Shown here: positions 1 through 64,000 of the stretch, piece by piece | Position numbering within the stretch: the stretch's first letter is position 1 | Layout: every line of letters starts with the position of its first letter | Assembly: GCF_014764445.1 (NCBI RefSeq) | Contig: NZ_CP061721.1 | Location: 2,170,001 to 2,234,000, forward strand | From: Pseudarthrobacter sp. BIM B-2242 | Lineage (GTDB): Bacteria; Actinomycetota; Actinomycetes; Actinomycetales; Micrococcaceae | Reading direction: 5' to 3' | Length of the DNA: 64,000 bases | Translations under genes and position numbers: made by a program | The notes under the pieces: generated by a model | Database searches by the model: none | What the model was told of the DNA's origin: nothing | What the model saw: the letters and a program-made list of their open reading frames with translations, nothing else

Positions 1-140
1 CGGCATTCCGGTTGTTTCCGGATACCGGGCGGCTAGCTAAGCAGAAGGATCGCACGCATGCAACCACTTTAGCGCACCCGCCCCTTCCCCTAAACGTAAG
101 TCGCCCCGAGCGGCTGTATAGACCGGCTCGGACATGCCGA

Positions 141-203
141 GCTGTTAAGGGGGCCCGGGAGCGGCTTCGGGCGTCCGCGAAGCGGCGGGGCCCCCTTAAC
201 AGC
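141..203 (-). terminator. Nested hairpin downstream of glpK
   Basis: Perfect 16-bp inverted repeat (141-156 and 188-203, beginning GCTGTTAAGGGGG) enclosing a smaller hairpin with arms GCTTCG/CGAAGC (164-169 and 178-183). It begins 22 bases past the glpK stop, so it most likely ends the glp transcript; its symmetry could also stop transcription entering from the left. The remaining 1-140 shows no gene I can support. Confidence 0.7.
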
Positions 204-224
204 GAAGACATAGGCTCGCCGGGT

Positions 225-1739
225 CTACTTCACGTCCTCGTCGACCCAGTCCATGGACTTCGTCACGGCCTTCTTCCACAGGCGCATCTGGCGGTCCTGC
301 TCGGCCTGGTCAAGCTGCGGTTCCCAGCGCTTGTCCTCGGACCAGTTGGCCGACAGCTCGCCGAGGTCCTTCCAGAACCCGACGGCGAGTCCCGCAGCGT
401 AGGCGGCACCCAGGGCAGTGGTTTCCACAACCTTGGGCCGGATCACCGGAACGCCCAGGATGTCAGCCTGGAACTGCATCAGCGCATCGTTGGCCACCAT
501 GCCGCCGTCGACCTTCAACTCTGTAAGCGGCACGCCGGAGTCCGCGTTGACGGCGTCGAGCACCTCGCGGGTCTGGAAGGCCGTGGCCTCAAGCGCGGCG
601 CGGGCAATGTGGTTCTTGTTGACGAACCGGGTGAGGCCCACAATGGCGCCTCGGGCATCCGAACGCCAGTACGGCGCGAAGAGCCCCGAGAATGCCGGAA
701 CGATGTAGACACCGCCGTTGTCCTTGACGGAAGCCGCCAGGGTCTCCACTTCCGGGGCGCTGCTGATCAGGCCAAGGTTGTCGCGCAGCCACTGGATCAG
801 GGAACCGGTGACCGCGATGGAGCCTTCCAGCGCATAGTGCGTCGGTGCGTCCCCGAGCTTGTACCCCACGGTGGTGAGCAGGCCGTTCTTCGAGTGGATG
901 ATCTCTTCGCCCGTGTTGAAGATCAGGAAGCAGCCGGTCCCGTACGTGTTTTTAGCCTCACCGGCTTCGAAGGCCGCCTGGCCGAACGTCGCAGCCTGCT
1001 GGTCACCGAGGATGCCGGCTACCGGCACTTCGCGCAGCAATTGGGATGTGTGCACGGTGCCGTAGACCTCGGAGGAGGACTTGATGGCCGGCATCATGCT
1101 CAGCGGAACTCCGAAGATCCCCAGGATCTCTTCGTCCCAGCTCAGGGTCTCGAGGTCCATAAACATGGTTCGGGAAGCGTTGGTGACGTCCGTCACGTGC
1201 ACTCCGCCGTCCACGCCGCCGGTCAGGTTCCAGAGGACCCAGGAGTCCGTATTGCCGAAGACCAGGTCACCGGCCTCTGCCTTGGCCCTGGCACCATCCA
1301 CGTTGTCCAGAATCCACTTGATCTTTGTTCCCGAGAAGTAGGTTGCCAGGGGAAGGCCCACCTTCTGCTTGAACCGTTCCGGACCGCCGTCCTTCGCCAG
1401 TTCGTCCACGATGCCCTGCGTACGGGTGTCCTGCCACACGATGGCGTTGTATACGGCTTCGCCGGTTGTCTTATCCCACACCACCGCGGTTTCGCGCTGG
1501 TTGGTGATCCCGACGGCGGCGATATCGTGACGCGTCAGGTTCGCCTTGGAGAGGGCTGAACCGATGACCTCCCGGGTGTTGTTCCAGATCTCGGCGGGGT
1601 TGTGCTCCACCCAGCCCGCCTGCGGGAAGATCTGTTCGTGCTCCATCTGGCCGGACGAAACGATGGTGCCGCTGTGGTCGAAGATGATGGCGCGTGAGCT
1701 GGTGGTGCCCTGGTCGATGGCGATTACGTACTGGTTCAT
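225..1739 (-). CDS. glpK: Glycerol kinase
   Basis: Cytoplasmic FGGY-family kinase that phosphorylates glycerol with ATP to sn-glycerol 3-phosphate. The 504-residue product has the usual family length. The N-terminal phosphate-binding motif [10 protein letters not shown] is at about residues 7-16, the sugar-binding stretch NQRET at about 80-84, the GDQQAA segment near 245 and the C-terminal GGMVAND adenosine loop near 408. The ATG is preceded by AAGGACG at SD distance. It is the last gene of a glpD-glpF-glpK operon: glpF delivers glycerol, GlpK traps it, and GlpD oxidises the product. Nothing is truncated or odd. Confidence 0.98.
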
Positions 1740-1781
1740 GGTGACGTCCTTGTCTGTATGCAGGGTTTGGTTGCTGAACGG

Positions 1782-2534
1782 TCAGGCTGCGGCGGTGATG
1801 ATGATCGGAGCAAGCTTGGCAACGATTCCGCCCAGGGCGCCGCCAACGAGCGGGCCGACGACCGGGATCCAGGAGTAGCCCCAGTCGCTTGAACCTTTGC
1901 CCCGGATGGGCAGCAGGGCGTGGGCGATGCGCGGACCGAGGTCACGGGCGGGGTTGATGGCATAGCCGGTAGGCCCGCCCAGGGAAACGCCGATGCCGAC
2001 CACCAGGAGTGCTACTGCGAGCGGCCCCAGGCCGGAGGGTGTCCCGCCAAAGGTGAGGATCACGAACACCAGGACGAACGTGCCGATGATTTCGGTGATC
2101 AGGTTCCACGGGGTGGAGCGGATCGCGGGGCCGGTGGAGAACACAGCGAGCTTGCTGGCGACTGCCTCTTCGGCGTCGAAGTGCTGCTTATAGGCGAGCC
2201 AGCACACCACTGCACCCAGGAAGGCACCCAGCATCTCGCCGCCAAAGTAGGTCAGCGTAGACGCCACGTCGACGGGTACGCCCGGTGCATACTCCGCCTT
2301 GCCATTGACCAGCAGCCCCAGGGTCACGGCGGGATTCAGGTGCGCACCGGACTTGGCTGCGACGAAAACGCCCGCAAAGACGGCAATACCCCATCCCCAG
2401 GTGACCATCAGGAATCCGCCGCTGTTACCTTTGGTGCCTTTTAGCGCCACATTGGCTACGACGCCGCAACCCAACAGGGTGAGCATCATCGTTCCGAACA
2501 CCTCGGAAAGAAACACAATTCCAAGAGACATCAT
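1782..2534 (-). CDS. glpF: Glycerol uptake facilitator (MIP family)
   Basis: Inner-membrane channel of the major intrinsic protein family, about 250 residues with six membrane segments. Both NPA boxes are present: NPAV at residues 67-70 and NPARD at 194-198. The Asp after the second NPAR box is typical of aquaglyceroporins rather than water-only channels, so glycerol is the likely substrate, as the flanking glpD and glpK suggest. Two consecutive ATG codons follow AGGAG; the second (2531) has the better SD spacing (7 nt against 4), so the true start may be one codon downstream. The gap to glpK is 42 bp. Confidence 0.95.
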   Translation of the reverse strand: MMSLGIVFLSEVFGTMMLTLLGCGVVANVALKGTKGNSGGFLMVTWGWGIAVFAGVFVAAKSGAHLNPAVTLGLLVNGKAEYAPGVPVDVASTLTYFGGEMLGAFLGAVVCWLAYKQHFDAEEAVASKLAVFSTGPAIRSTPWNLITEIIGTFVLVFVILTFGGTPSGLGPLAVALLVVGIGVSLGGPTGYAINPARDLGPRIAHALLPIRGKGSSDWGYSWIPVVGPLVGGALGGIVAKLAPIIITAAA

Positions 2535-2584
2535 TGACTCCTTTTGTTTTCTGTTGCGGTCCCTCGCGGGTTGAAGGACCGTTC

Positions 2585-2610
2585 ACCGGAACGCGCTTTA
2601 GCGTGCCGGT
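2585..2610 (-). other. Hairpin between glpD and glpF
   Basis: ACCGG-a-ACGC, a six-base loop, then GCGT-g-CCGGT forms a 10-bp stem with one mismatch, just after the glpD stop and before glpF. There is no T-run, so a processing or partial attenuation element is more plausible than a strong terminator. Confidence 0.35.
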
Positions 2611-2626
2611 TGCAGCCTGGAACTGC

Positions 2627-4438
2627 CTAGGCAACCAGGCTGTGGATCTGTACGCGGTGGAACCGCTCTAGCACCTCCCTGGCGTGACGGATTTCGGCCC
2701 AGCGTTTTTCTGCGTCCCAGCCCAGCGGACCGGCGAGCACCTCACACACCTCGTTGAGCAGCTCGCCCGTGACCAGCCCCCGAAAGGCAAGGGACGTACG
2801 TCGGATGAGGACATCTACAAGATGTCCGATCTGCTCATGCCCGGCCATGTACTCCAGTTCGCGGACGCTGAGCTCACGGGTTGAGGAGAGCATCCGGTCA
2901 GGACCGCCGTCCAGGTAGCGGATGACGTCTCCGGCACGGGTGCCGTAGCGCGTCAGCAGGACCTCAGTCCTTGCGGCGTCGCGGGTCTCCGATACGTGGG
3001 CCTTGATCCATTTCTGGATCCCGGCCTGGTCCGCGGGGAATCCGGCGCCGCCGCCGATGGCAAGCGACGCCGTCGATACGGTCCGTTCGGTACCCAGCTC
3101 TGCCAGCACCTTGTCTGTCAGGTGTTCGGCGAGGGCGCGGAAGGTTGTCCACTTGCCGCCCACCAGGCTGAGTACGACGGCGCCTGTGACGCTGTCCTGC
3201 CGCTCGATGCGGTAGTCCCGGGAGACAAATCCGGGCTGGGTTGCGTCGTGACGCGGCAGCGGGCGGACACCCGAAAACGTGTAGACGATATCTTCAGGCT
3301 TTACCGGGATGTCCGGAAAGACGTGGCCAATGAGTTCGAGGAAGTAGTCGATTTCCCCATCCGTGCACACTGCGTCTTCGCCCATGTCGGCATCCACGTC
3401 GGTGGTGCCCACGAGGACCCGGTCCCCCATGGGATAGATCAGGACAATCCGGCCGTCGGTGTGTTCAAAGAAGATCTCCCGGCCCTGGCACGCGTCAAGA
3501 AGTTCCGGGTGGTCCAGCACGATGTGCGATCCCTTGGTGCCGCCCATGAACGTCGACGCGGCGCCCATGGCCTGGTTGGTCAGGTCCACCCACGCCCCGG
3601 TGGTGTTGACGATGACGTCCGCCGTGAAATCAAAGACGCCGCCGGTGAGTTCGTCACGGAGCCGGACCGTGCTGCCGGAGGGGCTGCTGCCGGCAGCAGC
3701 CCCGGCGGTGCCCGGAACCATGGACTGGAGCGACACATAGTTGCTGGCCCGCGCCCCGGTCTGCGCGGAAACACCGCGGGACTGTCCGGCCTTTTCGCCG
3801 TCCTGGAGCACGTCGAGGGTGAGCCGCTCGGGATTGTGCACGGAGGCATCAAAGTAGGTTGCGGCGTACTTGATGCCGGGGTGGAGGCGCGGGAGTTCGG
3901 CCAGGGCACGCTTCCGGCCGCGGAACTGGTGGCGCGGGACGGTGCCGCCGTCGCGGGAAAACGAGTCGTACAGGCTGAGCCCCAGCTTGATCAGGAAAGC
4001 GCCGCGTTCCTTCGGCTTGCCCTGTTTGTGGGTCAGGAACCGCACGGGTGCCGAAAGTACACCGGAGAAGGTGCTGAAGATGGGGATGGTGGTCTGGAGC
4101 GGCTTGACGTAGTGGGGGGCAATCCGCAGGAGCCGGTTACGCTCCACCACCGATTCCTGGACCAGGCGGAATTCACCGTTCTCGAGGTAGCGGATGCCGC
4201 CGTGGATCATGTGGGACGAGGCGCCGCTGGCACCTTGGCAGTAGTCGCCGCGCTCAACCAGGGCAACATCCACACCCTGCAGGGCCAGGTCCCGGAACGT
4301 GCCGACGCCGTTAATACCGCCGCCGATGATCAGCACTTTAGCGTGCGGCCGCTCCCGGAGTGCCTCCAGCGAGGCTCGTGCATTTTTGGCGGGAGACGGC
4401 ATGGCTCCACCGTGGCCGAATAAGTTCCTGGGTCCCAA
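2627..4438 (-). CDS. glpD: Glycerol-3-phosphate dehydrogenase (FAD-dependent)
   Basis: Membrane-associated flavoprotein that oxidises glycerol 3-phosphate to dihydroxyacetone phosphate and passes electrons to the quinone pool. The product is about 603 residues with a Rossmann FAD motif (IIGGGINGVG) near residues 36-45, the family signature GASSHMIHGGIRYL near 70-83, and a C-terminal DAO_C region. The start is taken as TTG 4438 because AAGGAG (4445-4450) lies six bases upstream; the internal ATG at 4402 (MPSPAKNA) has GGAG only two bases away, too close. First gene of glpD-glpF-glpK, divergent from a SorC-type regulator and driven by the promoter at 4501-4530. Confidence 0.95.
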   Translation of the reverse strand: MGPRNLFGHGGAMPSPAKNARASLEALRERPHAKVLIIGGGINGVGTFRDLALQGVDVALVERGDYCQGASGASSHMIHGGIRYLENGEFRLVQESVVERNRLLRIAPHYVKPLQTTIPIFSTFSGVLSAPVRFLTHKQGKPKERGAFLIKLGLSLYDSFSRDGGTVPRHQFRGRKRALAELPRLHPGIKYAATYFDASVHNPERLTLDVLQDGEKAGQSRGVSAQTGARASNYVSLQSMVPGTAGAAAGSSPSGSTVRLRDELTGGVFDFTADVIVNTTGAWVDLTNQAMGAASTFMGGTKGSHIVLDHPELLDACQGREIFFEHTDGRIVLIYPMGDRVLVGTTDVDADMGEDAVCTDGEIDYFLELIGHVFPDIPVKPEDIVYTFSGVRPLPRHDATQPGFVSRDYRIERQDSVTGAVVLSLVGGKWTTFRALAEHLTDKVLAELGTERTVSTASLAIGGGAGFPADQAGIQKWIKAHVSETRDAARTEVLLTRYGTRAGDVIRYLDGGPDRMLSSTRELSVRELEYMAGHEQIGHLVDVLIRRTSLAFRGLVTGELLNEVCEVLAGPLGWDAEKRWAEIRHAREVLERFHRVQIHSLVA

Positions 4439-4500
4439 AAACTGCTCCTTGGGTTTAGTCCTTGGGGCTACCTTCGCAGGTCAGCCGCCCTTCTTCAACT

Positions 4501-4530
4501 ATTGTTTGGACTAATGGAAAATGGAGTCAA
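4501..4530 (-). promoter_or_regulatory. Candidate glpDFK promoter
   Basis: On the minus strand TTGACT (4525-4530) and AACAAT (4501-4506) are 18 bp apart, a reasonable sigma-A promoter reading into glpD with a leader of roughly 55-60 nt. A TGCAC palindrome lies directly upstream of the -35 box, placed for activator or repressor binding. Confidence 0.5.
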
Positions 4531-4536
4531 GCTCTA

Positions 4537-4550
4537 TGCACAAACGTGCA
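4537..4550. promoter_or_regulatory. Candidate regulator operator
   Basis: TGCACAAACGTGCA is a perfect 5-bp inverted repeat with a 4-bp spacer, located between the putative glpD -35 box and the ATG of the divergent SorC-family regulator. Its position suggests the regulator's own site controlling both directions; the binding itself is inference. Confidence 0.4.
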
Positions 4551-4563
4551 GAATGGAAGCGAT

Positions 4564-5538
4564 ATGACGCTCTCACGCCACTCGGATGCGCTCCGGGCTG
4601 CACAGATGTATTACCTGCAGGACCTGACCATGGATGCGATCGCCAGGGAGCTCCGAACGTCCCGGTCCACTGTTTCCAGGCTCCTTTCCGCCGCCCGCGA
4701 CACAGGCCTTGTCCAGATCCAGATCCGCAACCCCCTGGACACGGGCCCCGAGCTGGAGAGCATCATCCGCAGGGAGTACAACGTGGACGTCCACGTTGTC
4801 CCGGTGCTTGAATCCCTCAACGAGGCCGAAACCCTGGACCGGGTGGCCCTGCAGGCCGCGCGCACCATCGGCCCGCTCGTCGACTCCAACGCGATCATCG
4901 GCGTCGCCTGGGGGTCCACGCTTAGCGCCGTCAGCAGGCACCTGACACGGAAGATCACCCATGACACGGTGGTGGTCCAGCTGAACGGAGCCGGAAACAT
5001 GCACACCACTGGCATTACATACGCCAGCGACATCATGCGCCGCTTTGGCAGTGCCTATGGCGCCCGGGTGGAACAGTTCCCCGTGCCGGCTTTTTTTGAC
5101 CACGCCGCCACCAAGACCGCCATGTGGAATGAGCGCAGCGTGCAGCGCATCCTTGCCCTGCAGGCCCGGATGAGCATCGCCATTTTCGGGGTTGGTTCCG
5201 TTGAAGCCGACTACCCCAGCCACGTATACGCCGGCGGCTACCTGGACGAAAACGACCTTCGGATGCTGGCCAGTTCGGATGTGGTGGGCGATGTTGCCAC
5301 CGTGTTCTTCCGGCGCGACGGATCCTCCCACGGCATTGTGCTCAACGAACGCTCAACAGGACCGGCACTCTCGGAGCTGCGGCAGGTCCGGCGCCGGATC
5401 TGCGTTGTGTCCGGGGCATCGAAGATCAACGGGCTCCGTGGTGCACTCTCCGCAGGCCTCGCCACGGACCTGATCCTGGACGAAGCCACAGCGCGCCGAC
5501 TGGTGGGTTTCGGCGGGGTCTTGTCATCGAATGGGTAA
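4564..5538 (+). CDS. SorC/DeoR-type sugar-binding transcriptional regulator
   Basis: A 324-residue DNA-binding regulator. The N-terminal helix-turn-helix is visible at about residues 15-40 (YLQDLTMDAIARELRTSRST), followed by the SorC effector domain, which resembles sugar-phosphate isomerase folds and usually senses a phosphorylated sugar or polyol. An upstream in-frame extension (to 4462) is rejected because GGAAG sits properly before the ATG at 4564 and the extension would cover the promoter region. It diverges from glpDFK, so glycerol 3-phosphate or dihydroxyacetone phosphate is a plausible effector; this is inference. Its stop lies 10 bp before the aldo/keto reductase start. Confidence 0.88.
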   Translation: MTLSRHSDALRAAQMYYLQDLTMDAIARELRTSRSTVSRLLSAARDTGLVQIQIRNPLDTGPELESIIRREYNVDVHVVPVLESLNEAETLDRVALQAARTIGPLVDSNAIIGVAWGSTLSAVSRHLTRKITHDTVVVQLNGAGNMHTTGITYASDIMRRFGSAYGARVEQFPVPAFFDHAATKTAMWNERSVQRILALQARMSIAIFGVGSVEADYPSHVYAGGYLDENDLRMLASSDVVGDVATVFFRRDGSSHGIVLNERSTGPALSELRQVRRRICVVSGASKINGLRGALSAGLATDLILDEATARRLVGFGGVLSSNG

Positions 5539-5548
5539 AGTCAGTCGT

Positions 5549-6418
5549 ATGAAACCCTCTCCCCGCCTCAGTCTCAACAACGGCGTGCTGATCGACCAGT
5601 TGGGTTACGGGCTCTACAAGGTTCCGGCCCACGACGCGTCATCGCTGGTGGCCATTGCCCTGGGCACCGGCTACCGCCATCTCGACACCGCCGCGATGTA
5701 CGGCAACGAAAGCGGTGTGGCGAAAGCACTGGGCGCGGCGATTGATGCCGACGGCGGCAGCGGAGGTTCCGGGGAAGCCTCGCCGGGGCTCCGGCGTGAG
5801 GACGTCTTTGTCACCACCAAGGTCTGGAACGATGACCACGGGTACGACGCCACGCTCCGGGCCTTTGACACCTCCATGATCAACCTGGGCCTGGATTACG
5901 TGGACATGTACCTGATCCATTGGCCCTGCGCCCGGCGGGGTCTTTTCGCCGAGACGTACAGGGCCATGGAAACGCTTTACCGTGAAGGGAAGGTCCGGGC
6001 CATCGGGGTCTGCAACTTCCAGCCGGTGCACCTGGACCGGCTGCTCGAGAGCGCTGAAGTGGTGCCGGCGGTAAACCAGATTGAACTGCACCCCTGGCTG
6101 CAGCAGGCGGAACTCAGGGAAAAGCACCACAGCCTGGGGATCCTGACGGAAGCCTGGAGCCCGCTGGGCCGCGGGCAGGTGCTGGCAGATCCCGTGGTGC
6201 TGGCCCTGGCGGCTGAACACCGCAGGACAGCTGCCCAGATCATCCTTCGATGGCACATCCAGCTCGGGAACATCGCCATCCCCAAAGCAAGCTCCGAGGC
6301 CCGGATCCGGGAAAACCTGGACGTCTTCGGCTTTGCCCTGTCAGACCGCGACATGGCAGCTTTGGCTGAACTTGACCGCGGGCAGCGCACCGGCTCCCAC
6401 CCTGACAACGTCAACTAG
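5549..6418 (+). CDS. Aldo/keto reductase (2,5-diketogluconate reductase-like)
   Basis: NADPH-dependent cytosolic oxidoreductase with a TIM-barrel fold, 289 residues. The catalytic tetrad is readable: Asp and Tyr in the segment YRHLDTAAMYGNE near residue 45, Lys in FVTTKVWND near 90, and His in YLIHWP near 124. The C-terminal cofactor signature IPKASSEARIRENL is near 247-260. The start at 5549 gives the MKPSPRLSLNNG N-terminus usual for the family; an earlier ATG at 5531 overlaps the regulator's stop. It follows the SorC regulator closely and is probably co-transcribed with it. The substrate cannot be told from sequence. Confidence 0.93.
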   Translation: MKPSPRLSLNNGVLIDQLGYGLYKVPAHDASSLVAIALGTGYRHLDTAAMYGNESGVAKALGAAIDADGGSGGSGEASPGLRREDVFVTTKVWNDDHGYDATLRAFDTSMINLGLDYVDMYLIHWPCARRGLFAETYRAMETLYREGKVRAIGVCNFQPVHLDRLLESAEVVPAVNQIELHPWLQQAELREKHHSLGILTEAWSPLGRGQVLADPVVLALAAEHRRTAAQIILRWHIQLGNIAIPKASSEARIRENLDVFGFALSDRDMAALAELDRGQRTGSHPDNVN

Positions 6419-6429
6419 GACCGAGGGTC

Positions 6430-7359
6430 ATGAAAACAACTGCCCACCGGCCATCCGACGCGCCGTCCTACTTCAGTGCCGGGCTGGCAGCCCGGACCCG
6501 GGCCGCCGAGATCGAACTTAACGGCAGCACCGTGGCCTACTGGACCTACGAACCAGTGCAGGCCACCGACGACACCCGCACCATCCTTGTCATCCATGGA
6601 TTCCGTGGCGACCACCACGGCCTGCTCCGCGTGGCTGACCGGCTGCCGGAAATGCGCATCATCATGCCCGACCTTCCGGGCTTCGGCAGCTCCGCCGCGT
6701 TCGCGGCCGTTGAACATTCGGTGGAACAGTACGGCGCGTTCATCAGCAGGTTCATGGCTGCACTGGGGCTGGGACCCGAAACCGTCCTGCTGGGGCATTC
6801 CTTTGGCTCAATCGTCGCCGCCCACTTCGTGGCTGCCCATCCCGGGACGGTCACGCCGCTGATCCTCATCAATCCAATCGCCGCGCCGGCCCTGGAAGGC
6901 CCCAAGGGCATCATGACCAAGCTCGCCGTGCTCTATTACCGGCTGGCTGCCCGCCTGCCCCGCACACTGGGGCTGGCGCTGCTGCGCAGCCCGCTGATTG
7001 TCCGGGTCATGAGCGAGGCCATGGCCAAGACCGGCGACAAGGACCTGCGCCGGTTCATCCATGGCCAGCACCACTCCTACTTCAGCGCATTTGCGGACCG
7101 GGACAGCCTGCTTGAGTCATTTACGGCCTCTGTCAGCGGCCACGTCGCTGAAGTCGCAGCGAAGCTCACGCTGCCCGTCCTGCTGGTGGCCGGGGAAAAA
7201 GACGAAATTGCCACCCTCCCGGACCAGCACCACCTTGCCACGCTCCTCCCGGACGGGGTCCTCAAAGTCATTCCCGGCGTCGGCCATCTCATTCACTACG
7301 AGACGCCGGGACCGGCCGCCGGTTTCATCCGCAGCTTCCTTAAGGACCACCCCGCGTGA
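6430..7359 (+). CDS. Alpha/beta hydrolase
   Basis: 309-residue alpha/beta-hydrolase-fold enzyme. The nucleophile elbow GHSFGS (about 122-127) supplies the catalytic Ser, the strand VAGEKDE the likely Asp, and GVGHLIHYE near the C-terminus the His. An HGFRGDHHG oxyanion-hole segment lies near residue 57. There is no signal peptide. Its TGA overlaps the GTG of the following glycosyltransferase (GTGA), so the two are translationally coupled and may act on the same envelope or glycolipid substrate; this is inference. Substrate unknown. Confidence 0.88.
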   Translation: MKTTAHRPSDAPSYFSAGLAARTRAAEIELNGSTVAYWTYEPVQATDDTRTILVIHGFRGDHHGLLRVADRLPEMRIIMPDLPGFGSSAAFAAVEHSVEQYGAFISRFMAALGLGPETVLLGHSFGSIVAAHFVAAHPGTVTPLILINPIAAPALEGPKGIMTKLAVLYYRLAARLPRTLGLALLRSPLIVRVMSEAMAKTGDKDLRRFIHGQHHSYFSAFADRDSLLESFTASVSGHVAEVAAKLTLPVLLVAGEKDEIATLPDQHHLATLLPDGVLKVIPGVGHLIHYETPGPAAGFIRSFLKDHPA

Positions 7360-8447
7360 AGATTGTCATCGATGCACGGTTCACCAGGCTTGACCACCAC
7401 GACGGCATCAGCCGCTACGGGGCCAGCCTGATTGCCGCGGCGGCCAAGCTTGCCGACGTCTCCATGCTGATCAGCGATACGCGGCAGCTGCCCCTGCTCC
7501 CCGACGTTCCGTACACGCTGATCAACAGCCCGCTGTCTCCGCTGGAGCTGTTTGTGGCACGCAAAATCAATCCCCTCGGCGCGGATGTGGTGGTCTGCCC
7601 CATGCAGACCATGGGCAGCTGGGGACGCCGGTACGGCCTGGTGCTGACCCTGCACGACCTCATCTACTATGAGCACCCCGCTCCCCCGGGCTTCCTTCCG
7701 GCACCGGTGCGGGTGCTGTGGCGGCTGTACCACAAGGCCTTCTGGCCCCAGCGCCTCCTGCTTAACCGCGCAGACACCGTGGCCACCATCAGCCGCACCA
7801 CTGAAGCGCTGATGACCAAATACCGGCTGACGAAGCGGCCCGTGCGGATCATCAGCAATGCTCCCCAGCCAGCGCAGGACCCTCGTGATCCTGCGGCCGG
7901 GGCGGACCATTCGCTCGTGTACATGGGTTCGTTTATGCCCTACAAAAACGTGGAGACCATGGTGGCCGGCATGGCCGGACTGCCCGACTTCACCCTGCAC
8001 CTGCTGAGCAGGATCACGCCTGAACGGCGGGCCCAGCTGGAAATCATGGTTCCCGCCGGCGCCAAGGTGGTCTTCCACAACGGTGTTACTGACGACGAAT
8101 ACGCTGTCCTGCTCAAGCGCGCCACCGCCTTGGTGAGCCTCTCCCGCGCCGAAGGGTACGGGCTGCCCCTGGTGGAGGCCATGTCCTTGGGCACACCCGT
8201 GATCGCCAGCGATATCCCGATTTTTCGGGAAGTCGGCGGCGACGCGGCCTCCTACGTTGAGCCCGGCTCCGCCACGGACTTCGCAGCCGCCGTCAAGACC
8301 CTGCGGGATGAAGAGCACTGGCAGGACGTGTCACGCCGTTCCGTGGCCCGCGCGGCGGAGTTCAGCTGGGACGAGTCGGCCCGTCAGCTCGTTGACGTGG
8401 CCCACGACATTGTGGCCACCCGTTCACCCCGCAAGCTTCCGCGCTAA
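7356..8447 (+). CDS. Glycosyltransferase family 4
   Basis: 363-residue GT-B-fold glycosyltransferase. The N-terminal acceptor domain starts MKIVIDARFT; the C-terminal donor domain carries the EX7E motif of family 4 (EGYGLPLVE, about residues 266-274) and a typical VYMGSFMPYKN linker near 187. It starts at GTG 7356, overlapping the hydrolase stop by four bases. It converges on priA, and the two stop codons overlap within CTAA (8444-8447). Donor and acceptor sugars are unknown. It is a lone transferase without visible polysaccharide-cluster partners. Confidence 0.9.
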   Translation: MKIVIDARFTRLDHHDGISRYGASLIAAAAKLADVSMLISDTRQLPLLPDVPYTLINSPLSPLELFVARKINPLGADVVVCPMQTMGSWGRRYGLVLTLHDLIYYEHPAPPGFLPAPVRVLWRLYHKAFWPQRLLLNRADTVATISRTTEALMTKYRLTKRPVRIISNAPQPAQDPRDPAAGADHSLVYMGSFMPYKNVETMVAGMAGLPDFTLHLLSRITPERRAQLEIMVPAGAKVVFHNGVTDDEYAVLLKRATALVSLSRAEGYGLPLVEAMSLGTPVIASDIPIFREVGGDAASYVEPGSATDFAAAVKTLRDEEHWQDVSRRSVARAAEFSWDESARQLVDVAHDIVATRSPRKLPR

Positions 8448-10609
8448 AGGACGTCCACGCCGTCGAGCCGGACCTGCACCGGTTCGTCGCTCCTCTTGGC
8501 GGCCGCGGCAGCCTTTGTGGCGCGCAGTACACGCGTTACCGTCCCGGCCTGGCCGTAGGGAAAGAACAGCAGGGTGCGGACGTCGTCACCCTGCAGAGCC
8601 GCCGCAGGGCCGACGAGGATCACCGGTGCCGGACCGACACTCCGCAGCGTCACGCCGGACCCGGCCAGCTGCTTTTGCACCGCCGCAGTGAAATGCGCGA
8701 CGGCGGTCCGCGGGCCCGTTACGGAAGCAATCCGGACAGCAGGCGGCAGCTGGAGTTCCATCCGGAGCTCTAGCTCACGCCTGGCGTACCCGGCCGGGTC
8801 CCACCGCAGCAGCGCACCCACGGCTGCGCTCTCCGTTGCCGTGATGACCACCAGGCCACCGTCGGATGCCGGACGGACCAGCGCTGCGGCGTTGAACCAG
8901 CGGCGGACGGTGTCCTCGCCGGCCCGGAGGTTCTCCCGGCGCAGCAGCGAGTCGCCGTCGAGCAGCAGCGCAGCAGCGTAGCCGCCCTCGGCGACGGGCT
9001 CGGCTCCTACGGTGGCCACCACCAGCGCACCGGCGCTGCCGACAGCGGCCTTGACATGGTCGCCGGAGGATGTGATGACAGGCTTTCCCGGGAACGCACG
9101 GCCCAGTTCCTCGGCGGTCCGCAGGACTCCGGTAGCGCCTTTTCGCAGCCTGCGCCCCGAGCAGTGCGGGCACTGCCAGGCCGGAGCCGGGGTTGAACAC
9201 CAGCGGCACTGCGGGATGGCCGAGCTCCCAGTGGCGCCGGCCAGGGCCAGTGGCCCTTGGCAGGACTGGCAGCGCGAAGGCTCGCGGCACGTCTCACACA
9301 CCAGCGAGGGCGCATAGCCGGCCCTGGCCACCTGGACCAGCACCGGCCCGCGTTCCAGGCCGTCCTTGGCGGCCCGCCAGGCGGCGCCGGGAAGACGCGC
9401 CACAAGGGCCAGCGGGTCGCGTTCCTGTTCAAAACTGTCGGCGGTGTTCAGGACGCGCGGAACCGTCCGGCGGACGATGGTCCGCTCCGCCTCGACGGGC
9501 ATTGCCCATCCAGCCTCCACCAGCCGCTGCAGTTCGGTGCTCCGTGCGTGACCTGCCATCAGGCAGGCCGTGCCGTCCTGGTCAGCGCGCAGCAGGAGTA
9601 CCTCCCGGGCGTGGGCGTACGGGGCCCGCTGTTCAATGTGCAGGTCGTTGCCGTCATCCCAGCAGGCCACAAGGCCGAGGTCCCGGACGGGAGCGAACGC
9701 TGCGGACCGGGTTCCGATAGCCACCCGCGCGGATCCGGCCAGCAGGCGCAGGAAATTCCGGTAGCGGGGAGTTGGTCCGTCGTCTGCGGTCAGGCGCGCG
9801 ATGTCAGTTTCGGGCAGCACCTCGAGGAGTGCCTGTTCGAGTTGGTTGAGATCGCGGTAGTCGGGCACCACCACCACGGCGCCGCGGCCGGAGGCACGCA
9901 CCGCGGCCACTGCCTCCGCGATCAGCCGCGGCCAGGCGCCGGGACCGTACCCCTGGAGAGGGTTGAAGACTGCCCGCGGGGATCCGCCCTCCCGCAGGTG
10001 GCGGACAAAGGCGGGCCCGTTGCGGTAGCCCGTCCAGCCAGTGGCGGGCGGGGCATCGGCGGCGGGGCCAGCGGATACTGCTGATGCTTCCGGTGCGGCG
10101 GTTGCTTCGGATGCGTTTTCCGCAGCGCCGTAAGGCACGGCACCGTACGGCGCAGCACCGGCGAGGAAGTCCTTCTCCAGCCGTGCCATCCTCGGCGGCA
10201 CGGCAACGCGCAGGACGTCGCTGACCGTTCCGGCGTACCGGGCCGCAACAGCGGACACCAGATCCCGTACGGCGGGCGTGAGGACGGCGACCGGGGAAAT
10301 CACTTTCTGCAGCGGCACCAGGGTGTGGCCGGCGTCGGACTCTGCGGTGCGTTCAATAATGAAGCCGCTGAGTTCCTGGCCACTGAACCGGACCTTGACG
10401 CGGACACCCGCCTGCGCAGCCTGATCGAGGTCGGCGGGCACACTGTAGTCAAACGGCCGGTCAAGGTGCGGCAGGGGCGTCTCGACGATGACCCTGGCAA
10501 CCGGAAGGTGCGCGGCCAGCAGGGGTCCGTCCGATCGGGCGGCGGACGGAAACCCCTGCAGCAGCGACGGCTGGGCTAAGCCGGGAAGGGCAGTCTCACG
10601 AGAGGCCAT
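8444..10609 (-). CDS. priA: Primosomal protein N' (helicase-deficient actinobacterial PriA)
   Basis: 721-residue replication-restart protein. The N-terminal 3'-DNA-binding domain (FDYSVP near 53-58) and the paired zinc sites are intact: Cys438/441, 447/450, 468/471 and 480/483. The helicase core is not: the Walker A position reads PLQGYGPG (about 217-224) without Lys-Ser/Thr, and the DEEH box reads CWDDGND (316-322). Loss of ATPase motifs is known for actinobacterial PriA, so this is a structural loader rather than a helicase. An Ala-rich insertion is at 150-190. It follows metK by 11 bp, as in the conserved gmk-rpoZ-coaBC-metK-priA order. Confidence 0.9.
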   Translation of the reverse strand: MASRETALPGLAQPSLLQGFPSAARSDGPLLAAHLPVARVIVETPLPHLDRPFDYSVPADLDQAAQAGVRVKVRFSGQELSGFIIERTAESDAGHTLVPLQKVISPVAVLTPAVRDLVSAVAARYAGTVSDVLRVAVPPRMARLEKDFLAGAAPYGAVPYGAAENASEATAAPEASAVSAGPAADAPPATGWTGYRNGPAFVRHLREGGSPRAVFNPLQGYGPGAWPRLIAEAVAAVRASGRGAVVVVPDYRDLNQLEQALLEVLPETDIARLTADDGPTPRYRNFLRLLAGSARVAIGTRSAAFAPVRDLGLVACWDDGNDLHIEQRAPYAHAREVLLLRADQDGTACLMAGHARSTELQRLVEAGWAMPVEAERTIVRRTVPRVLNTADSFEQERDPLALVARLPGAAWRAAKDGLERGPVLVQVARAGYAPSLVCETCREPSRCQSCQGPLALAGATGSSAIPQCRWCSTPAPAWQCPHCSGRRLRKGATGVLRTAEELGRAFPGKPVITSSGDHVKAAVGSAGALVVATVGAEPVAEGGYAAALLLDGDSLLRRENLRAGEDTVRRWFNAAALVRPASDGGLVVITATESAAVGALLRWDPAGYARRELELRMELQLPPAVRIASVTGPRTAVAHFTAAVQKQLAGSGVTLRSVGPAPVILVGPAAALQGDDVRTLLFFPYGQAGTVTRVLRATKAAAAAKRSDEPVQVRLDGVDVL

Positions 10610-10620
10610 AACAGCGCAGC

Positions 10621-11856
10621 CTACGCGTTAAAGAAGGCCTTCAGGTCGTCCACGCGGTCCAGCCGCTCCCAGGTGAAATCGGGATCGTCGCGGCCGAAGT
10701 GGCCGTGGGCGGCAGTCTTGGCGTAGATGGGGCGCTTGAGGTCCAAAGCGTCGATGATGGCGCGCGGGCGGAGGTCGAAGATTTCCGCGATGGCAGCACT
10801 GATCCGTGCGGGGTCCACAGTTTCCGTACCGAAGGTCTCCACATAGGTACCCACCGGGCGGGCCTGGCCGATCGCGTAGGCGATCTGGATCTCGGCGCGC
10901 TTGGCCAGGCCGGCAGCCACCACGTTTTTCGCAACCCACCGCATCGCGTAGGCCGCGGAACGGTCCACCTTCGACGGGTCCTTGCCGGAGAAGGCGCCAC
11001 CGCCATGGCGGGCCATGCCGCCGTAGGTGTCCACGATGATCTTGCGGCCGGTCAGCCCCGCGTCACCCACGGGTCCGCCGATGACAAACTCGCCGGCCGG
11101 GTTGAGGATGTTGGCTGCCCGGGAGATGTCCAGGTTGGCGGCGGCCAGCACGGGCGCAATCACGAACGAGGCGAGGTCGGCGCGCAGCCTGTCCAGGCTG
11201 GTGCCTTCGGCATGCTGGCTGGAAATGACAACCGTCTCAACGGAGACAGGCACGTCTTTGTCGTAGCCGACGGTGACCTGGGTCTTGCCGTCGGGACGGA
11301 GGTAGGACAGTTCACCGGACTTGCGCACTTCGGTGAGGCGTTCGGAGAGGCGGTGCGCCAGCCAGATCGGCGTCGGCATGTACGAGGGGGTTTCGTCGCT
11401 TGCGTACCCGAACATCAGGCCCTGGTCGCCGGCGCCCTGGAGGTCGTAGTCGTCCTCCTGGCGGCCTTCGCGGGCTTCAAGGGAGTTGAAGACGCCGCCT
11501 GCGATGTCGTTGGACTGCTGGCCGATGGACACGGAGACACCGCACCGGGCGCCGTCGAAGCCGTTCGCCGAGGAATCGTAGCCGATGCCGAGGATGGTCT
11601 CGCGGACAATCTGCGGAATTTCGACGTAGGCGTCGGTGGTAACCTCACCGGCAACATGGACCAGGCCGGTGGTGGCCATGGTCTCGACGGCAACGCGCGA
11701 CTCGGGATCGGCGGCCAGCAGGGCGTCGAGGATGGCGTCACTGATCTGATCGCAGATCTTGTCCGGATGGCCCTCGGTCACGGACTCGGACGTGAAGAGC
11801 CGGAGGGCGGAGGGCGTGGCCCCGTGGGTGTGGGGAATGTGCAGCGGTAAAGTCAC
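10621..11856 (-). CDS. metK: S-adenosylmethionine synthase
   Basis: Makes SAM from methionine and ATP in the cytoplasm. At 411 residues it has normal length, with the N-terminal signature [18 protein letters not shown], the GAGDQG(L)MFGYA motif near 127-137 and the phosphate-binding [10 protein letters not shown] near 278-287. The GTG start is preceded by AAGGTAG at SD distance. The 79-bp gap to coaBC shows no SAM riboswitch or terminator that I can see. Part of the coaBC-metK-priA segment. Confidence 0.97.
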
Positions 11857-11935
11857 TCAACTACCTTACTGGTTGGGAACCGGGCGTCCGGCGGCGTGTG
11901 TCCCCGTGCTAAGGAAACGTGGCATGGCTGTCCGG

Positions 11936-13183
11936 TCAGGCGCGGGGTGAAACGTGGGCCAGCTCCTGGCTGACCCTCGCGATCACGGCGGCCGAGACCT
12001 CCGCTTTGGAGCCGGCCGCCTGTTGTGCTTCGGCGCCCGAGCGGGCAAGGATGACTACCGAGTTGGTGTCCTGGCCAAAAACCTTGTCTGTGCCCACATG
12101 GTTGACCACCAGGAGGTCACAGCCTTTACGCTTCAGCTTCGCCTCGGCATAGGCCAGGACATCTCCCTGCCCGTCACCGGTTTCCGCCGCAAAACCCACA
12201 ATCAGCTGGCTGCGCCGGGCTGCCTGGTTTTCCGGGGCGTTGCGCGCCTCCACCAGCTCCTGCAGGATGTCCGGGTTGCGGACCAAGGTAATGACCGGGT
12301 CCGCAGTGTCATCGCGTTTTTTGATTTTTGTGCCGGAGATCTCCGCCGGGCGGAAGTCCGCCACCGCGGCAGCCATGATTACGACGTCGGAACCGGCAGC
12401 CGCTGCCAGCGCGGCTTCGCGAAGCTGCAGGGCCGTTTCGACCCTGATCACGTCGACGCCGGCCGGGGCCGGTACATCCATGTGGGCGGCGATGAGCCGC
12501 ACGGTGGCACCGGCGTTGCGGGCCGCTACGGCCAGTGCGACGCCCTGCTTGCCTGAGGAGCGGTTGCCGAGGAACCGGACAGGATCCAGGGGTTCCCTGG
12601 TGCCGCCGGCGCTGATGGTCACTGTCCTGCCCGCCAGTGGCAGCTGGTAATCGGCCTGGCCATGGGCAAGGGCCATGGCGGCGTCGAAGATGGCCTCCGG
12701 CTCGGGCAGGCGGCCGGGACCGGAATCCGTACCGGTGAGCCGGCCGCTGGCCGGTTCCAGGACGGCGACGCCCCTGCTCCGCAGGGTTTCAACGTTGGCG
12801 CGGGTGGCGGCGTGCTGCCACATTTCGGTATGCATTGCCGGCGCGAAAAGGACTGGTCCGCCCGCCATGAGGAGCGTGTTGGTGAGGAGGTCATTGGCCT
12901 GCCCGGTTGCAGCGCGGGCCAGCAGGTCAGCCGTTGCCGGTGCCACCACGATCAGGTCCGCTTCATGGCCGAGCCGGACGTGGTTGACCTGGTGGACGTC
13001 GTCGAAGACGCTATTGCTGACCGGGTTGCCGGACAGAGCCTCCCACGTTGCGACACCCACAAAGCGGGTGGCCGCCTCGGTGGGAATCACCGTGACGTTG
13101 TGGCCGGCTTCAGTAAAAAGCCGGAGGAGCGATGCGACCTTGTAGGCCGCAATCCCTCCCCCGACTCCGAGGACTATGCGCAC
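11936..13183 (-). CDS. coaBC: Bifunctional phosphopantothenoylcysteine decarboxylase/synthetase
   Basis: 415-residue two-domain CoA-biosynthesis enzyme. The N-terminal flavin-dependent CoaC decarboxylase starts RIVLGVGGGIAAYK and has PAMHTEMW near 115-122; the C-terminal CoaB ligase has SAGGTREPLDPVRFLGNRSS near 191-210 and KIKKRDD near 285. In CoaC enzymes the motif is usually PXMNXXMW; here Asn is His, which I recall as normal for actinobacterial CoaBC but have not verified. The GTG start follows GGAGG by four bases. Sits between rpoZ and metK. Confidence 0.95.
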   Translation of the reverse strand: MRIVLGVGGGIAAYKVASLLRLFTEAGHNVTVIPTEAATRFVGVATWEALSGNPVSNSVFDDVHQVNHVRLGHEADLIVVAPATADLLARAATGQANDLLTNTLLMAGGPVLFAPAMHTEMWQHAATRANVETLRSRGVAVLEPASGRLTGTDSGPGRLPEPEAIFDAAMALAHGQADYQLPLAGRTVTISAGGTREPLDPVRFLGNRSSGKQGVALAVAARNAGATVRLIAAHMDVPAPAGVDVIRVETALQLREAALAAAAGSDVVIMAAAVADFRPAEISGTKIKKRDDTADPVITLVRNPDILQELVEARNAPENQAARRSQLIVGFAAETGDGQGDVLAYAEAKLKRKGCDLLVVNHVGTDKVFGQDTNSVVILARSGAEAQQAAGSKAEVSAAVIARVSQELAHVSPRA

Positions 13184-13210
13184 GTGACCTCCGTCAACAG
13201 GCAGTCTTGC

Positions 13211-13471
13211 TTACTCTGCAGCTTCGATCGGCGTGGAAACGAGCTTGCCTTCGTTGATCTCGCGCAGGGCGATGGACAGCGACTTCTCGTTCAGCTTGGT
13301 GTCGACCAGGGGGCCAACGTACTCGAACAGGCCCTCGTGCAGCTGCGCGTAGTAAGCGTTGATCTGACGTGCACGCTTGGCGCCGAAGATCACCAGGCCG
13401 TACTTGGAATCAGCTGCCTCCAGCAGTGAGTCGATCGGCGGGTTGATGATGCCTTCAAGGTTCGTGGACAC
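13211..13471 (-). CDS. rpoZ: RNA polymerase omega subunit
   Basis: 86-residue omega subunit, which assists RNA polymerase assembly. The conserved core [17 protein letters not shown] lies at about residues 25-41, and an acidic C-terminus follows. The GTG start is preceded by GGAGA at SD distance. It lies between gmk and coaBC, the standard gmk-rpoZ-coaBC order. Confidence 0.96.
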
Positions 13472-13507
13472 GAATTCTCCAAATTCTAACGGGCTGGCCC
13501 GGACCGG

Positions 13508-14083
13508 CTACTGGTGCGGGTGCGGGGTCAGCCCCATGAGTGAAACAAGCTCGTCCGCTGCCCGGCGAATGTCATCGTTAATAACGGTGTAGTCAAACTC
13601 CGGCTCAGCGGCAAGTTCCAGTTTAGCGGTTTCCAGGCGTCGCTGCTGCTCGTCGGCACTTTCGGTGCCGCGGCCCACAAGCCGGCGCACCATTTCATCC
13701 CACGTGGGTGGCGCCAGGAAGACGAACTGCGCGTCCGGAACGGCCGCTTTGACCTGGCGGGCACCTTGCAGGTCTATTTCCAGCAGCACGGACTTTCCAT
13801 CCGCAATGGCCTGGTTCACCGTGCTCTTGAGTGTGCCGTACGTGTTCTCGCCGTGGACCACGGCCCACTCCAGCAGTTCGCCCGCCGCCACGAGGGCTTC
13901 AAACTCTTCCTTGGACTTGAAGAAGTAATGGACCCCGTCCTGCTCACCGGGGCGCGGAGCGCGCGTGGTGGCTGATACGGAAAGCCAGACTTCGGGGTAG
14001 TTATCCCGGATGTAGGTGGACACGGTGCCTTTGCCAACAGCCGTCGGACCAGCGAGGACTGTCAGTCCCGGTTTCTTGCTCAC
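13508..14083 (-). CDS. gmk: Guanylate kinase
   Basis: 191-residue cytoplasmic kinase converting GMP to GDP. The P-loop GPTAVGKGT is at about residues 12-20, the GMP-binding stretch SATTRAPRPGEQDGVHYFF at 37-55, and FLAPP near 122. The GTG start follows AAAGGA. It is positioned between mihF and rpoZ, so purine nucleotide charging is encoded next to pyrimidine synthesis. Confidence 0.97.
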   Translation of the reverse strand: MSKKPGLTVLAGPTAVGKGTVSTYIRDNYPEVWLSVSATTRAPRPGEQDGVHYFFKSKEEFEALVAAGELLEWAVVHGENTYGTLKSTVNQAIADGKSVLLEIDLQGARQVKAAVPDAQFVFLAPPTWDEMVRRLVGRGTESADEQQRRLETAKLELAAEPEFDYTVINDDIRRAADELVSLMGLTPHPHQ

Positions 14084-14128
14084 GTATTCCTTTGCGGCGG
14101 TGTATGAATCGGCGAAGAGTGGTTCGCC

Positions 14129-14455
14129 CTACTTCTCGTCTATAAAATCTACCAGCGCCTGGCGTTGGTGGATGCCCAGGCCCCGGACCCGCCGGGACGC
14201 CGCGATCCCCAGCTGTTCCATGATTGCCGCTGCCCTGACTTTGCCGATGCCGGGCAGGGCCTCCAACAGTTCGGCCACCCGCATCCGGGCCAGGGCATCG
14301 TCCGTGGCTGCCGAGCTGATGATGTCCGCCGCTGAGGTCTCGCCGTTCTTGAGCCGCTCCTTGACTGCGGCACGGGCTGCCCGGGCCGCAGCAGCCTTCT
14401 GCAAGGCATCAGCGCGTTCTGACGCGGATAAGGGTCGCAGGCTCATGGCGGACAC
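14129..14455 (-). CDS. mihF: Integration host factor, actinobacterial type (mIHF)
   Basis: 108-residue nucleoid-associated DNA-binding protein. It has a charged N-terminal helix (about residues 8-45) and a helix-two-turn-helix-like region with the GIGKVRAAAIMEQLGI motif (about 72-87) that contacts DNA in the mycobacterial homologue. The C-terminus VDFIDEK is typical. The family is restricted to Actinobacteria and unrelated to the alpha/beta IHF of proteobacteria. It sits between pyrF and gmk, the conserved location, preceded by GGGGGTG and a 126-bp gap that contains a short GTCCAA/TTGGAC stem (14475-14497). Confidence 0.95.
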   Translation of the reverse strand: MSAMSLRPLSASERADALQKAAAARAARAAVKERLKNGETSAADIISSAATDDALARMRVAELLEALPGIGKVRAAAIMEQLGIAASRRVRGLGIHQRQALVDFIDEK

Positions 14456-14581
14456 CCCCGGGGAGTTCAGATGCGTCCAAGGCGGCCGCCGTTGGACATG
14501 TCCTGAAACTACCCTTTGGTGCCCTTTGAATCAATGGACCACGGCAATAACGGGGAGGGCGTCAAGCAGCACAACCGCAGG

Positions 14582-15454
14582 TCAGCCCGCGCGAAGCCCA
14601 TCCAGGGTCCGCCGCGCCGCACTCTGGAGGCCCCGGACACCGGGACCGGCGGCCAGGATGTCCCGGCTCGATGTTCCCAGTACCTGCGGGTACGCAGCGC
14701 CGAACGTTCGGCGAAGGTCGGCCGGGGTTGCCCCCTGTGCGCCCAGCCCCGGCGCCAGGATGGGGCCGCGGACGGCTTCCAGGTCCAAATGCAGGTCAGT
14801 CAATGCAGAGCCCACTGTTGCGCCAACTACCAGTCCCACCGAGCCCAGGGACCCTTCGTACCGGCCGTTTTCTGCTGCGGCCGCTTCCGTGATCCGGCGC
14901 GCCACGGAATCGCTGCCGCCAACGTGCTGGACGGAGGCGCCCTCCGGGTTGGAGGTCAAGGCCAGGACAAACACACCCCGGCCGGACTCCGCTGCCAGGT
15001 CCAGGGCCGGGCGGAGTGACTCAAAGCCCAGGTACGGGCTGAGTGTCACCGAGTCGGCGGCCAGCGGCGAGCTGTCCCGGAGCCACGCATCCGCGTAGGC
15101 GGCCATCGTGGAGCCAATGTCTCCGCGCTTGGCGTCGGCAATGGTGAGCACCGATGCGTCCCGGGCCTCGGCAAGGAGTTCCTCAAGGACGGCCATCCCG
15201 GCGGATCCGTGGCGCTCGTAGAGCGCCACCTGCGGCTTGACCGCGGCAGCGAGCGAACCCACCGCCTCCAGGACGGTCAGCGAAAACCGCCGCAGCCCGG
15301 CGGCGTCGTCGTCCAGTCCCCAGCTCTTCAGCAGTGCGGGGTGCGGGTCAATGCCCACACAGAGCGGGCCGCGGGCAGCCATGGCTGCCCCCAGCCGGGA
15401 GCCGAAGGACTCCCGGCCGGGGGCAGCTGCCGGTGTGAAGCCGTGCTCAGGCAT
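14582..15454 (-). CDS. pyrF: Orotidine 5'-phosphate decarboxylase
   Basis: Last step of UMP synthesis, OMP to UMP plus CO2. The 290-residue protein is of the longer type-2 form used by actinobacteria. The catalytic [10 protein letters not shown] motif lies near residues 108-117 and the phosphate-binding [10 protein letters not shown] segment near 234-243. Its start overlaps the carB 3' end by 8 bp, so it is coupled to carbamoyl-phosphate synthesis. Confidence 0.96.
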
Positions 15455-18400
15455 TCTGCGTTACCTGCGCAGCGGACTGTGCGGCGGACTGCGCAGCGGC
15501 CGTGGACGCGATCAGCGCGGCCGCGTGCTCCTGAAGGCTGGTCACTGACCACTCGTACGTGCGCATGGCCTCGATGGCCTGCACCGCTGCGTTGATCTCG
15601 GCCACCGTGGTGATGCAGGGAATGCCGATGGACGTCGCCGCGGCGCGCAGGGCATAGCCGTCGCTGCGTGCTTCCCCGCCGGAGGGCGTGTTGAACACCA
15701 TGTCGATCTCGCCGGCGATCACCAGGTCCGCGATGGTGCCCTCGCCTTCGGCGCTGCTGCCTTCGGCGACCTTGCGGACCGTGCTGGCCTGGATGCCGTT
15801 GCGGCGCAGGACATCGGCGGTGCCGCCGGTGGAGACAATCTCGAAGCCAAGATCCGAAAGTCGCTTGATGGCCATGATGACCGCACGCTTGTCCCGGTTG
15901 GCCACGGAGACAAAGATCTTGCCCTCAGTGGGCAGCGCGTTGTTTGCGGCTGCCTGGCTCTTGGCGAAAGCGGTGTCGAAGTGCTTGTCGATGCCCATGA
16001 CTTCACCGGTGGAACGCATCTCAGGGCCGAGCAGCGAATCCACCACCTTGCCCTCAGGCGTGCGGAAGCGGCTGAACGGCAGCACGGCTTCCTTGACCGA
16101 GACGGGAGCGTCCAGCGGCAGTGTGGAGCCGTCGCCGGTCTCCGGCAGCATCTTGTACGCGGTGCGCAGCTGGTTGATGGTGACGCCGGTGCCGATCAGG
16201 GCAGCGGCCTTGGCCATCTGTACGCCGGTGGCCTTGGAGACGAACGGCACGGTCCGGGAAGCACGCGGGTTCGCTTCCAGGACGTAGAGCACGTCCGAGG
16301 CCAGCGCGAACTGGATGTTGATCAGGCCACGCACGCCCACACCCTCGGCGATGGCGCGGGTTGCCGTCCGGACACGCTCGATCACGTTGTTGCCCAAGGT
16401 GATCGGGGGCAGCACGCAGGCGGAGTCACCGGAGTGGATACCGGCTTCCTCGATGTGCTCCATGATGCCGCCGAGGTACATGTCCGTGCCGTCGAAGAGT
16501 GCGTCGACGTCGATTTCGACGGCGTCTTCCAGGAACCGGTCGATCAGGACCGGGTGGTCCGGGGTGATTTCGGTGGCGTTCGCGATGTAGCGGGAGAGGT
16601 TGGGCTCGTCGTAGACGATCTCCATGCCGCGGCCGCCAAGAACGTAGGACGGACGGACCAGGACCGGGTAGCCGATTTCGTCGGCGATCTTCTTGGCGTC
16701 TTCGAAGGACACGGCGGTGCCGTTCTTCGGAGCAATCAGGCCGGCGTTGTCCAGGACGCGGGAGAATTCGCCGCGGTGCTCGGCGAGGTCGATCGCTTCC
16801 GGGGACGTGCCCAGGATGGGGACGCCGGCGTCGGCAAGCTGCTGCGCCAGCTTCAGCGGGGTCTGGCCGCCCAGCTGGACAAACACGCCCATCACGCCGC
16901 CGGTGCGCTCTTCGGCGGCGATGACCTCCAGGACGTCTTCTAGCGTCAGCGGCTCGAAGTACAGGCGGGTGGAGACGTCGTAGTCGGTGGAGACGGTCTC
17001 CGGGTTGCAGTTAACCATCACGGTCTCGTAGCCGGCCTTGCGCAGCGCCATGGAGGCGTGCACGCAGGAGTAGTCGAACTCGATGCCCTGCCCGATGCGG
17101 TTGGGCCCGGAGCCCAGGATCAGGATGGAGGGCTTGGAGTGCAGCGCAATCTCGTCCTCCTCGTCGTAGGACGAGTAGTGGTACGGGGTGTACGCGGCGA
17201 ACTCGGCGGCGCAGGTGTCCACAGTCTTGTAGACCGGGCGGATGCCGAGGGCCTGGCGGACACCGCGGACCACGGCTTCGGAGTTGTGCGTCAGGGCACC
17301 GATCTGCTCGTCCGAGAAGCCGTGGCGCTTGGCGCGCTGGAGCATCTCCACGGTCAGGGCCCCGGCCTTGCGGATCTCGTGCGAGATTTCGTTGAGCAGC
17401 TGCAGCTGGTCCAGGTACCAGGGATCGATCTTGGTGGCTTCGAAGAGCTGTTCCACAGTGGCACCGCCCAGCATGGCGCGCTGGACCTGGTGGAGGCGCT
17501 CCGTGGTGGGGCGCTTGGCCTTCTCGATGAGCTCAGGGACTTCCCATTCGGGGACGGAGCTGAAGTCCAGCTGCGAGCCCTTCTGTTCGAGGGAGCGCAG
17601 TGCCTTCTGCAGGGCTTCGGTGAAGTTGCGGCCCATGGCCATCGCTTCGCCGACCGACTTCATGGTGGTTGTCAGGGTGTCGTCTGCCGCCGGGAACTTC
17701 TCGAAGGCGAAACGCGGGACCTTGACCACGACGTAGTCCAGGGTGGGCTCGAAGGACGCGGGGGTCTTCTGAGTGATGTCGTTCGGGATCTCATCCAGCG
17801 TGTAGCCGAGGGAGAGCTTGGTGGCGATCTTGGCAATCGCAAACCCCGTGGCCTTCGAGGCCAGCGCAGAGGAGCGGGAAACGCGCGGGTTCATTTCGAT
17901 GACCACAACACGGCCGGTGTCGGGCTCGACGGCGAACTGGATGTTGCAGCCGCCGGTGTCTACGCCCACTTCGCGGATGACGGCGATGGAGATGTCACGC
18001 AGCCGCTGGTATTCGCGGTCGGTGAGGGTCAGCGCGGGGGCCACGGTGATGGAGTCGCCGGTGTGGACGCCTACGGGATCGAAGTTCTCGATGGAACAGA
18101 CAACCACCACGTTGTCGTTCTTGTCCCGCATCATCTCGAGCTCGTACTCCTTCCAGCCGAGGATGCTCTCTTCGAGCAGCACCTCGGACGTGGGGCTGTA
18201 CTGCAGGCCCTGGCCGACGATCCGGCGGAGGTCGCCTTCGTCATAGGCCAGGCCGGAGCCGAGGCCGCCCATGGTGAAGGAGGGACGGACCACCATGGGG
18301 TAGCCGAGGTCCTCGGCCGCCTTGAGTGCCTCGTCGATGGTGTGGATGATGTGGCTGCGGGCCGATTCGGCGCCGCAGCGTTCCACCACGCCCTTGAACT

Positions 18401-18791
18401 TTTCGCGGTCCTCCCCGAGCTCGATGGCGGCGATGTTGGCGCCGATGAGCTCCACGTTGTACTTTTCCAGCACACCGTTCTTGTCCAGCGCGATGGCGGT
18501 GTTCAGCGCGGTCTGGCCACCCAGGGTGGGCAGGATGGCGTCCGGCCGTTCCTTGGCGATGATCTTCTCCACCACCTCGGGGGTGATGGGCTCGATGTAC
18601 GTGGCGTCGGCAAACTCGGGGTCCGTCATGATGGTGGCCGGGTTGGAGTTCACCAGGATGACCCGGAGGCCCTCCTCTTTCAGGACACGCAGTGCCTGGG
18701 TGCCGGAGTAATCGAACTCAGCGGCCTGGCCAATGACGATGGGGCCGGAACCAATGACGAGGACGCTCTTGAGATCTGTACGTTTCGGCAT
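15447..18791 (-). CDS. carB: Carbamoyl-phosphate synthase large subunit
   Basis: 1114-residue ATP-grasp enzyme that makes carbamoyl phosphate from bicarbonate, ammonia (supplied by CarA) and two ATP. Two homologous halves are visible, each with an ATP-grasp domain ([14 protein letters not shown] near 168 and [15 protein letters not shown] near 710). An allosteric MGS-like domain follows (about 950-1090), then a short Ala/Gln-rich tail with repeated AAQSAAQ. Length is normal apart from the tail. The start codon overlaps the carA stop by one base and its end overlaps pyrF. Confidence 0.98.
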
Positions 18792-20041
18792 TACTTCTTG
18801 TCCTCAGTCTTGGAGTCGGTGGTGTTCTTTGCGCCGTCGGTTTTTGCTTTGGTTTCCGCCATCAGGTCGATAAAGCGGTCGAACAGGTAGGCGGCGTCGT
18901 GCGGGCCGGCGGCGGCTTCGGGGTGGTACTGGACCGAGAAGGCGGGGATGTCGAGGCAGGCGAGGCCTTCCACGACGTCGTCGTTCAGGCTGATGTGGCT
19001 GACCTCAACCCGGCCGTAACGCTCTTCAGGGGCCTGGGTGGCGCCGTCCAGCGGGGCATCGACGGCGAAGCCATGGTTCTGGGAGGTGATCTCCACCTTG
19101 CCGGTGCGGCGGTCCATCACGGGCTGGTTGATGCCGCGGTGGCCGTAGCGGAGCTTGTAGGTGCCGAAGCCGAGCGCGCGGCCAAGGATCTGGTTGCCGA
19201 AGCAGATCCCGAAGTATGGGATTCTCGCGTCCAGGACAGAGCGGAGCAGCTTGACCTGCGGGTCGGCGGTGGCGGGGTCGCCGGGACCGTTGGACATAAA
19301 GAAGCCGTCCGGGTTGACCGCCTTGACGTCCTCAAGGGTGGCCGTGGCGGGCAGGACGTGGACACGCACGCCGCGCTCGGCGAAGCGGACGGGGGTCATG
19401 GATTTAATGCCCAGGTCCACCGCGGCGATGCTGAAGGCGGGCTCGCCTTCCCAGCCGTGGTCCTTGGGGTCCACAACGTAGGCCTCATCGACGCTTACTT
19501 CCTCGGCAAGGCGGGCACCTTCCATCGGGGCACTGGCCAGGACCGCGTCCAGGAGTTCCTTGTCCGCGACCTTGGCTGCGTCGCCGGAGAAGATGCCGGC
19601 GCGCATGGTCTTGTGCTCGCGCAGGTGGCGGGTGATGGCGCGGGTGTCCACACCCTGGATGCCCACGATCCCCTGCTCAATGAGTTCCTCGTCCAGGGGC
19701 CGTTCGGAGCGCCAGTTGGAGGGGCGCCGGGCGGCGTCGCGCACGATGTAGCCGGCCACCCAGATCCGGCGCGATTCGGCGTCGTCACTGTTGACGCCGG
19801 TGTTGCCAATGTGCGGGGCCGTCTGGACTACGAGCTGGCGGGCGTAGGACGGATCCGTGATGGTTTCCTGGTAGCCGGTCATGCCGGTGGCGAACACGGC
19901 CTCGCCCAGGGCGGTGCCTTGGGCGCCGTAGCTGGTGCCGCGGAACATGCGGCCGTCTTCCAGGACGAAAACCGCCGGGGTGGACGGAGCCGAAGCCGCT
20001 GGGTTTGCTGTCACTGTTTCTGTCACTGTCTTACTTTCCAC
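18791..20041 (-). CDS. carA: Carbamoyl-phosphate synthase small (glutaminase) subunit
   Basis: 416-residue class-I glutamine amidotransferase subunit that delivers ammonia to CarB. The nucleophile Cys sits in GICFGNQ (about residue 277) and the catalytic His-Glu pair in QYHPEA near 372. The residues after the Cys read FGNQ where many bacteria have LGHQ. The GTG start follows AGGA and overlaps the upstream PH-like gene by 11 bp. A Ser/Ala/Pro-rich N-terminal extension of about 20 residues precedes the conserved VLEDGRMF. Confidence 0.97.
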
Positions 20042-20561
20042 TCTGGGGATCCTGGGAATGTTCCTGGCGGGCTGCGGCGATCAATTGCCGCAGGGAGTCA
20101 TGGAGGGCTTCTTTGTCGGCGGCCCTGCGGGTCCGGAAGCCGGTGTCAAGGGTGTGGGTTCCGAGGTCCCAGGTCAGGACCAGGAGGCCTTCCTTTTCCA
20201 CGAACTTGCCGGCCATGCCGCTTTCCTGGCGGACACCGGTCAGGCTCGCGGCCGGGATGTAAACGGCGGGGGCACCGGACCGGTCCAGGAGCACGCCGTG
20301 GGAGTACACGCTGAGTACGGCGTTGGTCCTGATGCCGAGGCTGTGCACGGCGATCCGGTCAAGCCAGTCACCGGCGGTGGTGGAGGCAACGTACTGGCCT
20401 TCGGCCCGGGCGCTTGGCACGCCCGGTTCCAGGGGCACCTCGGGCAAGGGGTCGACGTCGGCCTGCCGCCTGAGGCGGTTACGCCAGCCGAACCCGATCA
20501 TGACCAGCACAACGGCGATGATCGCCAGGGTGCTGACCAGCGTAAGCATTTGGGTGTCCAT
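20031..20561 (-). CDS. Membrane-anchored PH-like protein in the pyr operon (function unknown)
   Basis: 176-residue protein with one N-terminal membrane segment (about residues 7-25), a short basic stop (RNRLRR), a Pro-rich linker and a globular domain (about 55-150) resembling a pleckstrin-homology-like beta fold. It matches in position and layout the uncharacterised Rv1382 type found between pyrC and carA across Actinobacteria. It overlaps pyrC by one base and carA by 11 bp, so it is made with the pyrimidine enzymes. It has no catalytic motif. A role in tethering or regulating the pathway at the membrane is speculation. Confidence 0.85.
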
Positions 20562-21913
20562 CAGGAGGCGCCTGCCGCAGCTGCCGCCGATTCCCGGTAC
20601 GGGGTGTTGAGGCGGCCGTCCAACACGGTGGGGTGGCCCTTGTAGAAGGTGGCCACCACCTTGCCCGGCAGCTCCAGGCCGGCAAACGGGGAGTTGCGGC
20701 CCATGGTTGCCATGGTGGCGGGGTCAACGGTCCAGCGTGCGGCGGGGTCCACCAGGATGACGTTGGCGGGCTCGCCGGCGTCCAGCGGACGGCCCTGGTC
20801 CGCTACCCGGCCAATCCTGGCGGCCGCGCTGGAGGTCACGCGGGCGAAGCCGGCCCAGGTCATCAGGCCGGTCTCGATCATGGTGTGCTGGACGACGGAC
20901 AGGGCAGTTTCCAGTCCGGTCATGCCCATGGCGGCCTGCGCCCACTCGCATTCCTTATGCTCGCTGGGGTGCGGGGCGTGGTCGGTGCCCACCACGTCGA
21001 TGGTTCCGTCAGCCAGGCCGGCGCGCAGGGCCTGCACATCGGCGTCCGTGCGCAGCGGCGGGTTGACCTTGTAGACGGGGTTGTAGCTGCGGACCAGGTC
21101 ATCGGTCAGCAGCAGGTGGTGCGGGGTGACTTCGGCCGTGACGTTGATGCCGCGTTCCTTGGCCCAGCGGATGATCTCCACGGAACCGGCGGTGGAGACG
21201 TGGCAGACGTGCAGGCGGGAGTCCACGTGCTGTGCCAGCAGGACATCGCGGGCGATGATGCTTTCCTCTGCCACTGCGGGCCAGCCGGTGAGGCCCAGGA
21301 CTGCGGAGACGGCGCCCTCGTTCATCTGTGCCCCGGCGGTGAGGCGGGGTTCCTGCGCATGCTGGGCCACCACGCCGTCGAACGCTTTGACGTACTCCAG
21401 GGCGCGGCGCATCAGCACCGGATCGTGGACGCAGATGCCGTCGTCAGAGAACATCCGTACCTGCGCGCGGGAATCAGCCATGGCGCCAAGTTCGGCGAGC
21501 TGCTCCCCCGCCAGGCCAACGGTCACGGCACCGACCGGACGGACGTCCACCCAGCCGGCTGCGCGGCCCAGGCTGTGGACCTGCTCCACCACGCCGGCCG
21601 TGTCTGCCACCGGGTTGCTGTTGGCCATGGCGTGGACGGCGGTGAAGCCGCCCAGGGCTGCGGCGCGCGTTCCGGTCTCGACTGTTTCGGCGTCTTCGCG
21701 GCCGGGTTCGCGCAGGTGGGTGTGCACGTCCACCATGCCGGGCAGGGCTACCAGTCCGGCGGCTTCGATGACGTTGGCGTCCTTCGCGTCGGGGTGCGTG
21801 GCCGCGCCGGCGCCGCGGGCGGCGATCACGCCGTCACGGATGAGCAGGTCCTCGGCGTCGCCGCCCAGGATGGCCGCACCGCGGATCAGGTACGTTCCGT
21901 TGTTGTCTGCCAT
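20561..21913 (-). CDS. pyrC: Dihydroorotase
   Basis: 450-residue cytoplasmic amidohydrolase that cyclises carbamoyl aspartate to dihydroorotate. The metal-binding signature DVHTHLREPG is at about residues 61-70, a second His motif HVCHVSTAG near 237, and the catalytic GTDHAPH near 310. It is the class-I long form typical of Gram-positive bacteria. Its ATG overlaps the pyrB TAA by one base, and its end overlaps the PH-like gene by one base. Confidence 0.97.
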   Translation of the reverse strand: MADNNGTYLIRGAAILGGDAEDLLIRDGVIAARGAGAATHPDAKDANVIEAAGLVALPGMVDVHTHLREPGREDAETVETGTRAAALGGFTAVHAMANSNPVADTAGVVEQVHSLGRAAGWVDVRPVGAVTVGLAGEQLAELGAMADSRAQVRMFSDDGICVHDPVLMRRALEYVKAFDGVVAQHAQEPRLTAGAQMNEGAVSAVLGLTGWPAVAEESIIARDVLLAQHVDSRLHVCHVSTAGSVEIIRWAKERGINVTAEVTPHHLLLTDDLVRSYNPVYKVNPPLRTDADVQALRAGLADGTIDVVGTDHAPHPSEHKECEWAQAAMGMTGLETALSVVQHTMIETGLMTWAGFARVTSSAAARIGRVADQGRPLDAGEPANVILVDPAARWTVDPATMATMGRNSPFAGLELPGKVVATFYKGHPTVLDGRLNTPYRESAAAAAGAS

Positions 21914-22953
21914 TAGTTGCTCTTCTCTGTGGAACGGTATGCGTTGGTGGGGGCTGTGCCGATGTGGGCTGCGCCCGCTGTGGCTGGTTCGCGGGTGTCC
22001 CCGGAGAGCAGCAGATACAGGGCGGCCATGCGGACCGAGACGCCGTTGCGCACCTGTGCGAGCACGGTGGAGCGGGGCGAATCGGCGGCCGCTGCTGAAA
22101 TTTCCAGGCCGCGGTTCATCGGGCCGGGATGCATGATGATGGTGTCCTTCAGCCCGAGGCTGTCCAGTGCCCGGAGCCTGTTGTCGTCGAAGCCCCAGCG
22201 GCGGGAGTATTCGCGGGTGGACGGGAAGAATGAGGCGTTCATCCGCTCGCCCTGCACCCGGAGCATCATCACCGCGTCCACGCCCTTTTCGAGGGTCTCG
22301 TCCATGTTGTAGCTGACTTTGCAGGGCCAGTGCCCGACGCCGATGGGCAGAAGGGTGGGCGGCGCCACGAGGGTCACCTTGGCACCCAGTGTGCGGAGCA
22401 GCCAGACATTGGAGCGCGCCACGCGGGAATGCAGGACGTCGCCGGCGATGGCGACGCGCATTCCCTTGAGGTCCGCACCGATGGACCCGTTGCCGGACAG
22501 CCTGGCCCAGTGGCGGCGCATGGTGAAGGCGTCCAGGAGGGCCTGGGTGGGGTGTTCGTGGGTGCCGTCGCCGGCATTGATCACGGCGGCGTCGATCCAG
22601 TCGGTCGCGGCGAGCCGGTGCGGGGCGCCGGAGGCCCAGTGACGGATGACGACGGCGTCCGCGCCCATTGCTGCCAGCGTCTGGGCGGTGTCCTTGAGGG
22701 ATTCGCCCTTGGAGACGGAGGAGCCCTTGGCGGCGAAGTTGATGACGTCAGCGGAGAGCCGTTTGGCGGCCGCTTCGAAGGAGATCCGCGTCCGGGTGGA
22801 GTCTTCGAAGAAGAGGTTCACCACGGTGCGACCGCGCAGGGCCGGGAGCTTCTTGACTTCGCGGTCCCCTACGGCTGCCATTTCTTCGGCGGTGTCGAGG
22901 ATGCGGATGGCGTTGGTGAGGCTGAGGTCTTCGGTGGAGAGGAGGTGTTTCAC
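21913..22953 (-). CDS. pyrB: Aspartate carbamoyltransferase catalytic subunit
   Basis: 346-residue transcarbamoylase joining carbamoyl phosphate to aspartate, the first committed pyrimidine step. The carbamoyl-phosphate signature [12 protein letters not shown] lies at about residues 50-61, and [10 protein letters not shown] near 137 and HPGPMNRG near 278 are also present. No pyrI regulatory subunit is seen, so control is likely through PyrR. The GTG start overlaps the pyrR TGA (GTGA) by four bases. A short variable tail of about 25 residues ends the protein. Confidence 0.97.
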
Positions 22954-23537
22954 GCGCCGCCCTCAATGACCACTTCGTTGACCTTGGCACCGTCAGCGGC
23001 GGTGTCCGTTTCCTCGAGCCGGACCCGTACCTTCTCGGCGGACGAGGTGGGAAGGTTCTTTCCCACGTGGTCGGCCCGGATGGGAAGTTCACGGTGGCCG
23101 CGGTCGATCAGCACGGCAAGCCTGACAATCCTGGGACGGCCCAGGTCGATGATGGCGTCCAGGGCGGCCCGGATGGTGCGGCCTGAGTACAGGACGTCAT
23201 CAATGAGCACCACAACCTTGTTATCGATTCCCGTGCGCGGGAGCTGGGTGGGGTACGGCGGCCTGGTGGGCTGGTGCGAGAGGTCGTCGCGGAACATGGT
23301 GACATCGAGTTGGCCAACAATTGCCGTGGCGTCCACGGTGGGGTCCGCTGCTGCGATTTTGTGGGCCAGGCGAAGTGCCAGCGGGTAACCGCGGCGCGGG
23401 ATGCCCAGCAGGACCAGGTCCTTGGAGCCTTTGTTGGCTTCGAGGATTTCGTGGGCGATACGAGTAAGGGCACGGTCAATATCGGCCTGGTTGAGGACAA
23501 CCCTGGCTGGAACCGGTGCGCTTGTGACTGAAGTCAA
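22950..23537 (-). CDS. pyrR: PyrR bifunctional pyrimidine regulator / uracil phosphoribosyltransferase
   Basis: Binds pyr mRNA in response to UMP and has a phosphoribosyltransferase fold. The PRPP-binding signature [13 protein letters not shown] lies at about residues 106-118. I place the start at TTG 23537, giving (M)[14 protein letters not shown], because GGGGAG (23545-23550) lies seven bases upstream. A GTG at 23564 would extend it by nine basic residues but has no SD. First gene of the pyr operon. The leader between it and prsW is only about 100 bp, and I see no classical terminator/antiterminator, so translational control as reported in mycobacteria is more plausible than attenuation. 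Confidence 0.93.
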
Positions 23538-23623
23538 CGCTCGTCTCCCCTTTCCCCGCCTCACAGGACGGAATTAAAAAAGGATCATGTGCGGTTCAAA
23601 ATTACCACATTGGCGCCGGGCAT

Positions 23624-23629
23624 TAGGCT
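23624..23629 (+). promoter_or_regulatory. Candidate -10 for leaderless prsW mRNA
   Basis: TAGGCT (TANNNT) ends seven bases before the prsW ATG, which would place the transcription start at the start codon. No SD is present and no good -35 is visible. Confidence 0.35.
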
Positions 23630-23636
23630 TTCCCGT

Positions 23637-24905
23637 ATGTCCACCAACCCTTATCAGCAGGGCCCCGGCCAGCCAGGCGGCCCCGCCGGACCCCGGGAAC
23701 CTTTCCCCGGCCAGGCGAACCCCAGCTGGATGGGCCGGATCGAGCCCGAGTACTACCGGCCGGCGCCGGGAACCTACACGGCTCCCCTGCCCGCCCTGGG
23801 ACCTCCGCAGCCAGGCAGGGCCGGCTCAGGCATGCGGGCGGGCGGCCTGCTGGCCCTCACGATAGGGGGCGCCATGCTGGCGTTCCTGAGCCTGCTGCTG
23901 GTGGTTCCGTTCCTGGTGGCGAACACCGGTGTGGGCGGGTTCATTGTGGGCTTTGTGGTTTCGCTCATCCCGCTGTCCGCTGTGCTCCTGACCGTCCACG
24001 CCATCGACCGCTGGGAACCGGAACCCAAACGGCTCCTCTTCTTCGCGTTCACCTGGGGCGCGGCGGTGTCAGTTGCCGTCACACTCCTGATCCAGCCGTT
24101 CTTTGCCCTGACCTTTCAGTTCAGTGACGTGGCTGACCTGCCGACCTACATGGCCACAGTCCAGGCCCCGGTGGTGGAGGAGTTCGCCAAGGCTTCGGGC
24201 CTTCTGCTGCTCCTGCTGCTGGCCCGGAAACACTTCGACGGCCCGGTGGACGGTGTGGTGTTCGCTTTTACCATCGCCGGCGGTTTCGCCTTCACGGAAA
24301 ACATCCTCTACTTTGGCCGCGCCATCGCGGAATCAGTGAGCCCGGCCACTGACCTGGCCCAGATCTTCCTGCTTCGAGGTGTGATGTCGCCCTTCGCGCA
24401 CGCGATTTTCACGGGGACAACGGGCCTCATCATGGGTTTCGCGGCACGGCGCTGGCATTCGGGGGCCTCTGTGCTGGCCTTTTTCGTAGGACTGGTCCCG
24501 GCGATGATCCTGCACAACCGGTGGAACAGCATGGGTGCAGGGTTCCTGGCCGAGTACATCCTCATCCAGGTGCCCATTTTTGTGCTGGCCGTGGTGGGAA
24601 TCATCCTGCTGCGCGTCGCGGAAAACCGGCTCACGCGCCAGCGGCTCATGGAGTACTCCGCGGCCGGCTGGTTCAGCTCCGCGGAGGTGGACCTGCTGGC
24701 AACGCCACGCGGCCGGCGTACCGCCCTGCACTGGGCAGCCGGCTACAACCGCAGGCCGCAGATGAAGGCCTTCCTGCACGCCGCAACCCAGCTCGCGTTC
24801 ATCAGGCAGCGGATCCTGAGCGGCCGGGACGTCCCGCTCCACCAGGCCGAGGAACAGCAGCAGCTGCAGCGGATCCTGGCGTTGCGCGCCGCCGTCGCGG
24901 GCTGA
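23637..24905 (+). CDS. prsW: PrsW-family intramembrane metalloprotease
   Basis: 422-residue polytopic membrane protein. A Pro/Gly-rich cytoplasmic N-terminus (residues 1-65) precedes about eight membrane segments (about 70-350). The PrsW active-site motifs are present: EEFAK at 181-185, FAFTE with Glu221, and His255 in AHAIF. A soluble tail of about 80 residues follows. PrsW proteases cut anti-sigma factors in Bacillus; the substrate here is unknown and no sigma/anti-sigma pair is nearby. The start at 23637 is preferred over 23589. It is divergent from pyrR, convergent with nusB, and the only plus-strand gene between the two blocks. Confidence 0.88.
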   Translation: MSTNPYQQGPGQPGGPAGPREPFPGQANPSWMGRIEPEYYRPAPGTYTAPLPALGPPQPGRAGSGMRAGGLLALTIGGAMLAFLSLLLVVPFLVANTGVGGFIVGFVVSLIPLSAVLLTVHAIDRWEPEPKRLLFFAFTWGAAVSVAVTLLIQPFFALTFQFSDVADLPTYMATVQAPVVEEFAKASGLLLLLLLARKHFDGPVDGVVFAFTIAGGFAFTENILYFGRAIAESVSPATDLAQIFLLRGVMSPFAHAIFTGTTGLIMGFAARRWHSGASVLAFFVGLVPAMILHNRWNSMGAGFLAEYILIQVPIFVLAVVGIILLRVAENRLTRQRLMEYSAAGWFSSAEVDLLATPRGRRTALHWAAGYNRRPQMKAFLHAATQLAFIRQRILSGRDVPLHQAEEQQQLQRILALRAAVAG

Positions 24906-24926
24906 ACCCCGCCCGCCCAAACAGAA

Positions 24927-24962
24927 GGGACCAGCGTCCACCGTGCGGTGGCCACTGGTCCC
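24927..24962. terminator. Bidirectional terminator between prsW and nusB
   Basis: GGGACCAG (24927-24934) pairs with CTGGTCCC (24955-24962), and an inner CCACC/GGTGG stem continues it past a short mismatch. TATTTG follows on the plus strand and TTCTGTTTG on the minus strand. It sits between two convergent genes. Confidence 0.65.
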
Positions 24963-24992
24963 TATTTGTGGTGTTGTGGGTCTGAAGAATCC

Positions 24993-25403
24993 TCAGGCGA
25001 GCAGTGAGGGCTTCAGCTGCTGCAGGCGGCCCAGGAGGCCGTTGATGAACGACGGCGATTCGTCAGTTGAGAGCGTCTTGGCCAATGCCACTGCCTCGCT
25101 GACGGCAACGCCGTCGGGCACGTCGTCGTTGTAGAGCAGTTCCCAGGTGCCGATCCGCAGGATGATCCGGTCCACAGAAGGCATCCGCTCCAGTGTCCAG
25201 CCCTGGGAATAGGTTTCCAGGAATTCGTCAATGGCGGTCTGCTGTGAGACGACGCCCTCGACGATTTCGAGGGTGTACGGGTTGATGATCTGATCAGTCT
25301 TTTCCCGCCGCGCCCGCAGCACGTCAAAAGCCGAAACCGAGCGCTGCTCAGCTTCGAAAAGTACATCCAGAGCCCGGTTCCGGGCCTTACCGCGGGCGCT
25401 CAC
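24993..25403 (-). CDS. nusB: Transcription antitermination factor NusB
   Basis: 136-residue all-helical RNA-binding protein that pairs with NusE (S10) in rRNA antitermination. The N-terminal SARGKARNRALDVLFEAEQR and the C-terminal ALAKTLSTDESPSFINGLLG match the family. It is slightly shorter than many actinobacterial homologues. Its start overlaps the efp stop by one base, giving the efp-nusB order seen in many bacteria. Confidence 0.96.
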   Translation of the reverse strand: MSARGKARNRALDVLFEAEQRSVSAFDVLRARREKTDQIINPYTLEIVEGVVSQQTAIDEFLETYSQGWTLERMPSVDRIILRIGTWELLYNDDVPDGVAVSEAVALAKTLSTDESPSFINGLLGRLQQLKPSLLA

Positions 25404-25966
25404 TACTCGCTGACCCGGCCGAGGTAGCTTCCGTCGCGGGTATCAACCTTGACCTTGGTGTTGTTCTCGACGAACAGCGGAACTTGGATTTCGTAACCGG
25501 TTTCCAGGGTTGCGGGCTTGGTGCCGGCCGAGGAGCGGTCTCCCTGCAGGCCGGGTTCGGTGTAGGTGATCTCCAGGACAACGCTGGCAGGGAGTTCGAT
25601 GTAGAGCGGGTTGCCTTCGTGGATGGCAATGTTGACCATCTGGTTTTCCAGCATGAAGTTGGTGGCATCGCCCACAGTTGCACCGGGAACGGTGATCTGG
25701 TCGTAGTCGGAGGTGTCCATGAACACGAAGTCGGCGCCGTCCTGGTACAGGTACTGGTAATCGCGGCGGTCAACCGTGGCGGTCTCGATCTTAAGGCCGG
25801 CGTTAAACGTCTTGTCCACAACCTTGCCGGACATCACGTTCCGCATCTTGGTCCGTACGAAGGCGCCACCCTTGCCGGGCTTGACGTGCTGGAATTCGAT
25901 GACGTTCCAAAGCTGGCCCTCGAGCTTCAGGACGGTGCCGTTCTTGATGTCGTTAGTGGTTGCCAC
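25403..25966 (-). CDS. efp: Elongation factor P
   Basis: 187-residue translation factor that relieves ribosome stalling at polyproline. The three beta-barrel domains of the family are present. The tip loop reads KPGKGGAFV with Lys near residue 32, the position modified in some bacteria; no modification enzyme is encoded here. The C-terminus [12 protein letters not shown] is typical. EF-P has obvious clients nearby, including the Pro-rich linkers of MltG and of the repeat-bearing acetyltransferase. Preceded by AAAGGAAA. Confidence 0.97.
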
Positions 25967-26119
25967 AGGTTTCCTTTGGTTTCTACAGTCCGGTGAGTTA
26001 TCAGACGTTTATGCCGGCCGGACAAGCCAGGAGGCCAGCCAGCGCGTGTTTGTCAAAAATCCAAGAACTATTCTACCGGTAAAACGGGTAGTGCCCGTGT
26101 TCCGGGGTCCGGGGGCCGC

Positions 26120-26637
26120 TCAGCAGGCGAGGTCCAGGACGTCACGGGCCCGCTGCAAAGCCACCGTGGACGAGTAAATCTGGGCGGCATCTGCCGACTG
26201 CGCCACACGCAGGTCCAAAGCCCGGGCGAAGGCCTCCACGGCGGCGGCGATGTGGCCCGAGGAGTACTGGACCTTCCCCATGTAGTGCAGGATCAGTGCT
26301 TCGCGGTCGGTTCCCTGGAACTCCGCAAGCAGCTGGCGGAACAGCTCCAGTGCACGGTCAGGGCGGTGCGAGACCCGCAGGACTTCGGCTTCAAAAGCCC
26401 TCAGCCGGAACGACTCGGGGTCCTTGAACCGGGCTTCAGCCAGCAGCTCGGCTGCCTCGGCGGCATGTCCTTCCACGATGAGGACGAAGATGTGGTCCGC
26501 GGGGTCGGTGGACCCCGCGAGGGCCGTGCTGCAGGCATCCTCGTTGACGACCTCGGGCAGCAGGGTCATCGGGTTGATCCTGACGCCCGGGAAGCCTGCC
26601 TCAGGCCATTCGCTGGTGCCGGCCAGGTCGCCCTGCA

Positions 26638-26638
<1 letters not shown>
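26120..26638 (-). CDS. Tetratricopeptide-repeat protein (function unknown)
   Basis: 172-residue soluble protein. Helical TPR-like units are readable from about residue 48 onward (HAAEAAELLAEARFKDPESF; RPDRALELFRQLLAEF; HIAAAVEAFARALDLR). It has no signal peptide or catalytic motif. Its ATG overlaps the aroB stop by one base, so it belongs to the aro transcription unit, between aroB and efp. It is probably a scaffold or adaptor; partner unknown. Confidence 0.8.
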
Positions 26639-28271
<1,633 letters not shown>

Positions 28272-28294
28272 ACCGTTTTTGCTGCCCCGGGGCA

Positions 28295-29494
28295 CTACTG
28301 GCCGATCGAGTCCAGGGATGCCGGAATGTTGTCCAGGTAACCCTTGATGTTGCGTGCGGTCTCCGCAACGGAGTCGCCGCCAAACTTTTCCGTCACGGCT
28401 TCCGCGAGGACCAGGGCCACCATCGCCTCGGCGACCACGCCGGCAGCCGGGACGGCACACACGTCGGAACGCTGGTGATGGGCTTTGGCGGGCTCCCCTG
28501 TGCTGACGTCGACGGTGCGCAGGGCGCGCGGCACCGTTGCGATCGGCTTCATGGCGGCGCGGACGCGCAGGACATCGCCGATGCTCATGCCGCCTTCGAT
28601 GCCGCCCGCACGGTTGCTGGTGCGGATAATCCGGCCGTCCGAATCCTTGACGATTTCGTCGTGGGCAGCCGAGCCGCGGCGCGCCGCTGTCAGGAACCCG
28701 TCGCCGACTTCCACGCCCTTGATCGCCTGGATGCCCATCAGGGCGGCTGCCAGCCGTGAATCGAGCCGGCGGTCCCAGTGGACATAGCTGCCCAGTCCGG
28801 GCGGCAGGCCGTAGGCGAGGACCTCTACCACTCCGCCGAGGGTTTCGCCTTCCTTGTGGGCGGCGTCCACCTCGGCCACCATGGCGTCGGAGGTCTCGCG
28901 GTCAAAGCAGCGCAACGGGTCTGCGTCGAGGGCGATCACGTTGGCCGGAACAGGCAGCGGACGGCCTTCCGGAACGGTGACGCTGGCGATCGAGACGGTG
29001 TGGCTGACCAGTTCGATCCCCAGTTGCTTGAGGAACCGGGACGCCACGGTCCCCATGGCCACCCGGGTTGCCGTTTCCCGGGCGCTGGCGCGCTCCAGCA
29101 CCGGACGGGCTTCGTCGAAGCCATACTTCTGCATACCGGTGAAATCTGCGTGGCCCGGGCGGGGCCGGGTCAGCGGTGCGTTGCGTGCCTGGTCGGCAAG
29201 GATCTCAGGGTCAACGGGGTCGGCAGCCATGATCTGTTCCCACTTGGGCCACTCGGTGTTGGCCACCTGGACGGCAACCGGCCCGCCCTGCGTGAGGCCG
29301 TGGCGGACGCCGCCCAAAATAGTCACCACGTCCTGCTCAAACTTCATCCGGGCGCCCCGGCCATAGCCCAGGCGGCGGCGAGCCAGTGATTCGGCGATCT
29401 GACCGCTGGTGATCTCAACACCGGCGGGGACGCCTTCAATAATTCCCATCAGAGCCGGACCATGGGATTCACCGGCTGTCAACCAACGCAACAT
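28295..29494 (-). CDS. aroC: Chorismate synthase
   Basis: 399-residue FMN-dependent enzyme that makes chorismate from EPSP, the final common step. It begins [15 protein letters not shown], matching actinobacterial homologues, and carries [14 protein letters not shown] near 42-55, [14 protein letters not shown] near 112-125 and the C-terminal [23 protein letters not shown] lies just upstream of ATG 29494; an ATG three codons earlier is also possible, and the longer frame to 29557 is not supported by homology. It is followed directly by aroK. Confidence 0.97.
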
Positions 29495-29520
29495 AATTTC
29501 CATCCTGCCACGTATGGCCG

Positions 29521-30381
29521 TTAGAACGCCCGTCGGGGAAGGCCGACTGAGTCGCACATCACATCTATGACAGCCGCATTAACCTCTTCGCCGCGGCCAG
29601 TGAACAGGCGAACCTGTTCCACCGCCTGGTAAAGCAGCATTTCCAGGCCCGGCACCACAGCACCGCCGCCTTCCTGCCACACCGTGGCAATCCGGCTGGG
29701 CCAGGGATCGTAGGCCACGTCGAGCAGGACGCCGTGGGTTCCGGTTCCCAATCCGGCGATCTCATCAGCCAGGCTGTCCGCTGCGCGCGGCGGGAGCGTG
29801 GAGATGACGACGTCGGCACTGGCCGTGGGCGTGGCAGCCTGCGTCATCGGCCGGACGTCGATGGCAAGGCCGACGCCTGCGGCGGCAGCCCGCGCTTCGG
29901 CTGCCCGCGACGTGTCCCGGACGAACACCTGAGCCTTTGCCGTACCCAGCTCCTTCAGCGCGGCGACCGCGGCCGCCGCCGTTCCGCCGCCGCCCAGGAT
30001 GACGGCTGACGGGCTGGAGACCACCCCGGCGTTGAGGACCGCGTTGACGATTCCCGCGACGTCGGTGTTGTAGCCGATCCGCCGGACGGAACCGCCGGCT
30101 TCCTCAAAGGCGACAGTGTTGACCACGCCCAGGGTGCCGGCCACGCCGCGGACTTCGTCGACTTCCGAAACCATGCCGGTTTTCAGCGGCATGGTGACTG
30201 AAAGTCCGCACCACCCGTCCTGGTTCCTTACCCGCTGCATAAAGGCCGGCAAGGCCTGCTCGGTCAGGTCCACAGCCGTGTACCCGATGTCCACCCCCAG
30301 TTTGGCGTAGGCCGCCAGGTGCAGGGCCGGTGACTTGGAGTGGCTGATCGGATGGCCCAGGACGGCAGCCCGCAGGCTCAT
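29521..30381 (-). CDS. aroE: Shikimate dehydrogenase
   Basis: 286-residue NADP-dependent reductase of 3-dehydroshikimate. The shikimate-binding [13 protein letters not shown] is at residues 8-20, the catalytic Lys in SVTMPLKTG near 66, and the nucleotide-binding [13 protein letters not shown] near 129-141. The ATG at 30381 overlaps the mltG TGA (ATGA), which fixes this start over the longer frame to 30408. A 26-bp gap separates it from aroC. Confidence 0.95.
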
Positions 30382-32105
30382 GCGCAGCGGCCCACGTTGG
30401 CCTTGCACCAGGTGTTGTACTGCTCGACGTACGTGTTGTGCTCAGCGAGGGTCTTGGAGAATTTCGTCTCCTTGGTGTCCAGGTTGATGGTCACCCAGTA
30501 CAGGTAGTCGTTGGTCTTCGGCTTTGCAGCGGCATCGATAGCGGTCTTGCCGGGCGAGCCGATGGGGCCCGGCGGCAGGCCCGGGTTGGCATACGTGTTG
30601 TAGACGTTGGACTTGTCCTGGCGTTCTTCTTCCGTGAAGTTGAAGCTCCTGGTTCCCAGGCCGTAGGTCACGGCGGAGTCCACCTGCAGGAAACCGGACG
30701 TCTGGTCATTGGGCTTGAGCCGGTTGTAGATGGCACCGGCGACGTCGCCGTACTCGGCCTGGCCGCCTTCGGCCTGAACAATACTGGCCACAATAACCGC
30801 CTCGTACTGCTTGGCGGGATCGGTGATGCCCTGGGCCACCAGTTCGTCGGTGGTCGTCTTGACCAGGGTCTGGAGGATGTCCTTTGCCGGCGTACCCAGC
30901 GGGAACCTGTACTCCCCGGGGTGGAGGAAGCCTTCCAGGTTCTTCGCGCCGGCCGGGAGGCCAAACTGCTGCGGGGAGTCGCTGAATTCCTTCAGCTGCT
31001 GCACCCGGATGCCTGATCCATCGGAAATCGCCTGCAGGGATTCGTCAATCCGCAGGCCCGCGCTCAGGGCGAAGTAGATGACCTTGGCCTTGTCCTGGCC
31101 AAGCAGCACGTCTACAGCATCGGAGTTCTTCATCTCAGACTTGAAGGTGAAGTTCCCCGGTGACAGCGTCGCGCCTGAGGCTGTGAATGCCTGCAGGAAG
31201 GTGTCTGCATTTGCCACGACCCTGTTGGCTTCCAGTTTGGCGGCCAACGAGCGCGTGCCCTCGCCGGGCTCGACCGAAACCATGACTTCGCCGGAGCCGG
31301 GCCCGGGATAGTCACTCGCCTTGTCACTTCCCAGCAGGGGCTTGAGGAACTGCGCACCCACGGCAATAGCGGCCACAAACACCACCAGCGTCAGGAACAG
31401 GGCCAGGAGACGCCGCCTGCGCCGTACCTTCTTCGAGGGCTTTGTTACCACTGCCGCCCCGGCCGCACCGCCGAGAAGCCCGGTGTCAGGGTGGGTCTCA
31501 TGTGTGTCGTCGACGAAATGCCCATGGGGATCGTGTTCGTCGTAATGGTGGTCCTCGTAATGGGCGTCAGCGTAGTGCGGGTCCTGGTAGACGTGACCGT
31601 CCTCAGCGTGGGCGTAGCCGGTCGGGTGCCCCTCGAAGGGCTCGGCATCCCGGGCGTAGGCTGCCGGCCCGGCGTTGAATTCCTCCACAGGCTCAGGGTG
31701 AACATCATGAACGGTTTCCGGTTGGTGGTCTTCCCCGCCGGGTGCGGTTTCCTGGATGGACGGCTGAGTATCCGGCAACGAGGGCACAACCGGCTGGGGT
31801 GCCTGAACGGGCTCGGCGACCTGCCCTGCCGCCGGCTCGGCAACCGGCTGGGCAGGCACAGCAGGTTCGCGCGCCGGCACCTCCGGTGCAGCATCCGCTG
31901 GAGCTGGAGCTGGAGCTGGAGCGTCGAAAGCGTCAGGCTCGTGCGCTGGTACCGGCGGGTACTGGCCTGTCTGGTAGGCCTGTTCCGGAACCGCGTTGGT
32001 GTCGTCGGTGTGCTTCTCCAATGCGCGGAGCTCTTTTCGGGTCAGCGGCCTGGCGCCATCGTGGTTGGTGGCGCCTGAGGCGTCGTCGTTATTGGACGGG
32101 CTCAC
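30378..32105 (-). CDS. mltG: Endolytic murein transglycosylase MltG
   Basis: 575-residue inner-membrane protein that cleaves nascent glycan strands. The cytoplasmic N-terminus (1-230) is long and disordered: Ala/Pro/Glu-rich, then a histidine-rich stretch (160-205) and a basic KKVRRRRR before one membrane helix (about 233-253). A LysM-like region and the YceG catalytic domain follow. The active-site segment reads ASIVQAEGG where E. coli has ASIVEKE; which Glu is catalytic I cannot settle by eye. The start GTG 32105 follows GGAAGG by five bases and overlaps ruvX by 17 bp. It is coupled to aroE downstream. Confidence 0.93.
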   Translation of the reverse strand: MSPSNNDDASGATNHDGARPLTRKELRALEKHTDDTNAVPEQAYQTGQYPPVPAHEPDAFDAPAPAPAPADAAPEVPAREPAVPAQPVAEPAAGQVAEPVQAPQPVVPSLPDTQPSIQETAPGGEDHQPETVHDVHPEPVEEFNAGPAAYARDAEPFEGHPTGYAHAEDGHVYQDPHYADAHYEDHHYDEHDPHGHFVDDTHETHPDTGLLGGAAGAAVVTKPSKKVRRRRRLLALFLTLVVFVAAIAVGAQFLKPLLGSDKASDYPGPGSGEVMVSVEPGEGTRSLAAKLEANRVVANADTFLQAFTASGATLSPGNFTFKSEMKNSDAVDVLLGQDKAKVIYFALSAGLRIDESLQAISDGSGIRVQQLKEFSDSPQQFGLPAGAKNLEGFLHPGEYRFPLGTPAKDILQTLVKTTTDELVAQGITDPAKQYEAVIVASIVQAEGGQAEYGDVAGAIYNRLKPNDQTSGFLQVDSAVTYGLGTRSFNFTEEERQDKSNVYNTYANPGLPPGPIGSPGKTAIDAAAKPKTNDYLYWVTINLDTKETKFSKTLAEHNTYVEQYNTWCKANVGRCA

Positions 32106-32700
32106 TGTAGCCTTCCGTGTTCTGAGATCGAGACTTGCCTTCGGCGGCCGCGGTGCCAGCATGCGCTGACTCCCCCGGCCCGGAAGGCTGCGGACGGGGC
32201 GGCACGCTCACGCGGCTCCCAACGTCCGTTCCCCTGGCTTTTTGCATGTCAATGGCGTGCTGGAGAATACCTGCCGCTGCAACCTGATCCACTACTTTAC
32301 GGTGGTTCCGGCTGCTCATGCCAGCTTCGTGCAGGTTACGGTGGGCCGTGACACTGCTGAGCCTCTCGTCAACGAGGTTGACGGGCACGTCCAGGCCGCG
32401 GCCTGCCAGTTCCGCAACAAGCAGCTCCGCGTACTCGGTGGCCATCCGGGCGGAGGCGTGCTCCTCCCCCTTCATGGTGCGGGGCAGTCCCACGAAGATC
32501 TGGCGGGCGCCGAGTTCCTGCGCGAGCGAGGCGATCACCCTGACGTCGGAGTTCTTTTTCGCGTTCCGGTCCAGGGTCTTGTACGGCGTGGCCAGGATGG
32601 CATCGCGGTCGCAGACGGCGACACCCACCCGGACGGTGCCCACGTCTACCCCCAGTTTGATGCCCTGGGGGTAGCCGACGGCTGCAACGGGTTCAGTCAT
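32089..32700 (-). CDS. ruvX: Holliday-junction resolvase-like RuvX (YqgF)
   Basis: 203-residue RNase H-fold protein. The first acidic active-site residue lies in KLGVDVGTVRVGVAVCD (residues 15-31), with IFVGLPRTMKG near 70 and VDERLSSVTA near 110. It is proposed to act in pre-16S rRNA maturation or as a resolvase. The C-terminal 50 residues are low-complexity. It sits six bases after alaS, the usual alaS-ruvX-mltG-aroE order. Confidence 0.94.
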   Translation of the reverse strand: MTEPVAAVGYPQGIKLGVDVGTVRVGVAVCDRDAILATPYKTLDRNAKKNSDVRVIASLAQELGARQIFVGLPRTMKGEEHASARMATEYAELLVAELAGRGLDVPVNLVDERLSSVTAHRNLHEAGMSSRNHRKVVDQVAAAGILQHAIDMQKARGTDVGSRVSVPPRPQPSGPGESAHAGTAAAEGKSRSQNTEGYSEPVQ

Positions 32701-32706
32701 GGGGCC

Positions 32707-35385
32707 CTAGCGCCGGGTAATGGCGTCCACGACGGCGCTAAGCGCCGGGGCAACCTTGGTAGCGTCAGTACCGCCACCCTGGGCCACATCGTCCTTGCCG
32801 CCGCCGCCGCCGCCCAGGATTCCTGCCGCGAGCCGCACCAGGGCGCCTGCTTTCACGCCTGCTGCCCGGGCGGCCTCGTTGGTGGCCACCAGGATCATGG
32901 GACGGTCATTGCTGACACCGGCCACTGCCACGGTGGACGCTTCGGAACCGAGCCGGTTGCGCAGGTCAAGGGCAAGGTTGCGGACGTCGTCGGCACCGCC
33001 AATCTGGCCGGCGTCGTGCGCGATGACCTTAACCCCGGCGGCATCCCTGGCGGTGCCCACAAGGTTGGCTGCCGCAGCGGTGAGCTGTTCCTTGCGGAGA
33101 CGGTCAAGTTCCTTCTCGGTGGCCTTGAGCTTGTTCAGCGTACTGGCGATCCGGTCGGCGAGCTGCCCGGACGGGACTTTGAGCATCTCGGTGAGCTCGG
33201 TCACCAGCGCGCGCTCGGCGGCCAGGTGGCGGAAGGCATCCATGCCCACGAAGGCTTCAACACGGCGGTTGCCTGAACCGACCGACTGTTCACCGAGCAG
33301 CGACAGGCTGCCGATCAGTGACGTGTTGGCAACATGCGTGCCACCACAGAGCTCACGGGACCACGCGCCGTCGATCTCCACAACACGTACTTCGCTGCCG
33401 TAGTTCTCGCCGAACAGCGCCATGGCGCCCAGGGCCTTGGCCTCGGCCAGGCCCATGACCTTGGTGTCCACCCGGAAATTGTTGCGGATGGCCAGGTTGG
33501 ACACTTCCTCGATTTCCGAGCGGGTGGCGGTACTCAGGCCTTCGCCCCAGGCGAAGTCGAAGCGCAGGTACCCGGCCTTGTTGTAGGAACCGCGCTGGGT
33601 GGCCTGCGGGCCGAGGATCTGGTGGAGGGCTGCATGCACGATGTGCGTACCGGTGTGGGCCTGCTCTGCAGCGTGGCGGCGTTCACGATCGACGGCGGCG
33701 CGAACCAGGGCGTCCGAGGAGATCTCGCCTTCGCGGACAATCGCTTTGTGCACGCTCAGGCCCTTGACGGGGCGCTGGACGTCCAGGACTTCCACGACGA
33801 AGCCGTCTCCGGTGATGAGCCCGGTGTCAGCGGACTGGCCACCGGCTTCGGCATAGAAGGGGGTTTCGTTGAGGACGAGTTCGATTTCGTCTCCGGTAGC
33901 GGCGTGGGCAACACGCTGGCCGCCGCTGAGGAGTCCGCGGACGCGGGATTCGCCGTCGAGCTCTCCGTAGCCGGTGAAGACGGTCTCGCCCTCCCCCAGC
34001 ATCTCCTGGTAAGCGCTGAGGTCGGCGTGGCCGCCCTTTTTGCCCTTGGCATCGGCCTGGGCGCGCTGGCGCTGTTCCAGCATGAGGGCGCGGAAACCGG
34101 CCTCGTCCACCTTGAGCCCGGCTTCCTCAGCCATCTCCAGGGTGAGGTCGATCGGGAAGCCATAGGTATCGTGCAGGGCGAACGCATCGGCGCCGGACAG
34201 CGGTGTGCCGGCGGCCTTGGACACCGTCACGGCATCCTCCAGGCGGGCCGTGCCCGAAGCAATGGTCCGCAGGAAGGCCCGCTCTTCGGCATAGGCAATC
34301 CGGCTGATGCGGTCGAAGTCCGTCTCCACGATCGGGTAGACGCCCTTCATCGCATCGCGCGAGGCGGGCAGAAGGTCCGGCAGGCAGGCCTTTTCGACGC
34401 CGAGCAGGCGCATCGAGCGGACTGCACGCCTGATGAGGCGGCGCAGGACGTAACCACGGCCTTCGTTGGATGGCGTCACGCCGTCGGCGATCAGCATCAG
34501 GGCGGAGCGGACATGGTCGCCCACTACACGCATGCGGACATCGTCCGTGTGGTGCGGATCGTCCGCCGTTTCGGCTGAGGTGTACTCCCGGCCGGACAGC
34601 TCGGCGGCCTTGTCGATCACAGGCCGGACCTGGTCGGTCTCGTACATGTTCTCGACGCCCTGCAGGATCATGGCAAGTCGTTCCATGCCCAGGCCGGTGT
34701 CGATGTTCTTCTTGGGCAGTTCACCCACGATGTCGAAGTCGTCCTTGGAGCGGACATTGTCGATCTGGTACTGCATAAAGACGAGGTTCCAGATTTCGAC
34801 GTAACGGTTCTCGTCCGCGAGCGGGCCGCCTTCAGCACCGTAGGCGGGACCGCGGTCGTAGTAGATTTCCGAGCACGGGCCGGCGGGACCGGGCTGGCCG
34901 GTGTGCCAGTAGTTGTCAGCCTTGCCCATGCGCTGGATCCGCTCAGACGGGACGCCGGTGTTCTTCAGCCACAGGTCCCGGGCTTCGTCATCGTCCTGGT
35001 ACACGGTGACCCACAGGAGTTCGGCCGGCAGGCCGTAGCCGCCGTCGTCCACGCTCTTGGTGAGCAGTTCCCAGGCGAACTTGATGGCGTCTTCCTTGAA
35101 GTAATCGCCGAAGGAGAAGTTGCCGCACATCTGGAAGAACGTGCCGTGGCGGGCAGTCTTGCCCACTTCCTCGATGTCACCGGTGCGGATGCACTTCTGG
35201 ATGCTGGTGGCGCGCGAGTACGGGGCCTCTTCGCGGGCAGTCAGGTATGGAATGAACGGAACCATGCCGGCAACGGTGAACAGCAGGGAGGGGTCGCTGG
35301 AGACCAGCGAGGCGGAGGGAACCGCTGTGTGGCCTTTGCTGACAAAAAAGTCCACCCAGCGCTTTGTGATCTCCTGCGACTTCAT
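32707..35385 (-). CDS. alaS: Alanyl-tRNA synthetase
   Basis: 892-residue class-II synthetase. The N-terminal catalytic domain has motif-1 and motif-2 segments around RHGTFFQMCGNFSFGDY near 79-95. The editing domain shows the zinc ligands HTGTHIVHAALH (about 583-594) and CGGTHVANTS (about 685-694). The C-terminal DHH-associated domain ends in a Gly-rich ILGGGGGGKDDVAQGGG. Full length, ATG start. The 114-bp gap upstream contains two small hairpins (TCACGCG/CGCGTGA at 35410-35429 and GCAGT/ACTGC at 35446-35469), but no T-box I can recognise. Confidence 0.98.
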   Translation of the reverse strand: MKSQEITKRWVDFFVSKGHTAVPSASLVSSDPSLLFTVAGMVPFIPYLTAREEAPYSRATSIQKCIRTGDIEEVGKTARHGTFFQMCGNFSFGDYFKEDAIKFAWELLTKSVDDGGYGLPAELLWVTVYQDDDEARDLWLKNTGVPSERIQRMGKADNYWHTGQPGPAGPCSEIYYDRGPAYGAEGGPLADENRYVEIWNLVFMQYQIDNVRSKDDFDIVGELPKKNIDTGLGMERLAMILQGVENMYETDQVRPVIDKAAELSGREYTSAETADDPHHTDDVRMRVVGDHVRSALMLIADGVTPSNEGRGYVLRRLIRRAVRSMRLLGVEKACLPDLLPASRDAMKGVYPIVETDFDRISRIAYAEERAFLRTIASGTARLEDAVTVSKAAGTPLSGADAFALHDTYGFPIDLTLEMAEEAGLKVDEAGFRALMLEQRQRAQADAKGKKGGHADLSAYQEMLGEGETVFTGYGELDGESRVRGLLSGGQRVAHAATGDEIELVLNETPFYAEAGGQSADTGLITGDGFVVEVLDVQRPVKGLSVHKAIVREGEISSDALVRAAVDRERRHAAEQAHTGTHIVHAALHQILGPQATQRGSYNKAGYLRFDFAWGEGLSTATRSEIEEVSNLAIRNNFRVDTKVMGLAEAKALGAMALFGENYGSEVRVVEIDGAWSRELCGGTHVANTSLIGSLSLLGEQSVGSGNRRVEAFVGMDAFRHLAAERALVTELTEMLKVPSGQLADRIASTLNKLKATEKELDRLRKEQLTAAAANLVGTARDAAGVKVIAHDAGQIGGADDVRNLALDLRNRLGSEASTVAVAGVSNDRPMILVATNEAARAAGVKAGALVRLAAGILGGGGGGKDDVAQGGGTDATKVAPALSAVVDAITRR

Positions 35386-35499
35386 GAGCTGTTTATTACC
35401 CTTCTTGGATCACGCGGACAGACGCGTGACGGTTTGATTCAGACGGCAGTACCGGCAACCGGAAACTGCTGGTTTAATTCTCGCGCGTTTTCCGGCCGC

Positions 35500-35730
35500 T
35501 TAGCGCCGGGCCACTTCCTGGGATTCAACACCAAGGGCGGTACGGAGGTCCGCTTCACGCTCGTGCATGCCGGACCGGACGGCGTCGGCAAAGTCGTAGA
35601 GGCCGTCGGCCAGGCGGCCCACAGCCCTGTTCAGGCCCTCGGGCCCCAGATTCGATTGGGCTTCGGTGACCTTTCGGAACGCGATGACTCCGATCGCGAC
35701 GCCGATTCCCATCCAGACAAGTCGTTTCAT
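35500..35730 (-). CDS. Small membrane protein (DUF6167-like)
   Basis: 76-residue protein: an N-terminal hydrophobic segment (about residues 4-19, MKRLVWMGIGVAIGVIAFRK), then an amphipathic helix with acidic and basic residues. It resembles the small conserved protein commonly placed between alaS and the DUF948 gene in Actinobacteria. It starts 18 bp after the DUF948 gene ends, so the two are probably co-transcribed. Function unknown. Confidence 0.75.
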   Translation of the reverse strand: MKRLVWMGIGVAIGVIAFRKVTEAQSNLGPEGLNRAVGRLADGLYDFADAVRSGMHEREADLRTALGVESQEVARR

Positions 35731-35748
35731 GTTCTGTTCTTCCGTCGC

Positions 35749-36123
35749 TTAGCGGCTGCGGCGGCCGGCCGCGGGCTTCTTGCGGTTGGCAAGGGCTGTG
35801 CGCACGCCGTAGCTGAAGGCGGCCACCTTGATCAGCGGCGAGCCCACCGTCGCTGCAACGAGGGAGGACAGCGCGGAGAGGTTTGCTGACGCATCAGAAA
35901 CGTTGGAGGCGATGCCGTCCACCTTCTTCAGCTGCTGGTTTGTGGTGGTGACTGTGGCGGTGACCTCGTCCATCAGGGGCGTGGCGCCGTCGCTGATGGA
36001 CCGGATGGAGGTCCGGATCTCTTCCAGGACACTGCCCAGCTTCAGGATCGGTACGGCGAGCAGCAGCACCAGGAGTGCAAACACCCCGGCCGCGATCAGG
36101 CCGGCAATATCGCCACCAGACAT
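35749..36123 (-). CDS. DUF948 membrane protein
   Basis: 124-residue protein with one N-terminal membrane segment (about 8-30), a coiled-coil-prone middle (about 35-85, with repeated VTTTNQQLKKVDGIASNVSD-type heptads) and a basic C-terminus. It matches the DUF948 layout, which includes Bacillus YtxG-like stress proteins. It lies upstream of the DUF6167-like gene and alaS in the same orientation. Function unknown; envelope association is inferred from the anchor. Confidence 0.8.
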   Translation of the reverse strand: MSGGDIAGLIAAGVFALLVLLLAVPILKLGSVLEEIRTSIRSISDGATPLMDEVTATVTTTNQQLKKVDGIASNVSDASANLSALSSLVAATVGSPLIKVAAFSYGVRTALANRKKPAAGRRSR

Positions 36124-36213
36124 AGACGTTCAACTCCTTGAAACTGACGTGGATTTCTTCGCACCGCGCACGCTGCCTTTTTGCGTTCCGCAGATGTCCC
36201 CCAAGTACCTTAC

Positions 36214-36255
36214 ATACAAAGAAGCCCGTGGCGCTTGCCACGGGCTTCTTTGTAT
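36214..36255 (-). terminator. Terminator of rpsD
   Basis: A 19-bp perfect inverted repeat (36214-36232 and 36237-36255, core GAAGCCCGTGGC) around a GCTT loop. AT-rich ends of the stem (ATACAAAG) serve as U-tract in either direction. It starts 14 bases after the rpsD stop. Confidence 0.85.
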
Positions 36256-36268
36256 ACGCTGCTGGGAT

Positions 36269-36895
36269 TTAGCGTGCGTAGAATTCGACGACGAGCTGCT
36301 CTTCGCAGGTTACGGGAACCTCGGAGCGCTTCGGGCGACGGACCAGGCGTGCCTGCAGGGCGTCAAGCTTGACGTCCAGGTAGGCCGGAACCTGGGGCAG
36401 GACGTCGCGGTGCGCGCCGGCTGCTGCAACCTGGAGCGGAACCATGGTTTCGCTGCGGCTGTGGACGTGGACCAGCTGGCCCTCGCCGACGCGGAAGGAC
36501 GGGCGGTCAACGCGGATGCCGTCAACCAGGATGTGGCGGTGCACAACCAGCTGGCGGGCCTGGGCGATGGTGCGGGCGAAGCCGGCACGCAGCACGAGGG
36601 CGTCGAGACGCATTTCGAGCAGTTCGATCAGGTTTTCACCGGTCAGGCCCTTGGTGCGGCGTGCTTCTTCGAAGGCACGGGTCATCTGGGCTTCGCGGAT
36701 GCCGTACTGGGCGCGCAGACGCTGCTTTTCGCGCAGGCGTACGGCGTAGTCGGAGTCCTGCTTCTTGCGGGCACGGCCATGCTCACCGGGGCCGTACGGG
36801 CGGCGCTCCATGTACTTGGCGGCCTTAGGGGTCAGAGCAATGCCGAGTGCACGCGAGAGGCGTGCTGTACGGCGAGCACGAGTGTTGTTAGCCAC
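36269..36895 (-). CDS. rpsD: 30S ribosomal protein S4
   Basis: 208-residue 16S rRNA-binding assembly protein. The N-terminus lacks the four-Cys zinc site of the C+ form, so this is the zinc-independent version. The S4 RNA-binding domain covers about residues 97-160 (MRLDALVLRAGFARTIAQAR). The GTG start follows GGAAGGA. It is monocistronic with its own terminator and separated from the alpha operon, as is common when rpsD is solitary. The 223-bp gap upstream, up to rarA, probably holds its promoter; I cannot define boxes with confidence. Confidence 0.97.
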   Translation of the reverse strand: MANNTRARRTARLSRALGIALTPKAAKYMERRPYGPGEHGRARKKQDSDYAVRLREKQRLRAQYGIREAQMTRAFEEARRTKGLTGENLIELLEMRLDALVLRAGFARTIAQARQLVVHRHILVDGIRVDRPSFRVGEGQLVHVHSRSETMVPLQVAAAGAHRDVLPQVPAYLDVKLDALQARLVRRPKRSEVPVTCEEQLVVEFYAR

Positions 36896-37118
36896 TTGTG
36901 TCCTTCCAATATCTGCGGTGTGTCAGTGTTACTGGCCTCCACGATGGAGAGCATCGGCCAACCGCTGCCTTTTGCTACTGGGCACAGTGCTACCCCGACA
37001 TGAAGCAGTGAATACTGAAAAATGTGGGAGATTGCGTCCGTGCCTTGCCAGACAACGAACCATCTTAGCAGGATTTCCCCTGCAATCCCCCATTCGCCCC
37101 TGCCAGGTGCTGCCAGGC

Positions 37119-38534
37119 TCAGGTGCCGCGGATGATCTTCCGCAGCCGGTCCAGGCGGACTGCGATGTCCCGCTCCGCGCCGTTGGCGGTGGGCTCATAG
37201 TAATCACGGCCCACGAGGTCGTCCGGCGGGTACTGCTGGCTTGCCACTGAGTGCGGCGCATCGTGGGCGTACTTGTAGCCCTTGCCGTGGCCGAGCTGTT
37301 TCGAGCCCGGGTAATGCGCATCGCGCAGGTGCGCCGGAATTCCGTTGCCCAGGCCCGCGCGGACGTCCGCGATGGCCTTGTTTATCCCCATGTACGCAGC
37401 GTTCGATTTCGGTGCCGTGGCGAGATGCACCACGGCTTCGGCCAGGACGATCCGGCCTTCAGGCATGCCGATCAGCTGCACGGCGGTGGCCGCGGCCACG
37501 GCCGTCTGCAAGGCAGTGGGGTCGGCCATGCCCACGTCCTCTGCGGCGGAAATCACAATGCGCCGGGCAATAAAGCGGGGGTCCTCCCCCGCCTCAAGCA
37601 TTCTGGCCAGGTAGTGCAGGGCGGCGTCCACGTCGGAGCCGCGGACTGATTTGATGAAGGCGCTTGCCACGTCGTAATGCTGGTCGCCGGCCCGGTCGTA
37701 CCGCACGGCCGCCACATCCAGGGCGCGTTCGGTGTGCTTGAGCTCAACGGTGACCGGCGAGTCCGCGTCGGCGTCATCGGCGTCACCGAATGCGACTCCG
37801 GCGGCTGCCTCCAGGGCGGTCAGCGCCCGCCGGGCGTCGCCGCCGGACAGCCTGACGAGGTGGCCCAGCGCCTCCGGGCTGAGCTCCACCTTCCCGTTCA
37901 GGCCCCGCCCGTCCGCGACGGCGCGCTGCAAAAGCCCCTCGATGTCCGCGTCCGTCAGTGGTTTCAGCGTGAGCAGGAGCGACCTGGACAGCAGCGGCGA
38001 GACGACTGAGAAGGACGGGTTCTCCGTCGTTGCCGCCACGAGGACAACCCAGCGGTTTTCCACGCCGGGCAGGAGCGCATCCTGCTGTGCTTTGTTGAAC
38101 CGGTGGATCTCATCCAGGAACAGCACGGTGGTGGTCTTGTAGAGGTCACGCGCCGTGAGGGCTTCGTCCATCACACGCCGGACATCCTTGACGCCGGCGG
38201 TGATCGCGGAGAGTTCCACGAATTTCCGGCCCTTGCCCTTGGCAATGACATGCGCCAGCGTGGTCTTTCCGGTTCCCGGGGGTCCCCAGAGGATCAGCGA
38301 GCTCGGTCCCGCCGGCCCTACGGCGTCGGTCCCGGCCGCAAGCTGACGAAGTGGCGAGCCCTGGCCGAGGAGGTGCTGCTGTCCCACAACGTCGTCAAGG
38401 GTGCGCGGCCGCATCCTGACGGCCAGGGGGCTCCGCTGCGCCGCGCTGCGGCTTGCCGCCGCGCGGTCGGCCGGCGACGGTTCGTCACTGCCGTCGTCGT
38501 CATTGCCGGGCACTTGGCCGAAGAGATCATCCAC
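37119..38534 (-). CDS. rarA: Replication-associated recombination protein RarA (MgsA)
   Basis: 471-residue AAA+ ATPase acting at stalled forks. Walker [10 protein letters not shown] is near residue 85, Walker [16 protein letters not shown] near 138, the sensor ATTENPSF near 168, and the C-terminal tetramerisation domain ends ...[16 protein letters not shown]. The N-terminal 30 residues are acidic and include a FGQVPGN segment that could bind a partner. It starts at GTG 38534 with no SD; TAGCCT ends six bases upstream, consistent with a leaderless mRNA. Divergent from the acVLRF1 gene. Confidence 0.95.
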
Positions 38535-38540
38535 ATAGAT

Positions 38541-38546
38541 AGGCTA
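38541..38546 (-). promoter_or_regulatory. Candidate -10 for leaderless rarA mRNA
   Basis: TAGCCT (TANNNT) ends six bases before the rarA GTG, and no SD is present. No convincing -35 box is visible. Confidence 0.35.
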
Positions 38547-38590
38547 CTCATAGTTCACCACTACGATTTCGCACCGCTCAAAGGACCGCC

Positions 38591-39289
38591 ATGACCGCTC
38601 GCAGCACCGACAGTCCGCGCCGTGCGGGATCCGGTGGCGCGGGCTCCGGCCGCGCGGGGTCGGTCAGGACGGCTTTTGTGCCGGCCGCGCGCCTCGCCGG
38701 GTGGACCGGGCGCTTCAGCGCCGCGCACGGCGGCTTTCGGCTCAGCGATGACGACGACGGCGTGCGGCTTCTGGCGGCCGACGGCACCGTCGCGCTGCTC
38801 CAGGCACCGTGGCCGGCAGACGGGCGGCCGGGTCGCGGCGCCGATCCGCTGGAGCGCCTGGCGTCCGTGGCCGGCCAGCCCCGGACTGTGGGCCTGGTGC
38901 TGGTGCGGCGCGGCGGCTATGCAGCGGCCGTGGTGCAGGAAGGCGCCGTGCTGGCGTCAAAGACCGGGTCCGGCTATGTGCAGTCACGGTCCGCGGCCGG
39001 CGGCCAGTCCCAGCAGCGGTTCGCCCGCCGCCGGGCCAATCAGGCCGACGGGCTGGTGGAGAAGGTGGCAGTCCACGCGGCAGCAGTCTTTGGCGACCAC
39101 GTCATCGAGTACCTGGCCCCCGGCGGTGACCGGACCCTGGCGGGTCTGGTCATGGACGAACCTGTCATGAGGCCCTGCGCCTCACTCTCCCGGCTGGCGT
39201 TCCTGGATGTGGCCGACCCCAACGGCTCAGTCCTGAAGAAGGCCGCATCGGATGTCTGCGCCGTGCGGATCCAGGTTACGGACCCGTGA
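38591..39289 (+). CDS. acVLRF1-family peptidyl-tRNA hydrolase (Vms1-like release factor)
   Basis: 232-residue protein with a Ser/Gly/Arg-rich N-terminus (1-25) and an eRF1-like VLRF1 domain. The diagnostic loop AAGGQSQQRFARRRANQ lies at about residues 135-151, containing a Gly-Gly-Gln and the adjacent basic helix typical of Vms1/ANKZF1-type release factors. Relatives cleave peptidyl-tRNA on stalled large ribosomal subunits; the actinobacterial branch is known mainly from genome analysis. AAAGGA precedes the ATG. Divergent from rarA, and it ends three bases before the convergent ligB-like gene. Activity here is inferred. Confidence 0.85.
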   Translation: MTARSTDSPRRAGSGGAGSGRAGSVRTAFVPAARLAGWTGRFSAAHGGFRLSDDDDGVRLLAADGTVALLQAPWPADGRPGRGADPLERLASVAGQPRTVGLVLVRRGGYAAAVVQEGAVLASKTGSGYVQSRSAAGGQSQQRFARRRANQADGLVEKVAVHAAAVFGDHVIEYLAPGGDRTLAGLVMDEPVMRPCASLSRLAFLDVADPNGSVLKKAASDVCAVRIQVTDP

Positions 39290-39292
39290 CTC

Positions 39293-40090
39293 CTACGTCA
39301 GGGTCCAGGAGCGCTTCGACAAGCCGTACCAGAAGCCGTCGATGGCAGTTTTAGCATTCAGGTCACCGGAGCCGTAGGCTGCGCCGAGCGCCACGTACAG
39401 CGGAGCCCAGTGCTCACTGCGCGGGTGCGCCTGACGGGCGGCCGGGGCTTTGTTCAGGAAGTCGAGGATTGCATCAACGTCGCCCCGCGCCATGGCTTCT
39501 TCAGCCCAGTGGTCAAACTCGCTGGAGGCCGCCGGCGGAGCACTGTCCGGGCCGCCGGCAGGGTTGAACCAGCGCAGGTTGTGCGTCGTGAACCCTGAAC
39601 CGACAATCAGGGTGCCGCGCTCGCGCAGCGGTGCCAGCGTCATGCCGAGGTTGAACAGGCCCTGCGGATCCAGTGTGGGCATGGACATCTGGACGACCGG
39701 CACATCGGCGTCCGGGAACATCTCCTTGAGCGGCACGTAGGCGCCGTGGTCGAGCCCGCGGCTCTCATCGCGCTCGACGTGGTGGCCATGGACGGCAACA
39801 AGCCGCTCCACCTCCGCAGCGAGCTCCGGAGCCTGCGGCGCGTCGTATTGAACCTCGTAGTACTTCTGGGCGAAACCGCCAAAGTCATACACAAGGCCGG
39901 GATCCCGCTGCGTTGCACTCAGGGTTACCGGGGCATTCTCCCAGTGTGCCGAGACCATCAGGATGTCCTTGGGCTTCGTGAAGGTGCCGGACCAGTCGTG
40001 CAGCTGGCGGGTCCAGGTGGCGTCGTCGGCAAGCGGCGGCGCACCGTGGCTGAGGAAGAGAACCGGGGGCTGGCCAAGTGTCTGTGTCAT
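39293..40090 (-). CDS. LigB-type dioxygenase (4,5-DOPA extradiol dioxygenase-like)
   Basis: 265-residue class-III extradiol ring-cleaving dioxygenase. Candidate iron ligands are in LFLSHGAPP (about 12-20), VSAHWENAPV (about 46-55), and the DHGAYVPL (about 115-122) and GSGFTTHNLRWF (about 160-171) segments. The fold matches the YgiD/DODA group, whose bacterial substrate is uncertain (catecholic compounds). Its promoter has a perfect palindrome over the -35 box, so it is probably controlled by a MarR- or TetR-type repressor. No SD; the transcript is predicted leaderless. Convergent with acVLRF1. Confidence 0.9.
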   Translation of the reverse strand: MTQTLGQPPVLFLSHGAPPLADDATWTRQLHDWSGTFTKPKDILMVSAHWENAPVTLSATQRDPGLVYDFGGFAQKYYEVQYDAPQAPELAAEVERLVAVHGHHVERDESRGLDHGAYVPLKEMFPDADVPVVQMSMPTLDPQGLFNLGMTLAPLRERGTLIVGSGFTTHNLRWFNPAGGPDSAPPAASSEFDHWAEEAMARGDVDAILDFLNKAPAARQAHPRSEHWAPLYVALGAAYGSGDLNAKTAIDGFWYGLSKRSWTLT

Positions 40091-40096
40091 GGATTC

Positions 40097-40125
40097 ATAC
40101 TAACCGGTTTTCATTGAAGCTTCAA
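40097..40125 (-). promoter_or_regulatory. Promoter with operator for the ligB-like gene
   Basis: On the minus strand TTGAAG (40120-40125), a 17-bp spacer and TAGTAT (40097-40102) form a good promoter. The -10 ends six bases before the ATG, placing the transcript start at or next to the start codon. The -35 lies inside the 12-bp perfect palindrome TTGAAGCTTCAA (40114-40125), a candidate repressor site. Confidence 0.6.
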
Positions 40126-40236
40126 GTATAAGAAGATCCCCTCATCCAATGCGGAGTCATTTGTCGCCGGATAGGCGGTGCTTAGGGGGCGGAAAGTGAC
40201 CCCGGGTTGCATCCGACAGCGGGCGCCGGCCCGGTT

Positions 40237-41283
40237 TCAGCAGCCGGTCAGGTGCCGCTTCAGCCGGTCCTGGCGGTAGAGATAGCGCCCGGCTTCGCTG
40301 AATCCCGCGCCGGCATAGAGCTGCTGCGCTCCCTGGTTCGCGGCAGTGACCAGCAGCCAGTACCCGGCCAGCCGGCGTGCAGTGCCTTCGTTCAGGAGTG
40401 CCTGCATGATCTGACGGGCGTAGCCGCGGCGCCGGGCATCGGGGCGGGTGGCCATGCCATACAGCCCGCCCCAACGAGCTGCTTCGCCGCCAAGGACCTC
40501 TCCCCTGCCGCCGGGCCGGCCAGGCGGCAGGGCGAGCCGGCCGACGGCGGCGGCAACCCCGTCATCGGACCTCACCAGCGCGTATATCGAGGGGCAGCCC
40601 GTCAGAATCGTGCGCGCAGTGGCGAGCTCGGCGCCGCCACCGCGGCCGTCCACCTGCCACCACAGTTCCAGCCACTCGGGCGAGGGTTCTGCGGAGAGTT
40701 CGACGCCGGACACCGGCACCGCCGGTTGGGGCACGGCTGGTTGCGGCACGGCTGGTTGCGGCACGGCTGGTTGGGGCACGGCTGGTTGCGGCACGGCTGG
40801 TTGCGGCACGGCTGGTTGGGGCACGGCTGGTTGCGGCACGGCTGGTTGGGGCACGGCTGGTTGCGGCACGGCTGGTTGCGGCACGGCTGGTTGGGGCACG
40901 GCTGGTTGGGGCACGGCTGGTTGGGGCACGGCGCTGTCCGCGCTGGCGGGTGTTGTTCCCGCGTCCCGCCACATCACCAGGGTTTCGGATTGGCGGGTGA
41001 AGCCTTCCGCGTCCAGGAAAGCATGCAGCCCGGCGGAGCGGGGATCATCAAACAGCTGGAAGATCAGCGGCAGCCGGCGGTCGCGGTACCAAAGCCGGGC
41101 CGCCCGCAGTGCCGCATGGCGACCAGGGGAATCGCTGCCCGGCTCGCGCGGCCAGACCGAGTTGGCCCGCTGCGTCACTCCCGATGCCGCCCGCAACACC
41201 CAGCCGTTGGCTTCAGCACGGTCCGGAGCAGGCCAGGCAGCGTCCATCAGCGCTTCAAGGTCCCGCAGAGATGGCGCTGTCAT
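40237..41283 (-). CDS. GNAT acetyltransferase with 14-copy AVPQP linker
   Basis: 348 residues. The C-terminal GNAT domain (about 205-345) has the acetyl-CoA motif MATRPDARRRGYARQIM near 280-296 and a QLYAGAGF tail motif. The N-terminal region (1-110) looks like a degenerate second GNAT lobe (LIFQLFDD, LDAEGFTRQS). Between them lie 14 exact AVPQP pentapeptides (118-187) encoded by a 15-bp tandem repeat. Pro-rich repeats of this kind make rigid extended linkers; copy number is probably variable between strains. It lies downstream of the aspS terminator, on the same strand. Substrate unknown. Confidence 0.85.
   Translation of the reverse strand: MTAPSLRDLEALMDAAWPAPDRAEANGWVLRAASGVTQRANSVWPREPGSDSPGRHAALRAARLWYRDRRLPLIFQLFDDPRSAGLHAFLDAEGFTRQSETLVMWRDAGTTPASADSAVPQPAVPQPAVPQPAVPQPAVPQPAVPQPAVPQPAVPQPAVPQPAVPQPAVPQPAVPQPAVPQPAVPQPAVPVSGVELSAEPSPEWLELWWQVDGRGGGAELATARTILTGCPSIYALVRSDDGVAAAVGRLALPPGRPGGRGEVLGGEAARWGGLYGMATRPDARRRGYARQIMQALLNEGTARRLAGYWLLVTAANQGAQQLYAGAGFSEAGRYLYRQDRLKRHLTGC
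40723..40933. repeat. 15-bp tandem repeat (14 copies)
   Basis: Unit GGTTgGGGCACGGCT / GGTTgCGGCACGGCT on the plus strand, repeated 14 times without interruption. Units differ only at the sixth base; the last also differs at its final base. In plus-strand order the sixth base is G C C G C C G C G C C G G G. On the coding strand this is CCC versus CCG, both Pro, so every copy encodes AVPQP. Confidence 0.97.
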
Positions 41284-41302
41284 GTGATCCTTCCGCGACG
41301 AA

Positions 41303-41345
41303 AAGCCCCCGGGTGTGAACTGGTCCAGTTCACACCCGGGGGCTT
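41303..41345 (-). terminator. Terminator of aspS
   Basis: A 21-bp perfect inverted repeat (41303-41323 and 41325-41345; AAGCCCCCGGGTGTG with its complement) around a minimal loop, 20 bases past the aspS stop. TTTT follows on the minus strand. It separates aspS from the acetyltransferase gene. Confidence 0.9.
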
Positions 41346-41364
41346 GGTCATTACCGTGCCTGAA

Positions 41365-43152
41365 TTACTCGGCCTTTTTGGGCTCGTCCGGTTTCGTCTG
41401 TGGCTTGAAGTCCACGCCGGCTTCCTTGCGCTGCTGCGCCGTGATGGGCGCCGGAGCCTGGGTCAGCGGGTCATAGCCGTTGCCGGTCTTCGGGAACGCG
41501 ATGACGTCGCGGATCGACTCGACGCCGGCCAGCAGTGCCACAACGCGGTCCCAGCCGAAAGCGATCCCACCGTGCGGAGGTGCGCCGAACTTGAAGCCTT
41601 CGAGCAGGAATCCGAACTTCGTCTGTGCGTCTGCCCGGTCCAGTCCCATAAGTTCGAACACGCGTTCCTGGACGTCGCGCTCGTGGATACGGATGGAGCC
41701 GCCGCCGATTTCGTTGCCGTTGCAGACAATGTCGTAAGCGTAGGACAGCGCCGATTCCGGGTCCTTGTCGAACGTGTCCATGAACTCCGGCTTGGGCGAC
41801 GTGAAGGCATGGTGGACGGCAGTCCAGGAGCCGCCGCCAACGGCCACGTCGCCGGAGGCAACCGCAGCGGCAGCAGGCTCGAACATCGGCGCGTCGACCA
41901 CCCAGCAGAAGGCCCAGGCCTCGGGGTCGATCAGGCCGGTGCGGTGGCCGATCTCCACGCGCGCGGCGCCGAGAAGGCCGCGGGCGGCAGATTTCTCGCC
42001 CGCGGCGAAGAAGATGCAGTCGCCCGGCTTGGCGCCCACGGCGTCGGCCAGGCCGGCACGCTCAGTGTCTGTCAGGTTCTTGGCTACCGGACCGGCCAGT
42101 TCGCCGTCCTCCTTGAAGAGGACATATGCCAGGCCCTTGTGGCCGCGCTGCTTGGCAAATTCCTGCCAGCCATCCAGGGTGCGGCGGGGCTGGGAAGCAC
42201 CGCCGGGCATCACCACTGCACCGACATACGGGGCCTTGAAAACGCCGAAGTTGGTGTCCTTGAAGAAGTCCGTAAGCTCCGTCAGCTCCACGCCGAAGCG
42301 AAGGTCGGGCTTGTCCGAGCCGTACCGGGCCATCGCATCCGCGTAGGTGATGCGCTGGATAGGCGTGGGGATCTCGACGTCGATCAGCTTCCACAGTGCC
42401 TTGACGATGTTTTCGCCGAGGGCAATGATGTCGTCCTGGTCCACGAAGCTGGCTTCGATGTCCAGCTGGGTGAACTCCGGCTGGCGGTCGGCGCGGAAGT
42501 CCTCATCGCGGTAGCAGCGCGCGATCTGGTAGTACTTCTCGAAACCGCCCACCTGCAGCAGCTGCTTGAAAAGCTGCGGGGACTGCGGAAGTGCATACCA
42601 GGAACCCGGTGCCAGGCGTGCGGGGACCACGAAGTCGCGGGCGCCTTCCGGCGTCGAACGCGTCAGCGTGGGCGTCTCGATCTCGACGAAACCGTCCTGG
42701 TGCAGCAGTTCGCGGGCAACCCGGTTGGCTTCGGAGCGCAGCCGCAGGTTCCGGGCGGGGCCGGGGCGGCGAAGGTCCAGGTAGCGGTGCTTCAGGCGGG
42801 CTTCCTCGCCTACTTCGACGTGCTCGTCGATCTGGAACGGCAGCGGATCAGCGGTGTTCAGGATGACCACCTTATCCGCCATGACCTCGATGCTGCCGGT
42901 GGCCAGGGCGGGGTTCTCGTTGCCCTCGGGGCGCTGGGAAACGGTGCCCGTGACCTGCAGGACGTACTCGTTGCGCAGGCCGTGGAAGACCTCTTCTTCA
43001 CGGACCACAACCTGGGCCACGCCGGACGCATCGCGGAGATCCACGAATGCAACACCACCGTGATCGCGGCGGCGGCCTACCCAGCCGGCCAGGGTTACGG
43101 TTTGTCCAATGTGCTCGGAGCGAAGGGATCCGAGGTCATGTGTGCGCAGCAC
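41365..43152 (-). CDS. aspS: Aspartyl-tRNA synthetase
   Basis: 595-residue class-II synthetase, the usual bacterial length. It has an N-terminal OB-fold anticodon domain ([20 protein letters not shown] near 17-36), catalytic motif 2 ([20 protein letters not shown] near 220), a GAD insertion, and motif 3 ([15 protein letters not shown] near 533). The start is GTG 43152 (M-L-R-T-H-D-L), preceded by AAAGG; the open frame continues to 43599, but the extra 149 residues would read antisense to the divergent permease. It ends in a charged KPDEPKKAE tail. Whether it is discriminating or Asn-tolerant cannot be told here. Confidence 0.96.
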
Positions 43153-43263
43153 AGCACGCCTTTCTGAAGAGACAGCAGGGAAAACTAAAGACTTAAAGAT
43201 GCATAGGATCATTCCGGGAACAATCCCGTTCGAGTTTACCCGCTGGAAAGGCCCGCCTCCCCC

Positions 43264-44511
43264 ATGAACCAGCACCGCCAGCTTCAACGGAGGCTCGGCG
43301 TGTTTGACGCCACCTCCATCGGACTCGGCTCCATGCTCGGCGCCGGAGTTTTTGTTGTCTTCGCTCCGGCGGCCGGCCTGGCCGGAAATTTCCTTGTGCT
43401 GGCCGTACTCCTCGCGGGAGCCGTTGCGTACTGCAACGCTGTGGCGTCGGCTGAATTGGCTGCCCGTTATCCGGCCAGCGGCGGGACCTACGTGTACGGC
43501 CGGGAGCGGCTCGGCGACTGGCCCGGATTCGTGGCTGGCTGGGGATTTGTCAGCGGAAAGACGGCTTCCTGCGCTGCCATGGCCCTCACCTTCGGCCACT
43601 ACGTCGCCCCTGGCTACGCGGTTCCCGTTGCGGTGGCAGCAGTGGTTGTGCTGACGGCGGTCAATCTCTTCGGGATCACACGCACGGCATTGCTCACGCG
43701 GATCCTACTGTGCGTGGTGCTGGCAACCCTGGTGTTCGTGGCTGTCGCCGCCCTCGTGGGGCCGCATCCATCCGGGGCCCCCTCCGCCCCGGGCCGTTCC
43801 ACGGGCGGGCTCGGCGGCGTTCTGCCGGCGGCCGGCCTGATGTTCTTCGCTTTTGCCGGCTACGCCCGCATCGCGACGCTGGGCGAGGAAGTCAAGGATC
43901 CGGCCAAGACCATTCCACGCGCCATCCTTGCCGCGTTGGGCGGGGCGTTCGTCATTTATCTGGGACTTGCCGTCGTGCTTCAAACCCACTTGCCGGACGG
44001 CCGGCTGGCGGCAACCGCGGTTCCGCTTCTGGAGGCCGTGGTCAATTCACGGTTCGCGGCCGGTGCCCCGCTGGTCCAGGCCGGCGCCGCAGCGGCGTGC
44101 CTCGGAGCACTGCTGGCGCTCATCACAGGGGTGGGCAGAACTGCATTGGCGATGGCACGGGAGCGGGACCTGCCTTCGCCGCTGGCGCGGGTGGGCGGCA
44201 GGCACACGGTGCCGTTCGTCGCGGAACTCGCGGTAGCCGCCGTCGTCATCCTGCTGCTCCTGACCACGGACGTGATGACCGTGGTGGGCTTCTCCAGTTT
44301 CGGTGTACTGATCTATTACGCTGTCACCAACGCTGCGGCCTACACGCTGGATGAACACCCCTACCATGCGCCCAGATGGCTGAACGTTGTTGGCTTTGCC
44401 AGCTGCCTGCTGCTGGCGTTCACACTGCCGCCCGCTTCGGTGCTGGGGATGGCGGCAGTCCTTGCCTTGGGGGTGGCCGTGAGGTTCCTCGTGCTCAGGC
44501 TGCGCCGCTAG
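43264..44511 (+). CDS. APC-family amino acid permease
   Basis: 415-residue inner-membrane transporter with about 11-12 hydrophobic segments. The first helix has the APC substrate-binding signature [12 protein letters not shown] (about residues 22-33), and the helix-6 region has [20 protein letters not shown] near 194-213. Amino acids or polyamines are the likely substrate. Only a distant GGAAAGG lies upstream, about 13 bases from the ATG. It is divergent from aspS and convergent with hisS, between two aminoacyl-tRNA synthetase genes. Confidence 0.9.
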
Positions 44512-44547
44512 CCAACCGTGCCCGCCGCGCCGCAGGTAGACGTCTGG

Positions 44548-45918
44548 TCAGGCGGGGAGGGCTGCTGCCGTTGTTACCTGAACGGTCAGATCTTCCGACG
44601 GCGGTGTCCATAGTGCGGGATCGGCAGGGGTCTGGTCTCCGGAGCGGATGTCCTTGACCTGGTGATTGCCGTCGTCGTCCGTGAACCAGACGAACGGGAT
44701 GCCCCGGCGGTCCGCGAACTTGATTTGCTTGCCGAACTTCTCAGCCTTCGCCGCAACTTCCGTGGCGATGCCCCGGCTTCGGAGCTGAGCCGCGACATCC
44801 TGCGCGGCGCCCCAGCTATCGTCCGTGGTCAATGCCACCAGCACGGCGGTGGGAACGGACCGCGAGGCCTTGGCCAGGTCCTGGCTGAGGATGCGCGACA
44901 CCAGCCGGGTGACGCCGATGGAGAGTCCGACGCCGGGGAACTTGCGGTTACCCTTGCTCGCCAAGGCGTCATAGCGGCCGCCGGAGCAAATCGATCCGAG
45001 CTGCTCGTGGCCCACCAGGACAGTCTCAACCACGGTGCCCGTGTAGTAGTCCAGCCCGCGGGCAATGCTGAGGTCGGCAATCACCTTGCCGGGCGCGCGC
45101 TGCACGGCGGCGTCGATGACCTGCTCCAGTTCGTTGAGGCCCTCTTCCAGCAGGTCATTGGTTACGCCGAGCGCGCGGACCTGGGCCACAAACGAAGCGT
45201 CTTCAGTGCGGATCCCGGCCAGCTTCAGGGCCAGCTCTGCCTGCCCGTCGGTGGCACCGAGCTCCGATTTGAGCAGTTCAGCGACCTTGGACGGACCGAT
45301 TTTTTCGAGCTTGTCGATGCTGCGAAGCACGCCGGCGGTGTCGTCCAGGCCGATCCCGCGGTAGAAACCTTCGGCGAGTTTACGGTTGTTGATGCGCAGG
45401 CGGAAGTCCGGGATGGGGAGGGCACTGAGGGCCTCGGCAATCACCAGTGCAATCTCCACGTCATAGCGGAAGGGCAGCTCGCCGTCCCCTACGACGTCGA
45501 TGTCAGCCTGCGTGAATTCGCGGGCGCGGCCTTCCTGCGGGCGTTCGCCGCGCCAGACTTTCTGGATCTGGTAACGCCTGAACGGGAACGCCAGGTAGCC
45601 GGCATTTTCGACGACGTAGCGGGCAAAGGGCACCGTCAGGTCGAAGTGCAGGGCCAGGGCGTGCGGATCGGACTTTCCCGCCTTGGTTCCTTCTGCCGAG
45701 TCAGCCTCGTCATCCTGGAGCCGGCTGAGGCCATAAACCTCTTTGTCGATCTCGCCCTTGCGGAGCAACTGGCTGACGGTTTCCACGGCGCGGGTCTCGA
45801 TGGACGCGAACCCGTGCAGTTCAAAAACCTTGCGCAGGGTGTCCAGCACGTGCAGCTCCACCAGCCGCTCCTCGGGAAGCCACTCTGGGAATCCGGACAG
45901 GGAGGCGGTGCGTGCCAT
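44548..45918 (-). CDS. hisS: Histidyl-tRNA synthetase
   Basis: 456-residue class-II synthetase. It starts MARTASLSGFPEWLPEE, has motif 2 around RRYQIQKVWRGERPQEGR (about 118-135), the histidine-A motif RGLDYYTGTV (about 280-289) and GGRYDAL near 307, and a C-terminal anticodon-binding domain. GAGGAG lies nine bases before ATG 45918; the open frame to 46014 is rejected. The short C-terminal tail is Thr/Ala-rich. The divergent region to the cyclophilin gene is about 230 bp and contains an inverted repeat at 46011-46041. Confidence 0.96.
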   Translation of the reverse strand: MARTASLSGFPEWLPEERLVELHVLDTLRKVFELHGFASIETRAVETVSQLLRKGEIDKEVYGLSRLQDDEADSAEGTKAGKSDPHALALHFDLTVPFARYVVENAGYLAFPFRRYQIQKVWRGERPQEGRAREFTQADIDVVGDGELPFRYDVEIALVIAEALSALPIPDFRLRINNRKLAEGFYRGIGLDDTAGVLRSIDKLEKIGPSKVAELLKSELGATDGQAELALKLAGIRTEDASFVAQVRALGVTNDLLEEGLNELEQVIDAAVQRAPGKVIADLSIARGLDYYTGTVVETVLVGHEQLGSICSGGRYDALASKGNRKFPGVGLSIGVTRLVSRILSQDLAKASRSVPTAVLVALTTDDSWGAAQDVAAQLRSRGIATEVAAKAEKFGKQIKFADRRGIPFVWFTDDDGNHQVKDIRSGDQTPADPALWTPPSEDLTVQVTTAAALPA

Positions 45919-46010
45919 GGTGGAAGTTCTCCTCTTGATGAAGGGCGCCTGGGACTTTCCCGGCATTCCGCCCGAAACGGGCCAGGAACGGCGGCTGTCC
46001 AGCAACTCGT

Positions 46011-46041
46011 GCATAAACTATGTGCGGCAGTCAGTTTATGC
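46011..46041. promoter_or_regulatory. Inverted repeat with divergent -10-like boxes (hisS / cyclophilin)
   Basis: GCATAAACT (46011-46019) and AGTTTATGC (46033-46041) are perfect inverted copies 13 bp apart. Each arm contains TAAACT, a plausible -10 for transcription outward on its own strand, so two promoters may face each other across one site; an operator is the alternative reading. No convincing -35 boxes were found. Confidence 0.4.
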
Positions 46042-46151
46042 GCCTTCCGCCTGCATCTCTAATACGCCGGCAGGGTGCTGCGATGACTGCCGGCAGACAA
46101 CTGTGCCCGGACCTTGCCGGCCGGGCCGCAGACCGACATACAGGAGGACCC

Positions 46152-46958
46152 TTGGCGGCCAGTTCACGCAGTGCACGCGAGGCCAAACGGCGCATCCAGC
46201 AGATGGAGGCGAAGCGCGGGCTGCGGCGGGACCAGGAAGCACGGCGTAAACGCGACAATATTATCGCCGCCGGTGCCGGAACCGCCGCCGTGGTGCTCGC
46301 CGTCGTGCTTCAACTCACTGCCTTTGCAGGCAACCCCACGGAAGACGAATTCGCAGCTCTTGAGGCAGGGCTCACCACGCCCTCAGCTTCCCCTACTGCC
46401 TCGGCGCCGCCCACCAATGCTGCCAACATACCGGCACCTGAAACAGCCGCCGGGAAGGTGTTCACCGGGGAGCTGGCGTTGAACCGGGGTGCGGTGGGCG
46501 TCGAACTTGACGGCACTAAAGCGCCCCAGGCTGCCGCAGTCTTCAAGTCCCTCAGCGACGAAGGCTACTTCACCGGCAAAACGTGCCACCGGCTGACCAC
46601 CAGTGAAAGCTTCGGCGTCCTGCAGTGCGGATCCGCCGATGGCCAAGGCAGCGGAAATCCCGACTACACCTGGGGTCCGCTGGAAAACGTCCCGGCCGAC
46701 AACGTCTATCCCGCCGGCACCATCGCCGTTGCGAGGACCGGCAACAATGCCTACGGAAACGGGACGCAGTTCTTCATCGTCTATAAAGACACAACGATTC
46801 CCGCGGATGCTGCCGGCGGCTATAGCGTGGTGGGCAAGGTGACGTCGGGACTGGATGTGGTGTCCGGAATCGCTGCGGCAGGTATTACTCCGGGCAGCAG
46901 CGACACGGACGGCGCCCCCGTCGAACCAGTCACGATAGACTCGTTCTCTCTGAAGTAG
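46152..46958 (+). CDS. Membrane-anchored cyclophilin-type peptidyl-prolyl isomerase
   Basis: 268-residue protein. A basic cytoplasmic N-terminus rich in Arg/Lys (about 1-37), one membrane segment (about 39-60) and a Ser/Thr/Pro/Ala linker lead to an extracytoplasmic cyclophilin domain (about 105-265). Active-site segments are GKTCHRL (about 143-149) and GNGTQFFIVYKD (about 207-218); the usual FHR is CHR here. The start is TTG 46152, four bases after AGGAGGA, rather than the ATG at 46020. It resembles the PpiB-like gene next to hisS/relA in other Actinobacteria. Likely helps fold exported proteins. Confidence 0.88.
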   Translation: MAASSRSAREAKRRIQQMEAKRGLRRDQEARRKRDNIIAAGAGTAAVVLAVVLQLTAFAGNPTEDEFAALEAGLTTPSASPTASAPPTNAANIPAPETAAGKVFTGELALNRGAVGVELDGTKAPQAAAVFKSLSDEGYFTGKTCHRLTTSESFGVLQCGSADGQGSGNPDYTWGPLENVPADNVYPAGTIAVARTGNNAYGNGTQFFIVYKDTTIPADAAGGYSVVGKVTSGLDVVSGIAAAGITPGSSDTDGAPVEPVTIDSFSLK

Positions 46959-47024
46959 GAAGCCCGGCCTCACGGCTGCGGTGCAGTATGTGAGTATTTT
47001 CCTCCAAGCGAAAGACTTTTAGCG

Positions 47025-48722
47025 GTGACAGACAGTCAGAAATCCGACGAAACAGCAGCAGACCTGACCGACGCAACGGCCCCCGAGGCCGAGCAGTCAG
47101 TAGCTGACCAGGCAGTGGCCGATAACGCAACGGCCGATGACGCCGCCGCGGAGGCACCCGTGGCCCATGAGGCGGTGACTGAGGAAGCACCAGTTGAGGC
47201 GCCCGTCGCTGACAAGCCTGCGGCTGACGAGACAGCGGCTGACGAAGCGGTGGTCGAAGAGGCCGCCACTGACGCGTCCGTGGGTGGAGAGCCTGCGGCC
47301 GAAGAGGCCGCAGCTGACGCGTCCGTCGCGGAAGAGCCCGCGGCTGCGCAGCCCGCTGCACCCGCCCCCGCTCCCCGTCCGGCTCCATCACCTGCCGCCT
47401 TCGCCGCCAGGCCCAAGCCGGCCGCTGCCGCACCGGCTGCGGCCGCTGCGCCCGTCGCGTCTGCGACCTCGCTGGCCGAAGCTGCACGCTGGGGCCGCGT
47501 CGAAGGCGACGGCCACGTGTTCCTGACGATCGACGGCGAAGAGCACCCGGTGGGCCAGTACCCCGGCGTAAGCAATGACGAGGCGCTGGGGTACTTCGCG
47601 CGGAAATATGACGACATCGTGGCGCAGGTCCTGCTCCTCGAGCAGCGTGTCAGTTCCAAGGCGCCCAGCACCGACATGCAAAAGACTGTCACCCACCTGC
47701 GTGAGCAGCTGGCAGAGCGGAACATGGTGGGGGATCTCCGCTCGGCGGAAGCCCGCCTGGATGCCGTTTCCGCCCAGATCACCGAGCTGGAGAAGACAGA
47801 GAAGGCGGAGCATGATGCCGTTCGCACAGCCGAGCTGGCAGCCCGCGAAGCAATCGTTGCCGAAGCCGAAAGCATCTCCGGCCAGGATCCGGCGCAGATC
47901 CAGTGGAAAACCTCCAGCGCGCGCATGAATGAACTCTTCGAAAGCTGGAAGACGGCCCAGAAGAGCGGCGTCCGGCTTGGCCGCAGCAACGAGGACGCAC
48001 TGTGGAAGCGGTTCCGTGCTGCACGGACTGTTTTCGACCGCCACCGCCGCGCGTACTTCTCCCAGCTGGACAGCACCAACTCCGCGGCGAAGTCGGCCAA
48101 GGAAAAGCTCATCGCCGAGGCCGAGGCACTGTCCTCATCCACCGACTGGGGCTTCGCCGCCGGCGAGTACCGCAGGCTGATGGACGAGTGGAAGGCGTCG
48201 CCGCGCGCGAGCCGCAAGGACGATGACGCCCTGTGGGCACGGTTCCGGGCGGCCCAGGACGTGTTCTTCACGTCCCGGCAGGCGGCCAACGAGGAGATCG
48301 ACCAGGAATACGCGGCCAACCTGACTGTGAAGGAAGCCCTCCTGGTGGAGGCCGGCGCCATCCTGCCGGTCAAGGACCTGAACGCCGCCAAGAAGGCGCT
48401 CCAGTCCATCCGTGACCGCTGGGAAGAGGCCGGGAAGGTTCCCCGCGCCGACATGGGACGGATCGAAGCCGGCCTGCGCAAGGTGGAGGACGCTGTCCGT
48501 CACGCTGAAGAGGAAAACTGGCAGCGCTCCAACCCCGAAACCAAAGCGCGCACCAACAGCGCACTCTCGCAGTTGGAAGCAGCAATCTCCGGCCTCCAGG
48601 ACGATCTCGCCAAGGCAGAGAACGCCGGCGACCAGCGCAAGATCAAGGCAGCCCGCGAAGCCCTCGAGGCGAGGCAGGCCTGGCTTGACCAGATCCAGCG
48701 TTCCGCCAGCGAGCTCTCCTAA
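47025..48722 (+). CDS. DUF349 protein with low-complexity acidic N-terminus
   Basis: 565 residues. The first 150 are Ala/Glu/Asp/Pro-rich low complexity, including two near-identical 15-residue units; the rest is long helices with several DUF349 repeats of roughly 75 residues (for example SWKTAQKSGVRLGRSNEDALWKRF around 305 and EWKASPRASRKDDDALWARF around 385). GTG start. DUF349 proteins are cytoplasmic coiled-coil proteins of unknown function. It stands between the cyclophilin and relA genes and has its own strong terminator. Confidence 0.85.
   Translation: MTDSQKSDETAADLTDATAPEAEQSVADQAVADNATADDAAAEAPVAHEAVTEEAPVEAPVADKPAADETAADEAVVEEAATDASVGGEPAAEEAAADASVAEEPAAAQPAAPAPAPRPAPSPAAFAARPKPAAAAPAAAAAPVASATSLAEAARWGRVEGDGHVFLTIDGEEHPVGQYPGVSNDEALGYFARKYDDIVAQVLLLEQRVSSKAPSTDMQKTVTHLREQLAERNMVGDLRSAEARLDAVSAQITELEKTEKAEHDAVRTAELAAREAIVAEAESISGQDPAQIQWKTSSARMNELFESWKTAQKSGVRLGRSNEDALWKRFRAARTVFDRHRRAYFSQLDSTNSAAKSAKEKLIAEAEALSSSTDWGFAAGEYRRLMDEWKASPRASRKDDDALWARFRAAQDVFFTSRQAANEEIDQEYAANLTVKEALLVEAGAILPVKDLNAAKKALQSIRDRWEEAGKVPRADMGRIEAGLRKVEDAVRHAEEENWQRSNPETKARTNSALSQLEAAISGLQDDLAKAENAGDQRKIKAAREALEARQAWLDQIQRSASELS
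47256..47345. repeat. Two tandem 45-bp units
   Basis: Units at 47256-47300 and 47301-47345 both begin GAAGAGGCCGC and share GACGCGTCCGT; they differ at scattered positions. They encode EEAATDASVGGEPAA and EEAAADASVAEEPAA in the low-complexity N-terminus of the DUF349 protein, pointing to local duplication. Confidence 0.85.
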
Positions 48723-48740
48723 CGCGCCAGGCAGTACCGC

Positions 48741-48784
48741 ACAGGCCCCGTTCCGGTTATCCACATAACCGGAACGGGGCCTGT
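48741..48784 (+). terminator. Terminator of the DUF349 gene
   Basis: A 20-bp perfect inverted repeat (48741-48760 and 48765-48784; ACAGGCCCCGTTCC core) with a CCAC loop, followed by GTGTTT, 18 bases past the stop codon. Confidence 0.9.
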
Positions 48785-48816
48785 GTGTTTAAGGACCCGC
48801 GCGGCAGGATGGGTGA

Positions 48817-49503
48817 ATGGCCACCACGTCACTGCCCCAGCACCCGGACATGTACTCGCCAGGGCAACCCTTTACGTGGACCGAACTGCAGACGCTGGCG
48901 ACGGATGGTGTCCTGTCGAAGTTCCACCACCAGGGCTACACCCTGCCCGATGTCCAGGTCTCGGCCCAGCTCAGGGCCAGGGCCGCGGCCGCTGCGGTCC
49001 CGGCTGCTGTCCGGCAGCGGGTAGTGGCCGGCAGGATGACGGCGGCCTGGATCTACGGCTGCGCTGACGAACCGGACCGGCTGGCGCTGCTTGTGGATGC
49101 GAAACGGCGGATTTCGAGTCTCCGCAACACCCGGGGCTGCACACTCCATGAAGTCAGGCTCGGCCCTTTCGACGTCGTCAGCATGGGCGGGCTGATGGTC
49201 TCAAGCCCGCTGAGGACGGCCGTGGATATTGCGCTGCACGTTGACGCACACCGTGCCATACCGGCGCTGGCGGGACTGCTGGCGCGCCCGCAAAAGGACG
49301 TACGGCTCCGCCTGCTCGTTCTCGCCATCGAAGCCACGCCCCGGGTCCCGCACAAGCGCGCAGCCCTGGAGAAGCTCGCCCTGCTAGCTCCGGCGCTTGT
49401 TGCCGGTCGTCCGGTAGACGTCGAACACCCCGTCGATGCGCCGGACGGCGCTCAGGACGTGGCTGAGGTACTTGGGATCGCCCATCTCGAAAGCAAACCG
49501 TGA
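48817..49503 (+). CDS. AbiEi antitoxin-like / hypothetical protein
   Basis: 228 residues. The middle (about 70-150) resembles AbiEi-type antitoxin C-terminal domains: RMTAAWIYG, then the charged [11 protein letters not shown] and the [18 protein letters not shown] segment. I see no helix-turn-helix and no AbiEii toxin gene next to it. AGGATGGG precedes the ATG. The 3' end runs 120 bp antisense into relA, and the last 40 residues (from about 189) look like read-through: a TAG one frame over at 49385-49387 coincides with the relA stop in a CTAG palindrome, so a small frameshift may have lengthened it. Functional status uncertain. Confidence 0.6.
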
Positions 49504-51792
49504 GATGGCCACCCGGTCGCTGGAGGTGTTCACGCTGGCGGCCAGGATGTTGACGTGGTTCTCCGACAGGACCCGCGTCACGTCCGAGAGAAGCGACTTC
49601 CGGTCCAGCGCCTCAACCTGGATCTCCACCAGGAAAACGCTCGACTGCGTGGGGGCCCAGTCAACATCCACGATCCGGTCCGGCTGGTCCTTGAGGTCCG
49701 AGATGTTGGTGCAGTCCGTACGGTGCACCGAAACACCGGAGCCGCGGGTGACGAATCCCAGGATCGGGTCCGGCGGAACGGGCGTGCAGCAGCGGGCGAG
49801 CTTTACCCAGACATCGCCGACGCCCCGCACCACCACGCCGGAGTCCGAGAACTTGGTCTTGGCCACCTGCGTCGGGATGCTGACTTCGGTGATGTCCTCG
49901 TCGGTGCTCTCGTTGCCGCCCAGGCTTTCGACAAGCTTCTCCATGACGGACTGGGCTGAGGTGTGTCCATCGCCGACACCGGCATAGAGGCCGGAGATGT
50001 CCACATACTTGAACTCGGCGGCCACCGCGGCGAGGGCCTCGTGTGTCATCAGGCGCTGCAGGGGGAGGTTCTGCTTCCGCATGGCCCGGGTGAGGAGCTC
50101 CTTCCCCCGGTCGATTGCCTCTTCGCGGCGTTCCTTGCTGAACCATTGACGGATTTTGTTCCGTGCGCGGGCACTCTTGACGAAATGCTGCCAGTCCTGG
50201 CTCGGGCCGGCGCCCTCGGCCTTGGACGTGAAGATCTCCACCCAGTCGCCGTGGTTGAGCTCGCTGTTCAACGGAACCAGTTTGCCGTTGACCCGTGCGC
50301 CGATGGTCCGGTGGCCCACTTCGGTATGGACGGCGTACGCGAAATCGACAGGGGTTGAGCCGGCAGGCAGGGCCATGACTTCACCCTTGGGAGTAAAGAC
50401 AAACACTTCACGCGCGTTGATCTCGAACCGCAGGGAATCCAGGAACTCACCCGGATCCGACGTCTCCTGCTGCCAGTCAACCAGGGACCTCAGCCACCCC
50501 ATGTCGCCGTCGCGGGGGCTTCCGGGGCCAACGGCCGTGCGGTTGGGCTGGTCCTTGTACTTCCAGTGTGCGGCCACACCATACTCTGCCCTGCGGTGCA
50601 TCTCGTGCGTGCGGATCTGGATCTCAACAGGCTTGCCGCCCGGGCCGATCACCGTGGTGTGCAGGGACTGGTACATGTTGAACTTGGGCATGGCAATGTA
50701 ATCCTTGAACCGCCCCGGCAGCGGGTTCCAACGAGAATGCATGGTGCCCAGCGCTGCATAGCAGTCCCGCACCGAATCGACCAGCACACGGACGCCCATG
50801 AGGTCGTTGATGTCGTCGAAGTCCTTGTCCCGGACCACCATCTTCTGGTAGATCGAGTAATAGTGCTTCGGCCGGCCGGTGATGGTGGCCTTGATCCGAG
50901 CTTCCCGGAGGTCCTCGGTAATCTGGTCACGGATGACGCCGAGGCTCTTCTCGCGCTCCGGCGTGCGGTCCCCCACCATCCGGACGATCTCTTCGTACAC
51001 CTTCGGATACAGCGCAGCGAAGGACAGATCCTCCAACTCCCACTTGATGGTGTTCATGCCGAGGCGGTGGGCAAGGGGCGCGAAAATTTCCAGGGTTTCA
51101 CGGGCTTTGCGGGCCGATGACTCTGCTGAGACAAAACGCCAGGTCCGGGCGTTGTGGAGCCTGTCCGCAAGCTTGATCATCAGGACCCGGATGTCCTTGG
51201 CCATCGCCACAACCATCTTGCGGACGGTCTCGGACTGGGCGGCCTCACCGAAGCTGACCTTGTCCAGTTTGGTGACGCCGTCCACCAGCATGGCGACTTC
51301 GGGCCCGAAGTCCCTTTTGAGGTCCGCCAGGGTGTACGGGGTATCCTCAACCGTGTCATGGAGCAGGGCAGCGGCCAGGGTGGTGCCGCTGAGGCCCAGT
51401 TCGGCAAGGATGGTGGCGACAGCGACGGGGTGGGTGATATACGGATCACCGCTCTTGCGCTTCTGCCCGCGGTGGCTGTTCTCAGCGACGTCAAAGGCGC
51501 GCTGGATCAGGTCGAAATCCTCTTTGGGGTTGTTCGCCCGGACGGTACGGAGCAGCGGCTCAAGGATGGGTGAATACGTGGGGGCTCCGCGGCCGGTCAG
51601 GCGGGCCAAGCGGGAGCGCGTGCGTTCCCGCCGGCCGGGGAACGTTGGCCGGGCACCCGAATTGTCCACCGGGACAACCGGAGCAGGGCGTGGGAAAGCC
51701 GTCAACCCGGCCTGTACTCCGCGGCCGGATGTCTCGTCCCCGCCTGCCATTGGCACCGATGCCGAACGTTCTTCCAATGAAGCACCCCTCAC
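49384..51792 (-). CDS. relA: Bifunctional (p)ppGpp synthetase/hydrolase (Rel)
   Basis: 802-residue stringent-response enzyme. The HD hydrolase has HD145-146 and ED149-150 (LLHDTVED); the synthetase region (about 300-415) contains [10 protein letters not shown], i.e. the RXKD form linked to bifunctional Rel rather than EXDD of monofunctional RelA. A TGS domain (about 455-525), a helical/zinc-finger region and a C-terminal ACT domain (about 725-800) follow. The first 70 residues are low complexity and unconserved, so an internal start is possible; GTG 51792 has only a weak AGG. Follows secF on the same strand. Confidence 0.95.
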
Positions 51793-51856
51793 GACCTGTT
51801 TAACTACCCAGTCTATTCCTCCGCCCGTTCACTTCTGTAACCGGCGCTTAAATGCG

Positions 51857-51898
51857 TACGGGCCAGGCAGCGTGGTTTCCATCGCCGCCCGGCCCGTA
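51857..51898. other. Hairpin in the secF-relA gap
   Basis: TACGGGCC (51857-51864) pairs with GGCCCGTA (51891-51898). The T-run (TTTTTT, 51902-51907) lies on the plus-strand side, whereas the genes are on the minus strand, so this is not a clear terminator of secF. Confidence 0.3.
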
Positions 51899-51911
51899 GC
51901 GTTTTTTGTCG

Positions 51912-52931
51912 TCAGGCCCCTGCGGGTGCTGCCGGTTCTTCCGTCCGGACAGCGGTCCCGGCGCGGCGGTGTTCAACGCGTTTGGCCTGCTTCACCAGGT
52001 CGGGTTCGTTCTGGCGCAGCCACGCATACATGGGGGCTGCCACAAAGATCGTTGCAGCCGTACCGATGAAGATGCCAACGAACAGGGCAAGCGACAAGTC
52101 ACGCAGCGTGCCCGCCCCGAGGAGGCCGGCTCCGATGAACAGGATGGCGCCGACCGGAAGGATGGCGACCATCATGGTGTTGATGGAACGGACCAGGGTC
52201 TGGTTCACCGCGAGGTTGACCTCCTCTGCGAAGGTCCGGCGCGTCGACGCATCCAGGTCGGCGGTGTTTTCCCGGATCTTGTCAAAGACCACCACCGTGT
52301 CATACAGCGAATAGCTAAGCACCGTCAGGAACCCGATGATGGCTGAGGGTGTCACCTCGAAGTCGCTCAGGGCGTACACGCCCGCGGTCACGAACATGGT
52401 GACGAGCATGGCCGTCAGAGCTGACACCGACATCTTCCAGGTCCGGAAGTAGAGGGCCATCAGCACGGCCGCGAGGGCCACAAAGACGAGCAGACCCATC
52501 AGCGCCTGCTTTGTCACATCCGCACCCCATGTGGGGCCGATGAAGGTCGAGGTCACTTCGTTGTCCGTGACGCCGTAGGCGGAAGCGAGGCCTTCCTTGA
52601 TCCTGAGCGTCTCGTCATCAGTGAGCTTGTCGGTCTGGATCCGCATGGTGGTGCCTGCGACATTCGCAACCCGGGGCACGCTGCCGGCCACCACGTCTTC
52701 GACCACAGTTTCCCCAAGCGCGGAGTCGGTGTCCTTCACGTTGGACACAGTGAATTCCGAACCGCCCCGGAATTCGATGCCCAGGTTGAAGCCGCCTTTG
52801 ACCAGGGGAATCAGAATGGACAGCGCAACCAGGACAGCCGCGATCAGGAACCAGATCTTCTTGGCCCCCACGAAGTTGTAGGAGCGCTTGCCCGTGTAGA
52901 GCTCGTTACCGAATGTGGAAAAGCTGGACAT
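51912..52931 (-). CDS. secF: Protein translocase subunit SecF
   Basis: 339-residue inner-membrane component that helps release translocated proteins, working with SecD and YajC at SecYEG. It has six membrane segments with a periplasmic domain between the first two; FNLGIEFRGGSEF near 68-80 is the family signature. The Ala/Glu-rich C-terminus (EEPAAPAGA) is cytoplasmic. It overlaps the secD stop by one base, so it is coupled. Confidence 0.97.
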   Translation of the reverse strand: MSSFSTFGNELYTGKRSYNFVGAKKIWFLIAAVLVALSILIPLVKGGFNLGIEFRGGSEFTVSNVKDTDSALGETVVEDVVAGSVPRVANVAGTTMRIQTDKLTDDETLRIKEGLASAYGVTDNEVTSTFIGPTWGADVTKQALMGLLVFVALAAVLMALYFRTWKMSVSALTAMLVTMFVTAGVYALSDFEVTPSAIIGFLTVLSYSLYDTVVVFDKIRENTADLDASTRRTFAEEVNLAVNQTLVRSINTMMVAILPVGAILFIGAGLLGAGTLRDLSLALFVGIFIGTAATIFVAAPMYAWLRQNEPDLVKQAKRVEHRRAGTAVRTEEPAAPAGA

Positions 52932-54688
52932 TACTTGTTCTCCTTGGCTGCGCTCTTGGAGGAGCCGGTGAGCTGCTCCTGCTTTTCCGCGAGGCGGCGT
53001 TCCGCGATGGTCATGCGCCGCTCAGCTTCCGCGGCCGCGCCGGTGTTCTTTGCCCGGACCACGGCAGGCTTTGCCTCCCGCGTACGGAGGCGGCCTGCGC
53101 CGCGGTACAGCGGGACGGCACCGAGGCGCTTGGGGTCAAGGCCGGAGAACGGGTGGCCTTCCCCAAAGAACTTGGTGCGGGCCAGGAGCTGCAGGGTCGG
53201 GTGGGTGAACATAAAGACCACGATGAGGTCGGCGATGGCTGTCAGGCCCAGCGTAAAGGCGAACCCGCGGACGTTCCCGACGGCCACGAAGTAGAGCACC
53301 AGGGCGGCGAGCAGGTTGACGGCTTTGGAGGCCAGCACGGTCCGCTTGGCTCGCTTCCACCCGTTCTCCACTGCGGAGACAAGGCCGCGGCCTTCGCGGA
53401 GCTCATCACGGATTCGTTCGAAGTACACAATGAACGAGTCAGCGGTCTGGCCGATGGCCACGATGATGCCGGCCACGCCGGCGAGGGACAGCCGGTAGTT
53501 CTCCGTCCAGCCCAGGATGGCGATGGCCAGGTAGGTCAGTGCCCCTGCCACCACGAGGGAGGCGATGGTGACAAAGCCCAGGGCGCGGTACTGGAAGAGG
53601 GAGTAGACCACAACCAGGAGCAAACCGATGACGCCGGCGAGGAGGCCCATTCGCAGCTGTTCGCCACCGAGTGTTGCGGAGATCTGCTGGTCGCTCTGGA
53701 TTTCGAAGCTGATGGGCAGCGCCCCGAAGCGAAGCTGGTCCGAAAGGGCCTTGGCCGTCTGCTCGGTGAAGCCACCGGTGATCTGCGGACGACCGTCGGT
53801 GATGACTGCAAGGGACCGGGGCGCGGAAATGACCTGGTCATCGAGCACAATGGCGAACTGCGCCTTCGGATCGGTGCCGGTCTCGCCGCCGGCGGCCACG
53901 TAGAACTGGTTCAGCCGCTCGGTGACCTCTTTGAACTTGGCGGTGCCTTCGTCGTCGAACTGGATGTTGACGGCCCACTCGTTGGTGACGGCGCCCTGGG
54001 CACCCTGCTGCAGCTGGAAGGAGGACGTGACGATGTTGCCGCCCTTTACCTCCACAGGTCCAAGGATGTACTTGATGGCAGGCGTCGTGGCGGTAGCCGG
54101 TTCGCAGGTCACAAGGGGCTTGGCGGGATCGGAGGCCTCAGGGCTTTCCGGTCCGGGGTTGTTGCAGTCCAGGGTTTCAAACTGTCGGTACACCTCGGGG
54201 CTGATCCAGTTGACGTCGCTGCTGTTGGCGGGTTCCGCAGTGGGCTTGGGCAGCTGGTCCTCGGGCGTCAGGGCCTCAGTAGGGACGGCTGCGCCGTCAC
54301 CGTTGAGCAGGACCGGGCGGAAGTTCATGTCCGCGGAAGCCTGGATGAGGTCGCGGGTTTCCTTGGTGGGTGTGCCGGGAAGGCTGACCACCACGTTGCG
54401 TCCGGACTGGGTGCTGATCTCTGCTTCGGCAACACCGGAGCCGTCAACGCGCTGACGGATGATGGCCACGGCCTGGTTGAGCTGCTCTTCGTTAATGTCC
54501 GAACCGCCCTCAACCTTGGGCGCCAGGATCATCTGGGTGCCGCCTTCGAGGTCCAGGGCGAGCTTTGGTGCCCAGCTGGCCTGACCGGCGAGGTTGCCAC
54601 CTGCCAGGACAGCGGTCAGCACGGCGAGGATTACGCCGAGCCACACCAGTACCCGCAGGCCTGGGATTTTGGGGCCAGTTCGTGCCAT
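52931..54688 (-). CDS. secD: Protein translocase subunit SecD
   Basis: 585-residue partner of SecF with six membrane segments and a large extracytoplasmic P1 domain (about residues 50-350). The GLDLEGGTQM-like motif (LALDLEGGTQMIL) is near residue 40. The middle holds a long Ala/Glu/Pro-rich insertion (about 135-195) between conserved parts of P1. The C-terminus is a charged cytoplasmic tail rich in Arg/Lys/Glu. First of the secD-secF pair, with YajC 113 bp upstream. Confidence 0.97.
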   Translation of the reverse strand: MARTGPKIPGLRVLVWLGVILAVLTAVLAGGNLAGQASWAPKLALDLEGGTQMILAPKVEGGSDINEEQLNQAVAIIRQRVDGSGVAEAEISTQSGRNVVVSLPGTPTKETRDLIQASADMNFRPVLLNGDGAAVPTEALTPEDQLPKPTAEPANSSDVNWISPEVYRQFETLDCNNPGPESPEASDPAKPLVTCEPATATTPAIKYILGPVEVKGGNIVTSSFQLQQGAQGAVTNEWAVNIQFDDEGTAKFKEVTERLNQFYVAAGGETGTDPKAQFAIVLDDQVISAPRSLAVITDGRPQITGGFTEQTAKALSDQLRFGALPISFEIQSDQQISATLGGEQLRMGLLAGVIGLLLVVVYSLFQYRALGFVTIASLVVAGALTYLAIAILGWTENYRLSLAGVAGIIVAIGQTADSFIVYFERIRDELREGRGLVSAVENGWKRAKRTVLASKAVNLLAALVLYFVAVGNVRGFAFTLGLTAIADLIVVFMFTHPTLQLLARTKFFGEGHPFSGLDPKRLGAVPLYRGAGRLRTREAKPAVVRAKNTGAAAEAERRMTIAERRLAEKQEQLTGSSKSAAKENK

Positions 54689-54801
54689 TGTCGATCTTTC
54701 TCTTATTACGGAGGAACCGCCGATGCGAGCCTGTTGCTCCCACCGGCGGCGGTCCGCGGCCGTAGAGGTGTTGTGAAGCCTGGTGCCGGGAGGCAGCGGG
54801 G

Positions 54802-55206
54802 CTAGTTGTCCTTTTTGCCCTCGTCATTGAGGCGCTTCAGGGTCTCGTCCGGGGTTTCGGCGGTCGGGGCCGGCGTGCCCAGGTCCTGGGAAGTCAGTGA
54901 CGAAGCGTCATCGGGAACAACAGCGGGCTCGTCCTCGGCGACGACGGCAGGTTCCACGATCTTGGTTACTGCCTGGCGGTGAACTGTGGCGAGGTTTCCG
55001 GGAGAAAGCTCCAGGACCACCTTGTTTTCGGCGTCGTCCATGGAGACGATCCGGCCGAAGAGGCCAAAGCTGGTCATGACCTCGACACCGGGAGCGAACT
55101 GGGACTGCAGCGTGGCCTGCTGCTCCTTGGTCTTCTTGTTGCGGCGGAACATCATAAAGATAAAGATGCCGAGCATTGCGAACAAGACGATGTTCATGGG
55201 ATCCAC
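54802..55206 (-). CDS. yajC: Preprotein translocase subunit YajC
   Basis: About 134-residue small membrane protein of the Sec holotranslocon. One membrane segment (about 5-22, LFAMLGIFIFMMF) precedes a conserved basic cytoplasmic domain (FAPGVEVMTSFGLFGRIVSM) and a disordered Ala/Asp/Glu tail. The start is taken as GTG 55206 (M-D-P-M-N-I), with GGAAA eight bases upstream; an ATG three codons in (55197) or the longer frame to 55269 are alternatives. Followed by secD. Confidence 0.9.
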   Translation of the reverse strand: MDPMNIVLFAMLGIFIFMMFRRNKKTKEQQATLQSQFAPGVEVMTSFGLFGRIVSMDDAENKVVLELSPGNLATVHRQAVTKIVEPAVVAEDEPAVVPDDASSLTSQDLGTPAPTAETPDETLKRLNDEGKKDN

Positions 55207-55380
55207 AGGGAAGTTTCCGATCTGTACTGGCGTATCTGGTGTGTGGCAGCGTCCGCTTCGTTCCGCCATGCAGATGTTCGTGCTGGCCGGCTACGGCCCC
55301 TCGGAGCCGCCGGCGGGAACAAAGACCCGAACGTGCCGGGTGTCATACCCAGTCTAAAGGGAAAAGCTGAAAGGACGGGC

Positions 55381-56469
55381 TTATTGGCTGTTCGGCGCCC
55401 AGCCGGCCTCGACGTCACTGCTGTCCGGGTCCGTTTCGAAGAGGTCCAGGGGTTCCTGTCCGAACACACCGGCCGGTACGGCGTAACCCAGATGGGTCCA
55501 GGCCGGGGCCATGGCGATGCGGCCCCGGGGTGTCCGGCCCAGGAGTCCTTCACGGACCAGAAACGGCTCGGCCACGGTTTCGACGGTCTCGGTTTCCTCC
55601 CCCACGGCGATGGCCAGGGTGGACAGTCCGACGGGACCGCCGCCGAACTTGGTGATCAGGGCTTCGAGGACGGCACGGTCCAGCCGGTCCAGGCCCCGTT
55701 TGTCCACTTCGTACATATCCAGGGCTGCTGATGCTGCACGTGAATCGATCTGCTCTATCCCGTGCACCAGGGCCCAGTCCCGGACCCGGCGCAGCAGGCG
55801 GTTGGCGATTCGGGGCGTGCCGCGGGAACGGCCGGCTATTTCACTGAACCCCGCGGAGTTGACCTTGAGATCCAGCAGGCCGGCGGAACGGCGAAGCACC
55901 AGCTCGAGTTCAGCCACGCTGTAAAACTCCAGGTGCCCGGTAAAGCCGAACCTGTCCCGCAGCGGCCCCGGCAGCAGCCCGGCGCGGGTGGTTGCTCCCA
56001 CCAGGGTGAAGGGCGGGAGTTCCAGCGGGATGGCGGTGGCCCCGGCCCCTTTACCCACCACGATGTCCACCCGGAAATCTTCCATGGCCATGTAGAGCAT
56101 TTCCTCAGCAGGCCGGGACATCCGGTGGATTTCGTCCAGGAAGAGGACCTCCCCTTCCGACAGGGAGGAGAGGATGGCTGCGAGGTCGCCGGCATGCTGG
56201 ATGGCCGGGCCGCTGCTGATCCGCAGGGGCGCGTTCATCTCGGCCGCCACGATCATGGCCAGGGTGGTTTTACCCAGCCCGGGCGGGCCGGAAAACAGCA
56301 CGTGGTCCGCGCTGCGGTTCCGCATCCGGGAGGCTTGGAGCACCAGGGAGAGTTGCTTGCGGACCCGGTGCTGGCCCACAAAATCGTCAAGGTTCTTTGG
56401 CCTGAGGGCAGCTTCGATGACCCGTTCCTCGGGCTCCTCCCCCGCCGCAACAACGGACGGCTCAGCCAC
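55381..56469 (-). CDS. ruvB: Holliday junction branch migration ATPase RuvB
   Basis: 362-residue hexameric AAA+ motor that moves Holliday junctions with RuvA. Walker [10 protein letters not shown] is near residue 61, Walker [10 protein letters not shown] near 110, [17 protein letters not shown] near 158, and the winged-helix DNA-binding domain (about 260-335) follows. It overlaps ruvA by eight bases. A short acidic tail ends it. Confidence 0.98.
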
Positions 56470-57106
56470 GGCTGCCTACGCGGTTGCCGGCCCGCGCGCC
56501 ATCCTGGCCGAGCCAGCGGAGTGTGGTCCGCAGGATTTCAGCGACATTTCCGCGGAACGACACCTCGGGATCGTCGGCCAGGGCCTTGTCGATACTGGCC
56601 GTGGCATCTTTTTCGGACCAGCCGAGGCTGGTCATGGCGGCCACCACCTGGGGCTTCCAGGCGGCTTCGGCAGCGGTGGCCGGCGCGGCCGTACCGGCAG
56701 TGCCGTGCGGCACCAGCTTGCCGGCGAGTTCCAGCACAATCCGGCCAGCCACTTTCGGACCGATGCCGGGCACCTTGGTGAACGTTTTGCTGTCGCCGGT
56801 GTGGGCCGCAACCCGGATGGCTTCGGGCTCGTGGACCGCAAGGACGGCAAGCGCAAGACGCGGACCCACGCCGCTGACGCTGAGCAGGACATCGAAGACT
56901 TCGCGTTCGTCGTCGGAGGCAAAACCGAACAGGGTCAGCGAATCCTCGCGCACGATCAGCGACGTGAAGAGCTTGCCCTCTTCGCCGGTGCGGAGGCCGC
57001 TCAGCGTCTGGGGCGTTGCGTTGACACTCATTCCGGCGCCGTTGAGGTCAATCACTGCTGTGGAAAGGCCAACGTGCGCCACGGTCCCGCGAAGGAAACT
57101 GATCAA
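56462..57106 (-). CDS. ruvA: Holliday junction DNA helicase subunit RuvA
   Basis: 214-residue tetramer that holds Holliday junctions for RuvB. The OB-fold (about 1-65, starting [11 protein letters not shown]) is followed by helix-hairpin-helix motifs near 72-130 ([28 protein letters not shown]) and the flexible linker/domain III (about 165-210) that contacts RuvB. The start is TTG 57106 with AGGAG eight bases upstream; an in-frame ATG at 57148 would add unconserved residues. It lies 91 bp after ruvC and overlaps ruvB by 8 bp. Confidence 0.95.
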
Positions 57107-57197
57107 AACCCTGGCTCCTGGTGTACTGCCGGGTCCCGAGGGGCGCAACCGGCTATCCGAACATATCTACGAATACCCTAGCAAGCACCGCGGACAT

Positions 57198-57776
57198 TCA
57201 GCGTGCGCGGCGCGCCTTCGCCTCGGCATCGGCCCATGCGCGCTGCGCTGGTGTCAGGGACATGCTGCCCGGGCCGGTTGTCGCTATGGCGGCCCCGCTG
57301 CCGGCCCGCCAGGCGTGGGTGATGGCCAGCGCCAGTGCATCCGCGGCATCGGCCGGGCGGGGCGGCGCATCCAGCCGGAGAATCTTGGTGACGAGCTTGG
57401 TCACCGCGTCCTTATTGGACGTGCCGCTGCCGGTGACGGCCGCTTTAACTTCCGACGGCGTGTGGAGCGCCACCGGGATCCCGCGGCGGGCCGCCGCGGC
57501 AATCACCACGCCGGACGCCTGCGCCACGCCCATCACGGTACTGACATTCAGCTGTGAGAAGACGCGTTCGACGGCGAGGACCTGGGGTTCGTAGCGGTCC
57601 AGCCAGTCGTCGATGGCGAGGGCAATGACAAGAAGCCGCTGGTCCAGGGTTTCCTCCGGGGAGGTTCCCACCACGCCGACGGCCACCATCGTGGCCCGCC
57701 TGTTCCGCTCGACGTCCACCACACCGATGCCGCAGCGGGTCAGGCCCGGGTCAACGCCGAGTACGCGCAGCGTCAC
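57198..57776 (-). CDS. ruvC: Holliday junction resolvase RuvC
   Basis: 192-residue endonuclease that resolves Holliday junctions. The first catalytic Asp is in [14 protein letters not shown] (residues 5-18), Glu in [10 protein letters not shown] near 67, and the downstream acidic pair in [14 protein letters not shown] near 137-150. The C-terminus is extended and basic. In the ruvC-ruvA-ruvB order, 35 bp after yebC. Confidence 0.97.
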
Positions 57777-57811
57777 GCTCCCCCAACCGCCCTAGGCTGC
57801 AAGGCGGTGGT

Positions 57812-58567
57812 TCACTCAGATTCCAGGGCGGCCTGGACTTCGTCGCTGAGGTCGGCGTTGCTATAGACGTTCTGGACGTCGTCGAGCTCTTCGAGTGCGT
57901 CAACCAGCTTCATGAACTTCTTGGCGGCCTCAAGATCAAGCGGCACTTCCATGGACGGGACAAATTCCGCCTCGTCGGTGTCGTACTCGATGCCGGCTTC
58001 CTTCAGTGCGTCACGGACGGCCTGGAGGTCCTTCGGGTCCGAGTGGATGTCGAATGTGTCGCCGTTGTCCTTAACTTCCTCGGCGCCAGCGTCCAGGACT
58101 GCCATCAGGACGTCGTCCTCGGTGAGGTCCTTCTTCGGCAAGGACACCACGCCCTTGCGGCTGAAGAGGTAGCTGACCGAGCCGGGATCGGCGATGGTGC
58201 CGCCGTTGCGGGAAATGGCCAGGCGGACCTCGGAGGCGGCACGGTTCTTGTTGTCCGTCAGGCACTCGATGAGCAGGGCTGAACCCTGCGGGCCACGGCA
58301 TTCGTACATGATCTCGGTGTAGTCAACCACTTCACCGGTCAGGCCGGCGCCGCGCTTGATGGCGCGGTCAATGTTGTCCGCCGGAACCGAGGTCTTCTTG
58401 GCCTTGGTCACGGCCAGTTCCAGGCCGGGGTTTCCCTGGAGGTCGGGGCCGCCCATCCTGGCCGCAACTTCGATGTTCTTGATCAGCTTGGCGAACGATT
58501 TGGCGCGGCGGCTATCGAGGATGGCCTTCTTATGCTTTGTTGTTGCCCATTTGGAGTGGCCTGACAT
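57812..58567 (-). CDS. YebC/PmpR-family protein
   Basis: 251-residue protein of the YebC family. It begins [17 protein letters not shown], with [19 protein letters not shown] near 38-56 and an acidic middle ([24 protein letters not shown]). It is classically annotated as a transcription regulator; recent work on relatives proposes a translation role at proline stretches. It is adjacent to ruvC, as in most bacteria, and three bases after pdxT. Confidence 0.93.
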
Positions 58568-58570
58568 GCT

Positions 58571-59281
58571 TTACGCGTCTCCTCTGATCATCCGGATAAA
58601 AAGTTCGTGTACGCGTTTCTCCCCAGTCACTTCCGGGTGGAAGGAGGTGGCCAGCAGGTGGCCGGAACGCACTGCAACAATTCTAGCTGTCCCGGGCAGG
58701 GCCGCGGCGTGGGACGCGTGTTCAGGATCCGCCGGCTCCACCTGGGCTAGAACCTCCACACCCGCCCCGACGCGCTCCACCCACGGGCCTCGGATGAACA
58801 CCGCGTGAACCGGAGCCACCCCGGATTCCGTGGCACTGAAGTCCAGGCCCTTGAAGTCCAGATCGGTTTCGAATGATTCGCGCTGCCGGCCGAACGCGTT
58901 ACGCCGCACGGTAATGTCGAGGCCGCCGAAGGTCTGCTGCGGGTTGCCGGCAAGGTCCGTGGCCGGATCCGCGATGTCGTTGGCCAGGAGGATCATGCCG
59001 GCGCAGGAACCGTACACCGGCAGTCCGCCATGGATGCGGTCCTTCAGGGGTTCGGCCAGTTCAAAGGCGCGCGCCAGCTTGTCGATGGCAGTGGATTCGC
59101 CGCCCGGAATGATGAGCCCGTCCAGGCCGTCCAGTTCCTTGGGCCTGCGGATCCCGACGCCGGCAGCGCCGGACGCTTCGACGGCACGAAGGTGTTCGCG
59201 GAAGTCACCCTGGAGCGCCAGGACACCGATCCGAAGGCCTGCGCCCAGGCGTGCGGAAGCGGCCGAAAGGGGGTTTGTCAT
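58571..59281 (-). CDS. pdxT: PdxT glutaminase subunit of pyridoxal 5'-phosphate synthase
   Basis: 236-residue class-I glutaminase that supplies ammonia to PdxS. It begins with the conserved [14 protein letters not shown] (about 17-30), IPGGESTAI near 58-66, the catalytic Cys in [10 protein letters not shown] near 93-102, and His-Glu in SFHPEV near 212. The ATG at 59281 has no SD but TATGCT ends six bases upstream, so the mRNA may be leaderless. pdxS, often adjacent, is not in this window. Confidence 0.94.
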
Positions 59282-59287
59282 CCATTC

Positions 59288-59293
59288 AGCATA
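59288..59293 (-). promoter_or_regulatory. Candidate -10 for leaderless pdxT mRNA
   Basis: TATGCT (TANNNT) ends six bases before the pdxT ATG and no SD is present. It is divergent from the murT -10 box about 70 bp away. No clear -35. Confidence 0.35.
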
Positions 59294-59359
59294 ATGTGCC
59301 ATCGGCCCGGAACCGTGCGGGCCGCCCTCCCCGCGCAGGGTTCTATGCCGTTGCTGGGA

Positions 59360-59365
59360 TATATT
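59360..59365 (+). promoter_or_regulatory. Candidate -10 for leaderless murT mRNA
   Basis: TATATT, close to consensus, ends seven bases before the murT ATG; no SD is present. No clear -35. Confidence 0.45.
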
Positions 59366-59372
59366 ACAGAGC

Positions 59373-60668
59373 ATGCTTTACATCAGTGTTCCGCTCGGCA
59401 AGCTGGTCCGCCGGGTGTCCCGGCTCAGGGGTGGCGGCTCCGCCCTGCCCGGGCTGGTGGTCGAAAAAATCGACCCCGGCTTTATGCAGCGGACACTCGC
59501 CACCCTCCCTCACGGCGTGGCCGTCGTGAGCGGAACCAACGGCAAAACCACCACCACCAAAATGGTGGTGGAACTCCTGGAAAGCCAGGGCCTGAAGGTA
59601 TTCACCAACCGCACCGGAAGTAACTTCACCCGTGGCGTGGCGGCTGCGCTGCTCGGCGAGGTGGACTGGCGCGGCCGGCTCAAGGCCGATGTCGCCGTCC
59701 TGGAACTGGACGAAGCCCACGCCGTGCATTTCGTGAACCGTGTCCCGCCGCGCTACAGCCTCCTGCTCAACGTCCTGCGGGACCAGCTGGACCGCTTTGG
59801 TGAAATCGACAAAACGGCCCAGCTCCTGCAACACATCGCTGCCAAAACCACCGGAACGGTGGTCCTCAACCGGGAGGACCCGCGCGTGGCCCGTATCGCG
59901 GACACACTGACCGGCGGCCAGGACGTCCAGTACTTTGGCCTCGACGATTCGCTCCTCAGCACCTTTCCGAACGACGACGACATGCGGGCAGCCCCCGGCA
60001 GCCCCGCGCCCGCAGCGCCCTCCCACAAGCCGCCCGCCGACGTCGTACTCCGGAGGGTGGGTCCGGACACCGCAGATTTCGAGTACGACGGCGTCACCGT
60101 CACCACAGCGATGAAGCTCCGCGGCGTCTACAACATCTTTAATGCCGCGGCGGCGCTGGTCCTGGCGCGCAGCATCTGCGGCGGCGGCGCCGCCACGGCA
60201 GACCACGCAACACTGCTGACCGCGCTCTCCCAGGTGGAGCCCGCGTTCGGCCGCGGCGAAAGCCTCACGGTGGACGGCCAGCCCCTGGACCTGGTGCTGG
60301 TCAAAAACCCCAGCGGTTTCCGGCTGGGACTGAAGTCATTCCCCGCAGGCGGCTACGCCACCATGATCGCCATCAACGACAACTATGCCGACGGCCGGGA
60401 CATGTCCTGGCTGTGGGACGTGGAGTTCGATTCACTTCGCGAGGGCGGCGTTGACCAGCTGACCGGGTCCCGAGCGTACGACATGGCCCTGCGGCTGCAG
60501 TATGACGAGGTGCCGATCGGCGCGGTCCAGACGGACATCGCCCCGGCGCTTGCTGCTTTCATCCGTGAAGGCAGGGGCAAGCCGAAGCGGATTTTCTGCA
60601 CGTACACAGCCATGCTGGCCATCCGCCGCGAGCTGTCCAAAATAACCGAAGTGGAGGTGGTCTCGTGA
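59373..60668 (+). CDS. murT: Lipid II isoglutaminyl synthase subunit MurT
   Basis: 431-residue Mur-ligase-family protein that, with GatD, amidates the D-Glu of lipid II stem peptide. The P-loop [10 protein letters not shown] is at about residues 53-62, followed by MurT-specific features: [14 protein letters not shown] near 143 and an Ala/Pro-rich variable stretch (about 205-225) where zinc-binding Cys residues occur in some relatives but are not seen here. The C-terminal DUF1727-type domain covers about 310-430. Its TGA overlaps the gatD GTG by four bases. Amidated peptidoglycan is typical of Gram-positive bacteria. Confidence 0.92.
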
Positions 60669-61417
60669 GCATCGAACCAAGCGGAACCGCTCCGGAGAGC
60701 AAGGGCGCCCTCCGCGTCCTGCAGCTGTATCCGCGGGACATGAACATCTACGGTGACTGGGGCAACGCCCTGGTCCTGAAGCAGCGGATCAGCTGGCATG
60801 GCTATACGCCGGAACTGCTTGAGTACAACGTGGGTGACGACTTTCCCGCCGACGTGGACCTCATCGTGGGCGGCGGCGGCCAGGACAGCGGTCAGCTGGT
60901 CATCCAGAATGACCTGCACTCACGGGCCGACGTCCTGACCGGACTCGCCGAGGACGGCGCACCCATACTGGTGATCTGCGGGCTTTACCAACTGTTCGGG
61001 CGCTTTTTCAAGACCCACCTGGGTACGGTCATTCCGGGCATCGGTATCCTGGATGTCGAAACCCACGGCACGGACGAACGCCTGATCGGCAACGTCAAGG
61101 TGTCCACCCCGGAGTTCGGCGAGGTGCTGGGCTACGAAAACCACAGCGGCCAGACAACGCTCGGGCCCGGCGTCCGGCCCCTCGGAACCGTGGCCAAGGG
61201 GACCGGCAACAACAGCAGTGACGGCCACGAAGGCGCCCGCTACAAGAATGTGGTGGCCAGCTACCTGCATGGTTCCCTGTTGCCCAAGAACCCCGCCATC
61301 GCCGACTTCCTGATCCGTACCGCTGCGGAACGCAAGTTCGGGGCTTTCGTCCCGGGCACTCCTGATGACAGCTTCGCGGTGCTGGCCCGCGAACACGCCG
61401 CCCGGCGTCCGCGCTGA
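60665..61417 (+). CDS. gatD: Lipid II isoglutaminyl synthase glutaminase subunit GatD
   Basis: 250-residue CobB/CobQ-like glutamine amidotransferase. The catalytic Cys lies in ILVICGLYQLFG near residue 104 and the His in VASYLHGSLLPKNP near 205; VGGGGQDSGQ near 70 lines the glutaminase pocket. The GTG start overlaps the murT stop (GTGA), giving equal expression of the heteromer MurT-GatD. It ends four bases before the convergent CapA-like gene. Confidence 0.92.
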   Translation: MSIEPSGTAPESKGALRVLQLYPRDMNIYGDWGNALVLKQRISWHGYTPELLEYNVGDDFPADVDLIVGGGGQDSGQLVIQNDLHSRADVLTGLAEDGAPILVICGLYQLFGRFFKTHLGTVIPGIGILDVETHGTDERLIGNVKVSTPEFGEVLGYENHSGQTTLGPGVRPLGTVAKGTGNNSSDGHEGARYKNVVASYLHGSLLPKNPAIADFLIRTAAERKFGAFVPGTPDDSFAVLAREHAARRPR

Positions 61418-61421
61418 CTCT

Positions 61422-62711
61422 TTAGGGCAGCGGTTCGGGCCGCACACGGGGCTGGGCTGCGGGTTCCTTGGTGATCAGCAGTTCGTGCGCACCGGCAGCC
61501 GCCGCGCCCATCGACTCCACCACGGTGCTGGTCCGCAGCCTCGTGGCGGCGTCAGAATCGGGCGTTGCGCAGACACCCTGTGGTGCGTCGGATGCCACTG
61601 AACACCAGCGGTACGGATCGCGGACGATGACCGACGGAGCCCAGGCAAGGTCCGACGCCGTCCAGTTGCCGGCCGCATCCTGGCTGAACTGCGCACGGAC
61701 CAGCAGGCCCTCGTTGTTCACCGCGTACCAAGGCGACAGTTCGGTCACCCCGTTGCCCAGGCCGTAGGCGATCCATGTGCCCTTGTAGTTCTCGATCGGC
61801 AGCACCGAATGTGTGTGATGGCCGTAGATCATGCTGAACTGGCCGCTGTCCACCAGGGCGCGGGCCGTTTCCTGCTGCTGGGTATTCGCTGCGCCGGCGT
61901 ACTCATCCCCCGCGTGCATGGCGCCCAGCACAATGTCGGCGCCGAGGGCACGTGCCTTGACGGCCTTGGCTATCATGGTGGGCGCGTCCAGCATGTCCAC
62001 CTGCCAGCTGTACTCCGGGTACAGCCCGTTGAGCCCGTAAGTTCCCTGGATGATGGCGACTTTTGCGGCTCCGGTCTGCAGAATCAGGATCCCCTCCGAT
62101 TCGGTTTCGGTGCGGTAGGACCCGGTGTGTTTAAGCCCGGCAGCGTCCAAAGCGTCCAGGGTGCGCAGCAGTCCGTCCGTGCTCCGGCCGATGCTGTGCT
62201 CGCTCGCGGTGGTACAGGCCTGGTACCCCACGGCCTTTGCGGCACTGATGACCTGCGGCGGAACGTTGAAGGACGGGTACGCCGCGAACGGGCCGTCGGA
62301 CCCGGCCACGGGTGTCTCCTGATGGCAGATGGCCAGGTCGCTTCCCCGGATGTACCGGCGCTGGCCTGCCAGGAGCGGGGTGAAGTCGAGGCCGGGTTTG
62401 CCTGCCGCAGCGGCGTCGTCGCCGGCCTGCTGCCAGAGCCCGGCATGGACCAGCATGTCCCCGGTCATCAGGACGGACGTGCACCGGAGCGTTGGGCACG
62501 CCGGTCCTGCACCCGGCGTGGGGGTGGGGGTTGGAACCGGTGAGGGCGTCGGGGTTTGCTGTTCCGTCCCGGAACGGGCGCCCGGCACCGTGCTGGAGGA
62601 CGGCGGGTTCCGTTCGGCAACCAGGCCGCACGCCGCGAGCAGCACGGCCATCGTGACAGCCATGAGCACGGCCCGGATTCGGGCAGCGGCAGTGCCGGAT
62701 GTGTTCCCCAT
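61422..62711 (-). CDS. CapA-family lipoprotein
   Basis: About 429 residues. The N-terminus is a lipoprotein signal (basic RIR, hydrophobic core, LLAACG lipobox near residue 28) with a Ser/Thr/Pro linker, then a CapA/PgsA-like metallophosphoesterase fold: MTGDMLVHAG, ICHQETP, ASEHSIGRSTDG, AMHAGDEY and IYGHHTHSVLP. The usual NNH and HWG boxes are altered (SEH, HAG). The family includes poly-gamma-glutamate and capsule proteins, but no pgsBC genes are nearby. I prefer ATG 62711 because TACAAT ends seven bases upstream (leaderless); ATG 62720 is an alternative. Confidence 0.82.
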   Translation of the reverse strand: MGNTSGTAAARIRAVLMAVTMAVLLAACGLVAERNPPSSSTVPGARSGTEQQTPTPSPVPTPTPTPGAGPACPTLRCTSVLMTGDMLVHAGLWQQAGDDAAAAGKPGLDFTPLLAGQRRYIRGSDLAICHQETPVAGSDGPFAAYPSFNVPPQVISAAKAVGYQACTTASEHSIGRSTDGLLRTLDALDAAGLKHTGSYRTETESEGILILQTGAAKVAIIQGTYGLNGLYPEYSWQVDMLDAPTMIAKAVKARALGADIVLGAMHAGDEYAGAANTQQQETARALVDSGQFSMIYGHHTHSVLPIENYKGTWIAYGLGNGVTELSPWYAVNNEGLLVRAQFSQDAAGNWTASDLAWAPSVIVRDPYRWCSVASDAPQGVCATPDSDAATRLRTSTVVESMGAAAAGAHELLITKEPAAQPRVRPEPLP

Positions 62712-62718
62712 ACGCGCC

Positions 62719-62724
62719 ATTGTA
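62719..62724 (-). promoter_or_regulatory. Candidate -10 for leaderless capA-like mRNA
   Basis: TACAAT ends seven bases before ATG 62711 and no SD is present. If this is the -10, the upstream ATG at 62720 would not be transcribed. Confidence 0.4.
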
Positions 62725-62793
62725 GGTTTGGCCACCCGCAAAACCGGGACGCCGCGCATTGAGAAGGATGCGCCGGTATGAAAGGTTAGCGTG

Positions 62794-64000
62794 ATGACGA
62801 ATCCACTCCTCAGCACCAGTGACCTGCCCTACGGGCTGCCGCCGTTTGCCCGGCTCGGACCAGCCGAATACTCCGAGGCAGTGGCCGCCGGTTTTGCAGA
62901 ACACCTGGCCGAAATCCAGGCGATCGTGGACAACGCCGCGGACGTGACCTTCGAAAACACCGCCGTGGCCATGGAGAAATCCGGCCAGCTGCTGCAGCGG
63001 GCCGCGGCTGCTTTCTTCACCCTTGTCTCCGCCGATGCAACTGACGCGATCCGGGACCTGGAGACCGAACTTTCCCCCCGGTTCTCTGCCCACCAGGACG
63101 AGGTCTACCTCAACCGGGCCCTCTTTGACCGGTTCGCCGCCATTGATGTCTCCGGTCTGGATCCTGAATCCGTACGCCTCGTGGAGGAATACCTGAAGGA
63201 GTTCCGCCAGACCGGCATCCAGCTCGATCCGCCCGGGCAGGAGCGGCTGAAAGGAATCAACGCAGAGCTGTCACGGCTTGGCACGGAGTTTGGCCAGCGG
63301 GTCAAGGAAGGCATGAAGTCTGCGGCCCTGCTGGTGGACAGCGCCGGGGAACTGGCGGGGCTGCCCGCGGACGATCTCGCCAGCGCCGCTGAGGCGGCCC
63401 GCGAGGCTGGCCACGGGGACAAATTCCTCCTGACACTGATCCAGCCCAGCAACCAGCCCGCGATGGCTGCGCTCGAAAACCGGGACGTCCGCCGTCGACT
63501 GTTTGAAGCATCGCTGGCCCGGGGCAGCGACGGCGGCACCCTGGACGTCATGGACCTGGTCAGGTCCATGGCCGGGCTGCGGGCTGAAAAGGCCGCCCTT
63601 CTTGGCTTCGCCAACTATGCCGAACTCGTGGTGGAACGCCAGACGGCCCCCAGCTTCGAGGCGGTCCAGTCCATGCTGAACAGGATGGCCCCCGCAGCCG
63701 TCCGCAATGCGGACGCCGAGGCGGCCGCCCTGGCCGAGGTCGCCGGGCACCCGCTGGAGGCCTGGGACTGGGCGTTCTACTCAGCGAAAGTCCGCCGGGA
63801 GAAATACTCCGTGGACGAACAGGGGCTCCGCCCCTACTTCGAGCTGGACCGCGTCCTCCGGGACGGCGTCTTTTTCGCTGCCACATCCCTCTTCGGCATT
63901 ACCTTCCACGAACGCCATGACCTTGACGGATACCACCCCGACGTCCGGGTCTGGGAGGTTCGGGACCAGGACGGTGAGGGCCTCGGACTGTTCCTGGGCG
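62794..64000 (+). CDS. M3-family metallopeptidase (partial, runs off the window)
   Basis: Only the first 402 residues are present. The sequence (MTNPLLSTSDLPYGLPPFARL..., ENTAVAMEKSGQLLQRAAAAFF, LNRALFDRFAAID, VERQTAPSFEAVQSMLNRMA, WAFYSAKVRREKYSVDE) matches oligopeptidase A / peptidyl-dipeptidase Dcp-like enzymes, cytoplasmic zinc peptidases that finish degradation of peptides. The catalytic HEFGH zinc site should lie beyond the edge. The start is ATG 62794 with AAAGG upstream; a GTG one codon earlier (62791) is also possible. Divergent from the CapA-like gene. Confidence 0.92.
   Translation, partial: MTNPLLSTSDLPYGLPPFARLGPAEYSEAVAAGFAEHLAEIQAIVDNAADVTFENTAVAMEKSGQLLQRAAAAFFTLVSADATDAIRDLETELSPRFSAHQDEVYLNRALFDRFAAIDVSGLDPESVRLVEEYLKEFRQTGIQLDPPGQERLKGINAELSRLGTEFGQRVKEGMKSAALLVDSAGELAGLPADDLASAAEAAREAGHGDKFLLTLIQPSNQPAMAALENRDVRRRLFEASLARGSDGGTLDVMDLVRSMAGLRAEKAALLGFANYAELVVERQTAPSFEAVQSMLNRMAPAAVRNADAEAAALAEVAGHPLEAWDWAFYSAKVRREKYSVDEQGLRPYFELDRVLRDGVFFAATSLFGITFHERHDLDGYHPDVRVWEVRDQDGEGLGLFLG

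Follow-up and report, generated by a model that had tools for sequence, protein, structure and literature searches.

Apparent growth of a coding minisatellite from about two to fourteen copies by DNA copying slippage in the connector of a tandem GNAT acetyltransferase of a soil bacterium

A 15-bp unit repeated 14 times within a Pseudarthrobacter gene for a compact tandem GNAT acetyltransferase is best explained (probability roughly 0.8) as an in-frame coding minisatellite that has grown by slippage or recombination in the disordered connector between the two lobes and is tolerated there. In this soil bacterium, an ordinary slip of DNA copying has apparently lengthened the connector from about two units to fourteen, and the protein seems to tolerate the longer connector rather than to possess a proven switch. 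The features concerned are compiled in Table 1, with positions referring to the analyzed stretch of 64,000 nucleotides (the window) from Pseudarthrobacter sp. BIM B-2242.

Table 1. Position of the acetyltransferase gene, its lobes and its repeat array in the window
Feature	Position	Strand	Evidence
Tandem GNAT acetyltransferase gene, 348 aa	41283..40237	-	ORF; PF24553 and Acetyltransf_1; 199/206 same-genus genomes
N-terminal lobe and tail, residues 1-117	40933..41283	-	PF24553 at residues 6-121; block pLDDT 72-92 (residues 1-110)
14 x 15-bp array, (AVPQP)14	40932..40723	-	Residues 118-187; direct reading, TRF score 375, block pLDDT 41-46
Diverged partial 15th unit GCG GTG CCG (AVP)	40722-40714	-	Direct reading; TRF array spans 40714-40932
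C-terminal GNAT lobe, residues 193-348	40240..40707	-	Acetyltransf_1 at residues 233-328; block pLDDT 86-95 outside a loop (about 251-270) and the final residues

By direct reading, the array consists of 14 consecutive in-frame units GCC GTG CC(C/G) CAA CCA on the minus strand, encoding (AVPQP)14, with CCC or CCG as third codon in the order CCCGGCGCGGCGGC. This confirms the preliminary description of 14 in-frame AVPQP units of 15 bp. The array is not due to chance: with a Tandem Repeats Finder score of 375, it ranks first among 59 rows from 464 kb sampled in the own genome (the 64-kb window and 20 further stretches of 20 kb each). From the interval originally given (40723..40933), the lower end can be kept, whereas the upper end exceeds the true 40932 by one base. 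Variation among the units is indeed exclusively synonymous, but affects two sites instead of the single one reported, i.e., codon 3 and the last codon (CCG in the last unit, CCA in the other 13). The CCC/CCG order was correctly called non-periodic, no significant period being found at lags 1-7 (smallest p 0.19).

The own genome contains the array once, and spread of the repeat unit within it was rejected, a DNA search yielding one match only. No RNA element was found close to the array, the interval 38000-44000 being devoid of Rfam matches at gathering scores, and nucleic-acid structure as cause was discarded, the array folding worse than its own shuffles (z 4.94 as DNA, 2.46 as RNA). Further repeats were seen in (i) a 565-aa ORF at 47025-48722 of the window (plus strand), which has an Ala/Glu/Asp-rich N-terminal part and two 45-bp repeats at 47255-47344, (ii) another stretch of the same genome (L165, 13886-14077) with 4.9 copies of a 39-bp repeat at 92 % and several frames open across it, and (iii) locus L155 (15977-16116) with 5.8 copies of a 24-bp repeat at 93 %, open in several frames.

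The window protein scores 61.8 bits against PF24553 (curated cut-off 27.2) and its second half 43.2 bits against Acetyltransf_1 (cut-off 20.7). The gene was matched in 199 of the 206 same-genus genomes searched (own genome counted), a few of these matches being fragments. Named loci with the gene belong nearly all to Arthrobacter, Pseudarthrobacter and Paenarthrobacter, the nearest being that of Pseudarthrobacter sulfonivorans ALL 3. The upstream neighbour is aspS (826 bits, cut-off 443); in all 80 loci fetched from named genomes (80 of 99 loci kept), it precedes the GNAT match at a distance of 48-239 bp and in the same orientation. Downstream, one ORF resembles a 4,5-DOPA-type dioxygenase (149 bits, under the cut-off of 233) and another an AAA ATPase of the RarA kind (under its cut-offs). 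That the gene derives from a phage or a mobile element was rejected, since none of the 12 pattern matches obtained with alignment A1 in viral contigs was confirmed.

Between aspS and the GNAT gene, a strong inverted repeat with a T run was noticed by eye at about 41304-41345 of the window; it looks like the aspS terminator. A protein database entry (P0122) gives the window gene as 245 aa starting from Met104, by which the N-terminal lobe is dropped. This start was probably wrongly called, because the ortholog P0002 and others start at Met1. Within the C-terminal lobe, the loop at 40480-40524 of the window (residues about 254-268; pLDDT below 50 at 256-268) varies in length and represents the split point of many orthologs' matches.

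Near-identical relatives differ in the number of units. In a protein search with the N-terminal lobe (best 120 of 607 matches used), P0002 (288 aa) is 100 % identical to the query over the matched part; it equals the window protein on either side of the array, but has 2 units versus 14. P0003, P0004 and P0005 possess 2 units each, with PVP replacing the last AVP, and P0006 possesses 3 (clusters P0002 to P0006 hold 1, 10, 4, 1 and 1 member sequences, respectively). At the protein level, at which frameshifted alleles would be missed, 2, 3 and 14 units thus occur among proteins with 97-100 % N-lobe identity. The unit is a multiple of 3 bp within an ORF and its copy number differs among close relatives, as expected for an in-frame coding VNTR. 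The strain-variable copy number inferred earlier is thereby borne out, the comparison of relatives proposed at that time revealing non-identical repeat numbers in a widely present gene, and the assumption of a recent expansion is judged right. The array of P0002 could have been collapsed by short-read assembly. A protein search with the array region (80 matches listed, candidates capped at 7,992) also retrieved other types of protein that are rich in proline, several of which contain the word AVPQP 3-8 times; apart from these, the listed matches comprise the own protein, P0006 and P0002. Orthologs with 4-13 units are absent from these 80 matches as well as from the best 120 of 607 N-lobe matches.

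Linker length, defined as the stretch between fixed motifs, is 23-49 residues (median 24) in 112 of 121 proteins (set without the window protein); the other 9 gave no linker by motif. At the level of loci, 26 of 146 gave no linker by motif (L063-L065 being other genes), and merging of repeated sequences resulted in 87 distinct linkers: the one of the window with 99 residues and 86 others spanning 22-44 residues. Just 22-26 residues are found in 44 of these 87. Of 38 further or missed loci read by eye, 36 gave a linker (some sequences twice), the longest having 49 residues. The next-longest linkers after that of the window (49 residues in P0019, P0021 and L173) are about half its length, and the gene matches listed outside the own genome span at most 876 bp, compared to 1,044 bp for the window gene. 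The 49-residue linker of L173 (G196 C11:293150-294200) contains no repeat; therefore, long connectors also arise by another route.

A quick tree (190 rows, linker left out, 82 of 187 inner branches open) places the window, with P0002 standing in for it, in a clade of 23 rows (support 94). Linkers in this clade have 34 (9 rows), 39 (7 rows), 44 (4 rows), 49 (2 rows) or 30 residues (1 row), and 20 of its 21 distinct linkers are 4 mod 5. Parsimony requires at least 7 length changes in the clade (window counted), with the change to 30 as sole exception to five-residue steps. P for 6 or more of 7 changes being multiples of five is 3.7e-4, assuming that open forks can be resolved freely and that any change has a chance of 1/5 of being such a multiple. 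Regularity is weaker in the sister clade, in which 20 of 33 rows fall into one length class (3 mod 5).

With respect to rate and direction of copy-number change, we infer that the 15-bp unit was already present in the clade, where it would have been duplicated and lost repeatedly via replication slippage or unequal recombination, and that the array of the window strain expanded from about 2 units to 14 in the very recent past. Genome G015 has GCC GTG CCC CAA GCG at the place of the array. CAA is used in all 14 units and CCA in 13 of them, whereas four neighbouring ORFs use CAA for 6 of 58 Gln codons and CCA for 7 of 116 Pro codons; these shares are rough, because the aspS ORF runs about 149 codons past its profile match and overlaps another ORF. 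Retention of these locally uncommon codons agrees with copying at the DNA level rather than with the same peptide having been chosen repeatedly. The C/G order can be reproduced by five block duplications from a three-unit core, but so can 40 % of 300 shuffled orders, and the order therefore does not reveal the history of the array. Tandem self-similarity at 12 or 15 bp is detectable in 10 of the 87 linkers, that of the window included (p <= 0.01 versus codon shuffles). An exact 12-bp repeat in L008 and repeat matches of 13/15 bases in L034, L048 and L060 and of 12/15 bases in L037 indicate that short in-frame duplications arise in several branches. In L060, the linker junction itself is duplicated (GVEISGVEMS, 13/15 bases alike).

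Both lobes of the predicted tandem GNAT align together to solved two-lobe GNATs. The lobes are predicted to pack alike with 2 and 14 units, a weak test, since both models share nearly the same alignment. The lobes may pack directly with the connector looping out, and for this reason a longer array would be tolerated; as the window linker, with 99 residues, has roughly double the length of any other linker seen, tolerance at such length is what we infer. The enzyme would probably keep its activity, unit number having little or no effect.

A contingency locus, in which selection tunes or switches the unit number and thus sets lobe spacing or activity, appears unlikely. Near-identical alleles do differ in copy number, and phase variation of tandem repeats in promoters is reported for M. 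tuberculosis, likewise an actinobacterium (PMC12817950), although no coding linker is concerned there. However, lobe packing is predicted to be the same with 2 and 14 units, about half of the distinct linkers are short, a 49-residue linker exists without the repeat, and intermediate unit numbers are missing among the listed matches. The linker-length switch suggested in the preliminary description is thus unsupported. Even less probable is an evolved length dial, slipping in 15-bp steps on a widely conserved acetyltransferase, of which the quantised linker of the clade would be the sign and the present strain the extreme; if true, unit number would serve strains or subpopulations to adjust lobe breathing, stability or the formation of complexes.

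Selection for the peptide itself, e.g., as proline-rich binding or rigid spacer segment, is to be rated similarly low. AVPQP is encoded by all 14 units and xxPxP units recur across the clade, but close relatives have LVPQP, LVPEP or LKPEP units, or none. Moreover, synonymous changes account for 13 of 45 single changes, and the observed pattern would be explained by two changes, the second one presumed. The earlier conclusion of selection to keep the peptide hence does not follow, and synonymous-only variation in a young array should generally not be read as selection. Least probable is an assembly artefact masking a shorter array: tandem repeats are known to cause errors in assembly (PMC6868369) and 2-3 units are present in each of the five listed near-identical clusters, but the genome was assembled in two contigs, the CCC/CCG order is irregular and the reading frame continues into both flanks.

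The preferred reading, a coding minisatellite placed in frame within a disordered linker, is of an already known kind. The parts worth telling are the clade-wide ladder of linker lengths, with rungs mostly five residues apart, and the jump to 14 units, about twelve steps beyond the nearest allele. Together they make this gene a clean natural record of a minisatellite within the coding sequence of an enzyme that is probably intracellular, and the identical lobes with 2 versus 14 units would allow a direct test of how long an unstructured linker can be in a two-lobe enzyme that still tolerates it.

Among known families, PF24553 (Rv0428c_C) is matched by P0002 in one stretch (4-223 of 224 profile positions, 64.6 bits), whereas the match of the window protein is split in two, the better stretch ending with residue 121 at the onset of the array. 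The closest NCBIfam model is the Cg3035-type N-acetylglutamate synthase (C-NAGS, NF049894), with positions 66-297 of which P0002 is colinear. Scores of 78.2 (window protein) and 87.3 bits (P0002) are under the curated cut-off of 280, and the window protein is therefore not filed as C-NAGS. Relatives of Cg3035 are adjoined by def2 and xthA, or often by a ferredoxin gene (PMC3827942), in contrast to the constant aspS neighbour observed here. The solved two-lobe GNATs 4ius, 7q3a (MAB_4324) and MshD (2c27/1ozp) show 13-18 % identity. Among the literature matches listed, no title on an AVPQP array was found for cg3035, Rv0428c and tandem GNAT linkers, nor for Arthrobacter minisatellites and coding tandem repeats in interdomain or proline-rich linkers; searches for phase-variable linker length in acetyltransferases, or for VNTR with slipped-strand terms, found nothing. 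The array resembles bacterial coding VNTRs and simple-sequence proteins in its in-frame unit and growth by duplication. According to PMC1524752, such proteins are preferentially associated with cell surface, membrane and transport and negatively with metabolism; unlike these, the window protein is probably a cytosolic enzyme.
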